From contig NZ_BPFH01000005.1 in NCBI RefSeq assembly GCF_019655435.1, positions 248,001-312,000 of the forward strand: DNA of 64,000 nt, read 5' to 3'. The translations under genes were made by a program, and so were the position numbers. How positions within the stretch are numbered: position 1 is the stretch's first letter; each line of letters begins with the position of its first letter. The notes under the pieces are model-generated. The model did not search any database. It was given only the letters and a program-made list of their open reading frames with translations, and was not told the DNA's origin. Positions 1 to 64,000 of this stretch are shown one piece after another. The stretch is from Jannaschia pagri. Lineage in GTDB: Bacteria > Pseudomonadota > Alphaproteobacteria > Rhodobacterales > Rhodobacteraceae.

Positions 1-96
1 GTCCAAACCCGCGTCCTCGACATCGACACAAGCCGAGACAGCCTCGCCGCCATCAATGCGCTCCCCGAAATCAGAGGCGCCGTCACACAGGGTTAA
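1..96 (+). CDS. C-terminal fragment of an unidentified protein
   Basis: An open frame enters from the left edge and stops at TAA 94-96, giving 31 residues that end in LPEIRGAVTQG. The pattern of a hydrophobic strand with DID, then an amphipathic helix (LAAINALPEIRGAV), loosely resembles the last strand and helix of an ACT domain such as the C-terminus of SerA-type phosphoglycerate dehydrogenase. That is only a shape resemblance and too short to name. The gene would be co-directional with the valine-degradation genes downstream but is separated from them by the repeat cluster at 146-228. Confidence 0.45.
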   Translation, partial: VQTRVLDIDTSRDSLAAINALPEIRGAVTQG

Positions 97-145
97 ACAC
101 CCCGTTTAACGCCCCCAAACAGGAGGACCCGCAAAAATCAAATGT

Positions 146-228
146 TGCAAAGGTCACTGTCCCGCAGTGCAAAGGTAACTGTCCCGCTACACGCAGTGCA
201 AAGGTAACTGTCCCGCTACACCGCTACA
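146..228. repeat. Cluster of short direct repeats, possible transposon end
   Basis: Three copies of the unit TGCAAAGGTMACTGTCCCGC begin at 146, 168 and 197. The last two are identical over 24 bp, extend to CTACA, and are spaced 29 bp apart; a partial CCGCTACA follows at 221-228. Read on the other strand the units begin TGTAGCGGGACAGT. Multiple short terminal repeats starting with TGT are a property of IS21-type and related transposon ends, so this may be the scar or edge of such an element. No transposase is visible in the window, so the assignment is inferred. Confidence 0.5.
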
Positions 229-321
229 TACATACAGCTACAACGACCGAATGGCTTTGACAGACACCTTCTCGGCAGGTTAATTGAACAGACGTTCAGT
301 TCTTTGGCTTGGGAGGGCCCC

Positions 322-1461
322 ATGGACTTCGCACTTTCGGAAGAAAGCCAGGCGATCTTTGACATGGCGCGGGATGTTGGCCTGTCCGAGATTGCGCCCC
401 ATGCGCGCGACTGGGAAGCCGCTGGAACCATTCCCAAGGAACTATGGCCGAAGCTCGCTACGCTTGGTTTTGGTGGGCTATATGTCTCGGAAGATCAGGG
501 TGGGTCCGGTCTGAGCCGCTTGGACGCCACGCTCGTATTCGAGGCGCTATCGATGGCCTGCCCCTCGGTCGCAGCCTTTTTGTCGATCCATAACATGTGC
601 GCTAAAATGATCGATGGGTTTGGCTCTGACGACCTGAAGGATCGGGTCCTACCTCGCGCGCTCACCTGCGAGACCTTCTTTAGCTATTGCTTGACGGAGC
701 CTGGCAGCGGGTCTGATGCGGCGGCGCTCAAGACGAAAGCCGTCAAAACCAATACCGACTACCGCCTCACCGGGACCAAGGCCTTCATTTCCGGCGGAGG
801 ATACTCCGATGCCTATATCGTCATGGCCAGAACAGGCGAAGCGGGCCCCCGGGGCGTCTCGGCCTTGATCGTCGAAGATGGGGCGGAGGGTCTGTCGTTT
901 GGCGGCCTCGAAGACAAGATGGGCTGGCGGTCGCAGCCCACGCGCCAAGTCCAGTTCGATGATTGCGCGACACCGCTGCACAACTTGTTGGGCGAAGAGG
1001 GACGCGGCTTTTCCTATGCCATGGCGGGGCTGAATGGTGGACGGCTCAACATCGCGGCCTGTTCACTGGGCGCGGCGCAGCAGGCCTTGGACCAAACGGT
1101 GGCATATGTGCGCGAACGGCGCGCTTTCGGACAGGCGCTTTCGGACTTTCAGAATACGCAGTTTCGTTTGGCGGAGATGGAGATCGAGCTGCAATCCGCC
1201 CGCATTTTCCTGCGGCAAGCGGCGTGGAAACTGGATCAGAGCACCCCAGACGCCACGAAGTTTTGCGCCATGGCCAAGAAGCTGGTGACCGAGGCGGGCT
1301 CTCGGGTGGTGGACGGCTGCCTGCAATTGCACGGCGGATATGGCTACCTTGGCGATTATGGGATCGAGAAGTTGAGCCGGGATCTGCGCGTCCATCAAAT
1401 CCTGGAAGGAACCAATGAAATCATGCGTTTGATTGTTGCGCGTCAAATGTTGGCGGCGTGA
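322..1461 (+). CDS. Acyl-CoA dehydrogenase, probable isobutyryl-CoA dehydrogenase
   Basis: A 379-residue FAD-dependent acyl-CoA dehydrogenase that should oxidise a short branched acyl-CoA to its 2-enoyl-CoA and pass electrons to ETF. The ATG at 322 is preferred over an in-frame TTG at 304 because GGGAGGG at 311-317 is well placed and the protein then starts in the family's usual way (MDFALSEES). The motif CLTEPGSGSD and the C-terminal HQILEGTNEIMR are present; Glu362 of EGT is the position of the catalytic base in short-chain ACADs. Substrate is inferred from the neighbours: a 3-hydroxyisobutyryl-CoA hydrolase and 3-hydroxyisobutyrate dehydrogenase follow, which makes valine catabolism the likely pathway. 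The usual partner mmsA is not in view; the repeat cluster lies just upstream. Confidence 0.88.
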   Translation: MDFALSEESQAIFDMARDVGLSEIAPHARDWEAAGTIPKELWPKLATLGFGGLYVSEDQGGSGLSRLDATLVFEALSMACPSVAAFLSIHNMCAKMIDGFGSDDLKDRVLPRALTCETFFSYCLTEPGSGSDAAALKTKAVKTNTDYRLTGTKAFISGGGYSDAYIVMARTGEAGPRGVSALIVEDGAEGLSFGGLEDKMGWRSQPTRQVQFDDCATPLHNLLGEEGRGFSYAMAGLNGGRLNIAACSLGAAQQALDQTVAYVRERRAFGQALSDFQNTQFRLAEMEIELQSARIFLRQAAWKLDQSTPDATKFCAMAKKLVTEAGSRVVDGCLQLHGGYGYLGDYGIEKLSRDLRVHQILEGTNEIMRLIVARQMLAA

Positions 1462-1469
1462 GCAGGTCC

Positions 1470-1494
1470 ATCGGATCGGCGAGGCCGATCCGAT
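1470..1494 (+). terminator. Hairpin after the acyl-CoA dehydrogenase
   Basis: Perfect inverted repeat, ATCGGATCGGC, GAG loop, GCCGATCCGAT (11-bp stem, 3-nt loop), starting 9 nt after the stop codon. No T run follows, so it may end transcription weakly or stabilise the 3' end. A second GC-rich hairpin (1496-1517) follows directly as part of the family repeat. Confidence 0.55.
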
Positions 1495-1495
1495 C

Positions 1496-1552
1496 CGCGG
1501 GGGACTTTGCCCCCCGCACCCCCCAGAGGTATTTTTGCCGAGAAGAAGAGGA
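1496..1552 (+). repeat. Rhodobacteraceae-type intergenic repeat, copy 1
   Basis: A G-run/C-run hairpin (GCGGGGGACTTTGCCCCCCGC without spacing, 1496-1517 region) is followed by a C run and GAGGTATTTTTGCCGAGAAG. A second copy lies inverted at 47154-47220 and shares the exact GAGGTATTTTTGCCGAGAAG core plus the G/C hairpin. The element is intergenic in both places, directly after a stop codon. From experience with Roseobacter genomes this is a widespread intergenic sequence; its role is unclear. Confidence 0.7.
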
Positions 1553-1937
1553 GGCCCGGGTTAGGACGCCCTCCAAGGAATTTCATCGCGCCGTACTTTC
1601 ATGCGATCTTTTAGAACGCCTCTGTATGGGAACGAGTGGGGTATGGCCGCGCCCGGCTTCGAAACGATGTGCAAAAAGGGATACGCGACAGACGAGGCCT
1701 CATGACCTGTTCTTATGCTGATAGCCTACTCATATGGTCGGGCCACATTTGCGGCCCTTACCCACCAAGGATCTGGAAGCCTGTGACGGAGCATATGTCA
1801 CTCGGTAGCAGGGAATTGGCTCTGCGGGGGAAGGTAGCCCCGGCGCGAGCCGCCATTGCGGAGCCTGTCTCTGGCACCCCATACACATCAAATCATTGCA
1901 TCTCAAACCTCAGATTTACCACCAGTTAGACCCCACC
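1553..1937. other. Gene-free stretch before the 3-hydroxyisobutyryl-CoA hydrolase
   Basis: No convincing reading frame, tRNA or terminator is visible. The sequence is noticeably less GC-rich than its surroundings, with short inverted repeats such as GGGCCACATTTGCGGCCC near 1740-1757. In a set of genes that would be expected to be tightly packed, a 385-bp low-GC spacer may be the remnant of an insertion. No ribosome-binding site as strong as usual precedes the ATG at 1938. Confidence 0.4.
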
Positions 1938-2978
1938 ATGACCGATATCCTCATCCGTACCGAAGGCCGCGCTGGGCGGATTACCCTGAACCGGCCCGAA
2001 GCCTTGAACGCGCTGACCTGGCAGATGTGCATAGACATTGAGGCCGCCCTCGATGCCTGGGCAGAAGATACCGCAGTTGACCTCATCCTCATCGACGGTG
2101 CGCCGGGCCGCGCTTTTTGTGCCGGGGGGGATATCGCCGAAATGCATGCCGCGGGGACACGCGGGGACTATGCCTATGGTCAGCGGTTTTGGCGCGACGA
2201 ATACCGAATGAATGCCAAGCTCTTTCGGTTTCCCAAGCCGGTGGTCACCTTCCTCCATGGGTTCACAATGGGCGGCGGCGTGGGCGTTGGGTGCCATGCC
2301 TCGCAGCGGATCGTGGACGACAGCAGCCGCGTGGCCCTGCCCGAATGTGCCATCGGCCTTGTGCCGGATGTGGGCGGTACGCTGATCCTCGCGCGCGCCC
2401 CCGGACGGCTGGGCGAATTCCTGGGGGCCACGGGCCATCGCATGGGGCCCGGAGATGCCATCTACGCGGGCTTTGCCGACCTCTACATCCCTGGCAACTG
2501 GGACGATCTGAAGTCCGAGCTCTGCGCCACGGGGGACGTGACCTTAGCGGACGCGGCGGGGATACGGCCGCCAGAGGCACCCTTGCGGGATTGGCAAGGC
2601 GAGATTGACCTCACTTGGGGCGGTGAGACGCTCGGCGATGTGGCCCGCGCCCTCGCGGACGCCACCGGTCCAGCCGCTGAGGCCGCCCGCAGCGCGATCG
2701 ACCGCAATGCGCCCCTGTCCATGGCCTGCGCGGTGGAGATGTTGCACCGTCTCGGGGACGATCCGACCATCGAACAGGCCCTCGGGATGGAATACCGGTT
2801 CACCCATCGCGCGCTGGAGCATAGCGATTTCGTCGAAGGCATCCGCGCACAAATCATCGACAAGGACCGCAGCCCCCGTTGGCGACATGGTTCAGCCATG
2901 GACGTGCCAGCGGTCGAGGTCTCGAGCATGTTACGCCCCCTGCCCCCAGGCACCCCACAACCGGAGCTTACACCATGA
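1938..2978 (+). CDS. 3-hydroxyisobutyryl-CoA hydrolase (enoyl-CoA hydratase/isomerase fold)
   Basis: A 346-residue crotonase-fold protein expected to hydrolyse 3-hydroxyisobutyryl-CoA to free 3-hydroxyisobutyrate in valine degradation. It has the CoA/oxyanion segment FCAGGDIAEM (60-69), the glycine-rich MGGGVGVG (111-118) and PECAIGLVPDVGG (135-147), where Glu136 and Asp144 match the catalytic positions of the hydrolase subfamily. The C-terminal IDKDRSPRW is also typical of the hydrolases and not of simple hydratases, as is the length of about 350 residues. The ATG at 1938 is chosen over an upstream in-frame start at 1896 because the family begins close to it. Its stop overlaps the mmsB start (ATGA), implying coupled translation. 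Confidence 0.87.
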   Translation: MTDILIRTEGRAGRITLNRPEALNALTWQMCIDIEAALDAWAEDTAVDLILIDGAPGRAFCAGGDIAEMHAAGTRGDYAYGQRFWRDEYRMNAKLFRFPKPVVTFLHGFTMGGGVGVGCHASQRIVDDSSRVALPECAIGLVPDVGGTLILARAPGRLGEFLGATGHRMGPGDAIYAGFADLYIPGNWDDLKSELCATGDVTLADAAGIRPPEAPLRDWQGEIDLTWGGETLGDVARALADATGPAAEAARSAIDRNAPLSMACAVEMLHRLGDDPTIEQALGMEYRFTHRALEHSDFVEGIRAQIIDKDRSPRWRHGSAMDVPAVEVSSMLRPLPPGTPQPELTP

Positions 2979-3838
2979 ACATTGCCTTTATCGGTCTCGG
3001 CAACATGGGGGCGCCCATGGCCCGCAACCTTGTAGCGGCGGGTCATACCGTCACCGGCTACGACACCGCGGCGACGCCTGAGGGACTGACCCTGGCCGAA
3101 ACGGCCGCCGGAGCCGCTCGGGACGCTGAGGTTGTGATAACCATGCTGCCCAATGGCGCGATCCTGCGCAGGGTTGCAGCGGACGTCATTCCCGCCATGG
3201 CACCCGGCGCCGCGCTGCTCGATTGCTCCACGGTTGATGTGGACAGCGCCCGGGCCGTGGCCGAACAGGCCGATGCCGCGGGCCTCTTGGCGCTGGACGC
3301 GCCTGTCTCGGGCGGGATAGGAGGCGCTGAAGCCGGGACACTGACCTTCATGGTCGGCGGCAGCGACGCTGCGCTGAAGAAGGCCCAGCCGCTGCTCGAC
3401 ATCATGGGGGGGCGCACGGTCCACTGCGGGCCTTCGGGCAACGGTCAGGCGGCGAAGATTTGCAACAACATGATCCTGGGCGCGACCATGGCAGTGACCT
3501 GTGAGGCCTTTGCGCTGGCCGACAAATTGGGGCTGGATCGTCAGGCCATGTATGATGTGGCCTCGACCTCGTCTGGCCAATCCTGGAGCCTGACGACCTA
3601 TTGTCCGGCACCGGGCGTCGGCCCGACGTCACCGTCGGACAACGGCTACCAACCGGGATTCGCGGCGGAGCTTATGGCAAAGGATCTCGGCCTGGCGCAG
3701 CAAGCGGCCCGTGCGGTGGGGGCCGTGACGCCGATGGGGGATGCCGCCTTGTCCGAGTACACAACCTTCGTGGACGCGGAAGACGGGCGCGGGCGGGACT
3801 TCTCGGCCTTGCTTCCTCGGCTGTCCGATAAGTCCTAG
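2975..3838 (+). CDS. mmsB: 3-hydroxyisobutyrate dehydrogenase
   Basis: A 287-residue beta-hydroxyacid dehydrogenase that oxidises 3-hydroxyisobutyrate to methylmalonate semialdehyde with NAD+. The N-terminal Rossmann signature is IGLGNMGAPMA (6-16). The substrate-binding DAPVSGG lies at 108-114, and GNGQAAKICNNM holds the catalytic Lys161. The ATG overlaps the stop of the preceding hydrolase by four bases, so the two steps of the valine pathway are translationally linked. Length and both domains are complete. Confidence 0.92.
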   Translation: MNIAFIGLGNMGAPMARNLVAAGHTVTGYDTAATPEGLTLAETAAGAARDAEVVITMLPNGAILRRVAADVIPAMAPGAALLDCSTVDVDSARAVAEQADAAGLLALDAPVSGGIGGAEAGTLTFMVGGSDAALKKAQPLLDIMGGRTVHCGPSGNGQAAKICNNMILGATMAVTCEAFALADKLGLDRQAMYDVASTSSGQSWSLTTYCPAPGVGPTSPSDNGYQPGFAAELMAKDLGLAQQAARAVGAVTPMGDAALSEYTTFVDAEDGRGRDFSALLPRLSDKS

Positions 3839-3845
3839 AGGTGAC

Positions 3846-3868
3846 TGCCCTGGCCACGTGCCAGGGCA
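3846..3868 (+). terminator. Hairpin after mmsB
   Basis: Inverted repeat TGCCCTGGC, CACGT loop, GCCAGGGCA, 8 nt after the mmsB stop. There is no clear T tract, so this is a terminator-like structure that closes the valine gene set. Confidence 0.55.
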
Positions 3869-3961
3869 TGACTGTCGGCGCTAAGGACGACAGGTTTCAT
3901 GTCCGTCCAGGTGACCCTCGCGAGGATGGCGAGCCACTGTAGCACAGGACGAAGAGGAAAG

Positions 3962-4038
3962 TGGCGCGGTTGACGGGGCTCGAACCCGCGACCCCCGGCG
4001 TGACAGGCCGGTACTCTAACCAACTGAGCTACAACCGC
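3962..4038 (-). tRNA. tRNA-Asp (GTC), copy 1
   Basis: On the minus strand the sequence folds as a full cloverleaf: acceptor GCGGTTG with CAACCGC, D arm GCTCAGTTGGTTAGAG, anticodon stem CCGGC/GCCGG around CTGTCAC (anticodon GTC), T loop TTCGAGC, discriminator G and an encoded CCA. It is 77 nt long. An identical copy lies at 4512-4588. Confidence 0.96.
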
Positions 4039-4045
4039 GCGTGAG

Positions 4046-4502
4046 GGGCGGGATAGCCCCAGCGTCCGGGGGCGTCAATGGCCTTTTGCACGCAAGAACG
4101 CACCAATCGCATTTGGAGCATCGCGCCACCTTGGCCATGGGCATGGGCGCGATCATGGCGCGTCAATCGCCAGAGTGTTTGTGGGATATGGTGTGCTTGT
4201 TGGTTCGGCGACGGCTCCAGCTTTCCATGTCCGCCCCGTTCTACCCCGTGCCAGAGGGAAACGAGGGTCGCGGTCTTTGCATAGGGTCAAAAGCAAGCGT
4301 CCCGAGACTGTCAGCAGGTCCTGGGCTATCTCTCATCTGGAAACCAACAGGCCACAGTTCTAAGCCATCGCGTCGACTCCACACGAGAACGGTAGCCCGT
4401 TTTATGTAAGCGATTCTTAATACTTGCAGACGTGAAATCAACGAACAGGCAATTAACCGACCAACATCAGCCTGATATGCCGAAGGAACTCAAATCATCG
4501 AG
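4046..4502. other. Spacer between the two tRNA-Asp genes
   Basis: No supported gene. The longest open frame has no ribosome-binding site and no recognisable content. The stretch separates two identical 93-bp blocks (3953-4045 and 4503-4595) that each contain a tRNA-Asp. Confidence 0.5.
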
Positions 4503-4511
4503 AGAGGAAAG

Positions 4512-4588
4512 TGGCGCGGTTGACGGGGCTCGAACCCGCGACCCCCGGCGTGACAGGCCGGTACTCTAACCAACTGAGCTACAACCGC
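4512..4588 (-). tRNA. tRNA-Asp (GTC), copy 2
   Basis: Identical in sequence to the tRNA-Asp at 3962-4038, including the encoded CCA and short flanks on both sides (shared block 4503-4595). It is the first of the two on the minus strand. The lack of divergence between the copies points to a recent duplication or continuing gene conversion. Confidence 0.96.
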
Positions 4589-4595
4589 GCGTGAG

Positions 4596-4922
4596 ACGGT
4601 CTCTAGAAGCCTGCGAAAGTGGCGTCAACAGGCACTGGCAAGAATTGTTACGACGTTAGGCGATCTGTTTGCCTTAGCACCAAAACAAGCGCCCTACGAG
4701 GTGAGCAGGGTGGACATCACGCGTAATGGGACGCGGGCCCCATCGCCCGGAAGCCCGCCGACACGGGGCGGCGCGCTTCACGCGAAACAACACTGCCGCT
4801 CGCTCGGATCGCGTTGCGCGTGCACGACGCGACCCGCTCTGCACCGGACGTGGGACATGAGGCCCGGCGCACAGACGCCGCGCCCCTGCACCAGCCGCCC
4901 GTAAGCAAGGAAGCAAACGCCG
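4596..4922. other. Gene-free stretch between tRNA-Asp and the pirin gene
   Basis: About 330 bp with no supported gene on either strand. It should contain the promoter of the minus-strand tRNA-Asp genes, but no clear -35/-10 pair could be identified by eye. The 3' end of the pirin transcript also falls here. Confidence 0.4.
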
Positions 4923-5861
4923 CTATCGCACCGGCAAGGGGATATGCTCCCCATCATCACCGGGCGGCAGTTGGAAGCGGCCATGGGCCCAATCACCGGC
5001 CCGCCACGCCTCCTTCGCCGCGTCGATCTTATCCCGAGAGGACGCCACGAAGTTCCACCAGATGTGTCGCGGACCGTTCAGCGTATCACCGCCCAACAAC
5101 ATCAGCCGCGCGCCCGTTGCGCCAGCCTTGAGCGACAAACGATCCCCTGGGCGGAACACCATCATCTGCCCGGCGGTAAAGTCCTGTCCCGAGACAGTGA
5201 CCGACCCGTCCAGCACGTAAACGCCTCGATCCTCATGATCGTCCGGCAGAGGAATCGCCGCGTCCGCTTGCAAGATGGCATCCGCATAAAACATGCGACT
5301 GGCCGTCTCCACAGGCGCCCGTTCCCCCCAGCCGTCGCCCAGCACAAGGCGCAGAGTCTTGCCTTCGCCCTCCAACACGGGGAGGTCAGCCTTTGGGGCA
5401 TGGACGAAATCAGCCGGATCGTCTTCACGGTCTTCCGGCAGGGCAACCCAAGTCTGAATTCCGAACAGGGATTTCTTTTCGTCCCGATAGCTGCCGTCCA
5501 TCCTTTCGGAATGGGTGATGCCCTGGCCTGCAACCATCCAGTTCACGGCCCCAGGCTCAATCCATTGGTCGGTGCCCAGACTATCGCGGTGGTGGATCTT
5601 GCCCTGCAACAGATAGGTGACCGTCGCGAGGCCGATATGGGGGTGGGGGCGCACGTCGATGCCCTGCCCTGTCAGAAACTCCGCCGGTCCCATCTGATCG
5701 AAAAAGATGAACGGGCCGACCATCTGCCGCTTGGGCGCAGGCAGCGCGCGGCGGACCTCGAAACCGCCCAAATCACGGGCGCGCGGCACGATCACGGTGT
5801 CGATGGCATCGACCTCGTCACCGATGGGACAATGGGGGTCGAGTGCAGGGTTCCAGCTCAT
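4923..5861 (-). CDS. Pirin family protein
   Basis: A 312-residue bicupin of the pirin family. The N-terminal cupin carries RPHPHIGL with His73 and His75, and ITHSER with His117 and Glu119, the four ligands that bind the metal in pirins. Members act as quercetinase-like dioxygenases or redox-sensing cofactors; the physiological substrate here cannot be read from the sequence. A strong AGGAGG lies just before the ATG at 5861. The gene is divergent from the SDR gene at 6020 across a 158-bp shared promoter region. Confidence 0.88.
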   Translation of the reverse strand: MSWNPALDPHCPIGDEVDAIDTVIVPRARDLGGFEVRRALPAPKRQMVGPFIFFDQMGPAEFLTGQGIDVRPHPHIGLATVTYLLQGKIHHRDSLGTDQWIEPGAVNWMVAGQGITHSERMDGSYRDEKKSLFGIQTWVALPEDREDDPADFVHAPKADLPVLEGEGKTLRLVLGDGWGERAPVETASRMFYADAILQADAAIPLPDDHEDRGVYVLDGSVTVSGQDFTAGQMMVFRPGDRLSLKAGATGARLMLLGGDTLNGPRHIWWNFVASSRDKIDAAKEAWRAGDWAHGRFQLPPGDDGEHIPLPVR

Positions 5862-6019
5862 GACATCCTCCTGGGCTTAGCCTGCCATCAAGATAGGCGG
5901 AACGACCCCTTATGCCATTCCCGCCCGACGCACCGTATCGGTGCGCCACTGTAGAGATGGCCTTGCACGGTGGGGCATCTTCGGCCCTATAGGTTCCTAA
6001 GGTGGTGGGGGGCACATAG

Positions 6020-6757
6020 ATGACGAAGACGGCACTGGTGACGGGCGCGGCCCGTGGCATTGGCCTCGCGACGACACGGCTGTTCCTGGACCAAGGGCTG
6101 CATGTCGTCATGATCGACAACGATGGGGAGGCGCTGTCCACGACAGCATCCGGTTTGACGAACGTCACAGCGGTGGAGTGCGACGTCTCCGACGCCCAGG
6201 CGGTGGCCGATGTGGCGCGCGGCTGTGACCGGCTCGATGCCTTGGTCAACAATGCGGGCTTAGCCGACTTCGGCCCCATAGAAGAGACCGGCTTCGACCG
6301 CTGGAAGGCTGTGATGGCCACCAATTTGGACGGCCCCTTCCTCATGACGCAGGCACTCACACCGGCGCTGCGCGCGGCGCGGGGGGCTGTGGTCAACATC
6401 GCGTCCATAAGTGCACTCAGGGCCTCAACCTTGCGGGTCGCCTATGGCACCTCCAAGGCCGGTGTCGCCCACCTGACGCAGCAGCAGGCGGTAGAACTTG
6501 GCGAATACGGGATCCGCGTGAACTGCGTCTGTCCCGGTCCGGTGCGCACCAAGCTTGCCATGGCGGTCCATACCCAGGACATCATCGACGCCTACCACGA
6601 CGCCATACCCCTCAACCGATACGGCCAGGAGGCGGAGATCGCGGAGGCTATTGTCTGGCTCTGCTCTGACAAGGCCAGCTTCGTGACCGGACAACGGCTT
6701 GCGGTCGACGGTGGGTTTGAGGCAACGGGCATTGGCCTGCCAGCACTAAGGACATAA
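6020..6757 (+). CDS. Short-chain dehydrogenase/reductase
   Basis: A 245-residue classical SDR. It has the cofactor motif TGAARGIG (8-15), NNAG (77-80), and the catalytic Tyr142 and Lys146 in YGTSK. Asp32 and Asp34 after the second strand (MIDND) suggest NAD(H) rather than NADP(H). The C-terminal half carries the usual VTGQ and DGG sequences. Substrate is unknown. Only 3 bases separate its stop from the FkbM-type methyltransferase that follows, so the two are almost certainly co-transcribed. Confidence 0.87.
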   Translation: MTKTALVTGAARGIGLATTRLFLDQGLHVVMIDNDGEALSTTASGLTNVTAVECDVSDAQAVADVARGCDRLDALVNNAGLADFGPIEETGFDRWKAVMATNLDGPFLMTQALTPALRAARGAVVNIASISALRASTLRVAYGTSKAGVAHLTQQQAVELGEYGIRVNCVCPGPVRTKLAMAVHTQDIIDAYHDAIPLNRYGQEAEIAEAIVWLCSDKASFVTGQRLAVDGGFEATGIGLPALRT

Positions 6758-6760
6758 GCG

Positions 6761-7450
6761 ATGCGCTTGCACAGACACCACCTACTGAGGCTGCAAAGCC
6801 TACGCGGCATGACCATCGTGCATGTGGGGGCTCACGAAGGCCAGGAGGCGGCGACATATCAGGCCTTTGGCGCCGGTCACGTCGTTTTTGTGGAGGCCGA
6901 CCCAGACCGCCTGCCGCGCCTGAAAGCCCACGTGGATAAGGTCGCGACCGGAGATAGGCCAAAGCTGACGGAGCTTCTGAGGCTGCCTCGGACGAAATTC
7001 ACTGTCCTTGGAGCCTTGGTCGGTGACACCGATGGCGCGCAGGTGCCCTTCTATCGCTTTAGCAACGAAGGCGCCTCCAGCTCGATCTTTCGCAAGGCAC
7101 AGTTGGAGGAAGACCGCTTTCCAACGGTAAGCGAAACGGGTGAGACGCTGTCCCTGCCCATGCAACGGCTAGATACTCTTTTGAAGACGGCGGGTATCGC
7201 GCCCGAAACCGTCGACTGCCTGACGCTGGATGTTCAAGGCGCGGAACTGTTGTGCCTGCGTGGGGCGCCCGAAACACTGAGATCGGCGAAGGTCCTGGAA
7301 GTGGAAGTGGCCAATTCCGGCTGGTACGCGGGCGGTGTCCTGGTGGAAGAGTTGGAGCCGTGGTTGCAAGAGCGCGGCTTTAGTCGGACCACAATGCTGC
7401 GCAAGAAATGGGTCTTTCAGGATGTCATTTTCCGACGCAGCAAGGGATGA
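6761..7450 (+). CDS. FkbM family methyltransferase
   Basis: A 229-residue SAM-dependent methyltransferase of the FkbM family. The SAM-binding start is VHVGAHEGQEA, followed by FVEADPDRL at the end of strand 2. The central LTLDVQGAELLCLRGA is the strongest family signature. Members O-methylate sugars or lipids. The gene follows the SDR gene by 3 bp, which may mean a shared small-molecule or glycan modification pathway; the target cannot be inferred. It ends about 100 bp before a tRNA-Val on the opposite strand. Confidence 0.85.
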   Translation: MRLHRHHLLRLQSLRGMTIVHVGAHEGQEAATYQAFGAGHVVFVEADPDRLPRLKAHVDKVATGDRPKLTELLRLPRTKFTVLGALVGDTDGAQVPFYRFSNEGASSSIFRKAQLEEDRFPTVSETGETLSLPMQRLDTLLKTAGIAPETVDCLTLDVQGAELLCLRGAPETLRSAKVLEVEVANSGWYAGGVLVEELEPWLQERGFSRTTMLRKKWVFQDVIFRRSKG

Positions 7451-7555
7451 CCGGGGACCGGACGTAAGAAGCCATTTGCCCTGACGGCGCGGACATGCGT
7501 CCTGTTTAACGATCTCTGGCCGACATCCCGACCCCACGCCATCTGGCACGGTCTA

Positions 7556-7631
7556 TGGTGGGTGGTGAGGGGCTCGAACCCCCGACCCTCTCGGTGTAAA
7601 CGAGATGCTCTACCAACTGAGCTAACCACCC
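7556..7631 (-). tRNA. tRNA-Val (TAC)
   Basis: Minus-strand cloverleaf of 76 nt: acceptor GGGTGGT with ACCACCC, anticodon stem TCTCG/CGAGA around TTTACAC (anticodon TAC), T loop TTCGAGC, discriminator A and encoded CCA. Confidence 0.96.
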
Positions 7632-7696
7632 GCTGGGCGCGGCTTACCCCAGCCCTCCGACGGCTGCAATATGCGTCGAGGCGCTGTCTTGCGGTC

Positions 7697-8452
7697 TTAG
7701 CCCAAATTGGGTGCGCGGTCGGTCCGGATCAGGCCGTATCCCAACCCGTTCAACGCCGCTGTCGTCCGATCCGCCGCATCCAACTTTTCAAACAACCGAC
7801 GCACCAGCGTATCGACGGTGTGGCGCGATACGCCGACGATCTCTGCGATGACGCCATTGGACTTGCCCCGCGCAATCCAATTGAGGACCTCTCTCTCGCG
7901 TGGGGACAAATCCCGCTCCAGGGCCATGCGTTCTTCGGTCAATTCGCAATAGCGCAGGTGCGCGATCTGGGCGGCGGCCTTTAACTCGAAAATTTCAGCT
8001 GAATTTGGTGGGTCCGCCCGGTTTCCCAAGCCCATCCCCACATAAGCGTTGCGCATATTTGGCCCATAGACCTGCATGGCCAAACCATTTCCCAGATTTG
8101 CCGTCTCCAACTCCCGCAGAAATGACCTCTCACTAGCCGTTAGCTCGGTCAGAAACGGGACCTCGCGCCACAGGAACGGCTGCGTCCGCCGGACGGACAA
8201 GGCCGTGATGGGATCGATATCCATCAGATGGTTAGACAGATAATGCTCCACCCAATCCTTTGGAAAGCCGTAGGTCAAAACCGCGCTTTCGGAGTCGAGT
8301 TGCGCGTTTGTCTTCACATGGTAGCTGAGCTGGCAAATCCCGCGCGGTTTTAAGAAATCGATGCAGATATGCCAAAGCTCACCGGTGGACCCGGCCGAGG
8401 CCACCTGCTGGTAAAACGTTGTTAATGACAGATCGGGCAAGACGAATACCAA
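7697..8452 (-). CDS. LuxR-type regulator with autoinducer-binding domain
   Basis: A 251-residue regulator. Residues from about 15 to 165 form an autoinducer-binding domain: WVEHYL, DIDP and FLWRE hold the Trp, Tyr, Asp-Pro and Trp positions that contact acyl-homoserine lactones in TraR/LuxR. Residues from about 183 are the LuxR/FixJ DNA-binding domain (LSPREREVLNWIARGKSNGV then VSRHTVDTLVRRLFEKL). No luxI-type synthase is in the window, so it looks like a solo receptor. No ATG is available near the N-terminus; a TTG at 8452 (or the next TTG four codons later) is the likely start, and the ribosome-binding site is weak, which suggests low expression. Confidence 0.85.
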   Translation of the reverse strand: MVFVLPDLSLTTFYQQVASAGSTGELWHICIDFLKPRGICQLSYHVKTNAQLDSESAVLTYGFPKDWVEHYLSNHLMDIDPITALSVRRTQPFLWREVPFLTELTASERSFLRELETANLGNGLAMQVYGPNMRNAYVGMGLGNRADPPNSAEIFELKAAAQIAHLRYCELTEERMALERDLSPREREVLNWIARGKSNGVIAEIVGVSRHTVDTLVRRLFEKLDAADRTTAALNGLGYGLIRTDRAPNLG

Positions 8453-8503
8453 TCAGTGCAACAAGACTTAGCTTTAACCGTACCACGGTTTGCGCCGAGT
8501 CTT

Positions 8504-9031
8504 CTAGCGAACGACCCGATCCCGTCCGTTTTCGACCCAATGCACGACGCCTTGGGGATCCGATAGCTCATCCCATTGGCAAGGCGGTCTATCCGTCAGC
8601 ATGGCGCGTAGTCCGATGGACACGACCCCATGGGTCACCAGGACACAGGGTCTGGGGAGGCGCCCAAGCAGGTGATCCAGCCGCGCCACCAACTCAGACT
8701 GGCTTTCCCCGCCCGGTGCAGCGAATTTCCACAACACGCCGTCGGTCGCCTCTGTCGGTCGCAGGTGGCCCTCCCATGCCCCCATGGAGATTTCGGCCAG
8801 GTCCGCATCGATTTGAGCGGAAAGACCTGACAAAGCGGCAGTCCGGCGGGCCCGGCCCCTCGGGCTGACGAAGGCAGGTGCGATGACCCCTAACCGGCGC
8901 AAAATCGCCCCTTGCCGCGCCGCCTGAACCCGGCCCAAGGGTGTTAACGCGCTGTCGAGCGCCCCCTGCAAGCGCCCCTCTCGGTTCCAAAAGGTTTCGC
9001 CATGGCGCATCAAGATGATTGGTGCAGACAT
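8504..9031 (-). CDS. Histidine phosphatase family protein
   Basis: A 175-residue single-domain histidine phosphatase. It has the catalytic RHGET (9-13), a second arginine in SPRGRARRTA, the acid region EISMGAWEG and the second histidine in LVTHG. It resembles the CobC/GpmB-like branch. The substrate cannot be assigned: no cobalamin or glycolytic gene is adjacent. GAGGT precedes the ATG at 9031. It lies between the LuxR-type regulator and tRNA-Val (CAC), all on the minus strand. Confidence 0.85.
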   Translation of the reverse strand: MSAPIILMRHGETFWNREGRLQGALDSALTPLGRVQAARQGAILRRLGVIAPAFVSPRGRARRTAALSGLSAQIDADLAEISMGAWEGHLRPTEATDGVLWKFAAPGGESQSELVARLDHLLGRLPRPCVLVTHGVVSIGLRAMLTDRPPCQWDELSDPQGVVHWVENGRDRVVR

Positions 9032-9094
9032 GGACCTCGGATGCCCGGCCCTTGTGCGGCGGTCAAGGCAAACACGTGTTGTCTAAAAGGGGAA

Positions 9095-9169
9095 TGGTGG
9101 GTGATGAGGGATTTGAACCCCCGACATCTTCGATGTGAACGAAGCGCTCTACCACTGAGCTAATCACCC
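9095..9169 (-). tRNA. tRNA-Val (CAC)
   Basis: Minus-strand cloverleaf of 75 nt: acceptor GGGTGAT with ATCACCC, anticodon stem CTTCG/CGAAG around TTCACAT (anticodon CAC), T loop TTCAAAT, discriminator A, encoded CCA. Confidence 0.94.
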
Positions 9170-9342
9170 GTGAGGGGTCGTCTAGCCAAACCGGCTGGGG
9201 GGTTCAAGATCCCCCTGGCCGTCAAACGACAAATTGGAGGCAAGAATTGACGGGTCCGTGCAACGACGCCAATCTCGGGGTCGGCGTCCGATGCGTTCTG
9301 CCAGCGCGACGGACGCGATCTGCCAATGGGACGGGAGGAACC

Positions 9343-9783
9343 ATGCCGAAACCAATCATCGCCGCAGCCTTGTCACTCACCCTTGTGGGGGCACAGGTCG
9401 CCCAAGCCGGTAACCCTGCGCCGCCCCCGGCGGATCAGACCGTCATCGCGGCTGACACAACCGAGACCGCCGTGGGACACAGACTTGTGCCAATTCTCGC
9501 TCTGGTCTTCTTGGCAGCGGCCCTCTCCAACGGTGGTGGTGCCGGTGGCGCGGTCGTCGGGGCAAGCGATATGCGCCTCAAGAAAGACATCGTACCCACG
9601 GGCCGAGAGGCCGCGGGATTGCCCGTCTACAGCTACCGCTACCTGGGCGGAACCAAACGGTATGAGGGCGTTATGGCCCAAGACGTCCTGTCTGTCCGGC
9701 CAGAGGCCGTGGTCGTCGGCCCATTCGGCTACATGGCCGTAAACTACGGCATCCTTGGGATAGAAATGACCGCCGTCGACTAA
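9343..9783 (+). CDS. Small secreted protein with S74-type (endosialidase chaperone) domain
   Basis: A 146-residue protein starting at an ATG preceded by GGAGGA. The first 22 residues are a signal peptide ending in AQA; a short hydrophobic stretch follows (PILALVFLAAAL, about 49-60). The C-terminal 75 residues carry SDMRLKKDIVPTGREAAGLP, YSYRYLGGTKRYEGVMAQDV and NYGILGIEM, a clear match to the Peptidase_S74 intramolecular chaperone domain of phage tail fibres and tailspikes (SDxRLKxDI and GVMAQDV are the diagnostic pieces). Here the domain is alone, with no fibre in front of it and no phage gene nearby. Its function is unknown; a host cell-envelope role is inferred only from the signal peptide. 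Confidence 0.78.
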   Translation: MPKPIIAAALSLTLVGAQVAQAGNPAPPPADQTVIAADTTETAVGHRLVPILALVFLAAALSNGGGAGGAVVGASDMRLKKDIVPTGREAAGLPVYSYRYLGGTKRYEGVMAQDVLSVRPEAVVVGPFGYMAVNYGILGIEMTAVD

Positions 9784-9851
9784 CGCAGTGGCGGTTGTCT
9801 GACTCCTTGGGCCCACGACCGCACGGGCTGCGGACCAAGACATGAAATCGA

Positions 9852-9884
9852 AAACGGGCCGCGCAGATCCTGCGCGGCCCGTTT
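9852..9884. terminator. Bidirectional terminator between the S74 protein and lon
   Basis: Perfect 15-bp inverted repeat AAACGGGCCGCGCAG / CTGCGCGGCCCGTTT with a 3-nt ATC loop. T residues at one arm end and A residues at the other let it work in both directions, which fits its position between two convergent genes. Confidence 0.85.
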
Positions 9885-9905
9885 GCTTCATACCAAACTT
9901 AAGGA

Positions 9906-12305
9906 TCAGTGCGCGACGGCGCCCCGTCCTTCCTGTCCTGCGGAGCGCGCGGCCAGGGCAGCTGCCTCCTCAGCGGCCTCATCCCATTCGATGCCCTCAG
10001 GCGCGGACACAAGCGCCCGTTCCAGCACCTCCGAGACATGCTTGACGACGACAATTTCCAAGCCGTCCTTCACACTGTCAGGCAGTTCGGCCAAGTCCTT
10101 CTCGTTCTCCTCGGGGATCAACACCGTCTTGATGCCACCGCGCAGGGCGGCCAGCAGCTTCTCCTTCAGACCACCGATGGGCATGGCATTGCCACGAAGG
10201 CTCACCTCGCCCGTCATCGCAATGTCGCGGCGCACGGGAATGCCCGTCAGCGACGACACGATGGAGGTCACCATGGCCAACCCTGCGCTTGGCCCGTCCT
10301 TGGGCGTGGCGCCGTCAGGCACGTGGACGTGGATGTCCATCGTGTCGAACTTGGGCGGCTTCACCCCGATTTGCGGCGCGATGGACCGGACGTAGCTGCT
10401 GGCTGCGTCGATGCTTTCCTTCATGACATCGCCCAGCTTACCCGTGGTCTTCATCCGCCCCTTACCGGGCAGCTTCAGGGCCTCGATATGCAGAAGGTCC
10501 CCGCCCACCGACGTATAGGCCAATCCCGTGACGACGCCGACTTGGTCCTCAAGCTCCGCCAAACCGTAGCGGTACTTTTTGACACCCAGGTAGTCGTCCA
10601 GATTCTCCTCCGAGACGGTGATCGCCGACTCGCGCTTGCCGACGATCTTTGTCACGGCCTTCCGGGCAACCTTGGCGATCTCCCGCTCCAGGTTCCGCAC
10701 ACCGGCTTCCCGCGTGTAGACCCGCACCATGGCCGTAAGCGCATCGTCGGTCAGCGTAAACTCACCCTTGCGCAACCCGTGGTTCTTGATCTGCTTCGGC
10801 AGCAGGTGCCGCTTGGCGATTTCGACCTTTTCATCCTCGGTGTAGCCCGCCAGCGGAATGATCTCCATCCGGTCCAAGAGCGGCCCAGGCATGTTGTAGG
10901 AGTTCGAAGTCGTCAGGAACATCACGTCCGATAGGTCGTATTCGACCTCCAGATAGTGGTCCACAAAGGTCGAATTCTGCTCGGGGTCCAGAACCTCCAA
11001 CATGGCCGACGCGGGGTCGCCGCGCATGTCCTGCCCCATCTTGTCGATCTCATCGAGCAGGATCAGCGGGTTGGTCGTCTTGGCCTTTTTCAGCGCCTGG
11101 ATGATCTTGCCGGGCATGGACCCGATGTAGGTCCGGCGGTGGCCCCGGATCTCGGACTCGTCCCGCACGCCGCCCAGCGAAATGCGGATGAACTCACGCC
11201 CGGTCGCCTTGGCCACCGACTTGCCCAGAGATGTCTTACCAACGCCGGGAGGGCCGACGAGGCAGAGGATCGGACCTTTGAGCTTGGCAGACCGCGCCTG
11301 CACCGCCAGATACTCGACGATCCGCTCTTTCACCTTTTCCAGGCCATAGTGATCCTTATCAAGGACTTGCTGGGCTTTGTTAATGTCCTTCTTGACCCGA
11401 GACTTCTTGCCCCAGGGGATCGACAGCATCCAGTCGAGGTAGTTGCGGACCACGGTCGCCTCAGCGGACATGGGCGACATGTTCCGCAACTTCTTCAGCT
11501 CCGCTTCGGCCTTTTCGCGTGCCTCTTTCGACAGCTTGGTGTTCTCGATCCGCTCCGCAAATTCATCGGCTTCGCTCGCGCCGTCTTCGCCGTCGCCAAG
11601 CTCCTTCTGAATGGCCTTCATCTGCTCATTCAGATAATACTCGCGCTGGGTCCGCTCCATCTGAGACTTCACACGGGACTTGATGCGCTTTTCCACCTGC
11701 AAGACGCTCATCTCGCCCTGCATCATGCCGTAGACCTTTTCCAGGCGCTCCGACACGGTGAGCATTTCAAGCAGTTCTTGCTTCTGCGCGACCTCAATCC
11801 CCAGATGGCCGCTGACCAGATCAACCAGCTTGGCCGGGTCCTGGGCCTCAGCGACGGCGCTCATGGCCTCTTCGGGGATGTTCTTTTTGACCTTGGCGTA
11901 ACGCTGGAATTCCTCGGCGACCGACCGCATCAGCGCATCGATCGTCGCATCGTCACCGCGGGTTTCTTCCAAAGGCTCGGCGGAGGCCTCAAAGAAGGCG
12001 TCGTTCTCAACAAACCCGGTGATTTGCACGCGCGCGCGCCCTTCGACCAGAACCTTGACGGTCCCATCGGGCAGCTTGAGCAATTGCAACACGTTGGCCA
12101 GAACGCCGACGCGGTAGATGCCGTCCGTATCCGGCTCATCCACAGCAGGGTCGACCTGACTGCTCAGCAGGATTTGCTTGTCGTCCTGCATCACCTCTTC
12201 CAAGGCGCGGACGGATTTTTCGCGACCGACGAAGAGCGGCACGATCATATGGGGAAACACGACGATGTCGCGCAGGGGGAGGACCGGGTGAGTGGTCGAA
12301 GTCAT
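9906..12305 (-). CDS. lon: ATP-dependent protease Lon
   Basis: A 799-residue cytosolic AAA+ serine protease that degrades misfolded and regulatory proteins. The N-terminal LonSB domain starts with LPLRDIVVFPHMIVPLFVGR. A coiled region follows, then the AAA module with GPPGVGKTS (Walker A) and LILLDEIDK (Walker B). The C-terminal S16 domain contains the catalytic serine in DGPSAG and a conserved lysine after GGLKEK. Length and order match the standard bacterial Lon. AAAGGA precedes the ATG at 12305. It ends at the bidirectional terminator. A heat-shock promoter was looked for upstream but none could be identified by eye. Confidence 0.97.
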   Translation of the reverse strand: MTSTTHPVLPLRDIVVFPHMIVPLFVGREKSVRALEEVMQDDKQILLSSQVDPAVDEPDTDGIYRVGVLANVLQLLKLPDGTVKVLVEGRARVQITGFVENDAFFEASAEPLEETRGDDATIDALMRSVAEEFQRYAKVKKNIPEEAMSAVAEAQDPAKLVDLVSGHLGIEVAQKQELLEMLTVSERLEKVYGMMQGEMSVLQVEKRIKSRVKSQMERTQREYYLNEQMKAIQKELGDGEDGASEADEFAERIENTKLSKEAREKAEAELKKLRNMSPMSAEATVVRNYLDWMLSIPWGKKSRVKKDINKAQQVLDKDHYGLEKVKERIVEYLAVQARSAKLKGPILCLVGPPGVGKTSLGKSVAKATGREFIRISLGGVRDESEIRGHRRTYIGSMPGKIIQALKKAKTTNPLILLDEIDKMGQDMRGDPASAMLEVLDPEQNSTFVDHYLEVEYDLSDVMFLTTSNSYNMPGPLLDRMEIIPLAGYTEDEKVEIAKRHLLPKQIKNHGLRKGEFTLTDDALTAMVRVYTREAGVRNLEREIAKVARKAVTKIVGKRESAITVSEENLDDYLGVKKYRYGLAELEDQVGVVTGLAYTSVGGDLLHIEALKLPGKGRMKTTGKLGDVMKESIDAASSYVRSIAPQIGVKPPKFDTMDIHVHVPDGATPKDGPSAGLAMVTSIVSSLTGIPVRRDIAMTGEVSLRGNAMPIGGLKEKLLAALRGGIKTVLIPEENEKDLAELPDSVKDGLEIVVVKHVSEVLERALVSAPEGIEWDEAAEEAAALAARSAGQEGRGAVAH

Positions 12306-12675
12306 AGCGATTTTCCTTTCGCAAAGGACCCTTGCCCCGAGGTTCGGCAGCGTTGGGTCCTTCCGTCATCTGCCCGTAGGTGGGGACGGCGGGGGCGCGG
12401 ATCAACAATTGCGCCTCGAACTTATGTCGGCGCTCAGTCTGACCACAACGCGGGCGACGCGCAAGGCCACTGCCCTCTGATAGCTAAGGTTTTCCATATG
12501 CGATCAGTGCAGCGTCCGGCGCGGAGGCCGAAAGGCGAGGCGTCCCGAAGGGACACACCTGCCACCATTGGACCCGATCACATAAACTGTGAACCAGCCC
12601 CAACCGGAAGCCGTCCGCCCCATGGATAGGACCGCTGCAACCCCGCGCCGCGTCGTGCCCAGAACGGGCTGCCGC
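12306..12675. other. Gene-free stretch upstream of lon
   Basis: No supported gene. It should hold the lon promoter and the 3' end of the gene at 12676-13233. On the plus strand 12535-12575 contains two small tetraloop-like hairpins, GCCGAAAGGC and GTCCCGAAGGGAC, the only obvious structure. No T run follows on the minus strand. Confidence 0.4.
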
Positions 12676-13233
12676 CTACTCCGTCGCTTGGTCCGCCCGC
12701 GTGAGCAATGTCGTCATCGTCACGTAGAGGAACGCCTCGTCCGACCGACCGGTCATTTCCACAACCGACAACAATCGATCGGTGAAATAGGCGATCACGG
12801 TCACACGGGCCTCGACCTCAATTTCTGCGGAGACGGTCACGGAGGCCACGAACTGGGGAAGATCGCCCGGACCGCAGGGCGTGTCAGACAACAGGTCGGC
12901 CGCATCCTCGTGGTCCGTCGTCTCCAGCAGGGCATCGACGGCGTCCACATCGAGGGCGCCCGGCACAAGATTCGCCAGCAAAGCCTCGTCCGTCATATCC
13001 AACAAAACAGGCGTCTCGAACGTCAGACCTGCCGGGGTTTCGGCCAGCGCCACGCCAACCATCCCTTCGTCGAGACGCGACATGTCGAGGGACTCGAAGG
13101 ACCGGTGTTCCAGTCCCTGCCAGCTCCCCGCGAGCCCTGACAGCTCGGCCATATCCGTCACACCGCAGAGCGAGTCTGCGGCGGCAGGCGATGCCGCCAG
13201 GGCGGCGCATAGGAAAAACGGTCCTCGTGTCAC
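12676..13233 (-). CDS. Secreted hypothetical protein coupled to tgt
   Basis: A 185-residue protein with a signal peptide ([19 protein letters not shown]) and a predicted mature part of about 165 residues. It has two pairs of cysteines (near 23 and 115) that could form a disulphide. I do not recognise the family. The GTG start overlaps the tgt stop in GTGA, so translation is coupled to tgt, although the product is periplasmic and tgt is cytosolic. It is acidic and strand-rich towards the C-terminus. It is present as an intact frame with the expected start context, so it is probably a real gene. Confidence 0.72.
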
Positions 13234-14360
13234 AGCGGCTCAATATCCCCTTCGGCGCGCAAGGCGTGGAACTGCGCTTGCCAGGCCGCAAATGTCCCCG
13301 CCGCGATGGCCGCGCGCATTCCGGCCATTAACTCCTGATAATAGTGAAGGTTGTGCCACGTCAGCAGCATGCCCGCGATCATCTCTTTGGAGCGGGTCAC
13401 ATGGTGCAGATACGCCCGACTGTAGGTGCGGCAAGCGGGACAGGTACACTCCTCGTCCAGGGGGCGCGGATCGTCCGCATGGCGCGCATTGCGAATGTTC
13501 ACCTGACCGCGTCGGGTCCAGGCCTGCCCCGTCCGCCCCGACCGGGAGGGGAGAACGCAATCCATCATGTCGATGCCGCGCGCCACGGCCCCCACGATGT
13601 CATCCGGCTTGCCCACGCCCATCAGATATCGTGGCTTGTCATGGGGCAATTGCCCGGGCGCATAGTCTAAGCACCCGAACATGGCCTCCTGCCCCTCGCC
13701 CACGGCCAGGCCACCAACGGCGTAGCCATCAAATCCAATCTCTTGCAGCGCCTCGGCCGAGGCCGCGCGCAAGTCCTGCTCCAGACCACCCTGCTGTATC
13801 CCAAACAGAGCATGGCCGGGGCGATCCCCGAACGCCTGTTTGGACCGCGCGGCCCAGCGCATGGACAACTCCATCGAGGTGGCGATGCGCTCACGGTCTG
13901 CAGGCAAAGCGGGACATTCATCGAAACACATGACGATGTCAGACCCCAGCAAACGCTGGATCTCCATGGACCGCTCGGGCGTAAGATGGTGTTTGGAGCC
14001 GTCGATATGGCTTTTGAAGGTCACGCCTTCCTCGGTCAACTTGCGTAGACCCGAGAGGCTCATGACCTGAAAGCCGCCACTATCGGTCAAAATCGGGCGA
14101 TCCCATCCCATGAAGCCGTGGAGGCCACCCAAGGCAGCGATCCGTTCCGCCGTGGGACGCAGCATCAAGTGGTAGGTGTTGCCCAGCAGAATGTCGGCGC
14201 CGGTCTCCGCAACGGATCCAGGCAGCATTCCCTTTACGGTCGCCGCTGTGCCCACCGGCATGAAGGCCGGGGTCCGGACCTCCCCGCGGGGCGTTGTGAT
14301 CATGCCCGTGCGCGCGGCACCGTCAGTAGCCGAAATGTTGAACTGAAACCTGGACGCCAT
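13230..14360 (-). CDS. tgt: tRNA-guanine transglycosylase
   Basis: A 376-residue enzyme that exchanges guanine 34 for the queuine precursor preQ1 in GUN-anticodon tRNAs (Asp, Asn, His, Tyr). LTDSGGFQ carries the general-acid aspartate and [12 protein letters not shown] the nucleophilic aspartate. The zinc site is ECTCPAC followed by a histidine about 26 residues later in LTWHNLHYY. The ATG at 14360 is preferred to 14375 because GGGGAAG is well placed before it and family members begin MxxRFxF. It works with queA (38007-39053), which is elsewhere in the window, and its substrates include the two tRNA-Asp genes here. An intrinsic terminator lies on the same strand about 65 bp upstream. Confidence 0.95.
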
Positions 14361-14425
14361 GGCGCTTCCCCACATGCTCTGCCGGGGCGCGTATCATGGT
14401 GGGAGCAGCGCGAAAAGGATTGACG

Positions 14426-14458
14426 AAAAAGGGGGCGCGTCACTCACATCGCGCCCCC
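14426..14458 (-). terminator. Intrinsic terminator upstream of tgt
   Basis: On the minus strand: GGGGGCGCG, a 10-nt loop, CGCGCCCCC, then TTTTT (bases 14430-14426). This is a good rho-independent terminator, but no minus-strand gene precedes it; the neighbouring gene at 14663 runs the other way. It may be a leader attenuator of tgt or the end of a small RNA from within 14459-14660. Confidence 0.7.
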
Positions 14459-14662
14459 CCGTTCACCGCGAAATGCCGGCGCTTCTGTACCAATCGTCAC
14501 TCGCAATAGGGCACAGTTACGCACCGCGCCCGCTCTAGGCCACCCCCTATTCTGGGGTAGGCGGCGGATTGCCGCCGACCCTTTACGCTGCCGCGCATAA
14601 TCCTTATGTTTTCGCTCAACAAAGCGGTTACGGCCGCCGTAACATCCCATTCGGAGTTTCAT

Positions 14663-15037
14663 ATGACCACCGAGTCTTCCTCCACCGATGGTCCCATGGA
14701 AGGGGCGCCGCTGATCGCGCCTTCGACGACGGATCATCCTTTGCACGAACAGATCGTGGACGCCTGCCGCAGCGTGTTTGACCCGGAAATACCGGTCAAC
14801 ATTTACGACCTGGGGCTGGTCTATACCATCGATATCAATGCCGAAAACGACGTGCGCGTGGTCATGACCCTAACCGCCCCGGGATGTCCTGTTGCCGGGG
14901 AGATGCCCGGCTGGGTCGCCGACGCCGTGGCCCCCGTTCCGGGCGTGCGCACCGTTGACGTGGACCTCACATGGGAGCCGCCCTGGGGCATGGAAATGAT
15001 GTCCGACGAGGCGAGGCTCGAACTGGGTTTCATGTGA
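14663..15037 (+). CDS. SUF-type Fe-S assembly protein, DUF59/MIP18 family
   Basis: A 124-residue protein with the DUF59 domain: HEQIVDACRSVFDPEIPVN, NIYDLGLVYTIDI, MTLTAPGCP and DLTWEPPW. The Cys in APGCP is the conserved metal or cluster-handling residue. SufT-like members help mature Fe-S proteins. The start at 14663 is chosen because GGAG lies 10 nt before and the domain begins soon after; an upstream in-frame ATG at 14606 would add a non-conserved tail. An A-type carrier gene lies 2.5 kb downstream on the same strand. Confidence 0.85.
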   Translation: MTTESSSTDGPMEGAPLIAPSTTDHPLHEQIVDACRSVFDPEIPVNIYDLGLVYTIDINAENDVRVVMTLTAPGCPVAGEMPGWVADAVAPVPGVRTVDVDLTWEPPWGMEMMSDEARLELGFM

Positions 15038-15120
15038 GAGACGACGCCTAGGGGTCGACAGCTGTCGTTCGCACGTCACATCCACCCGAGAGATGTGATG
15101 GACGACAGCAGGAGACGCCG

Positions 15121-16350
15121 ATGACACTGATATCACCCGCGCGGGCCGTATTGTTTGTGGCGGCGACTGCCTTTGGCGCGCCGTCCGTCGCCCAAGACGT
15201 CACCCTCGGCGCGCTCAGTTACGGCCCACGTCCCGCCTATCTGATCGACAAAATGGCGCCCAGCGCGTTGAAGGATCAATTGCAAGCCTGCCTGGGCCAA
15301 ACACCAGAGCGCAGCGACTTTTCCATCGGGCACAGGGGCGCGCCCCTGATGTTCCCCGAACACACTGTGCAGTCGAACCTCGCCGCCGCCCGCATGGGCG
15401 CCGGTATCCTTGAATGTGACGTGACGTTCACGTCCGACCACGAACTCGTCTGCCGCCACGCCCAGAACGATCTGCATACGACCACCAACATCCTGGTCAC
15501 GCCCCTGGCAGAGACCTGCGCCCAGCCCTTCACCCCAGCCAGCGGCAACGAACCGGCCAGCGCAGAATGCAGGACCTCTGACATCACCCTGGAGCAATTT
15601 CGCAGTCTCACGCCAAAGATGGACGGCGCCTTTCGCCAAGCGACCACGCCCGAGGCCTACCAAGGCGGGACATCGCGCCACCGGACAGATCTCTATGCCA
15701 GCGGCGCTGAGCTGCTGACCCATGCGGAATCCATCGCGCTCTTTTCCACGCTAGGCGCTAAGTTCACGCCGGAGCTTAAGGCCCCCGTGGTCGAGATGCC
15801 CCATAACGGATTCAGCCAGCGGGACTACGCCCAGGCGCTGATCGATGACTATAAAGCAGCCGGTGTTCCACCGGAGGATGTCTGGCCCCAGTCCTTTCAG
15901 CTTGAGGACATTCTTTACTGGATCGAAGCGGAGCCAGCGTTCGGCGCCCAGGCCGTCTATCTGATGGATGAATTCCGGATCGACGGATACTCGCCCATGG
16001 ACCCTGAAACCTGGCCCCACAGTATGCAGGAACTGCACGACATGGGTCTGCGCTACATCGCGCCGCCGCTGTGGATGCTTGTCACCGTCGAAGACGGCAA
16101 GATGGTGCCCTCAACACTCGCCATGGAAGCACGGGCCGCCGATCTCAAGGTCATAGCTTGGACCCTGGAGCGGTCCGGCCCGCTCGATAGTGGTGGCGGT
16201 TGGTACTACCAGTCTGTGGCGGACCTGATCGACACGGACGGCGATATGTTCGAGCTGCTCCATGTCCTGGCGCAGGACGCGGGCGTGGTTGGCGTCTTCT
16301 CCGATTGGCCTGCCACAACCACGTTCTACGCCAACTGTATGGGCCTCTGA
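15121..16350 (+). CDS. Periplasmic glycerophosphodiester phosphodiesterase
   Basis: A 409-residue secreted enzyme that should hydrolyse glycerophosphodiesters to glycerol-3-phosphate and an alcohol. A signal peptide ends near residue 25 (PSVAQ). The catalytic HRGAP is followed by [16 protein letters not shown], which contains the metal-binding acid residues and the second histidine. Later sequence FTPELKAP provides another metal ligand. It is longer than the minimal family because of an insertion between about 125 and 190. AGGAG is well placed before the ATG. Close in organisation to GlpQ-type enzymes, but orthology is not certain. Confidence 0.87.
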
Positions 16351-16517
16351 TCGCGGCGGCGTCCCATCGGGCGCCGGCCCGCCACCCATAATGCCAACCG
16401 CAGACGCATCCGGGCGCGCTTGCGCCGCTGCAAGTCCCGTTTCATGGCTGCAAACTGCACCCGCTCCCGTTGGTATTCTGTCAATTTTGCAAGGGTTTGG
16501 TCAAAGCCGTCCATCAT
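16326..16517 (-). CDS. Small basic hypothetical protein
   Basis: A 63-residue frame starting [20 protein letters not shown] and ending in an arginine-rich tail. The evidence for a real gene is a strong AGGAGGG 5 nt before the ATG and its position in an otherwise empty gap between two plus-strand genes. Its 3' end overlaps the end of the phosphodiesterase gene by 25 bp in a convergent arrangement. The N-terminal half is predicted helical; the basic C-terminal half could bind nucleic acid or membrane. No family recognised. Confidence 0.5.
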
Positions 16518-16604
16518 CGGACCCTCCTGTTCAAAGCCTGACCTCAATGTGCCCAGTCACCTGTCCGATTGCAGCCCACCCTGCCCGCAACTAGCCTTTC
16601 AGCC

Positions 16605-17447
16605 ATGCAAGAACCGATCCCATGGAATGACCTCGCCCTGTTTGCCGCCGTGGCCCGAACGGGCACCTTGGCAGCAGCGGCGGCGGAGACGGGCACCTCA
16701 ACGGCCACCCTTTCGCGCCGCATGACAGCCTTTGAGCGGCAGATGGGCAAGCGCCTCTTCCACCATGGCCAGGCAGGCTATGCGATCACCGACGCGGGCC
16801 GAGACCTCTTGGACCGGGTCAAGCGGATGGAGGCCGTCGCGGCCGACCTAGACAGGTGGCGCGCAGACAGCACAGCACCCGTGCGCGTCCGCATCTCATC
16901 TGGGGTGTGGACGGCCCTGCGTCTGGCCCAAAACCTGCGCGCCTTTTGGTCACCCGACGACCCTTGGATCCCTGAGTTTGTCCAATGCCACAGGATGCTG
17001 GACTTGGCCCGCCGCGAGATTGACATCGGCATTCGCAACCTGCGCCCAGATCAGCCTTGGCTTGCAGGTCGGCGCACCGGCGAAACGACCCATTCGGTTT
17101 ATGCCGTCTCGCCTGAGGTGACCGATTGGATTGGCGGCTCGTTCGAGACCGCGCCCCTACCCTCCGAACGCTGGGTGGAGGCGCACCACGGCGCCCAGGT
17201 TGTCACCACAGCCAATGACCCCGCGCTGCGCCTCTCCCTGGCCGAGGCGGGGCTGGGCCGGGTTGTCCTTCCCGATTTCATTGGCCTGACGCGACCGAAA
17301 CTGGTGCGTCTATCCGACCCAATTGCCGCCCTGACCCGTGAGGAATGGCTCGTCTCTCACCACGAAACTCGGCATGAGCCGGGGATCCGGCACGCGCTGG
17401 ATGCGGTTGGTAGCTTTCTGGCGCGCACCCCCGCCCCGCCCCCTTGA
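16605..17447 (+). CDS. LysR family transcriptional regulator
   Basis: A 280-residue regulator. The N-terminal winged helix-turn-helix spans about 6-65 (DLALFAAVARTGTLAAAAAE, then STATLSRRMTAFERQMGKRLF). The effector domain is present but diverged. The ATG at 16605 is used; the TTG at 16569 upstream is less likely. The ligand is unknown. It lies next to the small minus-strand gene at 16326-16517, with which it shares a divergent promoter region of about 90 bp, the common arrangement for a LysR target. Confidence 0.85.
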   Translation: MQEPIPWNDLALFAAVARTGTLAAAAAETGTSTATLSRRMTAFERQMGKRLFHHGQAGYAITDAGRDLLDRVKRMEAVAADLDRWRADSTAPVRVRISSGVWTALRLAQNLRAFWSPDDPWIPEFVQCHRMLDLARREIDIGIRNLRPDQPWLAGRRTGETTHSVYAVSPEVTDWIGGSFETAPLPSERWVEAHHGAQVVTTANDPALRLSLAEAGLGRVVLPDFIGLTRPKLVRLSDPIAALTREEWLVSHHETRHEPGIRHALDAVGSFLARTPAPPP

Positions 17448-17493
17448 GACCGCTGGTCAAACCGCCTACTTTCACCTGGCAAGGAGGCACGCC

Positions 17494-17862
17494 ATGTTCG
17501 CCATTCCCGGTCAATCGCCCGTCACCGTTACACCCGCTGCCGCAAAGCAGATTGCGCGCCTGATGGCGAAGCAAGACGCAGCGGGCCTGCGCATCGGCGT
17601 CAAAAAGGGCGGCTGTGCAGGGATGGAATACACCATGGACTACGTGGCTGAGGTCGACACCCACGATGAGGTGGTCGAGGTGGACGGCGGTGCCCGTGTC
17701 ATGATTGCCCCCATGGCGCAGATGTTCCTGTTCGGCACGGAAATTGACTACGAAACGTCCCTGCTGGAAGCTGGCTTTAAGTTCCGCAATCCGAACGTCG
17801 TCGATGCATGCGGCTGCGGTGAGTCGATCAAGTTCGACGAGACGCTCGGCACGCCAACCTAG
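17494..17862 (+). CDS. A-type iron-sulfur carrier (IscA/SufA/HesB family)
   Basis: A 122-residue A-type carrier that accepts Fe-S clusters and passes them to target proteins. Cys41 in [10 protein letters not shown] and Cys106/Cys108 in DACGCGES are the three conserved cluster ligands. AAGGAGG precedes the ATG at 17494. The frame is open further upstream, but the conserved domain begins right after this start. It is close to a DUF59 Fe-S assembly protein (14663-15037), though not in the same operon. Confidence 0.92.
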
Positions 17863-17942
17863 CGCGTTTCCGCACCTCCGCGACCGGCGCCCCTGGTCCC
17901 CCTAGCCCGGCCAAAGTAAACGGGTCGAAACAGGAGGGTACC

Positions 17943-18665
17943 ATGCCGCAGAAATACGCCGCCGGAAATTGGAAGATGAACGGTCTTGTCTCGGACCTGA
18001 CCGAAGTTCTGGAAATCGACAAGGGCGTGCAGGACCTGGCCTGCAACACGGTCATCTGTCTGCCTGCCACCTTGATCTACGCCGCAGATGGCGACCCCCG
18101 CCAGGTGGTCGAGATCGGCGGCCAATACTGTCACCCCTCGGCGTCCGGCGCACATACCGGTGATATCTCCGCCGAGATGCTCTCCGAGGCCGGCGCTGCC
18201 TTCGTGGTCACCGGCCACTCCGAACGCCGCACCGACCATGGCGAAACCGATGCCGACGTGCGCGCGCAGACCGAAGCCGCCTGGCGCGCGGGCCTCGTGG
18301 CCATCCTCTGCATCGGAGAAACCCTGGCGCAGCGGGAAGCGGGTGAGACGCTCTCGGTCCTGGCGGGCCAACTCAAAGGCTCCCTGCCAGACGGGGCCAC
18401 CCCGGAAAACACAATCATCGCCTATGAGCCGGTCTGGGCCATTGGTACTGGCAAAGTCGCGACGCCCGAGCAAGTGGCCGAGGTCCATGACGCCCTGCGC
18501 GCGCAGGTCGATCCGGAGATGTCGCTGCTCTATGGCGGATCGGTCAAAGCGGCCAACGCCGCCGAGCTTTTTGCACTGACCAACGTCGATGGCGCCCTTG
18601 TCGGCGGCGCCTCTCTCAAGGCCGTGGACTTCGTCCCGATCGCCCGAGCTTTGGCCGCCAGCTAA
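17943..18665 (+). CDS. tpiA: Triosephosphate isomerase
   Basis: A 240-residue TIM-barrel enzyme interconverting dihydroxyacetone phosphate and glyceraldehyde-3-phosphate. It has AGNWKMN with the catalytic lysine, VTGHSERR with the catalytic histidine, and [12 protein letters not shown] with the catalytic glutamate and the phosphate-gripping loop 6. [10 protein letters not shown] and GALVGGASL complete the phosphate site. AGGAGG precedes the ATG. Slightly shorter than the usual 250 residues, with no missing catalytic element. The hairpin at 18675-18712 follows its stop. Confidence 0.96.
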
Positions 18666-18674
18666 GCCAAGACC

Positions 18675-18712
18675 CATCGAGGGGCGGAGCCGATAGCCCG
18701 CCCCATTCGATG
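18675..18712 (+). terminator. Hairpin after tpiA
   Basis: Inverted repeat CATCGA-GGGGCGG / CCGCCCC-AT-TCGATG, with a 10-nt loop and a 2-nt bulge, beginning 10 nt after the tpiA stop. Only two T residues follow, so terminator function is probable but not certain. Confidence 0.6.
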
Positions 18713-18791
18713 TTCCCCAAATATGCAAACGCCATGGCATACCCCAAGACGCGCGCATAGAACCTGAAGATCCACGCCCGCTAAGCGGCCC

Positions 18792-18815
18792 AAGGGCGGG
18801 GATCACCCCGCCCTT
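18792..18815 (-). terminator. Hairpin after dctM
   Basis: Perfect 10-bp inverted repeat AAGGGCGGGG, ATCA loop, CCCCGCCCTT, just after the dctM stop on the minus strand. No long T run follows; it closes the dctPQM operon. Confidence 0.65.
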
Positions 18816-18821
18816 CCCCAC

Positions 18822-20252
18822 CTATTGAATGATGACCTCCGGCCCCATGACCAGCGTCGGCAACCAGATCGAAATGGCCGGGATATAGGTCACCATGATC
18901 AAGAAGACGAAGAGCACGGCCAGGAACGGCGCTGCTGCCTTCACGACCTGCATCATCCCCATGCCCGCCACGCCAGAGGTCACGAAGAGGTTCAGGCCAA
19001 CCGGCGGCGTGATCATCCCGATTTCCATGTTTACAACCATGATGATGCCCAGGTGAATGGGATCGATCCCCAGTTCGATGGCAATGGGAAAGACCAATGG
19101 CGCCACGATCAGCAGCAGGCCCGAGGGCTCCATGAACTGCCCGCCGATCAGCAGGATGACGTTCACGGCGATCAAAAAGGTGATCGGTCCCAACCCCGTG
19201 CTCAGCATCACCTCGGCGATGTGCTGCGGGATCTGCTCATCGGTCAGGACGTGCTTCAGGATCAACGCGTTGGCGATGATGAACATCAGCGTCACGGTCA
19301 GCTTGCCTGCCTCCAGCAGCGTGCGGCGTGTATCTGGGTGCCAAAGGGCCGTGACCAGAACCCAAGGCGCGCTCAGCAGCGATTTGGGCGTGCCTTCGAC
19401 TGGACCAGACACGGCCGCCGACAGGCTCTGCGCCTCTTTGGGGGCCAGCGGACCAATGTCACGATAGATGAACATGGCCACGACGAAGGCATAGACCGAC
19501 GCCACAGCCGCAGCTTCGGTTGGGGTGAAAATCGCATTGGTCAGTCCGGGGACGCCGTAGATCCCGACCATGATGATGACAATCAGCATCAGGCCCCAAA
19601 AGGCGTCGCGGAACGACGCGCCGATCTCGCCCCAACCGGCAAACTCACCCTTTGGCATGTTGCGAATGCGGGCGAAGATATAAATCGTCACCATCAACAT
19701 CCCGCCAGCCATCAGACCTGGGATCACACCGGCCAGGAACATCCGCCCGACGGAGACATCCGTGGCCGAAGCATAGACCACCATCACAATGGACGGCGGG
19801 ATCAGGATGCCTAGCGTCCCCGCGTTGCAGATGACACCCGCGGCGAATTCCTTGGTGTAGCCCGCTTGGGTCATGGCCGCGATCACGATGGTGCCAATGG
19901 CCACCACGGTCGCCGGGGAGGACCCCGACAGGGCCGCGAACATCATACAGGCGAAAACGCCTGCGATGGCCAACCCACCGCGCAGGTGCCCGACGCACGC
20001 AATGGAGAACCGGATGATCCGCCGAGCCACCCCTCCGGTGGACATGAAGGACGAGGCCAGGATGAAGAACGGAATGGCCAGGAGCGTGTAGTGCCCCGCC
20101 ATGGCCTGGTAAAAGCTCTGGGCGATGGACGCCAAGGAGGTGTCCGAAAACGCCAGCAAAAAGAACATGGAGCTAAAGCCCAGAGCGACCGCAATCGGCA
20201 CCCCGATCAGCAACAGCCCCACGATCATCACGAACAGAAGAACGACTTCCAT
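18822..20252 (-). CDS. dctM: TRAP transporter large permease, DctM family
   Basis: A 476-residue inner-membrane protein that carries substrate across the membrane using the sodium gradient. It has 12 or more hydrophobic segments and the family stretches SGSSPATVVAIG and LGILIPPSIVMVVYA, repeated in the second half as IGMITPPVGLNLFV. It is about 40 residues longer than typical because of an extra segment near 285-320 in a cytoplasmic loop. It starts 3 bp after dctQ on the same strand and forms the operon dctP-dctQ-dctM. Confidence 0.94.
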   Translation of the reverse strand: MEVVLLFVMIVGLLLIGVPIAVALGFSSMFFLLAFSDTSLASIAQSFYQAMAGHYTLLAIPFFILASSFMSTGGVARRIIRFSIACVGHLRGGLAIAGVFACMMFAALSGSSPATVVAIGTIVIAAMTQAGYTKEFAAGVICNAGTLGILIPPSIVMVVYASATDVSVGRMFLAGVIPGLMAGGMLMVTIYIFARIRNMPKGEFAGWGEIGASFRDAFWGLMLIVIIMVGIYGVPGLTNAIFTPTEAAAVASVYAFVVAMFIYRDIGPLAPKEAQSLSAAVSGPVEGTPKSLLSAPWVLVTALWHPDTRRTLLEAGKLTVTLMFIIANALILKHVLTDEQIPQHIAEVMLSTGLGPITFLIAVNVILLIGGQFMEPSGLLLIVAPLVFPIAIELGIDPIHLGIIMVVNMEIGMITPPVGLNLFVTSGVAGMGMMQVVKAAAPFLAVLFVFLIMVTYIPAISIWLPTLVMGPEVIIQ

Positions 20253-20255
20253 GGC

Positions 20256-20963
20256 TCAGGCCTTTCCAGCGGCAGGGGCGGCATCAGCACGATGGGCCGC
20301 GGCGACCTCTTCCACGGCCTCTTCGGCCTCGTGGCTGACGATCAGGGATTTCCGGGTGCCGCGCAGCACCGCGACAAAGGCTTGGCTCACGCGAAACAGG
20401 ATCAGCGCGCAGCCGAACGGTAAGATCACATAGGGCACGACACGGGGCAGTTTTTCATATTCCTCGCCCTGGTTGATGAGCGGCTCCAACCACCCAAACA
20501 GCCAGCGCATTGGCGGCACTTGGTCGGTGACGAACCACGCCTGATCCCGGGTCTTTTCGAACCCCGTAGGAAACCAGGCGCCCGAGGTCCGATCCAAGGC
20601 CGCAAACGGCGCCCAATAGTCCCAAGCCCCCTTCAGCAGCAGGAACGCATAGGCGAAGGTCACGCAACAGGCGAGCACGGCACAGACTCGTTTGCCCCGC
20701 TGCGGCAGGGCGTTGGTGAGGGCATCAACGCCCAGATGGGCCGTCACCTTGAACCCGTAGCTGACGCCAAAGATCACCAACCAGGCGAAGAGGATCAAGA
20801 TGACCTCCAAAGACCAGATCAGCTGGTCGTTGAACACATACCGCAAGACCACCGCCACAAAGGTCAGCAGGGTCATCAACCCCAACAGCAGCGCGATGGC
20901 GGTTTCTTCCAGTGAATGGATGGCACGGCCCAGACGACCGGTCGGTTCATAGCGCTCGGCCAT
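20256..20963 (-). CDS. dctQ: TRAP transporter small permease, DctQ family
   Basis: A 235-residue membrane subunit with four predicted helices: about 20-42, 52-70, 93-110 and 178-198. The sequence EETAIALLLGLMTLLTF is the typical DctQ start. It forms the membrane complex with DctM. The loop between helices 3 and 4 is unusually long (about 60 residues) and the C-terminal tail is rich in alanine and glutamate. It is separated from dctP by 138 bp that contain a hairpin. Confidence 0.9.
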   Translation of the reverse strand: MAERYEPTGRLGRAIHSLEETAIALLLGLMTLLTFVAVVLRYVFNDQLIWSLEVILILFAWLVIFGVSYGFKVTAHLGVDALTNALPQRGKRVCAVLACCVTFAYAFLLLKGAWDYWAPFAALDRTSGAWFPTGFEKTRDQAWFVTDQVPPMRWLFGWLEPLINQGEEYEKLPRVVPYVILPFGCALILFRVSQAFVAVLRGTRKSLIVSHEAEEAVEEVAAAHRADAAPAAGKA

Positions 20964-21055
20964 GGCTCCCTCCCCCGAGGTTGATGCGGCGACTCAAGCA
21001 CGCGTCTGCCATGGCGGAACGGCCAGGCGGTCACGCGTGCGGGACGCATGTGGGT

Positions 21056-21081
21056 CTTCGGGGCCAAGGACGGCCCCGAAG
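21056..21081 (-). terminator. Hairpin between dctP and dctQ
   Basis: Inverted repeat CTTCGGGGCC / GGCCCCGAAG with a 6-nt loop, 20 bp after the dctP stop. It probably reduces read-through or protects the dctP mRNA so that the binding protein is made in excess over the membrane subunits. Confidence 0.6.
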
Positions 21082-21101
21082 GATGACAGCGGTCGCGAGT
21101 A

Positions 21102-22112
21102 TCAGTTGTTGTAGCTGACCGCGGCGTCGATGTTTTCCTGGCCGATGCTATCGGCGAACTGGGCCCAGACGGGCTTCATCGCTTCGACCCAAGCTTCGCG
21201 GGCCTCGGGCGTAAGCTGACGCACCACACCACCAGCGTCGATGATCGACTGTTTCGCGGCTTCGTTGACGGCGGTGGCCTCGGCGTTCCGGGTTTCGGTC
21301 ACTTCGGCCAGGATCGTCATGAACTGATCGCGGACATCGGCGTCGAGGCTGTCGAGCCAGTCGACCGAGGTCACGACCAGATAGTCGATGATCCCGTGGT
21401 TGGTCTCGGTCACGCCGTCCTGAACCTCAAAGAACTTTTGGCCGTAGATGTTGGACCAGGTGTTTTCTTGACCGTCCACAACACCCGTTTGCAGGGCGCC
21501 ATACACCTCAGAGAACGCCATGGGCTGGGGCGAGACGCCGATGGCCTCCATCTGCGCCACGATCACGTCGGACGGCTGCACGCGAAACTTGAGGCCCGAG
21601 GCATCGCCCGGCATCTCCAGCGCCACATTTGCCGACATTTGCTTCATGCCGTTGTGCCAAAAGCCAAGCCCCTGAAGGCCACGGCGCTGCATGCTGTCGA
21701 GCATGGCCTGACCGTCATCGGACAGTTGGAAGCGGTCGACCGCGTCGATATCCTGGAACACGAACGGCAGGTCGAACACCTGGAAGACCTTGGTGAAGGC
21801 TTCGAACTTCGACAGCGACGGCGCGGCCAATTGGACGTCACCCTGGAGCATCGCCTCCAGCACCTGGTCGTCATTATACAGCGTCGAGTTCGGGAAGACT
21901 TCGACACACATGGCGCCGTTCATCTCTTCGTTGACCCGGTCCTGCAACAGGCTTGCGGCGATCCCCTTGGGATGGCGGTCCGTATTGGTGACGTGGGCGA
22001 ACTTCACGACGATCTCACCATCGTCACAGGCAGCCAGGGCCGTTCCAGCGGTCAGCGTCACGGCGGGCACGGCCAGGGCAAGCGCCGTGGCTGCGGTTGT
22101 CAGTTTTTTCAT
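21102..22112 (-). CDS. dctP: TRAP transporter substrate-binding protein, DctP family
   Basis: A 336-residue periplasmic binding protein. The signal peptide ends in TALA-A around residue 27. The mature protein contains the family segments VVKFAHVTNTDRHPKG, GLKFRVQPSDV with the carboxylate-binding arginine, and VDGQENTWSNIY with the conserved asparagine. C4-dicarboxylates are the probable ligand, supported by the neighbouring DctB/DctD-type genes. The promoter region carries two inverted repeats at 22260-22311. Confidence 0.92.
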   Translation of the reverse strand: MKKLTTAATALALAVPAVTLTAGTALAACDDGEIVVKFAHVTNTDRHPKGIAASLLQDRVNEEMNGAMCVEVFPNSTLYNDDQVLEAMLQGDVQLAAPSLSKFEAFTKVFQVFDLPFVFQDIDAVDRFQLSDDGQAMLDSMQRRGLQGLGFWHNGMKQMSANVALEMPGDASGLKFRVQPSDVIVAQMEAIGVSPQPMAFSEVYGALQTGVVDGQENTWSNIYGQKFFEVQDGVTETNHGIIDYLVVTSVDWLDSLDADVRDQFMTILAEVTETRNAEATAVNEAAKQSIIDAGGVVRQLTPEAREAWVEAMKPVWAQFADSIGQENIDAAVSYNN

Positions 22113-22177
22113 TGTCTTCCTCCCTACGCACCCCCCCTCGGGGTACGGATGCCAGAAAGGTAGCAGCGCAATGAAAA

Positions 22178-22212
22178 CCGTAAAGCGTCACCGCGTCGAT
22201 CCATAAAGCGTC
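22178..22212 (-). promoter_or_regulatory. Direct repeat in the dctP promoter region
   Basis: On the minus strand GACGCTTTATGG (22212-22201) and GACGCTTTACGG (22189-22178) are direct repeats, 11 of 12 identical, with a 23-bp period. They lie 66 to 100 bp before the dctP start codon, between it and the two inverted repeats, where a promoter would be. They may be a regulator site or part of the promoter. Confidence 0.4.
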
Positions 22213-22259
22213 TCAAAATCAACGGGTAGTACGTCACCCGTGAACGATGTGCAGACCGA

Positions 22260-22311
22260 CGTGCGAAATCCCACACGAGATGGGAGCGCTCACTGTGCGA
22301 AAAACCGCACA
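22260..22311 (-). promoter_or_regulatory. Tandem DctD-like upstream sites of dctP
   Basis: Two 18-bp sites, CGTGCGAAATCCCACACG (22260-22277) and TGTGCGAAAAACCGCACA (22294-22311). The second is a perfect 6-6-6 inverted repeat; the first matches it at 13 of 18 bases. Their centres are 34 bp apart (about three helical turns) and 156 and 190 bp before the dctP start. The arrangement resembles the paired sites bound by DctD upstream of rhizobial dctA. The regulator is inferred. Confidence 0.6.
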
Positions 22312-22375
22312 GGTGCGCTTGTCCCACTGGCTATGCAACGGCCCGCGCATCGACGAAGGGCCCGGCAAGGATTTG

Positions 22376-22978
22376 TCACACCTTGCGAGGATGCAGCCAC
22401 AACTCGAACCGACAGACCCCGCCGCCTTGGGCACCGCAGACGACCTCCTGACAAACCGTCCGAGACGACACGAGGGCCTGGTAAAGCCGCGCGAAAACAG
22501 CCGTATGCCAATGGCACATTGGGGCGCCGTCGGCCTCTCCCCGGATCAAGGGGTTGTCGTGGATCTCGAACACCCAAGGGGTCACCACCCGAAAACTACC
22601 GGTGCCCGCGAACGTCCAGGCGTGTTTCGAAATCGCCCGCGACAACAACGCCGCCGATGCCCCCGGCGGCAAACATCGCAAAACACCCTGGGCCAACTTC
22701 GGAATCCGTCGTGCCAGGATGTAGTTCGCGGTGGCAATGCCCGCCTCCGTCCCGATTTGCGGCGCGACCTGGGGCAACTCCTGCCGGATGACCCGATGTA
22801 AGGACGCGGCCAGGGTTTCCGGGATCATCCGTGTACCGTCCGGCAAACGGTGGAGCGCGGCGCGGGCGAGGACCCTGTCGCGCGTTTCCCTGCCAACGAT
22901 GCGATCCAGAACCGGAACGGCCTGCAACACGGCGTTTGGTCCAATCAGCGCCCGGTCGGTGCGGACCGCGTTAGACAT
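22376..22978 (-). CDS. bchJ: Bacteriochlorophyll biosynthesis protein BchJ
   Basis: A 200-residue protein with the V4R (4-vinyl reductase) domain in its C-terminal two-thirds, for example [24 protein letters not shown] and EIHDNPL, with conserved cysteines near the end ([14 protein letters not shown]). BchJ takes part in 8-vinyl reduction or in delivering intermediates during bacteriochlorophyll synthesis. The ATG at 22978 overlaps the last codons of bchE by 8 bp, the bchE-bchJ coupling known from photosynthesis gene clusters. The usual next gene, bchG, is absent; dctP follows instead. The frame is open far upstream, but that part is antisense or shadow of bchE. Confidence 0.87.
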
Positions 22979-24614
22979 CCTCCGCGATCTCTGGGCGATC
23001 CCTGGTATCCTGCGCGGCCCCAGCCCGCCGTTCCAACGCGCGAGCCTTGGTTTGCGCCCGCACCGCATCGCGCCGTTCTGCCGCTCGGGCTGCGCGGTCG
23101 GCCGCCGCCTCCCAGTCGGCGGTCTGCGCCTCGGCGAGTTGGCGGGTTTCATCGAACTGAAAGTCCACCGATGCCTTGGTTTGCGGCCCCCAATATCCGG
23201 CCTTTCCAAGGTCATAGAACGTGCGCTGAAACCCTGCCTTGAGGAAAGCATAGAGGCAGCCCAGCAAATACCGCCGCCGAAACCCCGTTCCCCGCCAAGG
23301 GTAGTGGAACAGCGCCTTGCGGCCATAGAACCGACGGTAGTTGTTCATCACGCCGTCGAGCAGTTCGCCCCGCTCCATCGCGGCAGGCTTCATGATCGGC
23401 GTGACGAAGTTGTATTTGCTGAAATCGAAAACCTCGACCTGGTCCTTGAGGTCTTGGAACAGCGGGGTGAACGGCCAGGGCGTATACATGGACCAGTTGG
23501 CCAGATCGGGCTGCCAGTCCCAGGCCATGCGGTAGGTTTCTTCCAGCGTTTCGGGCGTTTCATTGTCCAAACCGACGATGAACTGCGCCTCCACCAGAAT
23601 ATCGGCATCACGCAACAGGCGGATCGCCTCTTTGTTTTCCTCGACCTTGGTTTCCTTGTTGAACTGGTCCAGCTTCATCTGGGCGGCCGCCTCGGTCCCG
23701 AGCGACACATGGACCAAACCGGCCTTTCGATAAAACGACAGCAGGTCTCGGTCGCGGTAGATGTCTGTGACCCGGGTGTTGATCCCCCATTTGACCCGTC
23801 GCGGAAGGTCTCGGTCGATTAACTCCTGGCAGAAGGCCACGAACTTCTTCTTGTTTATGGTGGGTTCCTCGTCCGCCAGGATGAAGAAGCCGACACCGTG
23901 GTCGTTCACCAGGGCCTCAATCTCATCCACAACGTCCTTTGGGTCGCGTACGCGGTAGTCGCGCCAGAACTTCCATTGGCTGCAAAACGAACAGGTGAAC
24001 GGGCAGCCCCGCGCGAGGTTCGGGATTGCAACGCGCGTGCCCAGGGGAATGTAGATATACTTGGCCCAGTCCAGCACTGACCAATCCGGCTTGATTTTAG
24101 AGAGGTCCTTGACCGTCGAGGCCGCTTGTGTCGCCACGATCTGATCACCATCCCAAAAGGCCAAGCCATGGATCTTGCGCCGATCTTGGGGCCAGCGTCC
24201 GTCCCGAATGGCCAGCATGAGCGCGGTGCAAATCTCTTCACCCTCGCCCCGCACGATGACATCGACCCAAGGCGCCTCGCTCAGCACTTGCTTATACATG
24301 AACGTGGCATGGACCCCGCCCAGGACACGGACGGCATTGGGCACGACCCGCTGGGCGACCTGCAACACGTCTTCGGCCCGGTAAATTGACGGCGTGATGG
24401 CTGTGACCCCCACGACGTCGGGCGCAATCTCGGCCATACGTTGGGCGAGATCTTCGTCCGAGATGTTGTCCGTCATCGCATCAATGAAGTGGATCTCGTC
24501 GAAGCCGTTTTGGCGGAGGTGCCCGCTCAGATAGGCAACCCAGGCCGGTGGCCACGTACCGGCAATCTCCGCCCCTCCAGACCTATAGTTGGGATGCACG
24601 AACAGGATGCGCAT
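22971..24614 (-). CDS. bchE: Mg-protoporphyrin IX monomethyl ester anaerobic oxidative cyclase
   Basis: A 547-residue cobalamin-dependent radical-SAM enzyme that makes the isocyclic ring of bacteriochlorophyll without O2. Residues 1-150 form the B12-binding-type domain ([19 protein letters not shown]). Cys204, Cys208 and Cys211 in CPFTCSFC are the 4Fe-4S ligands. The last 70 residues are a charged, helical extension rich in Ala, Arg and Glu. The ATG at 24614 follows GGAGG and matches the family start; an in-frame ATG at 24641 is rejected. The promoter has overlapping PpsR/CrtJ-like and FNR-like boxes, which fits a gene expressed when oxygen is low. Confidence 0.96.
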
Positions 24615-24657
24615 GGGGACCTCCGCATAAGTGTCCCGCATTCCTTACGACTTTGTA

Positions 24658-24675
24658 TGTCTACTTTTATTGACA
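24658..24675. promoter_or_regulatory. PpsR/CrtJ-type operator of bchE
   Basis: TGTCTACTTTTATTGACA is an exact TGTC-N10-GACA palindrome, the consensus of the aerobic repressor PpsR/CrtJ of photosynthesis genes. It lies 44 bp upstream of the bchE start codon. No second TGT-N12-ACA box at the usual spacing was found. Confidence 0.75.
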
Positions 24676-24683
24676 CACATCAA
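24670..24683. promoter_or_regulatory. FnrL-type box of bchE
   Basis: TTGACACACATCAA matches the FNR consensus TTGAT-N4-ATCAA at 9 of 10 fixed positions. It overlaps the right arm of the PpsR-type box by 6 bp (24670-24675), so the two regulators should compete. FNR-type activation of bchE is known in Rhodobacter. Confidence 0.72.
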
Positions 24684-25049
24684 TGTCACGATCGGTCGGC
24701 GGAGCAGCGTAGCGACGTTCCTAGGCTGTCCATTTACTGTGGCGGCAGATCTCCGAGCAGACGGGCCAACGCCTTGTGCGACCACTGACCGGCGCCTCTG
24801 TCGCCGCTAGGGCGTCGGTCGTCCTCCATTGGAAAGGACGGGGCGGATGACTTAGCAAAGGAGGATACTGATTTCGATAAAGCCTGATCCGAGGTCACAA
24901 GGAAGGCGGCATCCTGAGATCATTGCAACCCCAGGGTCGGGCGCGGGACCGACATAGCGACGCTGCACAAAACTCTGATGAGACGCCTACACTTTCCTTA
25001 GCCGATCTCTTCTTAACAGCCTCCCGGGCCCGCGCCAGACATCCCGTGC
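24684..25049. other. Gene-free stretch between dctD and bchE
   Basis: No supported gene on either strand, only the distal part of the bchE promoter region and the 3' end of the dctD transcript. No strong terminator hairpin is seen after the dctD stop at 25050. Confidence 0.4.
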
Positions 25050-26270
25050 TCAAGAACTCCGGTAATCCTCGGCCCTCAAGCCGTGGCGTGTCAGCTTGTC
25101 GTAAAAGGTCTTGCGCGGGAGATCCAAATCTCGCGCAGCCGCCGTAGCGGCGCCGTGGTGCCGCGTCAGGGTCTCAACCAGAATGGCACGCTCCACCGCG
25201 CGCATGCGGTCGGCCAGGCCAGCGGTGGCACGCGGCACCTCCTGCTCGATCCCCATGGCGTAGCGCATGGCATGGTTCATCAGGGAGCGCGCGTTCCCCG
25301 GCCAATCCCGCGCCATCAGCCGGGCCTGCACATCTGGCGGGACATCCGGCAGGGGCAAATCCGCCTGTTCACAGGCCTGCGCGAGGTAGTGTCGGAAGAG
25401 AACGGGAATATCGCTCGGCCGTTCCTTGAGCGATGGGATCCGCACGCGCAGCGCCTCCAACCGATAATAGAGATCGACGTCCAGCGACGACAGCAGCGCA
25501 TCGGGCGGACCATGGGTTGCCGCCAGCAGACGCGCCGCCTCTGGCCCGTCGGGAACCTCGGCCAGCGCATATTGTAAGTCGCGGGGCAGCGCTTCGATCT
25601 TGTCGAGGAAGAGGCTGCCTCCCTGGGCACGGGCCAAGGCTTGGGCCAGGCTCGCCTCGTCCAAGGCCGGGGCCGCGCGTTTGACAAAGGGCCCCGCGCT
25701 GCGGGGCGACAACAGATGCACCACCTCTGCCACTTTAGAGGTCCCCGTCCCTGGTTCTCCGTGGATGAGGACGGCACCACCGCCACGGGCCACCATCCGG
25801 ACCGTATCGCGTAAGGCGCCCGCCTCGGGCGAGACCCCGAACAACAGGCGCGCCGCCGCATCCCCAGCTTCCAAAGCGCCCCGCGCCTGCCGCGCGGCCA
25901 GGGTCGCCACGCGCAAGTGCAAGGCTCGGCGCAACACCTCGACAAGTTCCGTCGGGTCGCAGGGCTTTTCTAGAAAGGCAAACGCCCCCTCGCTGATGCC
26001 GCGCACCGCCGAGGGCACGTCCCCTTCGCCGGTCAAAAGGATCACAGGCAGATCCGCGTCCACACCGCGGGCATATTGCAAAAGGTGAAAACCGTCCCGT
26101 CCGGGCATCCGCACATCAGACAGGATCACCCCCGGCAGAGAGCGCGTGATCCGGTCCTTGGCGGCGACAAAGCTGCCCATGGCCGTGACCGACAAGTCGG
26201 CCAGTTCCAACGTCTGCTCCAACGCCTCGCGGACCGACGCATCGTCTTCCACCAAAAGGACCTCAGTCAT
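25050..26270 (-). CDS. DctD-like response regulator with degenerate AAA+ domain
   Basis: A 406-residue NtrC-family regulator. The receiver domain (1-120) is intact with the phosphate-accepting Asp52 (SDVRMPG), Thr80 and Lys102. In the AAA+ domain, Walker A reads GEPGTGTS (171-178), with Thr177 in place of the invariant lysine. Walker B reads SLFLDKIE, with Lys224 in place of the catalytic glutamate. The whole LFGHxxGAFTGA segment is missing. The Fis-type HTH at the C-terminus is normal (GAATAAARDLDLPRKTFYDKL). It should bind DNA and respond to phosphorylation but cannot hydrolyse ATP or engage sigma-54. Its ATG overlaps the dctB-like stop (ATGA). Confidence 0.85.
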   Translation of the reverse strand: MTEVLLVEDDASVREALEQTLELADLSVTAMGSFVAAKDRITRSLPGVILSDVRMPGRDGFHLLQYARGVDADLPVILLTGEGDVPSAVRGISEGAFAFLEKPCDPTELVEVLRRALHLRVATLAARQARGALEAGDAAARLLFGVSPEAGALRDTVRMVARGGGAVLIHGEPGTGTSKVAEVVHLLSPRSAGPFVKRAAPALDEASLAQALARAQGGSLFLDKIEALPRDLQYALAEVPDGPEAARLLAATHGPPDALLSSLDVDLYYRLEALRVRIPSLKERPSDIPVLFRHYLAQACEQADLPLPDVPPDVQARLMARDWPGNARSLMNHAMRYAMGIEQEVPRATAGLADRMRAVERAILVETLTRHHGAATAAARDLDLPRKTFYDKLTRHGLRAEDYRSS

Positions 26271-27940
26271 GCGGCCTCCTCCACCGGGGTGGCTGGCTGG
26301 AGCGTCACTGTAAACACAGCGCCGCCCCCGTCCACGTTCTCTCCGGTGATCCGCCCCCCAAACCCGGACACGATGCCGTAGCTAATCGATAGGCCCAACC
26401 CAAGACCTGCGCCCACCTCTTTGGTGGAATAGAACGGGTCGAAGATGTTGCCCGGGTCGTCCAAGCCAGAGCCGCTGTCCCGCACGCGCAAACCGGGCGG
26501 ATCCTGCGTGATGGCCACGGTGACCTCGCGACGGGGGCACCCATCGGTCGCGTCCACGGCATTCGACATGAGGTTCACCAAGACCTGGGTCAGACGCACC
26601 TCGCCCCCCAGAACCCAGACGGGCCCCTCGGGCAAGTCACAGGTCAGATCGACGCCAGCATCGCTACGCCGCGCCTCGGTTATATCCAGGGCCGAGGCAA
26701 CGACCGCCTGCAGATCCGTCGGCACCGCCGGTTCCGGCTCCGCCCGCGCAAAGGCGCGCAAGTTCTTGATGATGCGCCCCATGGTGCGGGCCAAATCACC
26801 AATACGCGTGAGATTGCGGGCGGCCGCTGTCGGATTGTCCCGCTCCAGGAAGGTCTCCGCGTTTGAGGCAAAGGACCGGATGGCCATGAGCGGCTGGTTC
26901 AACTCGTGGCTGATCCCTGCGGACATCTGCCCCAAGGCGGACAGCTTGGACACTTGAACCAGCTCCGCCTGCGCGCGGGTCAGCGCAGCCTCGGCCTCCC
27001 GCCTTTCCCGCACTTCGCCCTCCAGCCGCGCATTGGTCCGCTCTAACGCCGCCGTGCGCTCGGTCACGCGCGCCTCCAGCATCTGATTGGCCCGCGCCAG
27101 AACCCGGCGCCGTTCCGACAGAACCGCCAGCAGCGCGCCGATCACGAGCAGCAGCGCCCCAACCGCCACCGCGCGGGCAAAGGCCAGGGCGCGGGCAGGT
27201 CCCACATCCACAAGGATTTCAGCAGTCAACCCGATCACCGGCAAGGGCAGCGCCAGATGCACCGCCTCGCGCGGGACATAGGGTCCCGCATCCAGCTGCA
27301 AGATCTTGAGCCCGGCGATTGGTAAGGCCTGATCGACCCGCGGGGGGCTGCGCATTTCTTCTCGGTTCGACACCAACACCCGGCCAGAGGCGTCGGAGAA
27401 GTAGATCACCTGTGGCGCGCCCCGCCAGCTGCGCTCGATGGTGGGCAGTGACCGGCTGACCGCAACGGCGCCCAACACGCCCCCCTCCGGTCCGAAAACG
27501 GGCGTTGCATTCGTGAAGTTTCGTCCATCCGGCGATGCGCCGAAGCCCAACGCCCCATGTAGCGTTCGATCCAACCAGGGCGTTCCGGCAACTGACGGCA
27601 CCTGACCGGATGCCGAGGCGAGCACGCCGCCATCGGGGCGCACCAGCAGCACGTCGGCAGCCCCCGCGCGATCTGCCGTCGCGCGCAACAGGGCCGAGGC
27701 CCGCTCCGCCCCCTGCCCATCGATCAACAACCGCTCCAGGCGTGGATCATCGGACAGATGGACCGCCAAATCCCGCGCCCGTTGCAATTCCAACACCAAA
27801 CGGTCAGCCGCCAAGCTGAGGTCCGATTGCCCCTTGGCCACCGCAGCCTCTAGCGCGTCCGTGAGCGTCGCCCACCAAACACCCCCGGCCACCGCCGAAG
27901 CCGCCACCAGATACGCACAGAAAATGACCAACCGTCCCAT
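26267..27940 (-). CDS. DctB-like sensor histidine kinase
   Basis: A 557-residue membrane sensor. The start at 27940 gives one N-terminal helix (about 5-25), then a periplasmic Cache-type domain (about 25-265), a second helix (about 270-292) and a coiled-coil linker. The kinase core has ALGQMSAGISHELNQPL (phosphorylated His), NLMSNAVDA (N box), RDSGSG (G1) and GLGLGLSISYGI (G2). The domain order is that of DctB, the C4-dicarboxylate sensor. It overlaps its regulator gene by four bases. Its signal ligand is inferred from the TRAP operon on the same strand. It is divergent from the P450 gene across 83 bp. Confidence 0.87.
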   Translation of the reverse strand: MGRLVIFCAYLVAASAVAGGVWWATLTDALEAAVAKGQSDLSLAADRLVLELQRARDLAVHLSDDPRLERLLIDGQGAERASALLRATADRAGAADVLLVRPDGGVLASASGQVPSVAGTPWLDRTLHGALGFGASPDGRNFTNATPVFGPEGGVLGAVAVSRSLPTIERSWRGAPQVIYFSDASGRVLVSNREEMRSPPRVDQALPIAGLKILQLDAGPYVPREAVHLALPLPVIGLTAEILVDVGPARALAFARAVAVGALLLVIGALLAVLSERRRVLARANQMLEARVTERTAALERTNARLEGEVRERREAEAALTRAQAELVQVSKLSALGQMSAGISHELNQPLMAIRSFASNAETFLERDNPTAAARNLTRIGDLARTMGRIIKNLRAFARAEPEPAVPTDLQAVVASALDITEARRSDAGVDLTCDLPEGPVWVLGGEVRLTQVLVNLMSNAVDATDGCPRREVTVAITQDPPGLRVRDSGSGLDDPGNIFDPFYSTKEVGAGLGLGLSISYGIVSGFGGRITGENVDGGGAVFTVTLQPATPVEEAA

Positions 27941-28023
27941 GGTGCCGCAGGATAGGACCACCCAGCGCGGGGGGAAAGGCCAGAGGCTTGACCCCCGATC
28001 CACCGCGCGGCACCCCGGCGGGT

Positions 28024-29187
28024 ATGGAGTGGCTGTCGCAATCCCCAACGGACCCCGCGTTCGTTCAGGACCCTTATCCGTTCTATGACCGCCTGCGCGC
28101 CCTCGGCCCCTTGGTGGGCTGGACAGAGTATGGCCTGCCCATGGCTGCCGGCTACGATGTGGTGAACGCCGTGCTGCGCGACCGACGCTTTGGGCGCGAA
28201 AATCCGTCGCCGCCGCCTCGCCCCGCCCATCAGGCCGGTTTCTGGGCCGTTGAAGACCACTCCATGCTGGAGCTTGAGCCACCGCGCCACACCCGACTGC
28301 GCGCCAGCGTCCTGCGCGCGTTCACGTCGCGCCGGATTGCTGAGATGGAGGAGCAGATCACAGCGCTCGCGCAGGATCTGGTGGCGGCCTTTCCATCGGA
28401 CCGTTCCTTTGATCTGCTCGACACCTTTGCCCGCCCCCTGCCCGTGCGGATCATCGCGCGCCTGCTTGGTGTGCCCGAAAGCGACGCGCCCCGACTTTTG
28501 GCTTGGTCCAACGCCATGGTCGGTATGTACCAAGCGGGTCGGACGGAGGCCCAGGAGCGCGCCGCCGCCAAGGCCGCGACCGCGTTCAGCGCCTACTTAG
28601 CGGATATCTTTCGCGCCCCCGTCCCAGGCAGCCTCATCGCCGACCTGCTGGACCTTGCGGGCCAGGATCGACTGTCGGCGCCGGAAGTGACAGCCACCTG
28701 CATTCTGCTGCTGAACGCGGGGCATGAGGCCACGGTCCACACGCTAGGCAATGGGGTCGCCGGATTGCTGTCTGCGGGCCTTTGGCATGCCCCCATGACG
28801 CCCGCCCTCACCGAAGAGGTCTTGCGCCACGATCCTCCGCTGCACCTCTTCCTGCGCTACGCGACGGAGGATCTGGACCTCCACGGCCATTCCTTCCGCC
28901 GTGGGGAGCAGATCGGCCTTCTGCTGGCGGGTGCGAACCGGGATCCCGCAGCCTTTGCGATGCCGGAGAAATTGCTCCCCGATAGGTTCCCGGCGGCACC
29001 CACCCCGCTCAGTTTTGGGGCCGGGCGTCATTTCTGTCTTGGGGCGCCCCTGGCCCGGTCCGAGATCCAAATCGGCTTGGCGGTTCTGTCAGAGACGTGT
29101 CCAACCCTGCGCCTAACCAACCGCCCGACCTTTGCCGACATTTACCATTTCCACGGCCTATCGGCGTTAAAGGTCACGCTGACCTGA
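28024..29187 (+). CDS. Cytochrome P450
   Basis: A 387-residue soluble class I cytochrome P450. The I-helix oxygen-activation motif is NAGHEAT, the K-helix ExxR is EEVLR, and the heme loop is SFGAGRHFCLGAPLAR with the thiolate cysteine. All are intact, so it should be active. It would need a ferredoxin and reductase from elsewhere; neither is adjacent. The substrate is unknown. The start is ambiguous: ATG at 28024 has a weak ribosome-binding site and a TTG at 27988 is also in frame. Confidence 0.9.
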   Translation: MEWLSQSPTDPAFVQDPYPFYDRLRALGPLVGWTEYGLPMAAGYDVVNAVLRDRRFGRENPSPPPRPAHQAGFWAVEDHSMLELEPPRHTRLRASVLRAFTSRRIAEMEEQITALAQDLVAAFPSDRSFDLLDTFARPLPVRIIARLLGVPESDAPRLLAWSNAMVGMYQAGRTEAQERAAAKAATAFSAYLADIFRAPVPGSLIADLLDLAGQDRLSAPEVTATCILLLNAGHEATVHTLGNGVAGLLSAGLWHAPMTPALTEEVLRHDPPLHLFLRYATEDLDLHGHSFRRGEQIGLLLAGANRDPAAFAMPEKLLPDRFPAAPTPLSFGAGRHFCLGAPLARSEIQIGLAVLSETCPTLRLTNRPTFADIYHFHGLSALKVTLT

Positions 29188-29262
29188 CACACCCGTTCGA
29201 CGGCTTGCACGACCTTACAGCCGTTCGATGCCGCGTTCGGACGCCAGAGCCACCGCACCACC

Positions 29263-32139
29263 CTATTCCGCTGCGATCTTACCCTTACCCAGCAATGGCT
29301 TCAGGTAGTGCCCCGTATGGCTGCCCTCGGCTTCGGCCACCTGTTCGGGCGTGCCAGTGGCAACCACTGTGCCACCGCCATCGCCACCCTCCGGGCCGAT
29401 GTCGATCACATGGTCAGCGGTCTTTACCACGTCGAGGTTGTGTTCGATCACCACAACGGTGTTCCCGCTATCGACCAATTCGTGTAGCACTTCCAAAAGC
29501 TTGCGCACGTCCTCGAAGTGCAGACCCGTCGTCGGTTCATCCAGGATGTAAAGCGTCCGACCGGTGGAGCGCTTGGACAGCTCCTTCGACAGCTTCACGC
29601 GCTGCGCCTCACCGCCCGATAGGGTCGTCGCCTGTTGCCCCACCTTGATGTAGCCCAGGCCGACCCGCATCAGCGCGTCCATCTTTTCGCGGATCGACGG
29701 CACGGCCTTAAAGAACTCCTGCGCGTCCTCGACGGTCATGTCCAAGACGTCGGCGATGCTTTTGCCCTTGAACTTGATCTCCAGCGTTTCGCGGTTGTAG
29801 CGCGCGCCTTTGCAGGTCTCGCACTCCACATAGACGTCAGGCAGGAAGTGCATCTCGATCTTGATGACCCCATCGCCTTGGCAGGCTTCGCAGCGGCCGC
29901 CTTTTACGTTGAAGCTGAACCGGCCGGGCTTGTAGCCGCGCGTCTTAGCCTCGGGCAGGCCCGCGAACCAGTCGCGGATCGGCGTGAAGGCCCCCACATA
30001 GGTCGCCGGGTTCGACCGGGGCGTCCGCCCGATGGGGCGCTGGTCGATGTCGATAACCTTATCGAGGTGTTCCAGGCCCTTGACGGTCTCACAAGGCGCG
30101 GGCGTTTGCCGCGCACCGTTCAGCTTCATCGAAGCGGTCTTGAACAGAGTCTCAATGGTTAGCGTGGACTTACCGCCACCCGACACACCGGTGACGGCGA
30201 CGAACTTGCCCAGCGGGTAGTCGACGGTCACGCCCTTCAGGTTATTGCCAGTGGCCTTGACCACGCGAACCTTCTTACCGTTGCCCTTACGCCGCGCGGC
30301 GGGCACCGAGATCTCACGCCGCCCTGCCAGGTAATCACCGGTCACCGAGGCCGGGTTCGCCGCCAATTCCTCCGGCTTACCATGGGCCACGACGGTGCCC
30401 CCGTGGACCCCCGCGCCCGGCCCAATGTCATAGACGTAGTCGGCTTCGCGGATCGCTTCCTCATCGTGTTCGACCACGACCACCGTGTTCCCCTGATCCC
30501 GCAGACCTTTGAGCGAGGTGAGCAGGCGGTCGTTGTCCCGCTGGTGCAACCCGATGGACGGCTCGTCCAGCACATAGAGAACCCCGGTCAGACCCGAGCC
30601 GATCTGCGAGGCCAAACGGATCCGTTGGCTTTCGCCGCCCGACAGCGTGCCGGCATTCCGGCTGAGCGTCAGGTATTGCAGACCCACGTTGTTCAGAAAG
30701 CCCAACCGCTCCCGAATTTCCTTCAGGATCGCCCGCGCGATTTCGTTGTTCTGCTTGGACAGTGCCGCAGGCACCGAGTCCACCCAGTCCAACGCCTCGC
30801 GGATCGACATCTCGACCACCTGACCCACATGCAGCCGCGCCTCGGGCTCTGGGCCACCGATCTTGACGGCCAAAGCCTCGGGCCGCAGGCGATACCCGCC
30901 ACAGGCGCCACAGGGTCTGTTGTTCTGATACCGCTCAAACTCTTCACGGACCCAGGCACTGTCGGTTTCGCGGTAACGACGTTCCATGTTGGGGATCACC
31001 CCCTCGAAAACGCGCGTCACCTCATAGATGCGGCCACCCTCATCATAGCGGAACTTGATCTTCTCTTTGCCAGACCCGCGCAGAAACACCTGTTGGATCT
31101 TGGATGGCAGGTCTTTCCAAGCCAGCGACTTATCGAACTCAAAGTGTTTCGCGATGCTGTCGATGGTCTGGATGAAGTATGGGCTTTTTCCCTTGTTCCA
31201 GGGCGCCAACGCCCCCTTGGCCAAGGGCAACGTCGCGTCCGGCACCACCAGCCGTTCGTCGAAAAACAATTCATGCCCCAGGCCATCGCAGGACGGGCAG
31301 GCCCCGAAAGGTGCGTTGAAGGAAAACAGGCGAGGCTCGATCTCCGGGATGGTGAAGCCACTGACCGGGCAAGCGAATTTCTCGGAGAAGGTCACCCGGA
31401 CCGGGTCGCCCTCCTTCGGGGCGGTCTCCAGGATGGCGATGCCGTCTGCCAAATCCAGCGCGGTGCGGAAGCTGTCGGCCAACCGCTGCTCCAACCCTTC
31501 GCGCACAACGATCCGGTCCACGACCACGTCGATGTCATGGCGGAACTTCTTGTCCAGCTCGGGCGGGGTATCCAGGTCGTAGAACTCTCCATCTACCTTA
31601 ACGCGCTGAAATCCCTGCTTGCGCAGCTCCAACATCTCTTTGCGGTACTCACCCTTGCGGTCGCGCACGATGGGCGCCAGCAGGTAACCGCGCGTCCCCT
31701 CAGCCATGGCCATGACCCGGTCGACCATGTCCTGGACCTGCTGGGCCGTGATCGGCTCACCCGTCTCAGGGGAATAGGGCGTGCCCGCCCGTGCAAACAG
31801 CAAGCGCAGGTAATCGTAGATCTCGGTCACCGTGCCAACGGTTGAGCGTGGGTTCTTGGAGGTCGTCTTTTGCTCAATCGAGATCGCAGGGCTGAGACCC
31901 GTGATGTGATCCACATCTGGCTTTTGCATCATATCGAGGAACTGCCGCGCATAGGCGCTGAGCGATTCTACGTAGCGGCGCTGCCCCTCCGCATAGATCG
32001 TATCGAAGGCGAGCGATGACTTGCCCGACCCAGACAACCCGGTGATGACCACAAGCTGATCGCGCGGGATATCCACGTCGACGCCCTTGAGGTTATGCTC
32101 GCGCGCGCCGCGCACTTCGATGAACTTTTGCTCGGCCAT
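29263..32139 (-). CDS. uvrA: Excinuclease ABC subunit A
   Basis: A 958-residue DNA damage recognition subunit of nucleotide excision repair. There are two ABC ATPase modules: GLSGSGKSS at about 32 and GVSGGGKST at about 645, each with its own LSGGEXQR signature. Zinc modules are visible at CPxxG-CPSCxG and CxACxG-CETCKG. The frame is open a further 400 codons upstream, but that is the shadow of the MFS gene; the ATG at 32139 matches the family start ([18 protein letters not shown]). A LexA box lies 78 bp upstream of the ATG, so SOS control is expected. Confidence 0.97.
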
Positions 32140-32216
32140 GGTGCCCCCGACATCTGCAATCCCACTACCTAGGGACGTGGCCCGCCCTGGCAATCCGGGG
32201 ACAGCGACTCCCCCTG

Positions 32217-32231
32217 GAACATTTAACGAAC
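32217..32231 (-). promoter_or_regulatory. LexA (SOS) box of uvrA
   Basis: On the minus strand GTTCGTTAAATGTTC is an exact GTTC-N7-GTTC, the alphaproteobacterial LexA operator, which was defined on Rhodobacter uvrA and recA. It lies 78 bp upstream of the uvrA ATG and overlaps the last 9 bases of the MFS gene. Confidence 0.8.
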
Positions 32232-33374
32232 ATCTAACAAATCGCCGCCGCCCGCGCCAGTGGCCCGGCGCCCTGACCATAAAACCAGCATCAGGCCCAA
32301 GGCGGCCGCCCCCACGATGACCCAGATCAGCGCGGCAAGCCCGCCGCCCGTATAAGCCACGGCGAAGACCGGCGTGCCGCTGACCGTGCCCAAATTCCCG
32401 AGTTGCGCAATCGCCCCCGTCGCCCGTGCCCTGTCCCCAGCAGAGGCATTCCACGCGGGAATCGACGCGAAACTCGCCCCCGGGATCAGTCCCATGCTCA
32501 GGAACGCGGCCTCCACTGCGAAGGGCAGCCCGATCAGCACACCTAACGCCCCCAATAGGGTCCCGGCATACCCGACGGCAGCCACGTGATGGGGTGCAAA
32601 CCTCCGACACAGGGCGCCACCGGCCAAGGTGGACGCCAGGGTGACAAGCGGTAGGACCGTTGCCAAGGCCGGTCGCGCCAGGGCCTCGGGCAGAAAGGCA
32701 ATCGCCGCGATGAAGAGAAACGTATAGCAAACGAAGCCCAGACCCGGCGCCATGTAGCGGATCGCGCCGTAGATCTCCCGATGAATGGTTACGGGGTTGA
32801 GCGACAGCGGCGCCATCGGGCCGCGCGGCACCCGCCTCCAGAGAACCGCCGCCAGGGCCAGAAGCGCCAAGCCGTGCAACGCAAACAGAAGCGGCAGCCC
32901 CCCAGCCCCAAGGATCCACGGAAAGATCTGCGCCGAACCCGCCAGGGAGGCCCCGAAGAACACAGCCCAGAGCCCCATGACGAGGGGCCTGTCCGCGTCC
33001 CGGGCCGCAGCCGCCATCAGGGGCGGCCCTCCGACAACCAAGGCGAGGTGGGCCAGACCCTCCACCCCGCGAGAGGCGGCAAACACCCAGTACGGCGGCC
33101 CCAGGGCCTGCACCAGCGACATCGCCCCGCCCAGCAGAAGCCCGGCGAGAAACGTGCGCCCAACCCCAAAGCTGGCCGCCAGCCCACCGGCCATGGGGCC
33201 GAGGATCAACCCCATGATACCGACCAGAGACACAAGAATGGCGACCGCGGTGACCGGTCGCCCGAAGACGTCGGCCACTTCGGGCAAAACCAGAGAGATT
33301 TTGCCAAATTGAGCAGCCGCCAGGAGGCCACCAACAAAGATCAGCCCGACAAGGCCCCACTGCGTGCGTTCCAT
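32223..33374 (-). CDS. MFS transporter
   Basis: A 383-residue inner-membrane transporter with 12 predicted helices. The loop between helices 2 and 3 ([20 protein letters not shown]) resembles the MFS motif GxLaDrxGrkxxl in diverged form. The substrate is not recognisable. The gene lies upstream of uvrA on the same strand and its 3' end contains the uvrA LexA box, so uvrA most probably has its own promoter. No ribosome-binding site of note beyond GGAGG close to the ATG (minus strand, 33380s). Confidence 0.85.
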
Positions 33375-33495
33375 GGGACCTCCCTGCCAGCGCCCTGCCC
33401 GAAAGGCCAGACCATCCCCTTGTGCGTGGTCACGGGGCTTTGACCGAACCGTCTACGCGCCTCCGTCACAGCCATAAGGTGACGGCAGACAATCA

Positions 33496-34083
33496 TCAGA
33501 ACATCACGGCGATCCGGTCCATGTGAAAGCGGTAGGCGTTGTTGATACAACCGGCATTGGCCCCGCAGGCATCGCGGCCCCGCAAAAAGCCGCGCTGCTC
33601 TTCCAGCAGACGGGCGCGGCCCGCATTGCTCAACCGCCGTCTAATCGACTGATATTGGGCGGCCATTTGTGAATCGAGTTGCGCCAGGTTGGCATCGGCG
33701 CAGATCGCCAACTCGGTCGGCGTCCCCGCACGGGCGCAATCAAAGCTGGGCCTCACGACTGTGCGAACCGGAGCGGGCGGCGGCCCGCTGACCGCCCGGT
33801 GATTGCGGTCGTACTTGAAACGGACACGGAACAACGCCGTCCCATCGATGCGGGCTTGTTCGGGAACCGCACCGGGCGCCACGATGTCGTTCTCGAAGGC
33901 CTGCAAGGCGCGGAGCGTCCCTTGCCCGGCGACGCCGTCGATCCCGCCAGGGCGATAGCCCATCTCGGTCAGCATAAACTGCAGCTGCCGCACGTCCTTG
34001 CGCGACAAGCTCTGGGCGCCGGCCATCGCCGCGGACATGACCAGGACGAGCGTTAAAACGACATGGAGGATGGATCGTCGCAT
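33496..34083 (-). CDS. Secreted LprI-domain protein with peptidoglycan-binding-like N-terminus
   Basis: A 195-residue protein with a signal peptide ending near residue 23 (MAGA). Residues 28-62 (QLQFMLTEMGYRPGGIDGVAGQGTLRALQAF) look like a single PG_binding_1 repeat. Residues 120-190 hold the LprI (DUF1311) pattern: FDCARAGTPTELAICADANLAQLD, then AQYQS and a DACG/GCINNAYR pair of cysteines. LprI domains occur in lysozyme inhibitors and other envelope proteins. The ATG at 34083 follows GGAG. A periplasmic role is inferred; the function is unknown. Confidence 0.75.
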   Translation of the reverse strand: MRRSILHVVLTLVLVMSAAMAGAQSLSRKDVRQLQFMLTEMGYRPGGIDGVAGQGTLRALQAFENDIVAPGAVPEQARIDGTALFRVRFKYDRNHRAVSGPPPAPVRTVVRPSFDCARAGTPTELAICADANLAQLDSQMAAQYQSIRRRLSNAGRARLLEEQRGFLRGRDACGANAGCINNAYRFHMDRIAVMF

Positions 34084-34204
34084 GGGGCACTCCGACAACA
34101 GGACAAATGGAATCAAACCGTATCCCGTCAGAGTGCCCCGCAAGGCAGCCCGGGCCAAGGGGCAAGGCCGTCAGGAGACGACCAGAGCCAGCCCCTCGCG
34201 TGCG

Positions 34205-35599
34205 TCAGAAATGGATGGCGCGACCGTCGGCGTCCAAAACACTTTCGTGCATCATTTCCGACAATGTCGGATGCGGGAACACCGTATGGGCCAAGTCTTC
34301 CTCGGTGGTCTCCAACTGACGGCCCACCACGTAGCCCTGGATCAGCTCCGTCACTTCTGCACCGACCATATGCGCGCCCAGCAACTCGCCGGTCTTCTTG
34401 TCAAAAATCGTCTTAACCATGCCCTCGGGCTCGCCCAGGGCGATGGCCTTCCCGTTCCCGATGAAGGGGAAGCGCCCGACTTTGATGTCGAACCCAGCCT
34501 CTTTGGCCTTCGCCTCCGTCAAGCCAACGCTTGCGACCTGGGGATGACAGTAGGTGCAGCCCGCGATGCTCTCCGGCTTGACGGGGTGGACGTCGTTCTT
34601 CCCGGCAATCAACTCGGCGACCATGACGCCTTCGTGGCTGGCCTTATGCGCCAGCCAGGGCGCACCAGCGATATCGCCAATCGCATAAAGTCCCTCGACC
34701 CCCGTGCGGCAGTATTCATCGGTCACCACATGGGTCCGGTCAATCTTGACGCCTAGGGCTTCCAGGCCCAGCCCTTCCACATTGCCCACGATGCCCACGG
34801 CCGAAATCACCGTATCCACCTCTAGCGTCGTCTCTTTGCCGCCCGCATCCAGCGTCGCGATGACCTTATCCGCCTGACGATCCAGAGATTTGACCGTGGT
34901 CTTTTGCAGGATCGTCATCCCCTGCTTCTCGAACTGCTTCTTGGCGAACTTCGAGATCTCCTCGTCCTCCACCGGCAGGACGCGATCCATGACCTCGACG
35001 ACAGTCGTCTCGGCCCCCAAGGTGTTGTAGAAGCTGGCGAACTCGATCCCGATGGCGCCCGATCCAATCACCAGAAGCTTCTTGGGCATATGGGCCGGTT
35101 GCAACGCGTGCTTATAGGTCCAGACCCGCTTGCCATCGCCCTCCAGCCCCGGCAGGTTCCGCGCCCGCGCCCCGGTTGCGAGCACGATGTTCTTGGCCGT
35201 CAACTCTTCGGTGCCCTTGTCGGTCTTGACCGCGACCTTCCCCTTACCGGTGAGCGTGGCCTCCCCCATGATCGAAGTGACTTTGTTCTTTTTGAACAGA
35301 TGCCCGATCCCGCCGGACAGTTGCTTGGCCACGCCCCGCGACCGCTTCACCACGGCGTCCAGATCGTAGTCGATGCCCGTCGCGCTCAGCCCGAATTCCT
35401 TGGCACGGTGCATCAGGTGAAAGACCTCCGATGACCGCAACATCGCCTTCGTGGGGATGCAGCCCCAGTTGAGGCAGATACCGCCCAAGTGCTCCCGCTC
35501 GATACAGGCAACCGAGAGGCCCAATTGGGCCGCCCGAATGGCAGCTACGTAGCCGCCAGGACCGGCGCCGATCACGATCAGGTCGAAGGATTTGGCCAT
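34205..35599 (-). CDS. lpdA: Dihydrolipoyl dehydrogenase
   Basis: A 464-residue FAD enzyme that reoxidises the lipoyl groups of 2-oxoacid dehydrogenase complexes with NAD+. The FAD motif GAGPGGYVAA is at the N-terminus, the redox-active disulphide is GGICLNWGCIPTK, the NAD site is GSGAIGIEFASFY, and the interface has HPTLSEMMHE with the catalytic His-Glu pair. ATG 35599 is preferred to the GTG two codons before. No pyruvate or 2-oxoglutarate dehydrogenase subunits are adjacent on either side, so the complex it serves cannot be read from context. Confidence 0.95.
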   Translation of the reverse strand: MAKSFDLIVIGAGPGGYVAAIRAAQLGLSVACIEREHLGGICLNWGCIPTKAMLRSSEVFHLMHRAKEFGLSATGIDYDLDAVVKRSRGVAKQLSGGIGHLFKKNKVTSIMGEATLTGKGKVAVKTDKGTEELTAKNIVLATGARARNLPGLEGDGKRVWTYKHALQPAHMPKKLLVIGSGAIGIEFASFYNTLGAETTVVEVMDRVLPVEDEEISKFAKKQFEKQGMTILQKTTVKSLDRQADKVIATLDAGGKETTLEVDTVISAVGIVGNVEGLGLEALGVKIDRTHVVTDEYCRTGVEGLYAIGDIAGAPWLAHKASHEGVMVAELIAGKNDVHPVKPESIAGCTYCHPQVASVGLTEAKAKEAGFDIKVGRFPFIGNGKAIALGEPEGMVKTIFDKKTGELLGAHMVGAEVTELIQGYVVGRQLETTEEDLAHTVFPHPTLSEMMHESVLDADGRAIHF

Positions 35600-35710
35600 G
35601 GTCACACCTTTCGCGTGAAAAATTGTTTAACGTTGAACTACCCTGTTTCGGCTCGCTTGCCTAGGGCCTGAAGGGCGGGTTTGCACGGGCGCAACGGTCC
35701 GTTTGAAACG

Positions 35711-35742
35711 CAAAAGCCGCCCCAAAGGATCCTCGGGGCGGC
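35711..35742 (-). terminator. Intrinsic terminator after the DUF924 gene
   Basis: On the minus strand GCCGCCCC, an 11-nt loop that is itself partly palindromic (AGGATCCT), GGGGCGGC, then TTTTG. It lies about 50 bp after the stop at 35795. Confidence 0.8.
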
Positions 35743-35794
35743 CATCTGACCCGACAAGTCTCAAAAACCAGGTCTTGCGCGGGACAGGTCGCCG

Positions 35795-36370
35795 TTACGC
35801 CACGCCCTGCACCTCTCGCAGAATCGCGCCGTAGCCGCCGTCTTCTATAAAGCGCGCCTCCGCTTGCGTGGTCCGACGCCCGAGCGGCTCATTTCTATAG
35901 GGGAAGCGCCCAAACCGGCGGATCACCTCCCGATGGGCGCGGGCATGGACCAGCGTCTCCGGTGCGTCCATGCGACTGGCAATCAAACGCACGGCCCGGG
36001 CCTGATCGGGCAAAGTCTCCGAGTGTTCCAACGGCAAATAGAAGAATTGACGCGCGGGCGACGCGACCTGCATGTCGTAGCCGCGCACGATGGATTGTCC
36101 GGCCACTTCCCGCGCCAAAGCATCGGTCTCGAACGCCTGCGGCGAGCCGCGAAACATATTGCGCGGAAACTGATCCGTAACCAGCAACAGGGCGAGCGCA
36201 GAGCGCGCGCAGCACCGCCACGTGTCCAACTGACCGCTGCGCGCCTCCTCCCAGGTCGGCAGAAATCGGTCTCGAATGTCATCGTCCAGACCGTCCCAAG
36301 GCGTGTACCACCCTTTCGGTCCGACCTCGTCTAACCAAAAGCTGATGATGTGTTCTGGATCCTGTGCCAT
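35795..36370 (-). CDS. DUF924 family protein
   Basis: A 191-residue protein matching the DUF924 family over its full length: IISFWLDEVGPKGWYTP at the start, then LALLLVTDQFPRNMFRGS, FFYLPLEHSE and RFGRFPYRN, which are its characteristic blocks. The fold is helical and TPR-like. No biochemical function has been established. GGAGGAGA precedes the ATG. It is followed by its own intrinsic terminator and preceded by an MFS gene that ends 70 bp upstream. Confidence 0.88.
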   Translation of the reverse strand: MAQDPEHIISFWLDEVGPKGWYTPWDGLDDDIRDRFLPTWEEARSGQLDTWRCCARSALALLLVTDQFPRNMFRGSPQAFETDALAREVAGQSIVRGYDMQVASPARQFFYLPLEHSETLPDQARAVRLIASRMDAPETLVHARAHREVIRRFGRFPYRNEPLGRRTTQAEARFIEDGGYGAILREVQGVA

Positions 36371-36441
36371 GGTCTCTCCTCCCCAAATGCACCTTCTGTC
36401 TCCTCCTTCGGGCGCGGCGCCCCGGGCCTAGCCCCGACGGA

Positions 36442-37704
36442 TCACGTCTCCGCTTCGGCGTCCTGGGACAGCTGCTCCTCCCATTCGTCGACGAGGTTGG
36501 TCATGGTCACGGGCGTAGCAACGCCCGCCATCACGCCGACAAACGCCGCGCTGTCTTCGACCTCTACCGCTGGGCGCCGCGTCATCCGCCACAGGGCGTA
36601 CCCCGCCAGGGCTGCCATCAGCACGCCGACGAACAACCAAAATCCGCGTGGCCCCACGGTGTCCATCAACCACCCCGTCAGCAGCGGCCCTCCAATCGCC
36701 CCCACTCCGTTCACAAACAGCAGCCGTGCCGAGGCCGACGCCATATCCTCCGGGTCAAGGAAGTCATTTGTATAGGCCAACAGCAAGCCATAAAGCGGGT
36801 TCGCCACGCCGCCCATGACGAAAGCGGCCACGAGCAGGCCGCCAAACCCGCCTAGACCGCTAAACCCAAGGGCGCATCCCAGCCCTCCAAAGACCGAGCC
36901 CGCCACCACGAGCTGTCGCCGATCCATCCGATCCGACAGCCAGCCGATGGGATATTGCAGCAACATGCCCCCCGCATAGATGGCGGAGACAAATACGGCG
37001 ATCTGACCCGCGCTCAGATCAATCAACGCGCCATAGACACCGGCCATCCCAAACATCGCCGAGAACATACCACCCAGCAGCAACATGCCCACGAACCCCA
37101 GGGGCGACACCTGATAGAGTTCGCGAAAGGACATCGCCTCGGTCGTCTCAAACGGCGGCACGGGGCTGGCCGACAGCAGGATCGGCGCAAAGGCCAAGGA
37201 CACCAGGACGGACACAGTAATGAACAGGTGGAAATCTGCAGCGTCCCCGATGGCAAACACCCCTTGGGCCAAAACGACACCTGTCATTTGTGCAATCAGA
37301 TACAGCGAGAGGGCCCGCCCCCGCATGTCATTGCTGGTCGTGTTGTTCAGCCAGCTTTCGGCAACGATGTAGACGCCGCAAAAGCAGAACCCCAACAGCA
37401 GTCGCAGCCCCGTCCAGACGATCGGGTCAACCACCGCCGGAAACACGATCAGACCGGCACTCGCCAAGGACCCAAGGGCGGCAAAGACCCGGACGTGTCC
37501 CACCTTTCGGATCAGATCCGGCACCAATTGCGAGCCGAGCAGAAAGCCCGCGAAATAGCTCGACATGATGATCGACATGGAGCCCGTGGAGAACCCCTCG
37601 ATCTCACCCCGGACGCCCAGCAACGTGCCTTGGATCCCGTTGCCCATCATAAGAAGCAGCACGCCAAAGAGCAGTGCCCAGGAATTGCGGAGAACGGTCA
37701 ACAT
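36442..37704 (-). CDS. MFS transporter
   Basis: A 420-residue inner-membrane protein with 12 predicted helices, resembling the YcaD/YfkF-type group. Helix 4-5 has RLLLGFCFCGVYIVAESWLN, a stretch typical of that group, and the cytoplasmic loop GWLSDRMDRRQLV matches the MFS GxxxDRxxRR motif. The substrate is unknown. The C-terminal tail of about 40 residues is acidic. Transcribed in the same direction as queA and DUF924, but 300 bp from queA. Confidence 0.87.
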   Translation of the reverse strand: MLTVLRNSWALLFGVLLLMMGNGIQGTLLGVRGEIEGFSTGSMSIIMSSYFAGFLLGSQLVPDLIRKVGHVRVFAALGSLASAGLIVFPAVVDPIVWTGLRLLLGFCFCGVYIVAESWLNNTTSNDMRGRALSLYLIAQMTGVVLAQGVFAIGDAADFHLFITVSVLVSLAFAPILLSASPVPPFETTEAMSFRELYQVSPLGFVGMLLLGGMFSAMFGMAGVYGALIDLSAGQIAVFVSAIYAGGMLLQYPIGWLSDRMDRRQLVVAGSVFGGLGCALGFSGLGGFGGLLVAAFVMGGVANPLYGLLLAYTNDFLDPEDMASASARLLFVNGVGAIGGPLLTGWLMDTVGPRGFWLFVGVLMAALAGYALWRMTRRPAVEVEDSAAFVGVMAGVATPVTMTNLVDEWEEQLSQDAEAET

Positions 37705-38006
37705 GGCGGGCCTCGGGCGCGGAGTGTTTCGCCCGCCCTACGCGCGGCGACGCCCGTCGGTCTAGACCGAAACCGACATGAGTTTACGTCAAAGGCGCAA
37801 TTTCGCTTTGGCCATTATGCGGGGCGCAAACGGGGCATCCCTTAACCATATCGAGGCTCTCACCGGGATAGACCTTTGGTTGGCGCAGGACGCTTCGACC
37901 CTGCGGCGCGTTCGCAACCGTCCGCACGCGCGTCCGACCCAGATCACCCCTGTGTCACGCCTAGATCACCCATCGCATTTCGCCGGGTTCCCGCGTCCGC
38001 CGCGCG
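37705..38006. other. Stretch between the MFS gene and queA
   Basis: About 300 bp. A plus-strand frame begins at ATG 37778 and runs over the end of queA, but it has no ribosome-binding site and no recognisable content. The region presumably carries the MFS promoter; nothing else was identified. Confidence 0.4.
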
Positions 38007-39053
38007 TCATGGCAACAGCAAGGACGCATCCCCATAGCTAAAGAACCGATACCGCTCCGCCACGGCATGGGCATAGGCCGCCAACATCCGATCCCGCCCC
38101 ATCAAGGCGCTAACCAGCATCAGCAAAGTGCTCTGCGGCAGGTGGAAATTTGTCATCAACCCGTCCGCCACGCGAAACGTGAACCCCGGATAGATGAAGA
38201 TTTCCGTCTCCCCCCGGAAAGGCGCGATGGCCCCACTTCGGCCAGCGGTTTCGAGCAGCCGCAGGGCCGTGGTTCCAACCGGGATCACACGCCCTCCGTC
38301 GGCTTTCGTTCTGGCAATGCTTTCGGCGGCTTCTGCCGTGACCTCCCCCCACTCGGCGTGCATCCGATGGGTCGTAACATCCTCGACCTTGACAGGAAGA
38401 AACGTTCCGGCACCCACGTGCAACGTCACCTCGGTAAAGGCCACACCCCGCGCCCGCAGCGCCTCTAAGAGCGGTGCGTCAAAATGGAGGGAGGCCGTCG
38501 GGGCCGCGACCGCCCCCGCGTGGCGCGCCCAGATCGTCTGATAGTCGTCGTGGTCCTGGCGATCCGGGGTCCGCTTGGCCGCGATATAGGGGGGCAAGGG
38601 CATTTGACCGACAACATTAAGAGCGTCCTCTAACGCCTTGCCATCGCTGTTAAACGTCAGAACTACATCCTGCGAAGTTCGCTCCGAAACCTGGGCTGTC
38701 AAACCGCCGTCGAACTCCACCAGATCGCCGTCCCGCAACTTGCGCAGGGGTCTCACGAGGGCTTTCCAAGCGCCGTTGGGTTGTGCTTCGATCAAAGTGA
38801 ACTCGCACTTGGCCCGCCCCGACCCATCGGTCGTATCGCGCAGGCGAACACCATTAAGGCGTGCCGGTATCACCTTGGTATTATTGAGGACGAGCCTGTC
38901 CCCGGGGCGCAACCAGGACACCAGATCGGTCACCGCGGCGTCGGTGGTTGTCTCGGGTTCAACCACCATCAGGCGTGCCGACGACCGTGGCCGCGCAGGT
39001 CGCGTCGCAATCAGGTCTTCGGGCAGTTCAAAATCAAAATCGCTCAGCTTCAT
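38007..39053 (-). CDS. queA: S-adenosylmethionine:tRNA ribosyltransferase-isomerase
   Basis: A 348-residue enzyme that transfers and rearranges the ribose of SAM onto preQ1-modified tRNA to give epoxyqueuosine, the step after tgt. It contains [25 protein letters not shown] and [11 protein letters not shown] at the start, [12 protein letters not shown] and HxMHxE in the middle, and [17 protein letters not shown] at the end, all QueA signatures. It starts 8 bp after the AsmA-like gene on the same strand, so the two share a transcript. Confidence 0.96.
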
Positions 39054-39061
39054 GGGGCCTC

Positions 39062-42000
39062 TTAGCCCTCCGGCGGGGGGCGGCGAAAGATCTCTCGGAA
39101 GATACCGGGGGTCAAAATCGACAGCGGGTTCACAGTCACATTAGGATTATTCACCAACCCATTGATTTGATACGTAAACCCGAAGAGTCCCTCATCCTCT
39201 CTGGCGAACAACGCACCAAACAGGCCATTGACGACATAGATCGGCGAGACGACTCCCTGCATATCCACGGCTTTGGATCCAAGATCGTAAACGCCGTCCG
39301 CTGTGATCGACATGCTCGGCCCGACGGCGCTGGCCCGACGGACGACAATATCACCTGGGCGAAGGGTGAAATCGCTCTCGACACTTGTGAAGGATAACCC
39401 GTCCCCTTGGAGCTGCTCCAAAAGGCCAACCACGGAGAGCGATTGAAGCAACGACGCCAAAGCAGGCGCGTTGCGAATGCGGATGCCAGCGATCCGTAGC
39501 GCCCCATCATAGATCCCTTGCTGACCCGTCGGTTGCAACGTGAGCTGGACAGTGCCGCCGCGCGCGTCCTGAAACAGCCCCGCCGACCGCAGGACTTCGC
39601 CTGCGTCTTGGCTCTGAACCTGCACAGCGGTGCCCGCCCCCTGTCGCACCAAGACGCCTTCAATCGCGGACCCGCCGTTGATTTGCCCCGTGAAGGTTCC
39701 CGTCCCGCTCTGGAGTTGTGCCCGCACACCGGTCAGCGCGATACCATCGGTGAGGATCAGACGATCCAGGGCGAGGCGCATGGGGCTGCCGCCCCCCGAG
39801 GCGCCGGATCCCCGCCCGCCCCGCAACGTGGCGCGCCGGAAATCCGCCTGCCCTCCGCGCACCGTCAGCGTCGGTGCTGCCCCGCGTCCCTGGCCGGTCA
39901 GCGTGACGGGTCCCCGGAACCACCCCAGGTCCACAACGTCGAAGGCGGCGGTGTCTAACCCACCGCCGTCACGCAGTGTTACCCGTCCTCGGGCCGTCAA
40001 ACCCGACGCCTCCAAGTCCAGGCGCGTCACTTCGGGCGCCGCGCCAAGCCGGGCCTCCATAGCGAACGAGGCACCTGCCGCGGCCGGTTTCGACCAAGAC
40101 AGGGCGGGCAGCGACATCTCCAGCCCGCGCAGATCGCTGGCAATCGAGAGGCTGGGTGCCTGGCCTTGCGGCACGGTGACCGACACTTGCGCCGTGGTCC
40201 GGCCAGACAGATCCAAGGCGCCAAACTCAATCCCTAATCGCTCAAGGTCAGCGGGTGAGACACGGGCGAGGCCATTGACACGGCCCGGTTCTGGCAGCGG
40301 GACCGGCGGCGGAGGGGGCGCATCGGGGTCGATGGCTTCTGTGCCCCGGGGCGGCAAGGCCTGGCGCCAGCCCCCGTCAAACGGGATCCCGTCAAAGGTC
40401 AACTGCCCCTCGATTTCCACTGCGGCAGGGGTCACAAGGAACGCCAGGCTTTCGGCCTCGATCACGCGGTTGGGCACGATCTGATTGCTTCGGACGTCCC
40501 GCAACGTGGCGGCAACCGACCAGTCGATATCAGCAGGCGCATTCCCTTGGCGGAGGGGCAGCCTCACTTCGACCAGGGCGTCGCCCCGGCCCGACAAATA
40601 GTCGCGATCCCGCTTCAACCGGTCCAATATCCGCAAGGGACGGTTGTTCAGCAGGGTCAGGACATCGCCGAGATCGCCACTGGCACGCATTTTCAACGCG
40701 CCCACGGGTGGGCGCTGTGTTGCGTCTTCGATCACAAAGGTCGTGTCCCGCAGTGGCAGGCGCGGTGTCTCAGGCGTTGCCGTCTCGCCCGGGCCAATGG
40801 CGGGCACAAGGGCCGAGTCCACGCGCATGGCCAGACGACGCCCATCGAAGTGGGCGGCACCGCGCGCGGCTTCGGCCGGGGGCATGAAGCGCATGAAGCG
40901 CAGGTTGCCGCCCGTGTAGGAAAAGGAGGCCAGAACATCGGGCGGTTGGCCCGGTGACAGCCGAACCGCCCCCGTGACATCCTGCGCCGTGCCGCCGATC
41001 ATGTTGTTGACGAACCATCTGCGCGCCTGGACCTGCAAACTCGGCGGCCACAGGGCCTTGAGCTGCGGAACGGCCATCTCTGGTACCGCAAGTGCCAAAG
41101 ACCCCTCCGGGCCGTCTGGCAAAAAGCGCAAACGCCCCGACAAACGCGCAGTGCCGGAGGGGCCAGTGACCATCGCCTGTCCGAGGTGAAGGGCCAGCGG
41201 CGCCTGGGTGATCTGAGCCTCAATCACGCCATCGTCGAAGGCCACCCGCGTCTCGAACATATCGTCGGGGTTCAAGATCGTCTCACCCAAGCGCAATTGC
41301 CCTTGGATGGGACCCGTCAGCCCCTGTGGGAACAGTACCTGACCGGACGCTTGCAGGGACAGGTCCTCGGCACTCGCCGTCAGATCTGTAAGGGCCACGC
41401 GGCCCGAGCCAGGCGTCCATCCGTAATCCAGGGAAACGCGGTCCAAGGCCAGTGCCGGTCTGTCCACGGAGCGCAGGTCTTGCAGCGCAACCCGCCCGAG
41501 GACTGGGCCGGGAACACCCTGTTCCGACACCGTCACCGTGGCAGAGGCGGACACCATGCCTTCGGCCAAGGACAGGGCCGGAATACCTGGCGCCGCCTCG
41601 CCCATATACGCCAGCGGCACATCCACGAGGGCCAGTGTCCCCTTTGCCCCTTGGCCCACGCCGTCCCGTGCCAGGGTGATCGCCAAGCGGGCCGGACGTG
41701 CCGCGCCGACCGGTAGGCGCACACGCATGGTCATCTCGAGGCCAGCCTCGCTGCGCAGGACGGTTAGGTCGCCATCGGTGACGTCCTGCGACAGGCCCGT
41801 GATGACATCACGGACACCCAAGGCAATCCCGCTGGCCCGGATCGACCGGAGGTCCGCAACCAGCGGCGCTGCCAGGAACATATCGAGTGCCGCAAGCACT
41901 TCGGCAGCGTCACGGGGCAAGGCACCGCCGCCCCCTGCCCCCAGTGTCAGGTTGAACTGGCCGTCCGCATTGCGCGCAAGATCCAAGGCCAGCCCGTCCA

Positions 42001-42367
42001 AGCGTAAGGATCGGGGCCGGATATGCCCCATGGCAAGCTGGGCCCCGTCCAGTGTCGCGGTGAGGGACGGCAGGCGCACCACGTGCTCCCCGGCGCGGGA
42101 CAGGCGGGCGTCTGACACGATGAACCGCAGGCCATGGTCCTCAAGATCATAGGCTAGGCCCAGACCGCCAAGCGACAGATCAAGGTCCGCCAGGGCGCGA
42201 TTGGCCCGAACCTCTACCTGGGTGACGAGCCAAGCAGGCAAGGCCACAGGACCTTGTGTCAACCGGTAGGCCGATCCGCCCAACAGGCCGACCAGCGCCA
42301 CCAGACAGACCGACAGCATGGCCCGAACAGGCCGCTGGCGTCGATCTTTGGGGGGCGGGTCTGACAT
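39062..42367 (-). CDS. Large AsmA/YhdP-like envelope protein
   Basis: A 1101-residue protein with one N-terminal membrane helix (about 16-36) and a very long repetitive beta-rich periplasmic part. The C-terminal 120 residues match the AsmA_2/YhdP end: [48 protein letters not shown] and [10 protein letters not shown]. The central part carries a DUF3971-like region ([18 protein letters not shown] and [11 protein letters not shown]-type strands). AsmA/YhdP/TamB proteins form lipid-conducting bridges between inner and outer membranes, so lipid transport is the probable role. It is co-transcribed with queA, and divergent from bcp across 113 bp. Confidence 0.85.
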
Positions 42368-42480
42368 GGGGCCTCTGGACGCTTGGATGTCTTTACCTTG
42401 ACCTGGGGCGGGTCGGGTTCCAAGTCCTCGGTCAGAATGACGCGGCTACCACAGATCGCGCGCACAACAGGAGGTCCCAA

Positions 42481-42948
42481 ATGTCCGACGCCCTCGCCCC
42501 AGGCGCCCCCGCCCCCGGTTTCACCTTGCCCCGTGACGGTGGGTCGGAGGTGAGCCTCTCCGATTTCGCCGGCAAACAGGTGGTTCTGTACTTCTACCCC
42601 AAGGACGACACGCCCGGTTGCACCAAGGAAGCCATCGCTTTCACGGAACAGGCGGATGCCTTTGCGGCCGCTGGTGCCGTGGTGATCGGCGTGTCGAAAG
42701 ACCCCGTGGCCAAGCACGATAAGTTCATCGCCAAGCACAGCCTGGGAATCATCCTGGTATCCGACGAAAACGGGACGACCTGCGAAGACTATGGCGTCTG
42801 GGTCGAAAAGAACATGTACGGCAAGAAGTACATGGGGATCGAACGGGCGACCTATCTGATTGGGGCCGATGGCATGATCAAACAGGTCTGGCGCAAGGTG
42901 AAGGTCCCCGGTCATGCCGACGCCGTTTTGGAGGCCGTTAAGGCGTGA
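42481..42948 (+). CDS. bcp: Thioredoxin-dependent peroxiredoxin, Bcp/PrxQ type
   Basis: A 155-residue peroxiredoxin that reduces hydroperoxides with thioredoxin. The peroxidatic Cys47 sits in YPKDDTPGCTKEA. The resolving cysteine five residues later, present in E. coli Bcp, is absent (Ile52); the only other cysteine is Cys101 in NGTTCEDYG, so it must use that one or a partner. AGGAGG precedes the ATG at 42481. Its stop overlaps the GTG start of the DUF455 gene. Confidence 0.93.
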   Translation: MSDALAPGAPAPGFTLPRDGGSEVSLSDFAGKQVVLYFYPKDDTPGCTKEAIAFTEQADAFAAAGAVVIGVSKDPVAKHDKFIAKHSLGIILVSDENGTTCEDYGVWVEKNMYGKKYMGIERATYLIGADGMIKQVWRKVKVPGHADAVLEAVKA

Positions 42949-43754
42949 CCACCCTTGCGGACATGGCGGTGGAGGTTCTGTCCACCGGCGACGGGCGGGA
43001 AAAGACGGCCTTGGCGCGGCGGCACGCGGCGACATGGCGGGCTTCCCGTGAGGCGGGGACCCCGTTGGAGATCGGTGTGGCGCGGCCACCTTTGCGGCCT
43101 GCGCGACCGGATGCGCCGGTGCTGCTGAACCCCCGCGACGTCCCCCACCGCAAGCCCGGCACGCCAGAGGGCCGGATCGCCCTGTTGCACGCCGTGGCCC
43201 ATATCGAACTCAACGCTGTGGACCTACATTGGGACATCATCGCGCGGTTTTCCGACGTCCCCCTTCCCGTCAGCTTCTATGACGACTGGGTGAAAGCGGG
43301 CGATGAAGAGGCAAAGCACTTCAACCTGATGGCGGATTGCCTTGAGCAGGCCGGTAGCCACTATGGCGCCCTCCCCGCCCACGCGGGTATGTGGCGTGCC
43401 GCCGAAGACACCGCCGAAGACCTGATGGGCCGCCTTGCGGTCGTGCCCATGGTCTTGGAAGCACGCGGGCTGGACGTGACGCCAAACATGATTGCCGTCT
43501 TCCGCAAGGCGGGTGAGTCGCGCGCCGTCGAGGCGCTGGAGACGATTTACTCAGAGGAAGTGAGCCATGTTGCCTATGGATCCAAGTGGTTTCACTTCTT
43601 GTGCGGACGTCATGACATTGACCCAACGGCAACCTTCCATGGGCTGGTCCGAAAGTACTTCCATGGGGCGCTAAAGCCTCCATTTAACGAAGAAAAACGG
43701 GCCGAGGCCGGAATACCGCCAGACTTCTACTGGCCCCTCGCAAAGGGGGCCTGA
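42945..43754 (+). CDS. DUF455 ferritin-like protein
   Basis: A 269-residue helical protein of the DUF455 family, predicted to have a ferritin-like di-iron four-helix bundle. Candidate metal ligands are in AVAHIELNAVDLHWD, KAGDEEAKHFNLM and SEEVSHVAYG, each with E/H patterns. No reaction is known; MiaE-type tRNA hydroxylases share this fold. It starts at a GTG overlapping the bcp stop (GTGA). The coupling to a peroxiredoxin suggests a link to iron or peroxide handling, which is inference. Confidence 0.85.
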   Translation: MTTLADMAVEVLSTGDGREKTALARRHAATWRASREAGTPLEIGVARPPLRPARPDAPVLLNPRDVPHRKPGTPEGRIALLHAVAHIELNAVDLHWDIIARFSDVPLPVSFYDDWVKAGDEEAKHFNLMADCLEQAGSHYGALPAHAGMWRAAEDTAEDLMGRLAVVPMVLEARGLDVTPNMIAVFRKAGESRAVEALETIYSEEVSHVAYGSKWFHFLCGRHDIDPTATFHGLVRKYFHGALKPPFNEEKRAEAGIPPDFYWPLAKGA

Positions 43755-43875
43755 AGGTCAAACGGGCAGGAATCTGCGCAAAATCTGCTCACAATGCTTC
43801 AAATCGGTAAGAATGGTTGCCCGATTGTCACGCAGCGCCTAAAAACACGTCGATACGCCTCGGAGGGAAGCCGGG

Positions 43876-45282
43876 GTGGGGGAACGGACCATTGGCGCGT
43901 CACACGACCTGAACAGGCAGGTCGCGCTGCAAGACACGGGGAGACGGGACGTGAAGCAACGCCTGTCGGATAAGGTAAATGCGCGCCTGGAACGCCATTT
44001 GCCCGAGCAACGACTTTTCCTTAAATCTGACGCCGGGACTCGATTTGTCCGTATGCGCCCCGCAACCCAGGCGGGCATCCTTTTGGGCGGTGCCGTCCTT
44101 GTGGGATGGACCGTCGTGGTGACGTCGTTCTTTCTGATTGGGGCAATTAGCTCCAACTCGACGAAGGAACAGACCGCCCGCGCGCAGATGGCCTATGAGG
44201 ATCGCTTGGAAGACCTGAGCGGAGAGCGAGACGCCCGGGCACGCGAAGCCGAACAGGCGCTCGACCGGTTCTACAGCGCCCTCACCGAAGTCTCGAAGAT
44301 GCAAGAGCAGCTCTTGGCCGCTGAACAGCGCACGCGAGAGCTTGAGACCGGCATTGAAGTGATCCAGCGCACCCTGCGTCGCACCGTGGCGGAACGGGAC
44401 GCGGCGCGCGAAGACGTGATGACGGCCACGGCCAAACTGGAAAACGCACCCGAAGCAGCGGCCCAAGCCGAACGTCTCCATGCGGACGCAGCGGCCACGG
44501 CAGCGGCCCTAGCCGAGGTATTGGACGCGACCGCACTCCAACGGGACGAAGCCGTCGTGGTGGCCGCTGGGGCCGATGCGGAAATCAGCCGCATGGAAGC
44601 CATGGCCGACGTCGTCGCCGAGCGGAACGAACGGATCTTTGGTCGCTTGGAAGAGGCCGTTGAGGTCTCGCTAGAACCCCTGGAAAAGGTCTTCGCCCGG
44701 TCAGGTATTTCGACCGACGCCATCCTGGAGCAGGTGCGGCGCGGGTATTCCGGACGCGGCGGTCCGCTTGAGCCCGTCACCGTCTCGACCCGAGGCAATC
44801 CCGATGGCATCCCGGATTTGGACACCCAGCGCGCGAACCGATTGCTCAACCGTCTGGAAGAGGTCGATCTTTACCGCATCGCCGCCGAAAGCCTGCCGCT
44901 GGCCCATCCTGTGCCCGGCCCCCACCGGCGCACCTCCGGATTTGGTCCACGCTGGGGTCGGATGCACTCCGGCCTGGATTTCGCGGGCGCCCGCGGGTCC
45001 GACATTGTCGCTACGGCAGCGGGCGTGGTCACCCACGCAGGGTGGCAGTCCGGTTATGGGAAGTTGGTAAAGATCCAACACCCCCTTGGTTTCGAGACGC
45101 GCTACGCCCATCTGAATTCTATCAACGTGCGTGTTGGTCAAAGGGTCTCGCGCGCGCAACGCATCGGTGGTATGGGAACGACCGGACGCTCGACCGGGGT
45201 GCATCTGCACTACGAAATCCGTCGCGGCGGTCGCGCCTTGAACCCAGTCACCTTCCTAAACGCAGGTCAGGATGTTTTCTAA
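43876..45282 (+). CDS. M23/LytM family metallopeptidase with coiled coil
   Basis: A 468-residue envelope protein. A GTG at 43876 is the start; residues 1-55 are cytoplasmic, then one transmembrane helix (about 62-88), a long coiled coil (about 98-255) and a C-terminal LytM domain (about 345-460). HSGLDF and HLHYE carry zinc ligands of the D,D-endopeptidase, so it should be an active cross-link cutter. The bactofilin gene starts 10 bp before this gene's stop. The pair matches a conserved M23-bactofilin module that shapes the cell wall in other bacteria, in which the cytoplasmic tail of the peptidase contacts the bactofilin polymer. Confidence 0.92.
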   Translation: MGERTIGASHDLNRQVALQDTGRRDVKQRLSDKVNARLERHLPEQRLFLKSDAGTRFVRMRPATQAGILLGGAVLVGWTVVVTSFFLIGAISSNSTKEQTARAQMAYEDRLEDLSGERDARAREAEQALDRFYSALTEVSKMQEQLLAAEQRTRELETGIEVIQRTLRRTVAERDAAREDVMTATAKLENAPEAAAQAERLHADAAATAAALAEVLDATALQRDEAVVVAAGADAEISRMEAMADVVAERNERIFGRLEEAVEVSLEPLEKVFARSGISTDAILEQVRRGYSGRGGPLEPVTVSTRGNPDGIPDLDTQRANRLLNRLEEVDLYRIAAESLPLAHPVPGPHRRTSGFGPRWGRMHSGLDFAGARGSDIVATAAGVVTHAGWQSGYGKLVKIQHPLGFETRYAHLNSINVRVGQRVSRAQRIGGMGTTGRSTGVHLHYEIRRGGRALNPVTFLNAGQDVF

Positions 45283-45775
45283 ATCGAAACTGAACCAGCC
45301 CGGCGGCGACGCCGACAAACCGAAACAGCCGGGCACGCCGCCATCCTCGGCCCCGGCCACGCCGCCGTCCAAACCGGCGGGACTTGAACTTGGTGCCGGC
45401 GCATCGGCGATGAAGCCGAAGGTGGCCCCATCGACGCTGTCTTCGGACCTTGTGATCAAGGGTGACATCAAGACCACCGGCGACATCCAGGTCGAAGGTG
45501 AGATCGAAGGCAACATCTCCGCCCACCTGCTGACCGTTGGCGAAGGCGCAGTCGTCCGTGGTGAAGTCGTCGCCGACGATATCGTGGTGAACGGCCGTGT
45601 TATCGGTCGGGTCCGTGGCCTCAAGGTGCGCCTGACGTCCACGGCGCGCGTTGAGGGTGACATCATCCACAAGACCATCGCCATCGAATCGGGCGCGCAC
45701 TTCGAGGGCGCCGTCCAACGCCAGGATGATCCGCTCGGCGGCAAACCAGCCGCAGCCTCAAAGTCGGACAGCTAA
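45272..45775 (+). CDS. bacA: Bactofilin
   Basis: A 167-residue cytoskeletal protein that polymerises without nucleotides. The proline- and alanine-rich N-terminus (1-55) is disordered and the central 60-150 is the bactofilin beta-helix with short hydrophobic repeats (LVIKGDIKTTGDIQVEGEIE, then AVVRGEVVADDIVVNGRVIG). The C-terminus is again disordered. The ATG overlaps the M23 peptidase gene by 11 bp. The two proteins probably work together on localised peptidoglycan remodelling. Confidence 0.93.
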   Translation: MFSKSKLNQPGGDADKPKQPGTPPSSAPATPPSKPAGLELGAGASAMKPKVAPSTLSSDLVIKGDIKTTGDIQVEGEIEGNISAHLLTVGEGAVVRGEVVADDIVVNGRVIGRVRGLKVRLTSTARVEGDIIHKTIAIESGAHFEGAVQRQDDPLGGKPAAASKSDS

Positions 45776-45792
45776 GTCACCGCTGTTCCTTG

Positions 45793-47154
45793 GTGACATC
45801 TGACGATAACAGCGCCCCGCCTCTCCCCCTGAGACGCGGGGCGTCTCAGTTGACGGACCTGAAGCGACCCGTGCCGAAAGAGGCGCGGCGGTGCGTGGTC
45901 CTATCGACCCTGGGATCTCTCGGGGACCTCTATCCAGTGTTGTCGGTGGCCAAGGCGCTCACCAGGCAGGGCGTTGAGGTCAGACTGGCGCTCACCCCCG
46001 AAGACTGCGACGTGGCCCGCGACTGGGGCCTCACTGCGACGCCCGTGGGCCCCTCCCAAGCGGAAATGTGCGCGGCCCTAGGCATGACACGCGATGAGGT
46101 CGCAGCATCCGTCCTGCGCGACCCGCGCCCGTTGCTCAAACGCGCCCTTCTGCCCTTATTGCCCGAAATGACACAGGCGGTCCTAGACCTGTCAGAAGGC
46201 GCTGCATGCGTGGCAGGCACGCCCTTTGCCATGGGCGCGGCCCTCGCCGCGGAACGCCGGGGCCTGCCGTTTGTGCCCATGCTCCTGCAACCGCTGATGG
46301 CGATGGCACCGTCTGATCCGCCGACAGGGGGTGTCTATGCCCTCGCCATTCGACGCCCCAAGCCGCGTTTGGCGCTGCTCTGGAACCGGTTCGCACTGAG
46401 CCTGATCCGGCGCACGCTGCGCATGACCCTTCTTCCGGGCCAGAACCGTCTTCGACGGTCTTTGGGGCTTCCGGCGACGTCCAAGACGCCACTATTGGAC
46501 TACGATGGTCACATCCCGTTTCTTCTGGGGCTCTGGGATGAGGTTTTCGCCCCCTGTCCACAAGACGGCCCCGACGGCCTGATCCTCGGAGGCTTTCCAC
46601 CCGCCCCCGCCGGCGGTCTGCCTGACGGCGCGCAAACCTGGCTCGATGCCGGGCCGCCCCCGCTGGTGGTCACGCTCGGGTCCATCGCCCAAGGCCTTGG
46701 CCGCGACACCTTCTGGCAAGACGCGGCCGACATGGCCCGTCGCATGGACCTCCGCGCTGTTCTTTTGCACGGAACAGCCGGTGCCCCCGCTGCCAGCGAC
46801 CAAATCCTGCCACTGGCCTACGCCGCCCATGCCCCGCTCTTCCCCCAGGCGGCAGCGATCGTCCACCATGGCGGCATCGGCACAACGGCCGAGGCCCTGC
46901 GTGCGGGCCGCCCGCAACTGGTCCTACCCGTGGGCGGAGATCAGCCCGACAACGCCGCTCGACTGCGCGACCTCGACCTTGCAGCCACACTACCGATCAC
47001 AGGCTTTACCGCTGCACGGGGTGCGGAGGCGCTGCGCACCTTGCTGAGCATTTTTGACGACCCAACAGCCAGCAAACTGGCCAAAACCATCAGCAACCGC
47101 AACGGCGCGACCTTCGCAGCCGACCGGATCGCCACATTGCTCCCCCAGCACTGA
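45793..47154 (+). CDS. GT1 family glycosyltransferase (UGT-like)
   Basis: A glycosyltransferase of about 450 residues with the two-domain GT-B fold. The N-terminal acceptor domain begins VVLSTLGSLGDLYPVLSVAKAL. The donor site FPQAAAIVHHGGIGTTAEAL and LPVGGDQPDNAARL matches the UGT signature of sterol and macrolide glycosyltransferases such as UGT80-like or vancosaminyltransferases. Possible acceptors are lipids or natural products. The start is uncertain: GTG 45793 or TTG 45790, with no clear ribosome-binding site. It follows bactofilin by 17 bp and may be co-transcribed. Confidence 0.82.
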   Translation: MTSDDNSAPPLPLRRGASQLTDLKRPVPKEARRCVVLSTLGSLGDLYPVLSVAKALTRQGVEVRLALTPEDCDVARDWGLTATPVGPSQAEMCAALGMTRDEVAASVLRDPRPLLKRALLPLLPEMTQAVLDLSEGAACVAGTPFAMGAALAAERRGLPFVPMLLQPLMAMAPSDPPTGGVYALAIRRPKPRLALLWNRFALSLIRRTLRMTLLPGQNRLRRSLGLPATSKTPLLDYDGHIPFLLGLWDEVFAPCPQDGPDGLILGGFPPAPAGGLPDGAQTWLDAGPPPLVVTLGSIAQGLGRDTFWQDAADMARRMDLRAVLLHGTAGAPAASDQILPLAYAAHAPLFPQAAAIVHHGGIGTTAEALRAGRPQLVLPVGGDQPDNAARLRDLDLAATLPITGFTAARGAEALRTLLSIFDDPTASKLAKTISNRNGATFAADRIATLLPQH

Positions 47155-47220
47155 CCCCGGGGCTTCTTCTCGGCAAAAATACCTCCGGGGGGCGCCAAGG
47201 GCGCGGGGGCAGAGCCCCCT
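47154..47220 (-). repeat. Rhodobacteraceae-type intergenic repeat, copy 2
   Basis: Inverted relative to copy 1 (1496-1552). Read on the minus strand it has the G/C hairpin (GGGGGCTCTGCCCCC), a C-rich spacer and the shared GAGGTATTTTTGCCGAGAAG. It begins at the stop codon of the glycosyltransferase. The two copies match best in the last 25 bp. Confidence 0.7.
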
Positions 47221-47314
47221 CCAACCTCAGACCTGCCCGCCAATCTGGCATTGCGCAGTCATGCACGTCGGGGGTCCGGGGGGCGTCCCCCGGCCCTGCC
47301 CCACAGACGACCCG

Positions 47315-48439
47315 TCAGTCGTTGGCAGCATCCGCCCGAGACTTGCCCGAGGCATCCGATGCGAGCACCGAGGCCATCACGCCGTCTAGGGCGCCATCCA
47401 GGACACCGCCCGTGTCAGAGGTTTCAAACCCCGTCCGTAGGTCCTTCACCATTTGGTAAGGCTGCAAGACATAGGACCGGATTTGGTTGCCCCAGCCCGC
47501 ATCGCCCTTTGCCTCGTGCGCCGCATTGATGTCCGCGTTCCGGCGATCCAACTCCATCTGATAGAGGCGCGATTTCAGGGCCTTCATGGCGATGTCGCGG
47601 TTCTGGTGTTGGGACTTTTCCGATGACGTGGTGACGATCCCGGTGGGCAAGTGCGTGATCCGAACAGCCGAGTCGGTCGTGTTCACGTGCTGTCCCCCGG
47701 CGCCCGATGAGCGATAGGTGTCGATGCGGATGTCGTTCGGCTGGACCTCGATCTCGATATTGTCGTCGACCACGGGATAGACCCAGACCGAGCAGAACGA
47801 GGTGTGCCGCCGCGCGCTGCTGTCATAGGGCGAAATGCGCACCAGGCGATGCACGCCACTTTCGGACTTCAACCAGCCATAGGCGTTCTTGCCGCTGATC
47901 TTATAGGCTGCCGACTTGATCCCAGCCTCTTCGCCCGGTGATTGGGACTGCAGCTCCACGTCGTAGCCACGCTTTTCCGCCCAGCGGACATACATCCGTG
48001 CCAGCATCGACGCCCAATCGCAGCTTTCGGTACCGCCCGCGCCAGAGTTGATTTCGAGGAAGGTATCGTTGCCATCAGCTTCGCCATCGAGCAGCGCCTC
48101 AAGCTCTTTTTCGGCGGCGGTTTCAACCAGTGCCGCAAGCGCCGCCTCGGCCTCTGAGATGACCTCCTCGTCTTCTTCCATTTCACCCAGTTCGATCATC
48201 TCGACGTTATCGGAGGTGTCCCGCTCCAAGGCCTTGATACCTTCGATACTGTCCATCAGGGCTTGGCGATCCCGCATCAGTTTCTGCGCCCGCTCCGGAT
48301 TGTCCCAGAGCGTCGGATCTTCGATCATAGCGTTGAATTCTTCGAGCCGATGGGCCGCCGTTTCCCAATCCAGACGCCGCTTGAGCAGCGCCACGGATTT
48401 GGCGATGGCATCGACGTTGTTCTGGACTTCTGCGCGCAT
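47315..48439 (-). CDS. prfB: Peptide chain release factor 2
   Basis: A 374-residue class I release factor for UAA and UGA stop codons. The catalytic GGQ is in [11 protein letters not shown]. The stop-reading tripeptide region is [16 protein letters not shown], where SPY replaces the SPF of E. coli. The coding frame is continuous from the ATG at 48439; there is no programmed +1 frameshift site. It is transcribed in the same direction as mrcA, 79 bp after it. Confidence 0.97.
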
Positions 48440-48518
48440 GTCTCAAGGCTCCGAGGTTGAGCCTGTCACCTATCGCGCGACCGGCGCACCGGCAAGCCTG
48501 GGCCCGCCGGCGCCGCCG

Positions 48519-51113
48519 TCAATACAGGCCGCCAGACGACAGCGCCCCAAATGTCGCGCGGGGCGGGACAACCACCTTGCGCCCGGTAGAGGTCTGGACC
48601 TCTCGCGCGGCGGGCGCGGGGCTGTCGTCGGTCTCTCCCCGCCCGAACAGGGGCAGATCGCCGGCCATGGCGAACCCACCATCGATGACTGCACCACCGC
48701 CAATCCCGAGGAAGGGATCGTCCCCATCGCGGAAGTATTCGGCCACCACGTGTTCACCCCGAGCGCTGTCTGGCAGACGCGCGCCAGTGTAGCGGTCGAT
48801 CTTTACGAAATAGCCGCCGGGCGGCACCTCGAAGGGTCCACCACCGTATTTCTTGATGGCTTCGCGCATGAACTCGTTGAACACGGGGCCGCACATACCA
48901 CCGCCCGACGCACCGCGCCCCAAGGAGCGGGGGCGGTCGTGACCGATGTAGCAACCCGCCGCGATGGAGGAGGAGAAGCCCACGAACCAGACGTCTTTGG
49001 CATCATTCGTGGTCCCGGTCTTACCCGCGATGGGCACCGACAGGTTCACGGTCTTGGAGGCCGTGCCGCGGTCCACCACGCCCTTCATCATCGAGGTCAG
49101 CTGGTAGGCCGTGATCGGGTCCATGACCTGTTCACGATTTGACACGATCCGTGGGCCATAGCCCTCGGACAGCGATGCAAATTGCTCACAATCGGTGCAG
49201 ACCCGCTGGTCGTGGCGATACACGGTACGCCCGTAGCGGTCCTGGATGCGGTCGACCAGTGTCGGCTCCACCCGCTCCCCGCCGTTGGCGAACATCGCAT
49301 AGGCGGCCACCATCTTGTAGAGCGTCGTCTCCTGCGATCCGAGAGAGTTCGCCAGCAGCTCTGGCATATTCTCATAGACACCGAAGCGTTCGGCGTAATC
49401 GCCAACCACGTTCATGCCCACATCCTGGGCCAGGCGCACGGTCATGAGGTTCCGGGACCGCTCGATCCCGGTCCGCAGGGGGGACGGGCCGTAGAACCGG
49501 TTCGACGCATTGGTCGGGCGCCAGATTTCGCCGCCCGATACGATTTCAATCGGCGCATCCACAACAATCGTGTTCGGCTGATACCCGCTGTCGAGGGCCG
49601 CCGCGTAGACGAAGGGCTTAAAGCTTGATCCGGGCTGACGTGTCGCCTGGGTCGCGCGGTTGAACACCGAGTGCTGGTAGCTGAAGCCACCCTGCATCGC
49701 CAACACGCGGCCGGTGTTCACATCCATGGCCATGAAGCCGCCCTGTACTTCGGGCACTTGGCGGAGCGACCAGCGGATCAGATTGCCGGTGCTGTCTTCG
49801 GTCATGCGGCGCACATGGACGACGTCACCGACCTCGAAGTTGTCGAAGAAGTTGCCGCGCATCCAGCGGATGTCTTCTCGTGGGACGCTCACGCGCTCGG
49901 CCACGTCCTCGACCCCCAGGGTCAAGGACCGATCACCGATGTCCATGACAACGCCCACGTGCCAGGTGTTGCCGATTTCGACATCACGGCTCACGTCCAC
50001 GGCGGCCAGGGCCGCGCGCCACGCAGCCTCGTCGGACAATGTCTCGACCGGAATGGTCTTTTCGGTCCCGCGCCAAATGCCGCTGCTGCGGTCATAGCGT
50101 TCCAAGGCCCGTTGTAGCGCGCGGGCGGCAACCTCTTGCATCTCCGCATCCACCGTGGCGCGCACCGTGAAGCCCTGGGTGAAGAACTCCTCTTCGCCGA
50201 AGTCCTGGCTCAACTGGCGGCGGATCTCATCGGTGAAATAGTCTCGGGGCGGCAGCGCGGCGCGGAACGGCGCATAGTGTCCCGATTGGACGGTCAGCAG
50301 CGGTTTGGCCTGGGCCTCCTGCATCTCACCGCGCGTGATGTAGCCGTTCTCAAACATTTCCCGAAGCACGAAGTTGCGGCGGTCAATGGCCCGCTCCGCC
50401 TGGCGCACGGGGTGGTAGGTGGAGGGCGCCTTGGGCAAGATCGCCAGATAAGCAGCCTCTTCCAACGTCAATTCGGGCAAGGTCTTGTTGAAATAGGTCT
50501 GCGCCGCCGCAGCCACCCCAAAGCTGTTCTGACCGAGGAAAATCTCGTTCAGGTACAGCTCAAGAATATCCTCTTTGTTCAACGTCTCTTCGATGCGCGA
50601 GGCGAGAATGATTTCCTTCACCTTGCGCTCGGCAGAGCGGTCGGAGGACAGCAGGAAGTTCTTCATCACCTGCTGCGTAATCGTCGACGCACCGCGCAGG
50701 CGCCCCCCCTGCGCAGCAGACACCGCCGCCGCGACCATGCCCAGGGGGTCATAGCCCGCATGGCGATAGAAGTTCTTATCTTCGGCGGAGATGAAGGCGT
50801 GTTTCACCAAATCCGGGATCTCTTCGGCGGGGGCGAATAGGCGCCGCTCCCTAGCGAACTCATCCATCAAGCGGCCTTCACCCGAATAGATCCTACTGAT
50901 CGTGGGCGGCGTATACTGCGCCAATTGCTCGTGGTTCGGCAGATCGCGCCCATACATCCAGAGGACCGCGCCAACGGTCAACGCCCCAGCAATGATGCCG
51001 AGCGTGATGGCCGAGAACAATCCGCCAACCGTCGAGAGCACGAACATAAGTGCGCCGTGAAGCGCACTGGCGAAACCGCGTCCCGCTGCGAAGGTCGCCA
51101 TTTTGAGCTGCAT
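48519..51113 (-). CDS. mrcA: Penicillin-binding protein 1A
   Basis: An 864-residue bifunctional peptidoglycan synthase. One N-terminal helix (about 25-53) is followed by the GT51 glycosyltransferase (about 70-245) with the catalytic EDKNFYRHAGYD, GASTITQQ and EIFLGQNSFG. The OB-like region is followed by the transpeptidase (about 440-760) with the acylation motif SSFK, SRN and KTGTT. All catalytic parts are intact. It lies in the order aminotransferase, amiC, mrcA, prfB on one strand. Confidence 0.96.
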   Translation of the reverse strand: MQLKMATFAAGRGFASALHGALMFVLSTVGGLFSAITLGIIAGALTVGAVLWMYGRDLPNHEQLAQYTPPTISRIYSGEGRLMDEFARERRLFAPAEEIPDLVKHAFISAEDKNFYRHAGYDPLGMVAAAVSAAQGGRLRGASTITQQVMKNFLLSSDRSAERKVKEIILASRIEETLNKEDILELYLNEIFLGQNSFGVAAAAQTYFNKTLPELTLEEAAYLAILPKAPSTYHPVRQAERAIDRRNFVLREMFENGYITRGEMQEAQAKPLLTVQSGHYAPFRAALPPRDYFTDEIRRQLSQDFGEEEFFTQGFTVRATVDAEMQEVAARALQRALERYDRSSGIWRGTEKTIPVETLSDEAAWRAALAAVDVSRDVEIGNTWHVGVVMDIGDRSLTLGVEDVAERVSVPREDIRWMRGNFFDNFEVGDVVHVRRMTEDSTGNLIRWSLRQVPEVQGGFMAMDVNTGRVLAMQGGFSYQHSVFNRATQATRQPGSSFKPFVYAAALDSGYQPNTIVVDAPIEIVSGGEIWRPTNASNRFYGPSPLRTGIERSRNLMTVRLAQDVGMNVVGDYAERFGVYENMPELLANSLGSQETTLYKMVAAYAMFANGGERVEPTLVDRIQDRYGRTVYRHDQRVCTDCEQFASLSEGYGPRIVSNREQVMDPITAYQLTSMMKGVVDRGTASKTVNLSVPIAGKTGTTNDAKDVWFVGFSSSIAAGCYIGHDRPRSLGRGASGGGMCGPVFNEFMREAIKKYGGGPFEVPPGGYFVKIDRYTGARLPDSARGEHVVAEYFRDGDDPFLGIGGGAVIDGGFAMAGDLPLFGRGETDDSPAPAAREVQTSTGRKVVVPPRATFGALSSGGLY

Positions 51114-51233
51114 ATCGCGCCTCTGTCAGAGAAATCTTGCCGAAAGCATAAAGATCATCCGGGTCAGGGTCAAAGCACCGACGCATGATCTGGCAAGCAA
51201 TTGCCGCACCGAAATGCCGCAGGTCAGCCTAGA

Positions 51234-52436
51234 CTATTGGCGCAAGCGCAGGGCGGCGGCCGCATCCTCGATGGCCCAGGCATCCACCGCAGCCAAGATC
51301 GCCGACGCCATGCGCGTTCGCCAGGCTGGCGTCGTCAGGTTCAAAAGGTCTTGCTGGTCCGACATGAACCCCACCTCGACCAAGACAGACGGGATATCTG
51401 GCGCTTTGAGGACCGTGAAGGCCGCTTCCAACCGGGGACGTTTGTGCAGACGGATGCCGTTCTCGCGGATGGACGCAACCAAGGCATCCGCCAGCGCGTC
51501 GGAGCGGGGCTCCGTCTCCGCACGGGCCAAATCGATCAAAACGCGGGCCACTTCGTCTCCCTGATCCTCCAAGTCGAGGCCCAGCAGGAGATCGTCGCGG
51601 CTGTGCCGGGCGGCGAGTTCCGCTGACATCGCATCGGACGCATCGTCTGACAACGTGTAGACCGTCGCGCCCTGGGCCCCGCCCCCGTCGATGGCATCGG
51701 CATGGAGCGAAATCATCAGGTCGGCCCCTGCGTCCCGCGCGATGCTCGCCCGACCGCGCAGGGCCACGAAGTAATCGTCCGTTCGGGTCAAAACAACGTC
51801 ATGGCCCGCCCGACGCAGCATCTCCGCAAGTTCGCGGGCAAACGCGAGCATAAGGCCCGCCTCGGTCACCCCGGCCCGCTCGGCACCCGGATCAATGCCT
51901 CCGTGCCCAGGATCAAGGGCGACGACCAAGGGCCGGTCGCCCAGGTGGCGGCGCGGCGTCGGCGCCACGGCTTGGGGGGTAGCCTGATCCCAGGCTTGCG
52001 TGATCAAGGGACCGGTGGGCGAGGCCTCCCCTTCGATCCCTGGACGGGCATCAATGCGAATGCGCGGCGTGGGTCCCGTCTCCATCCAAGCGCGGTCGAT
52101 CCGCATGGGTCCCGCCAGATCGACGACCAGCCGCGACCAGCCAAGGTGGACGCGCCCCGCATGGAGCGCCGTCGCCTGCTCCCCCTCGATGACAGAGGGG
52201 TCGAGCCGCGCCCAATCCACCTCGGAGGTGTCGATGATCAACCGCCAAGGATCGTCTCGCAGAAACACGCGCCAGGGCACGGGTTGGCTGATGGCTAAGT
52301 CCAAGGACAATCGCCCGCGCCAGCCATCCTCTATGCGGGACGCGGCGCTATCAGGCACGGCCAATGCGCGAAAATCCTGGGCCCAGACCGGGTGGGCGAC
52401 GACCCACAGCAGGAGGCATAGGACCCAGGCCCTCAT
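51234..52436 (-). CDS. amiC: N-acetylmuramoyl-L-alanine amidase, AmiC type
   Basis: A 400-residue periplasmic amidase that cuts the bond between muramic acid and the peptide stem. The signal peptide ends around residue 19 (HPVWA). An AMIN domain (about 25-130) directs it to peptidoglycan. The Amidase_3 domain (about 170-390) has ALDPGHGGIDPGAE and SLHADA and EVGFMSDQ, with the zinc His-Glu-His and the catalytic Glu. It overlaps the aminotransferase gene by four bases and lies 121 bp before mrcA. Confidence 0.95.
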   Translation of the reverse strand: MRAWVLCLLLWVVAHPVWAQDFRALAVPDSAASRIEDGWRGRLSLDLAISQPVPWRVFLRDDPWRLIIDTSEVDWARLDPSVIEGEQATALHAGRVHLGWSRLVVDLAGPMRIDRAWMETGPTPRIRIDARPGIEGEASPTGPLITQAWDQATPQAVAPTPRRHLGDRPLVVALDPGHGGIDPGAERAGVTEAGLMLAFARELAEMLRRAGHDVVLTRTDDYFVALRGRASIARDAGADLMISLHADAIDGGGAQGATVYTLSDDASDAMSAELAARHSRDDLLLGLDLEDQGDEVARVLIDLARAETEPRSDALADALVASIRENGIRLHKRPRLEAAFTVLKAPDIPSVLVEVGFMSDQQDLLNLTTPAWRTRMASAILAAVDAWAIEDAAAALRLRQ

Positions 52437-53581
52437 CGCGCGGCCATGAACCGGCGCAGCCGCTCCACCCCTTCGACCATATCGGCGGTGCTGCCCGCGT
52501 AGCTGAACCGCAGGGTTCCGGCCCCCCGACCAGGGTCGAAATCCAGCCCCGGCGTCACGGCGACCCCTGCCCTCTCCAAGACCTCTGCAGCAAAGGCGCG
52601 GCTGTCCTGCGTCAGGTCTGACACATCGGCGTAGATGTAAAACGCGCCGTCGGGCGGCGCGATCCGATCAAACCCTGCGGCGGGCAAGCCCTCAAGCAAG
52701 ATCCGTCGGTTTTCGGCATAGACCGAAAGGTTTGCCTGCAACTCCTCCTCTGCGTCCAAGGCGGCCAGCGCGGCGACCTGACTGGCGTGGGGGGCGCAAA
52801 TGAACATGTTTTGAGCCAGGCGCTCCACGGTCCGAACGTGATCCTCTGGCACGACCATCCACCCAATGCGCCAGCCCGTCATCGAGAAGTACTTGCTGAA
52901 CGAATTGATGACATAGACGTCGTCAGACACCTCCAACGCACTGACGGCACGGTCCCCGTATTGGACACCGTGGTAGATCTCGTCGCTGATAAAGGCCGTT
53001 CCCTGGGCATGGCATCCGTCGATCAATGTCGTGAGGGCGCCACGGTCGAGCATTGTACCAGTCGGGTTGGCGGGCGAGGCGACGATCAAGCCCGCGAGGT
53101 CCGGCAAGGTCCCTGCGACCGGTTGAAACCGATCCTCGGCGCGGGTTTCGATGCCGACCGCCTCTAAGCTGAGCGCCCGAAGGATCTGGCGGTAGGATGG
53201 GTAGCCGGGCAGCCCCAAACCAACACGATCACCCGCATCGAACAGCGCTGTGAACGCCAAAAGAAACGCCGCCGAGGAACCAGCCGTCACGACCACACGG
53301 CCTGGGTCCAAGTCAACGCCGTACCAATCCCGATAGAGCCGCGCGATCCGCGCCCGCAACGCCGGTAGTCCCAAAGCGACCGTGTAGCCTAACGCACCTG
53401 TCTCCATTGCCTGGGCCAAGGCCGTCCGGGCCGCTGCAGGGGCGGGCGTGCCCGGTTGCCCGACCTCCATATGGATGACCGATTTGCCAGCCGCCTCCGA
53501 CTGGCGCGCGGCCTCCATCACGTCCATGACGATGAACGGGTCGACCTGACTGCGGACCGATAACCGCCTTGCGCCTGTCAT
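52433..53581 (-). CDS. Pyridoxal-phosphate-dependent aminotransferase, class I/II
   Basis: A 382-residue fold-type I aminotransferase. The cofactor lysine is in NSFSKYFSMTGWRIGW, the phosphate-binding arginine follows (LRFSYAGS near the C-terminus), and ASPANPTGT and DEIYHGVQYG are the other active-site segments. The substrate specificity cannot be called; aspartate or aromatic amino acids are typical. The stop overlaps the amiC start (ATGA), so the enzyme is translated with the cell-wall genes amiC and mrcA, an association seen by context only. Confidence 0.9.
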   Translation of the reverse strand: MTGARRLSVRSQVDPFIVMDVMEAARQSEAAGKSVIHMEVGQPGTPAPAAARTALAQAMETGALGYTVALGLPALRARIARLYRDWYGVDLDPGRVVVTAGSSAAFLLAFTALFDAGDRVGLGLPGYPSYRQILRALSLEAVGIETRAEDRFQPVAGTLPDLAGLIVASPANPTGTMLDRGALTTLIDGCHAQGTAFISDEIYHGVQYGDRAVSALEVSDDVYVINSFSKYFSMTGWRIGWMVVPEDHVRTVERLAQNMFICAPHASQVAALAALDAEEELQANLSVYAENRRILLEGLPAAGFDRIAPPDGAFYIYADVSDLTQDSRAFAAEVLERAGVAVTPGLDFDPGRGAGTLRFSYAGSTADMVEGVERLRRFMAAR

Positions 53582-53677
53582 CGCCTGCTCCCTAGACTGC
53601 TGGTGTTATCGGCGGTTGATGGACCGCGCCGACGGTCGCCGTCAACGCCCCTGCCCCATCCACGCAAGAGGTCCGCC

Positions 53678-54979
53678 ATGCTCCGTCTTCTTACCGTTGT
53701 TCTCTCGGTAGTGTGCCTGACCGTGCAGGTCGCCTCCGCACGGGGTTTGATCCGCGACGCGGAGATCGAATTCGCCCTGCGGCAGGTGGCGCAACCGATC
53801 CTGCAAGCGGCCGGTCTGCCGGGGTCGACCCGTATCTATGTCATCAACGACGATTCCATGAACGCCTTCGTCGGGAACGCCCGAGCGATTTTTCTGCACT
53901 CGGGCCTGTTGATCCGCTTGGACAGCTCGGACGAGGTGCAGGCCGTGATCGCCCATGAGGCGGCCCATATCGCCAACGGGCACCTGACCCGCCGGCCCGC
54001 CGCCGCCCGCAGTTCCCAGACGGCGGCGGCCATCGGCCTGGCCCTCAGCGCGGCCGCGGCAGTCGCTGGCGGTGCCGAGGCTGGCATCGGTATAGCGGCA
54101 GGCAGCGCGTCGGCGGCTCAAAGGTCGCTGTTTGCCCATACCCGTGCGGAAGAGGCGAGCGCCGATCAATCCGCCCTGAGGTATCTGGCTGCGGCGGGAA
54201 CGGATCCGCAAGCCGCCGTAACCGTCCTGAAGCGGTTCGAGGGTCAGGAATACCTCTCCGCCGGGCGCCAAGACCCCTATGTGCGCACACACCCGCTGTC
54301 GCGGGACCGCATCCGCGCCGTCGAGGCCTTCGCCGGGGCGGTGACACCCCGCCAGAGGGACCGATCCGCAGTGGATTACTGGCACGCCCGCGCCGTGGGC
54401 AAGCTATCTGCCTTTCTGCGCGCACCATCCTGGACGTTGCGCCGCGTTGGCCGAGATACGAGCGAGGTCGCGGCTCTCCGACGGGCCATCGCCTATCACC
54501 GCAAACCGGACGCCAGGCGCGCCATCGCAGGCATCGACGCCCTAATCGCTGCCCGGCCTTCGGACGCGTTTTACCATGAACTCAAAGGGCAATTCCTACT
54601 GGAAAGCCGACAGCCGGGCGCCGCTGTCGCCTCGTATGCCCGTGCCGTCCAACTGGCCCCGCGGGAGCCGTTGATCCGGGCCGGTCTTGGCCGCGCCCAG
54701 CTTGCCGCGGGCCGCGACGCGGAGGCTCTGCGCACCTTGTCTGCGGCGCGGAGCAGCGCCCCCAGCGATCCAAGCCTGTTGCGAGACCTGGCCACGGCCC
54801 ATGCACGGGCGGGTCAAAACGGGCTGGCATCCGTGGCCGTTGCGGAGCGCTACGCCGTGCTGGGCCGGATGGAAGATGCCAGGATTCAAGCGGAGCGGGC
54901 CTTGGCCCTGCTGCCACGCGGGTCGAGCGGATGGCTACGCGCCGAAGACGTGCTCAGCGCAGCGCGACAACGCCGGTGA
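53678..54979 (+). CDS. M48 family metalloprotease with TPR region (BepA-like)
   Basis: A 433-residue secreted zinc protease. The signal peptide ends near residue 21. The catalytic HEAAH is at 93-97 and the third ligand lies in RAEEASADQSALRYL at about 167-180. The C-terminal 200 residues are alpha-helical and TPR-like (AIAGIDALIAARPSDAFYHE, VASYARAVQLAPREPL), as in BepA/YfgC. Such proteins keep outer-membrane assembly under control. The start at 53678 follows AGAGG; an earlier frame start at 53603 would precede the signal peptide and is rejected. It is divergent from the aminotransferase gene. Confidence 0.9.
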   Translation: MLRLLTVVLSVVCLTVQVASARGLIRDAEIEFALRQVAQPILQAAGLPGSTRIYVINDDSMNAFVGNARAIFLHSGLLIRLDSSDEVQAVIAHEAAHIANGHLTRRPAAARSSQTAAAIGLALSAAAAVAGGAEAGIGIAAGSASAAQRSLFAHTRAEEASADQSALRYLAAAGTDPQAAVTVLKRFEGQEYLSAGRQDPYVRTHPLSRDRIRAVEAFAGAVTPRQRDRSAVDYWHARAVGKLSAFLRAPSWTLRRVGRDTSEVAALRRAIAYHRKPDARRAIAGIDALIAARPSDAFYHELKGQFLLESRQPGAAVASYARAVQLAPREPLIRAGLGRAQLAAGRDAEALRTLSAARSSAPSDPSLLRDLATAHARAGQNGLASVAVAERYAVLGRMEDARIQAERALALLPRGSSGWLRAEDVLSAARQRR

Positions 54980-55030
54980 TCGCCGTCACATTGGGCGGAC
55001 GAATGGTCTAGGACACATCGCACCAAAGCA

Positions 55031-55055
55031 AAACGCGCCCCAGAGGAGCGCGTTT
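55031..55055. terminator. Bidirectional terminator between the M48 gene and rne
   Basis: AAACGCGC, 9-nt loop, GCGCGTTT, flanked by A residues on the left and T residues on the right, so it fits both convergent transcripts. Confidence 0.78.
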
Positions 55056-55079
55056 CGTTTGTCACATCAGATGCTTGGG

Positions 55080-58000
55080 TCACCCGCCGAAAGACCACCA
55101 CCCGCGCCGTTTCGGCGTCTTGGGGGCGTCGGCCTCTGCAATCACTTCGGGCTCTGCCACCTCGACCACGGGGTCCGCCGGTGTCTCAGGGGCTGGCGCT
55201 GGGTCTTCCTCGGCCTCCGCAGGCGCGTCTTCGGCCACGGTATCAGTCACCGAGTTGGCCGTCGGCGCGGGGGCCTTGGCACGGGCACGGGGGCGCTTGA
55301 CTGTGGTGGGAGGCGTCTCCGGTGCCGAAGCCGCTGGTGCGGTGTCCTCCGTCGCTTCGGGCGCGTCGGCTGTCTCCTCCGCCACCGAATTTGCGGCAGC
55401 TTGCTCAGGCACAGGCGCGTCAACCGGCTCCGGCGCGGGTGCAGGGGCTTTCGCCCGGGCACGGCTGCGCTTCGGCTTCGGAGCGTCCTCCACCTCGGTG
55501 GTTGCCTCGGCCTCCGGTGCCGACGTCTGAGGCTCAGGGGTAGGCTCTACCTCTTGCGTCTCCGCATCCGTCACAGGTGCCGTCTCTTCGCTGACAGCAG
55601 CCGAGGACTTCCGGGACCGGCTGCGACTGCGACTACGAGACTTACCCTTTGACTGGGTTGCGTCCGCTGGTGCGGCCTCCGCCTGCGTCTCCGAAGCGGT
55701 TGCTTCATCGACCACATCCTTAACGGGATCGGCCCCGTTCTCCACGTCCGCAGAGACGTCGGCGACAGGCGCGTCGTCGGCGGTCGCCTCTTGCGTGGCC
55801 TGGGGTCCATCCTCACCCGAGGACTTCCGCTTGCGCGACCGGCGGCGCCGACGCTTCTTGGGCGCACCGTCCCCACCCTCGCCCGGATCGGATGCGGGCA
55901 CTTCGGTCACCTCTTGGGCCTCCGCCTCGACCACGTCCTCCTCTTCCTCGGGGGTCCAGGAGGTATCCATGGCAATAACTTGGGCCGTGGGCTTCGGCAC
56001 CTGACGTGTGGCCGTCTTGAACTTCTCCAACGAGAAATCGGGCGCCACCAAGCTGGGGTCTGCCATCAAGCGCACGGCCATGCCGTAGCGCGCCTCGATG
56101 GAGGCGAGATGCTCCCGCTTGTCGTTCATGATGTAGTTGCAGATGCCCACCGGGACCTTGAGCAGCACCTCACGCGACCGCTTTTTGGTCCCCTCCTCTT
56201 CGATGGCGCGCAACACCTGCAACGCGACCGAATCGTCGGACCGGATCAGACCCGTACCGTGGCAATGGGGGCATTCTTGGGTCGTGGCCTCCAACATGCC
56301 CGGGCGCAGGCGCTGGCGGCTCATTTCCAACAGACCAAAGCCGGAGATCCGACCCACCTGGATCCGTGCGCGATCGTTCTTGAGCGCATCTTTCAGGCGC
56401 TTTTCGACGGCGGTGTTGTTCTTCCGCTCGTCCATGTCGATGAAATCGATGACGATCAAGCCAGCCAAGTCACGGAGCTTGGCTTGACGCGCCACCTCCT
56501 CAGCGGCTTCCAGGTTGGTCTTGACGGCGGTGTCCTCGATGGACCCTTCCTTCGTCGATTTGCCAGAGTTCACGTCCACGGCCACCAAAGCCTCGGTGAT
56601 CCCGATCACGATGTACCCGCCGGACTTCAGCTGCACCGTCGGGTTGAACATGGCCGACAGATACTGCTCCACCCCATGTTTCGCGAAGAGAGGTTGTCCG
56701 CCTTCGGCATGGGCTTTCACGTTCTTGGCGTGGGACGGCATGATCAGCTTCATGTAGTCCTTGGCCTGGCGGTACCCGGCTTCGCCCTCGACGATGACCT
56801 CATCGATGTCGCGAGAGTAAAGATCCCGGATCGACCGGTGAATGAGGTTGCCCTCTTCATAGATTGGTGCGGGAGCAATGGACTTGAGCGTCAACTCGCG
56901 CACCTGCTCCCACTGGCGTTGCAGGTATTCGTAGTCGCGCTTGATCTCGGTTTTCGTCCGCTTGGCGCCCGCCGTGCGGACGATCAGACCAGCGCCCTGG
57001 GGCACGTCGATCTCGGAGGAGATTTCCTTGAGCTTCTTGCGGTCAGCAGCGTTGGTGATTTTGCGGCTGATCCCGCCACCGCGCGCTGTGTTCGGCATCA
57101 ACACGCAATAGCGTCCTGCAAGGCTCAGGTAGGTGGTGAGGGCCGCGCCCTTGTTGCCACGCTCTTCTTTGACGACCTGGACCAGCATGATCTGCCGGAC
57201 CTTGATCACCTCCTGGATCTTATACTTGCGGGGACGTGGCTTGCGGGGCGGACGGATTTCATCGGCCTCATCGTCATCAGCCACCGTTTCGACCGAAGCG
57301 TCTTTCTCGGAGGCTTTCTTACGGCTGCGTGAGCGCGACTTCTTCGGGGCCGGCTCCTCGACCAGATTGGTCTCCTCGCCGGTGTCGGGCTCCTGCAGGT
57401 CAACGGTCTCCATACCCATGGGAACGTCTGTCTGGGGGGCGTCCGTTTGGGGAGCATCCGTTTGGGGCGCGACGGGTTCTGACGCGTCCACGGTTGCCGT
57501 TGTCTCCGACGCGTCAGCATCCGCATCGGTCGCGCCATCCACGGGATCGGACGTCCCTGCTTCAAGAGCAACGTCCGGCGTTTCGGGCTGCGCGAGAGCA
57601 TTGCCCTCTGGCGTCTCAACCAAGGTATCTTCGGCGCCAGAACCGATGGTTTCGTCCTCAAGCCCCGTGTCTTCCGCGATGGTCGTGACGGGGCCGTCAT
57701 CATCCGTCCCAGTCTCGTCGCCATCCGACGACGGCTCGGCATCATCCGACGTCTCGACCTCAGGGGCGGGTTCTTCAGAAACGTCCGAGGCTTCCGACGT
57801 CACCTGAACGGATCCATCAGGGGCATCCAGTTCCGCGACGGCTGACTCAGACGTATCGACCACCTCAAGGACATCATCGCCGGACACGGGTGCCTCGGCT
57901 GGCGCCTCTGCCTCAGGTGCAGAACTGCCGTCACCCGCCCCATCGGGCGCGGCCACCGCGACTTCATTCTCAACGTCCGAACCTGGCGCGGGCGCCTCCT

Positions 58001-58487
58001 CAGCGGTCTCGCCCGCTGTGGCAGGCGCATCTGCACCCTCCTCGGTTTTCTTCTTCCGCGACCGGGACCTGGAGCGCGACCGGCTCTTCTTCGGCTTTTC
58101 CTCTTCCGTACCCTCGGCCCCGGCCTCGGAGGCGTCTTCGTCCCCCTCGCCCTTAGACTTGGCATCTGCGGCGTCTTCGGCCGCTGCCATGGCCTCAGCA
58201 TAGGCGCGTTCCTCGGCCAACAACGCATCGCGATCGGCCTTCGGGATCTGGTAGTAATCCGGGTGAATTTCCGAGAATGCGAGGAACCCGTGGCGGTTGC
58301 CGCCATAGTCAACGAATGCCGCTTGAAGCGACGGCTCAACCCGCGTGACCTTTGCCAGGTAGATATTGCCCGCAAGCTGCCGCTTGTTCAGGCTCTCGAA
58401 ATCAAATTCCTCGACTTTGTTTCCATCTGCCACCACGACCCGGGTTTCTTCCGGGTGGGTGGCGTCGATCAGCATTTTCTTCGCCAT
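55080..58487 (-). CDS. rne: Ribonuclease E with a large insertion in the S1 domain
   Basis: A 1135-residue endoribonuclease and mRNA degradosome scaffold. The S1 domain starts at about 30 (NIYLAKVTRVEPSLQAAFVDYG) and resumes at about 420 (RKYKIQEVIKVRQIMLVQVVKEERG). The 340-residue insert between is low-complexity: acidic, with arginine-serine clusters and a PQTDA tandem repeat near 57430-57475. The catalytic core follows with VDVNSGKST and DFIDM (Mg ligands) and the zinc link CPHCHGTG. The C-terminal 300 residues are disordered with Arg-rich clusters that could bind RNA. The ATG at 58487 is preferred to 58499. The 5' UTR is structured. Confidence 0.95.
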   Translation of the reverse strand: MAKKMLIDATHPEETRVVVADGNKVEEFDFESLNKRQLAGNIYLAKVTRVEPSLQAAFVDYGGNRHGFLAFSEIHPDYYQIPKADRDALLAEERAYAEAMAAAEDAADAKSKGEGDEDASEAGAEGTEEEKPKKSRSRSRSRSRKKKTEEGADAPATAGETAEEAPAPGSDVENEVAVAAPDGAGDGSSAPEAEAPAEAPVSGDDVLEVVDTSESAVAELDAPDGSVQVTSEASDVSEEPAPEVETSDDAEPSSDGDETGTDDDGPVTTIAEDTGLEDETIGSGAEDTLVETPEGNALAQPETPDVALEAGTSDPVDGATDADADASETTATVDASEPVAPQTDAPQTDAPQTDVPMGMETVDLQEPDTGEETNLVEEPAPKKSRSRSRKKASEKDASVETVADDDEADEIRPPRKPRPRKYKIQEVIKVRQIMLVQVVKEERGNKGAALTTYLSLAGRYCVLMPNTARGGGISRKITNAADRKKLKEISSEIDVPQGAGLIVRTAGAKRTKTEIKRDYEYLQRQWEQVRELTLKSIAPAPIYEEGNLIHRSIRDLYSRDIDEVIVEGEAGYRQAKDYMKLIMPSHAKNVKAHAEGGQPLFAKHGVEQYLSAMFNPTVQLKSGGYIVIGITEALVAVDVNSGKSTKEGSIEDTAVKTNLEAAEEVARQAKLRDLAGLIVIDFIDMDERKNNTAVEKRLKDALKNDRARIQVGRISGFGLLEMSRQRLRPGMLEATTQECPHCHGTGLIRSDDSVALQVLRAIEEEGTKKRSREVLLKVPVGICNYIMNDKREHLASIEARYGMAVRLMADPSLVAPDFSLEKFKTATRQVPKPTAQVIAMDTSWTPEEEEDVVEAEAQEVTEVPASDPGEGGDGAPKKRRRRRSRKRKSSGEDGPQATQEATADDAPVADVSADVENGADPVKDVVDEATASETQAEAAPADATQSKGKSRSRSRSRSRKSSAAVSEETAPVTDAETQEVEPTPEPQTSAPEAEATTEVEDAPKPKRSRARAKAPAPAPEPVDAPVPEQAAANSVAEETADAPEATEDTAPAASAPETPPTTVKRPRARAKAPAPTANSVTDTVAEDAPAEAEEDPAPAPETPADPVVEVAEPEVIAEADAPKTPKRRGWWSFGG

Positions 58488-58517
58488 AGTGCTTTCCACA
58501 GTCCCGCCGGTCCAAGG

Positions 58518-58581
58518 CCCCTGGGGGCCCTGAGCTGCGCAACTGACTGATTTGGGCGAGACACGAGACAGCCCCCAGGGG
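58518..58581 (-). other. Long inverted repeat in the rne 5' leader
   Basis: CCCCTGGGGGC (58518-58528) and GCCCCCAGGGG (58571-58581) are perfectly complementary over 11 bp with a 42-nt loop. It lies 31 to 94 bp upstream of the rne start. A long-range stem in the rne leader would fit the known autoregulation of rne by its own leader, but this is inferred. Confidence 0.55.
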
Positions 58582-58651
58582 GCGGCCGTGCCGCGTCCCC
58601 TGCGTGAGTGTGCCGTCCTGCGTCATCGCGCTTCTACTCCGGCCCGAGCAG

Positions 58652-58702
58652 CCCCGCAGGTGCGGGGGTGGGCCCATTCAATATCCCGGCAACGGTGCCG
58701 GG
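58652..58702. other. Two GC-rich hairpins upstream of rne
   Basis: CCCCGC-AGGT-GCGGGG (58652-58667) and CCCGGCA-ACGG-TGCCGGG (58685-58702). They lie between rne and the hydrolase gene, in the space 58500-58892 that has no supported gene. The hairpins may be part of a longer rne leader or a terminator of the hydrolase transcript (stop at 58893, minus strand). Confidence 0.5.
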
Positions 58703-58892
58703 CGTGCTATCCGGGCGGCCTATGCCTGCCCGTAACCTTCCCCCGATGCGCGAACCGATGGTCTTGGTCCTTGGGCGCACGGAAAAGAATCCGACCGGTC
58801 CCGACCGCCAACCAATCGGCGGCACGACCGTGTTACCTGTCTGTGACAATTTCCACAGAATGACAATGACCAATACGCCAAAGCGCTTGACG

Positions 58893-59654
58893 TCAGACGT
58901 GGCGCAGCACTTCGGGCAGCGGGTCATCCCGAAGCCAGGCGTGTACCACCTTCGCAAACAGATCGGCATGGGTTGCGGGCCAGCCATGTCCACCGGGTGC
59001 AATCGCCCCGCGCGCGCGGGGCGCCCCCCCGGCAATCAGGCGCACGCTGTCCAGAATACTCGGCAACTCCTCCTCACCGGCAAGTACCAGAAGGGGCGGC
59101 TCAACCTGTGCCACGTGACCACGCACATCGAATCGGACGGCAAGGCGACCGATCTGGCGCAGGGTCGCTGCCGTACACGGGGATTTCGGAGAGACCGCCC
59201 ACGACCCGCTTTGGGGGACGCCGAGGGAGCGAAACGCGCGTTTCCGCATGAACTGCAGGGTCATCAGCGGTGACACCACGTTCAGAAACGGCACGATCCA
59301 CCAGCCGCCGCACAGGGGCATCACCTGAAAGCTGGTCAAGCAGGCTTTCTCCACAAGATCGGGATGCCGCAGCGCCAGCATGAAGCCCGTGTAGCCACCC
59401 AAGGAATACCCGACGACTGGCAGAGGCCCCAATCGCTCCGCCCGGAGGAGATCCGCGAGGTGGTCGGCACTGTCGGCGAAATCCGTCAGCGGGGTGCTGC
59501 GACTGCCGCCAAAACCGGGAAGGTCGGGACAGATGCCGCGCACGCCCGGCAGGTCAGCGATCAGATCGCCCCAGGCGTCCCCGGTCGTATTGCCGGGATG
59601 CAAAAAGAGAACGGGCCGGCCAGAGGGCGCGCCGATGATACGATGGGCAAGCAT
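58893..59654 (-). CDS. Alpha/beta hydrolase
   Basis: A 253-residue alpha/beta-fold hydrolase. The nucleophile elbow is VVGYSLGGY (Ser in GxSxG), the oxyanion stretch is FLHPGNTTGD in place of the common HG dipeptide, and the catalytic histidine is near the end in APGGHGWP. A plausible Asp lies after the sixth strand. It should be a carboxylesterase or epoxide-type enzyme; substrate unknown. Same strand as rne; the EEP-family gene upstream ends 35 bp before its start. Confidence 0.85.
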   Translation of the reverse strand: MLAHRIIGAPSGRPVLFLHPGNTTGDAWGDLIADLPGVRGICPDLPGFGGSRSTPLTDFADSADHLADLLRAERLGPLPVVGYSLGGYTGFMLALRHPDLVEKACLTSFQVMPLCGGWWIVPFLNVVSPLMTLQFMRKRAFRSLGVPQSGSWAVSPKSPCTAATLRQIGRLAVRFDVRGHVAQVEPPLLVLAGEEELPSILDSVRLIAGGAPRARGAIAPGGHGWPATHADLFAKVVHAWLRDDPLPEVLRHV

Positions 59655-59688
59655 GTGGTCCTTTCGGCCCCGCTATCCGGGACACGCT

Positions 59689-60492
59689 TTAATCAAAGAG
59701 GTCCAAAACAAGCGGACGGTGGTCGGACAAAACAGGCGTGGCCGGGACATCGAACGCGCGGACGCGCTCCATATCGTCGGTCAAACAGTAATTGGCGTGG
59801 CGCTTCGCCTTGCCGTAGAGCGCAGTCCGCGTGTCGTCATGGCCGTAGTGCGTGACCAATTCAACGAGGCCCCGCTGCGCTAATAGGGGAAAGGTTTGAC
59901 TGTCGGGCAGCAGGTTCAAGTCCCCCGCCACGACCGTCGTCTGATCGGGGCCCGTAAAATGCTGCAGATGATCCAGCAAGGCTTGGGCTTGGGCCAAACG
60001 CTCCGGCGTGTCGCCTTTGCCCGAAGGATCCCGCAGCCCGTGCAGATGGGTGACAGAAACGGGCCGCCCACCGCCCTCGATACGACAAGACTGCACCGCG
60101 CGGGGGACGGGTTCTGGCCCCCACCCCTCGGCGCGAAACGCGCCATGGACAAAGCCTTGGGACCGCCCCGTGACCGCCAGGTGGGGCGCGACCCAGATCG
60201 CAATACCATGTTCCGAAGGCACGGCCTGTCCTGCCGCGTCAAACAAGGGACCGCGCGCGGCGGGGGCGAAGCTTGCCTGCCAATCCGGCAGCGCGGCGCT
60301 CACATCCCCGAACAAATCCGCCCGCTGATCCAGGCGACGATATGCGTCGCCATAAACCAACCACTTCGGTGACGGCGCGATGCGGCGTGTCACCTCTTGC
60401 AGGCAGAGGACATCAAAGGCCTTGGTGGCGATCCACGGCCCGAGCGAGGTCCAAACGGCCCCGCCCCAAGCATTTAGACTGATGATCCGCAT
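59689..60492 (-). CDS. Endonuclease/exonuclease/phosphatase family protein
   Basis: A 267-residue single-domain EEP-fold enzyme. The N-terminal RIISLNAWGG (Asn metal site), CLQEVTRR (Glu), the THLHGLRD histidine, AGDLNLLPDS and the C-terminal LSDHRPLV together form the metal-dependent phosphodiesterase site. Members cleave nucleic acids, phosphoinositides or sphingomyelin; none can be selected here. The ATG at 60492 is preferred to 60519 as the motif starts right after it. The hairpin at 60510-60531 lies just before it. Confidence 0.87.
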   Translation of the reverse strand: MRIISLNAWGGAVWTSLGPWIATKAFDVLCLQEVTRRIAPSPKWLVYGDAYRRLDQRADLFGDVSAALPDWQASFAPAARGPLFDAAGQAVPSEHGIAIWVAPHLAVTGRSQGFVHGAFRAEGWGPEPVPRAVQSCRIEGGGRPVSVTHLHGLRDPSGKGDTPERLAQAQALLDHLQHFTGPDQTTVVAGDLNLLPDSQTFPLLAQRGLVELVTHYGHDDTRTALYGKAKRHANYCLTDDMERVRAFDVPATPVLSDHRPLVLDLFD

Positions 60493-60509
60493 GACCGCGA
60501 CATCCCCCG

Positions 60510-60531
60510 CCCCGCCCATGGCAGGGCGGGG
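60510..60531 (-). terminator. Hairpin after the second dctD-like gene
   Basis: CCCCGCCC, ATGGCA loop, GGGCGGGG, 16 bp after the stop of the dctD-like gene at 60547 and 18 bp before the next start. A wider set of flanking complementary stretches extends the potential pairing. There is no T tract. Confidence 0.55.
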
Positions 60532-60546
60532 ATCATCCGTTCGCGG

Positions 60547-61881
60547 TCAGAGATAGTTGGACCGGCTGAGGCCGTATTTTGCCATCTTCTCATTCAACGT
60601 CCGACGGGGCAGCGAAAGCTCCTCCATCACGCTGGCGATGGAGCCGCGGTGACGGCGCATGGTATTGTCGATCAACATCCGCTCGAAGGCTTCGACGTAT
60701 TCCTTCAGCGGCTTGCCTTCGGTCGTCACCTGCACCGTCTCACCCTGCTCCTGCGTATCGGACATGAGAAGCGACGCGATCGAGCCTGTCCCCCGCCGCT
60801 GTTGCAGCACGGCGCGCTCCGCCAAATTGATGAGTTGGCGGACATTTCCGGGCCAGGGCGCCTGCAACAGCTGCGCGGCTTCCTGGGCGGAAACCTGCGG
60901 GGGCGTGGCGCCATATTCCTCGCCAAAGGCTTCGGCGAAATGAGTGAACAGCGTCAGCACGTCCTCGCCCCGGTTGCGCAACGGCGGCAGGACCAACTTC
61001 ATCGCCGCGAGACGGAAGAACAAGTCCGACCGCAGGGCATCTTCGCAGGTTTTGTTCGGATCAGAGGAGTTACAGATCGCGACGATCCGTGTCTCCGCTG
61101 GCGCGCCCTGGTCATTGATGAAGGTCAGCAAACGCGCCTGGAGCGCCAGCGGCAGGCTCTCTATGTCTTCGAGGACCAGGGTCCCGCCCCGCGCCTCTTC
61201 GACCAGGGGCAAACCGCCCTCGGTCACGGGGCCGAACAGCTTGGCGCCTAACTCCTCTTCGCCCAAGGCGGCGCAGGACGTCATGGCAAAGGTCTTGCCT
61301 GCGCGCGGCCCAACCGCGTGGAGCGCATGGGCCACCAGGGTCTTGCCGGTGCCCGTCTCTCCATCGATCAGGACATGGGTATCGGCCTGGCCCAAATCCA
61401 GAATATCCTCGCGCAGACGCTCCATCGCGGGGCTGGTGCCGATCAGCTTGCGCATCAGAACGGTGCCATCGGACAACTCGCGCCGCAGGGCCCGGTTGTC
61501 CAGGGTTAGCTTGCGGGCCTGCGCGGCGCGGCGGGCCAAGTCAGTCAGACGGTCTGGGTTGAAGGGCTTTTCCATAAAGTCATAGGCGCCCAATTGCATC
61601 GCCTCGACCGCCATGGGAACGTCTCCGTGGCCGGTGATCATAATGACGGGCAAAGAGCTATCGGCGCTCATGAGCTTCTTAAGAAACTGCATCCCATCGA
61701 CGCCCGGCATACGAACGTCGCTGATGACGACGCCTGGAAAGTCCGCCGTGACCTTTTTGAGGGCCTCTTCCGCCGACCCATAGGTCTCGGTCGCGAACCC
61801 GGAGAGCGCCAGCCATTGGCTGATGGATTGGCGCATATCCTGTTCGTCGTCGACGATTGCGATCCGTGTCTGTTCAGCCAT
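60547..61881 (-). CDS. DctD-like response regulator lacking the sigma-54 loop
   Basis: A 444-residue NtrC-family regulator. The receiver domain has Asp55 in ISDVRMPG and Lys105 in EKPF. The AAA+ domain has a complete Walker A (GETGTGKT, 174-181) but the GAFTGA loop is gone: the segment after LFG (215-217) is PVTEGGLPLVEEA and then GGTLVLEDIE, in which the Walker B Asp-Glu order is reversed (Glu238, Asp239). The HTH domain is intact. ATP binding is possible; sigma-54 contact is not. It lies 9 bp after its sensor kinase gene. Confidence 0.87.
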   Translation of the reverse strand: MAEQTRIAIVDDEQDMRQSISQWLALSGFATETYGSAEEALKKVTADFPGVVISDVRMPGVDGMQFLKKLMSADSSLPVIMITGHGDVPMAVEAMQLGAYDFMEKPFNPDRLTDLARRAAQARKLTLDNRALRRELSDGTVLMRKLIGTSPAMERLREDILDLGQADTHVLIDGETGTGKTLVAHALHAVGPRAGKTFAMTSCAALGEEELGAKLFGPVTEGGLPLVEEARGGTLVLEDIESLPLALQARLLTFINDQGAPAETRIVAICNSSDPNKTCEDALRSDLFFRLAAMKLVLPPLRNRGEDVLTLFTHFAEAFGEEYGATPPQVSAQEAAQLLQAPWPGNVRQLINLAERAVLQQRRGTGSIASLLMSDTQEQGETVQVTTEGKPLKEYVEAFERMLIDNTMRRHRGSIASVMEELSLPRRTLNEKMAKYGLSRSNYL

Positions 61882-61890
61882 CGGGTGTCC

Positions 61891-63684
61891 TTATTCAGCC
61901 GCAGTTTGCTTTGTTTCCAATGGAGGCAGGCGGATTTCAAAGACTGCTCCGCCTGTCTGCCCGTTTCGGGCGGTCAACCGCCCACCCAGGTCAGCGACAA
62001 TGCCTGACGAGATGGCGAGGCCCAGGCCCACACCTTCACCAGGCTTCTTGGTGGTATAAAACGGTTCAAAAAGGTGCTCGGGGTTGTCGATGCCATGGCC
62101 GTTGTCGCGCACGGCAATCACCACTTCGTCCCCCATGGTCACCAGCAAATCCAACTCTGGATCTTCAACGCCATTCATGGCGTCCAGGGCGTTCCGCACC
62201 AAGTTGATGATGACCTGTTCCAGGCGCAGGCGGTCGGCTAGCACGCGGACTGGCACATCCGGCAGGGCCTGGGTCAGGCGCACCTTCTCTTGGCGCAGCT
62301 GCGGCTCCATCAGGGTCAGGGCCGCAGACAGCGCGTCCCGCACATCCACATCCTCAAAAGCCTCACCACCCTTTCGGGCGTAGGACTTCAACTGCCGCGT
62401 AATCGCACCCATGCGGTCGATCAGATCGTTGATACGTTGGAAGGACGACAAGGCTTCGTCGGCGCGTCGCCGCTCCAACAACAGGCGCGCCCCAGCCAGA
62501 TAGGTCTTCATGGCTGCTAAGGGTTGGTTCAACTCGTGGCTCACGGCCGCCGACATCTCACCCAGGGCCGCCAGCTTCGATGACTGGGCCAGGCTCAACT
62601 CGGTCTCCTTCAACTCCTCCTGAACGCGCTTCCGCTCCGCGATTTCGCGGCTGAGCCGGTCATTCAGACGGCGGAGCGCCACAGATTCCCGCTGAAACAA
62701 CAGGGACCGGAGCGTTGAGCGACGGTTGAGGAGGTAAAAGCCCAAGGCCAGCAGCAGTGCGAACCCCATCAGGATCAGCGCAAGCACCCCGTTCACCCGT
62801 TCCCGGACGCTTTCGTAGGAGGTGAAGCTGACCAGGCGCCATCCGCGAAAGGGAACCCGCGCCTCCATCTGCATGAGGGCCGCGCCGGTGACAAAGCGTT
62901 CCTCCAGGTCAGGGCCAAAGGCGCCGGTGGTGGCCAGCGCCCGCTCCAGCGCGGTGGGGACCGACATGGCCTGGAGCGCTTCGTCCAATGGCTTCCCGCG
63001 CCAACGGGGCTCGGTCGAGAGGATCACATTGCCAGCCGCATCGGTCACCGCGACGGCGGCGGTGGTGCCACGCCACCGGCTTTCGAACTGGGCGAGGTCA
63101 ATGCGGACCTGAATCACGCCCAAGGGCTCTGCCCCGTTGCGGACCAGGCGACTCCAACTCGCCTCATAGGCGCCCGTGGCATCGGGGGCCAAGGTAAAGA
63201 CGGTGTCCGTTCGGTCGATGGCCTCCGTGAAGAAGGGCGTCTCCGCATGTAGGCTGCCGAGCTGCGTCCGGTCCGTCGCCGCGACGGTCCGCCCCTCCAT
63301 GTCCAAAAGACGGATCGAGGCCGCGCCAATTTCGTCCACATAAGAGATGAGCCTTTGCGACGAGGCCGAGAAGTCCCGCGCGTTCAGGGCCGAGATCAAC
63401 GTCTGATCCCGCGCCAAGAGCAAGGGCACAACGGAGTTCCGCTGCAACTCCGACAGGATGGCGCCCGCGTAGAGCGATTGCCGAAGCTCCGCCCGGGTCC
63501 GGGTCGTTTCCACGAACTTTTCGGTCAGGTAGCCGTTTGCCACGTAGACCACGGCGATCGCGACCATGACGGTTGAGACGACGATGACCCGGGCCTGCAT
63601 TGGCAGGCGGGGCAGCACACGCTCCGACCCTTCGGCCAACATCCGCCGCGCCCTAGATCGATCCGCTCGTTTACGCCACCACAT
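61891..63684 (-). CDS. DctB-like sensor histidine kinase
   Basis: A 597-residue membrane kinase with helices at about 33-52 and 298-320 framing a periplasmic sensor domain of about 245 residues, probably a double Cache fold. The kinase has ALGEMSAAVSHELNQPLAAM (phospho-His), NLVRNALDA (N box), RDNGHG and GVGLGLAISSGIV. It is organised like DctB. The signal is inferred to be a dicarboxylate but no transporter lies beside it. A 16-bp perfect palindrome (63803-63818) is found in its upstream region. Confidence 0.87.
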   Translation of the reverse strand: MWWRKRADRSRARRMLAEGSERVLPRLPMQARVIVVSTVMVAIAVVYVANGYLTEKFVETTRTRAELRQSLYAGAILSELQRNSVVPLLLARDQTLISALNARDFSASSQRLISYVDEIGAASIRLLDMEGRTVAATDRTQLGSLHAETPFFTEAIDRTDTVFTLAPDATGAYEASWSRLVRNGAEPLGVIQVRIDLAQFESRWRGTTAAVAVTDAAGNVILSTEPRWRGKPLDEALQAMSVPTALERALATTGAFGPDLEERFVTGAALMQMEARVPFRGWRLVSFTSYESVRERVNGVLALILMGFALLLALGFYLLNRRSTLRSLLFQRESVALRRLNDRLSREIAERKRVQEELKETELSLAQSSKLAALGEMSAAVSHELNQPLAAMKTYLAGARLLLERRRADEALSSFQRINDLIDRMGAITRQLKSYARKGGEAFEDVDVRDALSAALTLMEPQLRQEKVRLTQALPDVPVRVLADRLRLEQVIINLVRNALDAMNGVEDPELDLLVTMGDEVVIAVRDNGHGIDNPEHLFEPFYTTKKPGEGVGLGLAISSGIVADLGGRLTARNGQTGGAVFEIRLPPLETKQTAAE

Positions 63685-63802
63685 GAGATATAGCTACCGC
63701 GCGGCCCGCACCGTCTCAAGCGAGGTGAGAGCCGTCGGCGGAGCGCTGCCCGCCCCGCACACCCAAAGGCATGTCTTCGCCGAGGCGCTGTAACACAGCT
63801 CA

Positions 63803-63818
63803 CAGACAGATCTGTCTG
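63803..63818. promoter_or_regulatory. Perfect palindrome upstream of the second dctB-like gene
   Basis: CAGACAGATCTGTCTG is a complete 16-bp palindrome 119 bp before the start codon at 63684 and 16 bp after the purQ stop. It could be an operator. No T tract follows, so a terminator for purQ is less likely. Confidence 0.4.
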
Positions 63819-63833
63819 GTGAAGTGCGGTCGC

Positions 63834-64000
63834 CTAGACCGCAACCAGCGCTTGGGCCAACCCCGCGAAGAGGGCCGCACCGTCGGTATTCCCATGAGCC
63901 GGATCCGAAGCACGCTCCGGGTGGGGCATCATCCCCAGGACCCGCTTGTTGCTGCTGAGAACACCTGCGATATCATCCGTCGCGCCGTTGGGCGTGTTCA
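63834..64000 (-). CDS. purQ: PurQ, glutaminase subunit of FGAM synthase (3' end only)
   Basis: The C-terminal 55 residues of the glutamine amidotransferase subunit of phosphoribosylformylglycinamidine synthase, in de novo purine synthesis. The segment [20 protein letters not shown] followed by [11 protein letters not shown] is diagnostic; the His in PHPE is the catalytic triad histidine. The gene continues past the right edge of the window. Confidence 0.93.

Follow-up and report, generated by a model that had tools for sequence, protein, structure and literature searches.

Overlapping FNR-type and PpsR-type boxes upstream of bchE in Jannaschia pagri and their occurrence in related genera

The bchE locus and its upstream boxes

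The window, which is the whole 64,000-nucleotide stretch of Jannaschia pagri DNA that was analysed, contained the bchE gene and a bchJ-like frame (Table 1). Both frames were open, and they likely form a bchEJ operon. TRAP transporter genes were located downstream of bchEJ, on the minus strand at 18822-22112. Genes for a response regulator and a histidine kinase were located upstream of bchE, on the minus strand at 25050-28282; their best similarities were to PgtA and PgtB, and these fell below the cut-offs.

The promoter region, read on the bchE strand, was TTGATGTGTGTCAATAAAAGTAGACATACAAAGTCGTAAGGAATGCGGGACACTTATGCGGAGGTCCCC-ATG. A pattern scan of the window confirmed what the first-pass annotation had described, namely a TGTC-N10-GACA palindrome and an FNR-like box that have 6 bp in common and lie 44 to 69 bp before the bchE ATG. 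The FNR box had 1 mismatch relative to a symmetric, TTGAT-N4-ATCAA-like consensus. The same annotation had stated that there was no second PpsR box at 8-bp spacing, and here it needed correction, as a degenerate PpsR-like box (box 2) was found exactly 8 bp from the palindrome (box 1). Box 2 was of the form CGT-N12-ACA: it had 1 mismatch to TGT-N12-ACA and 2 mismatches to TGTC-N10-GACA, and its right arm, GACA, was intact. An inverted repeat, TGACA-N8-TGTCA, was also seen at 24671-24688, partly over the FNR box, and may be due to chance.

TGTC-N10-GACA and TTGA-N6-TCAA each had one exact match in the window. The numbers expected per shuffled window were 0.72 and 0.54, respectively, which placed each motif near its chance frequency, and the question could not be decided from the window alone. 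In the whole genome, there were 81 places for the PpsR pattern and 45 for the FNR pattern, whereas the reversed patterns gave 26 and 22. The composite TTGA-N4-TGTCAA-N9-ACA was present in 33 of 62 bchE upstream regions of 400 bp from the family and in none of 124,000 single-base shuffles. The joint placement of the overlapping boxes is therefore far above chance.

Table 1. Features of the bchE locus, in positions of the window
Feature	Position	Strand	Remarks
bchE	22971..24614	-	ATG at 24614; product is BchE (TIGR02026, 818.7 bits)
bchJ-like frame	22376..22972	-	directly downstream of bchE; TIGR02019, 165.8 bits; exact start not set
FNR/FnrL-type box (predicted)	24670..24683	-	exact TTGA-N6-TCAA; towards bchE TTGATGTGTGTCAA, -69 to -56 from the ATG; forward strand TTGACACACATCAA
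PpsR/CrtJ box 1 (predicted)	24658..24675	-	exact TGTC-N10-GACA; towards bchE TGTCAATAAAAGTAGACA, -61 to -44 from the ATG
Shared half-site TGTCAA	24670..24675	-	6 bp common to the FNR box and PpsR box 1
Degenerate PpsR box 2, CGTAAGGAATGCGGGACA	24632..24649	-	-35 to -18 from the ATG; separated from box 1 by 8 bp
Predicted -10 region TAAGGA (weak)	24642..24647	-	based on conserved columns of the family alignment; A but not T present in the window
Predicted transcription start	24635..24635	-	offset 48, counted from the first base of the FNR box; G in the window, A in 85% of the family
Shine-Dalgarno-like GGAGG	24620..24624	-	from the sequence

Occurrence of the boxes in related genomes

To compare bchE promoters across the family, we aligned 400 bp upstream of bchE from 62 genera with a readable start, three of which (G216, G237, and G242) had a broken frame. 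The alignment was anchored on the FNR box nearest to -67; choosing the best match instead gave a second box, at -101, in one genus (G256). The FNR box TTGA-N6-TCAA was exact in 57 of 62 genera and had at most 1 mismatch in 61 (all but G194), and it was located 62 to 103 bp before the start codon. Box 1, defined as TGT-N12-ACA with a 6-bp overlap with the FNR box, was exact in 36 of these 61 genera and had the TGTC-N10-GACA form in 34. The first-pass annotation had stated beforehand that absence of the overlap from relatives would count against its proposal; an exact overlap in 36 of 61 bchE-bearing genera speaks against such an absence. Box 2 was exact in 37 of 61 genera and lay 7 bp further downstream in 35. 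Both PpsR boxes were exact in 14 genera and at least one of them was exact in 59; in the two genera that remained, box 1 began with CGTCAA.

The positions of the PpsR boxes relative to the FNR box were highly uniform. In a version of the alignment based on best-match FNR boxes, TGT-N12-ACA sequences (57 genera) started at offset +8 in 32 genera and at +33 in 33, and ten other offsets, including +32 and +34, occurred once each. In the 35 genera in which both PpsR boxes had at most 1 mismatch, the spacing between them was 7 bp in 30, 8 bp in 4 (including the window), and 6 bp in 1.

BchE-like proteins (HPPH and similar) in nine genera were considered as possible sharers of the promoter and were ruled out: in the best-match version, none of the nine, which have another N-terminus, had an exact FNR box or a box 1 upstream. 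The set (G284, G257, G151, G010, G008, G283, G001, G121, and G096) mostly had an HPPH-like N-terminus; the eight proteins above the cut-off scored 492 to 530 bits, and the one in G096 was a weak fragment.

A named set of 82 rows was also compiled. It consisted of 79 of 80 loci (L086, which lacked a start, was dropped), the window, and two congeneric genomes, with L201 repeating L020. All 82 rows had an FNR box with at most 1 mismatch (76 exact); box 1 was exact in 35, box 2 in 54, both in 17, and either in 72. The 10 rows with neither exact PpsR box were two with CGTCAA replacing TGTCAA and the eight members of a sphingomonad/erythrobacter clade (L054, L062, L063, L065, L067, L071, L076, and L085). 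In a quick tree with a midpoint root, the BchE proteins of this clade nested among those of Rhodobacterales. An FNR-like box was kept in the clade, ending in CGCAA in six of the eight, and no TGT-N12-ACA was found within 300 bp in the eight promoters.

Among the 20 genomes of the window's genus that were searched, three had a true BchE, and all three had a perfect composite. Box 2 appeared, by eye, to be eroded or missing in all three, leaving box 1 as the only perfect PpsR box. A fourth congeneric protein above the cut-off (G306, 485 bits) scored like the BchE-like group that was set apart. The congeneric BchE proteins did not form one clade: that of G312 was placed on a long branch, separate from the BchE of the window, and that of G304 was identical to the BchE of Jannaschia seohaensis. 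Five records labelled as other groups (L034, Parasphingopyxis; L035, Jiella; L033, Beijerinckiaceae; L040, Aquibium; and L089, Roseibium) had a BchE that was 79 to 87% identical to that of the window, and in all five, the family positions were occupied by the FNR box and by one or more exact PpsR boxes. It is possible that bchE was transferred together with its promoter in these cases or that two of the records, which are metagenome bins (L033 and L034), contain binning errors.

A stricter composite, TTGAY-N3-TGTCAA-N8-GACA, was searched for in one genome from each of 295 genera of the family, with the reversed pattern as a control. The composite was found at 39 places in 37 of the 295 genomes, and the reversed pattern was found at none. 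At 32 of the 39 places (31 genomes), the composite stood at bchE; 26 of these were assigned by tblastn on 25 loci, and 6 were assigned by comparing coordinates by hand. One genome (G233) had two composites at bchE, one of which pointed away from the gene, and the full composite was present in genome G035. The seven composites away from bchE were located at bchC (two; G274 and G196), crtD/prenyl synthase (one; G029), hemA/M20 peptidase (one; G108), and three places for which no link to photosynthesis was found (G206, GyrI-like; G082 and G015, for which only open frames were considered). Other tetrapyrrole and carotenoid genes (bchC, crtD/prenyl synthase, and hemA; L100, L104, L113, and L117) may also make use of the FNR/PpsR composite. 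In G242 (L112 and L188), bchE was broken after about 83 residues, yet the composite remained perfect and box 2 exact.

Regulators and predicted promoter geometry

The J. pagri genome (3.9 Mb, 18 contigs) was searched for the corresponding regulators. A PpsR was encoded at C3:181183 (TIGR02040, 401 bits; cut-off, 275). Its residues 13 to 376 aligned to the R. sphaeroides structure 4hh2, the cysteine in ERLLLC was kept, and a cysteine was also present in the C-terminal helix-turn-helix region; these two cysteines would match Cys251 and Cys424 of R. sphaeroides. An FnrL was encoded at C2:296280 (NF045989, 376 bits; cut-off, 300). Its translation had N-terminal cysteines in a C-x2-C-x7-C-x2-C arrangement, as well as further ones, that may hold a putative iron-sulphur cluster. 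The gene for the oxygen-dependent cyclase AcsF (524 bits) was on contig 3 together with ppsR, away from bchE on contig 5.

A close known counterpart is the bchEJGP promoter of R. sphaeroides 2.4.1. FnrL was reported to bind TTGACatgcATCAA upstream of this operon (PMC2908626), and PpsR was listed at TGTCAACTGAAATGGACA of bchE with an expression change of -9.60 (PMC4344238). Substitution of G or C for the T at position -57 within the FnrL site was reported to cause a loss of about 90% of FnrL-driven reporter activity, and in the same paper, expression of nuoA, bchE, and hemA in an fnrL mutant was unchanged or went in the opposite direction (PMC4263372). According to another paper, FnrL represses bchE in R. 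sphaeroides and activates it in R. capsulatus, and that paper's table of direct FnrL targets in R. capsulatus does not contain bchE (PMC4634722). RNA data place R. capsulatus bchE among the FnrL-activated genes (PMC5643017); CrtJ peaks were reported upstream of it (PMC5362033), and the CrtJ motifs of bchEJGP were described as distant (PMC6199135).

One genome in our survey (G051) carried both published sites, TTGACatgcATCAA and TGTCAACTGAAATGGACA, at the family positions and without overlap, and because it had exactly these sites, it was taken as R. sphaeroides. As in the window, its FnrL box was 67 bp before the start codon, and both proteins are reported to bind and regulate the promoter (PMC2908626, PMC4263372, PMC4344238). 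Its PpsR box was located 33 bp downstream of the FnrL box start, as in the family. Unlike in the window, there was no box 1; the sequence CATCAATTTGCCCGCCAC stood in its place, and the two sites were separate. The overlap is thus not needed for dual control.

The family alignment also pointed to a promoter. Besides the PpsR boxes, the FNR-anchored column profile showed an A at offset 37 (92%), a T at offset 41 (80%), and an A at offset 48 (85%). Of the 24 genera in which box 2 was not exact, 21 kept A37 and 21 kept T41; a T at the equivalent place was seen in 1 of 10 PpsR motifs compared from a published R. sphaeroides table of 19. Because A37 and T41 persist without an exact box 2, they look like part of a -10 element rather than PpsR sequence. 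We suggest that they are the second and sixth bases of a -10 hexamer at offsets 36 to 41, which would place the transcription start at offset 48 and the centre of the FNR box at -41.5; the A at offset 48 also belongs to box 2. An activator box centred at about -41.5 from the transcription start is the class II geometry. Box 1 would then occupy about -40 to -23, in the -35 region, and box 2 would occupy about -15 to +3, over the -10 region and the start. This arrangement suggests that the 7-bp spacing of the boxes may follow from FnrL fixing the place of box 1 and the -10 element fixing that of box 2. A sigma-70 scan of window positions 24500-25100 found no promoter.

The predicted layout resembled several known systems in part. 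Like class II FNR-dependent promoters, it would have its activator box centred at -41.5 and would not need a good -35 element; unlike in those promoters, the downstream half of the activator box is also half of a repressor box. Tandem PpsR/CrtJ boxes are reported at R. capsulatus bchC with 8-bp spacing (PMC6199135) and at Rubrivivax gelatinosus crtI and pucB with 8-bp and 9-bp spacing (PMC4452267), whereas the rule at bchE in the family was 7 bp, with box 1 sharing DNA with the FNR box. The native crtI tandem, (TGa-N12-ACA)-N8-(cGT-N12-ACA), binds PpsR and is like the window in its 8-bp spacing and cGT arm, and a change from 8 to 9 bp was reported to alter redox dependence (PMC4452267). In Dinoroseobacter shibae, PpsR motifs likewise lie over the -35 and -10 elements of bchF, but the available portion of that paper mentions no shared FNR half-site (PMC10890935).

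The shared half-site and competing explanations

The first-pass annotation had proposed that PpsR and FnrL form a switch at bchE. Part of this proposal was strengthened, as the genome encodes PpsR (401 bits) and FnrL (376 bits), and both proteins are reported to act on R. sphaeroides bchE (PMC2908626, PMC4344238, PMC4263372). The other part, that FnrL and PpsR bind this promoter in J. pagri and do so exclusively, is what the box sequences and their geometry would predict.

We consider it likely that the bchE promoter of J. pagri is activated by FnrL in the class II manner and repressed by PpsR, with competition through the shared half-site. When oxygen is low, FnrL would bind its box at about -41.5 and act from there as a class II activator of the sigma-70 polymerase. 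PpsR would bind box 1, and perhaps also the degenerate box 2 over the -10 region and the start, and repress. TGTCAA serves both as the downstream half-site of the FnrL box and as the upstream arm of PpsR box 1, so that PpsR would displace not only the polymerase but also FnrL; this suggests that FnrL and PpsR compete directly for the promoter. Against this reading, the exact box 1 overlap was absent in 25 of 61 genera, the -10 sequence in the window was poor, and its start base was not the usual A. Also against it are the negative sigma-70 scan, the separate sites of R. sphaeroides, the lability of the overlap on the BchE tree, the distant placement of the congeneric G312 protein, and the reports on fnrL-mutant expression and FnrL repression of bchE in R. 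sphaeroides and on direct FnrL targets in R. capsulatus (PMC4263372, PMC4634722).

A broader proposal, which we put forward tentatively and at somewhat less than even chances, is that the sharing of the half-site is under selection and works as a device throughout the family. PpsR would serve as an anti-activator of FnrL at bchE, the class II geometry would dictate the unusual 7-bp spacing, and where PpsR answers to light instead of oxygen, light and oxygen signals would compete directly. Lineages would trade box 1 against box 2 and keep at least one of them. The shared TG went with the ACA arm (36 of 45 versus 5 of 16; Fisher P = 0.0012, kinship ignored), and the exact forms of boxes 1 and 2 were negatively associated (Fisher P = 3.7e-5, kinship ignored). 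Kinship-corrected tests on independent pairs were not significant for either association, with too few usable pairs.

The overlap may instead be a functionless by-product of geometry: FnrL needs to be at -41.5, PpsR has to cover the -35 region, the two half-sites (TCAA and TGTC) fit together by coincidence, so that an overlap would readily arise, and repression is by occlusion of the polymerase alone. We regard this as rather unlikely. Box 2 alone was exact in 23 of 61 genera, including R. sphaeroides (G051), in which PpsR control is reported, and changes of state on the BchE tree numbered at least 18 for box 1 and at least 8 for box 2, so the overlap is labile. However, the right arm of the FNR box was TGTCAA in 44 of 61 bchE promoters and in only 1 of the 28 R. 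sphaeroides FnrL sites listed in PMC2908626, a list that includes bchE, and in 1 of the 29 distinct sites given for R. capsulatus in PMC4634722; when both arms were counted, the numbers were 4 of 56 and 2 of 58. Box 1 also occurred at one single offset and was the only perfect PpsR box in the window's genus, which further argues against a by-product.

It is improbable that the FNR-type box is read mainly by another CRP/FNR protein of the Dnr, FixK, or CrpK type, such that the promoter would answer to nitric oxide or other signals and not to oxygen via FnrL. Further proteins of this type are encoded in the genome (L004, L006, and L007) and, by eye, were without the FnrL cysteine cluster; CrpK is reported to act at the same bchE site as FnrL in R. 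sphaeroides (PMC4263372), and the Dnr proteins of D. shibae are reported to act with FnrL on photosynthesis genes (PMC5398030). FnrL itself is encoded in J. pagri, however, and it activated the bchE promoter in R. sphaeroides reporter assays (PMC4263372). Reading by FnrL and reading by such a protein can both be true. Quite improbable is a decaying remnant, in which box 2 and the -10 element have eroded and bchE is little used since AcsF serves an aerobic lifestyle: the degenerate box 2, the weak -10 sequence, the presence of AcsF, and the broken bchE genes of relatives (G216, G237, and G242) would fit, but the bchE and bchJ-like frames were open, both main boxes were perfect, and the cGT arm at 8-bp spacing occurs in the natural Rubrivivax tandem that binds PpsR (PMC4452267).

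Competition between FnrL and PpsR remains our preferred reading. Dual control of bchE by the two proteins, through separate sites, is known from R. sphaeroides; here, an ordinary pair of regulators has its predicted sites in an unusual, widely conserved layout. In the literature that we searched, which included few subscription papers, we found no description of a half-site shared by FnrL and PpsR at bchE and no experiment on their binding competition there, and an older report may exist. The bchE gene is an oxygen-sensitive gateway to bacteriochlorophyll, and with the shared half-site in 36 of 61 genera and PpsR boxes that apparently substitute for each other, its promoter is a compact system in which competition between an activator and a repressor can be tested directly. 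Mutating one base of the TGTC/TCAA arm that the boxes share would affect both regulators simultaneously, and dozens of natural promoter variants are available for testing the competition. Upstream of bchE in G233 (L106; G233:C66:2415-2452), the FNR box was fully palindromic, TTGACATATGTCAA, and each of its arms was common to a flanking PpsR box.
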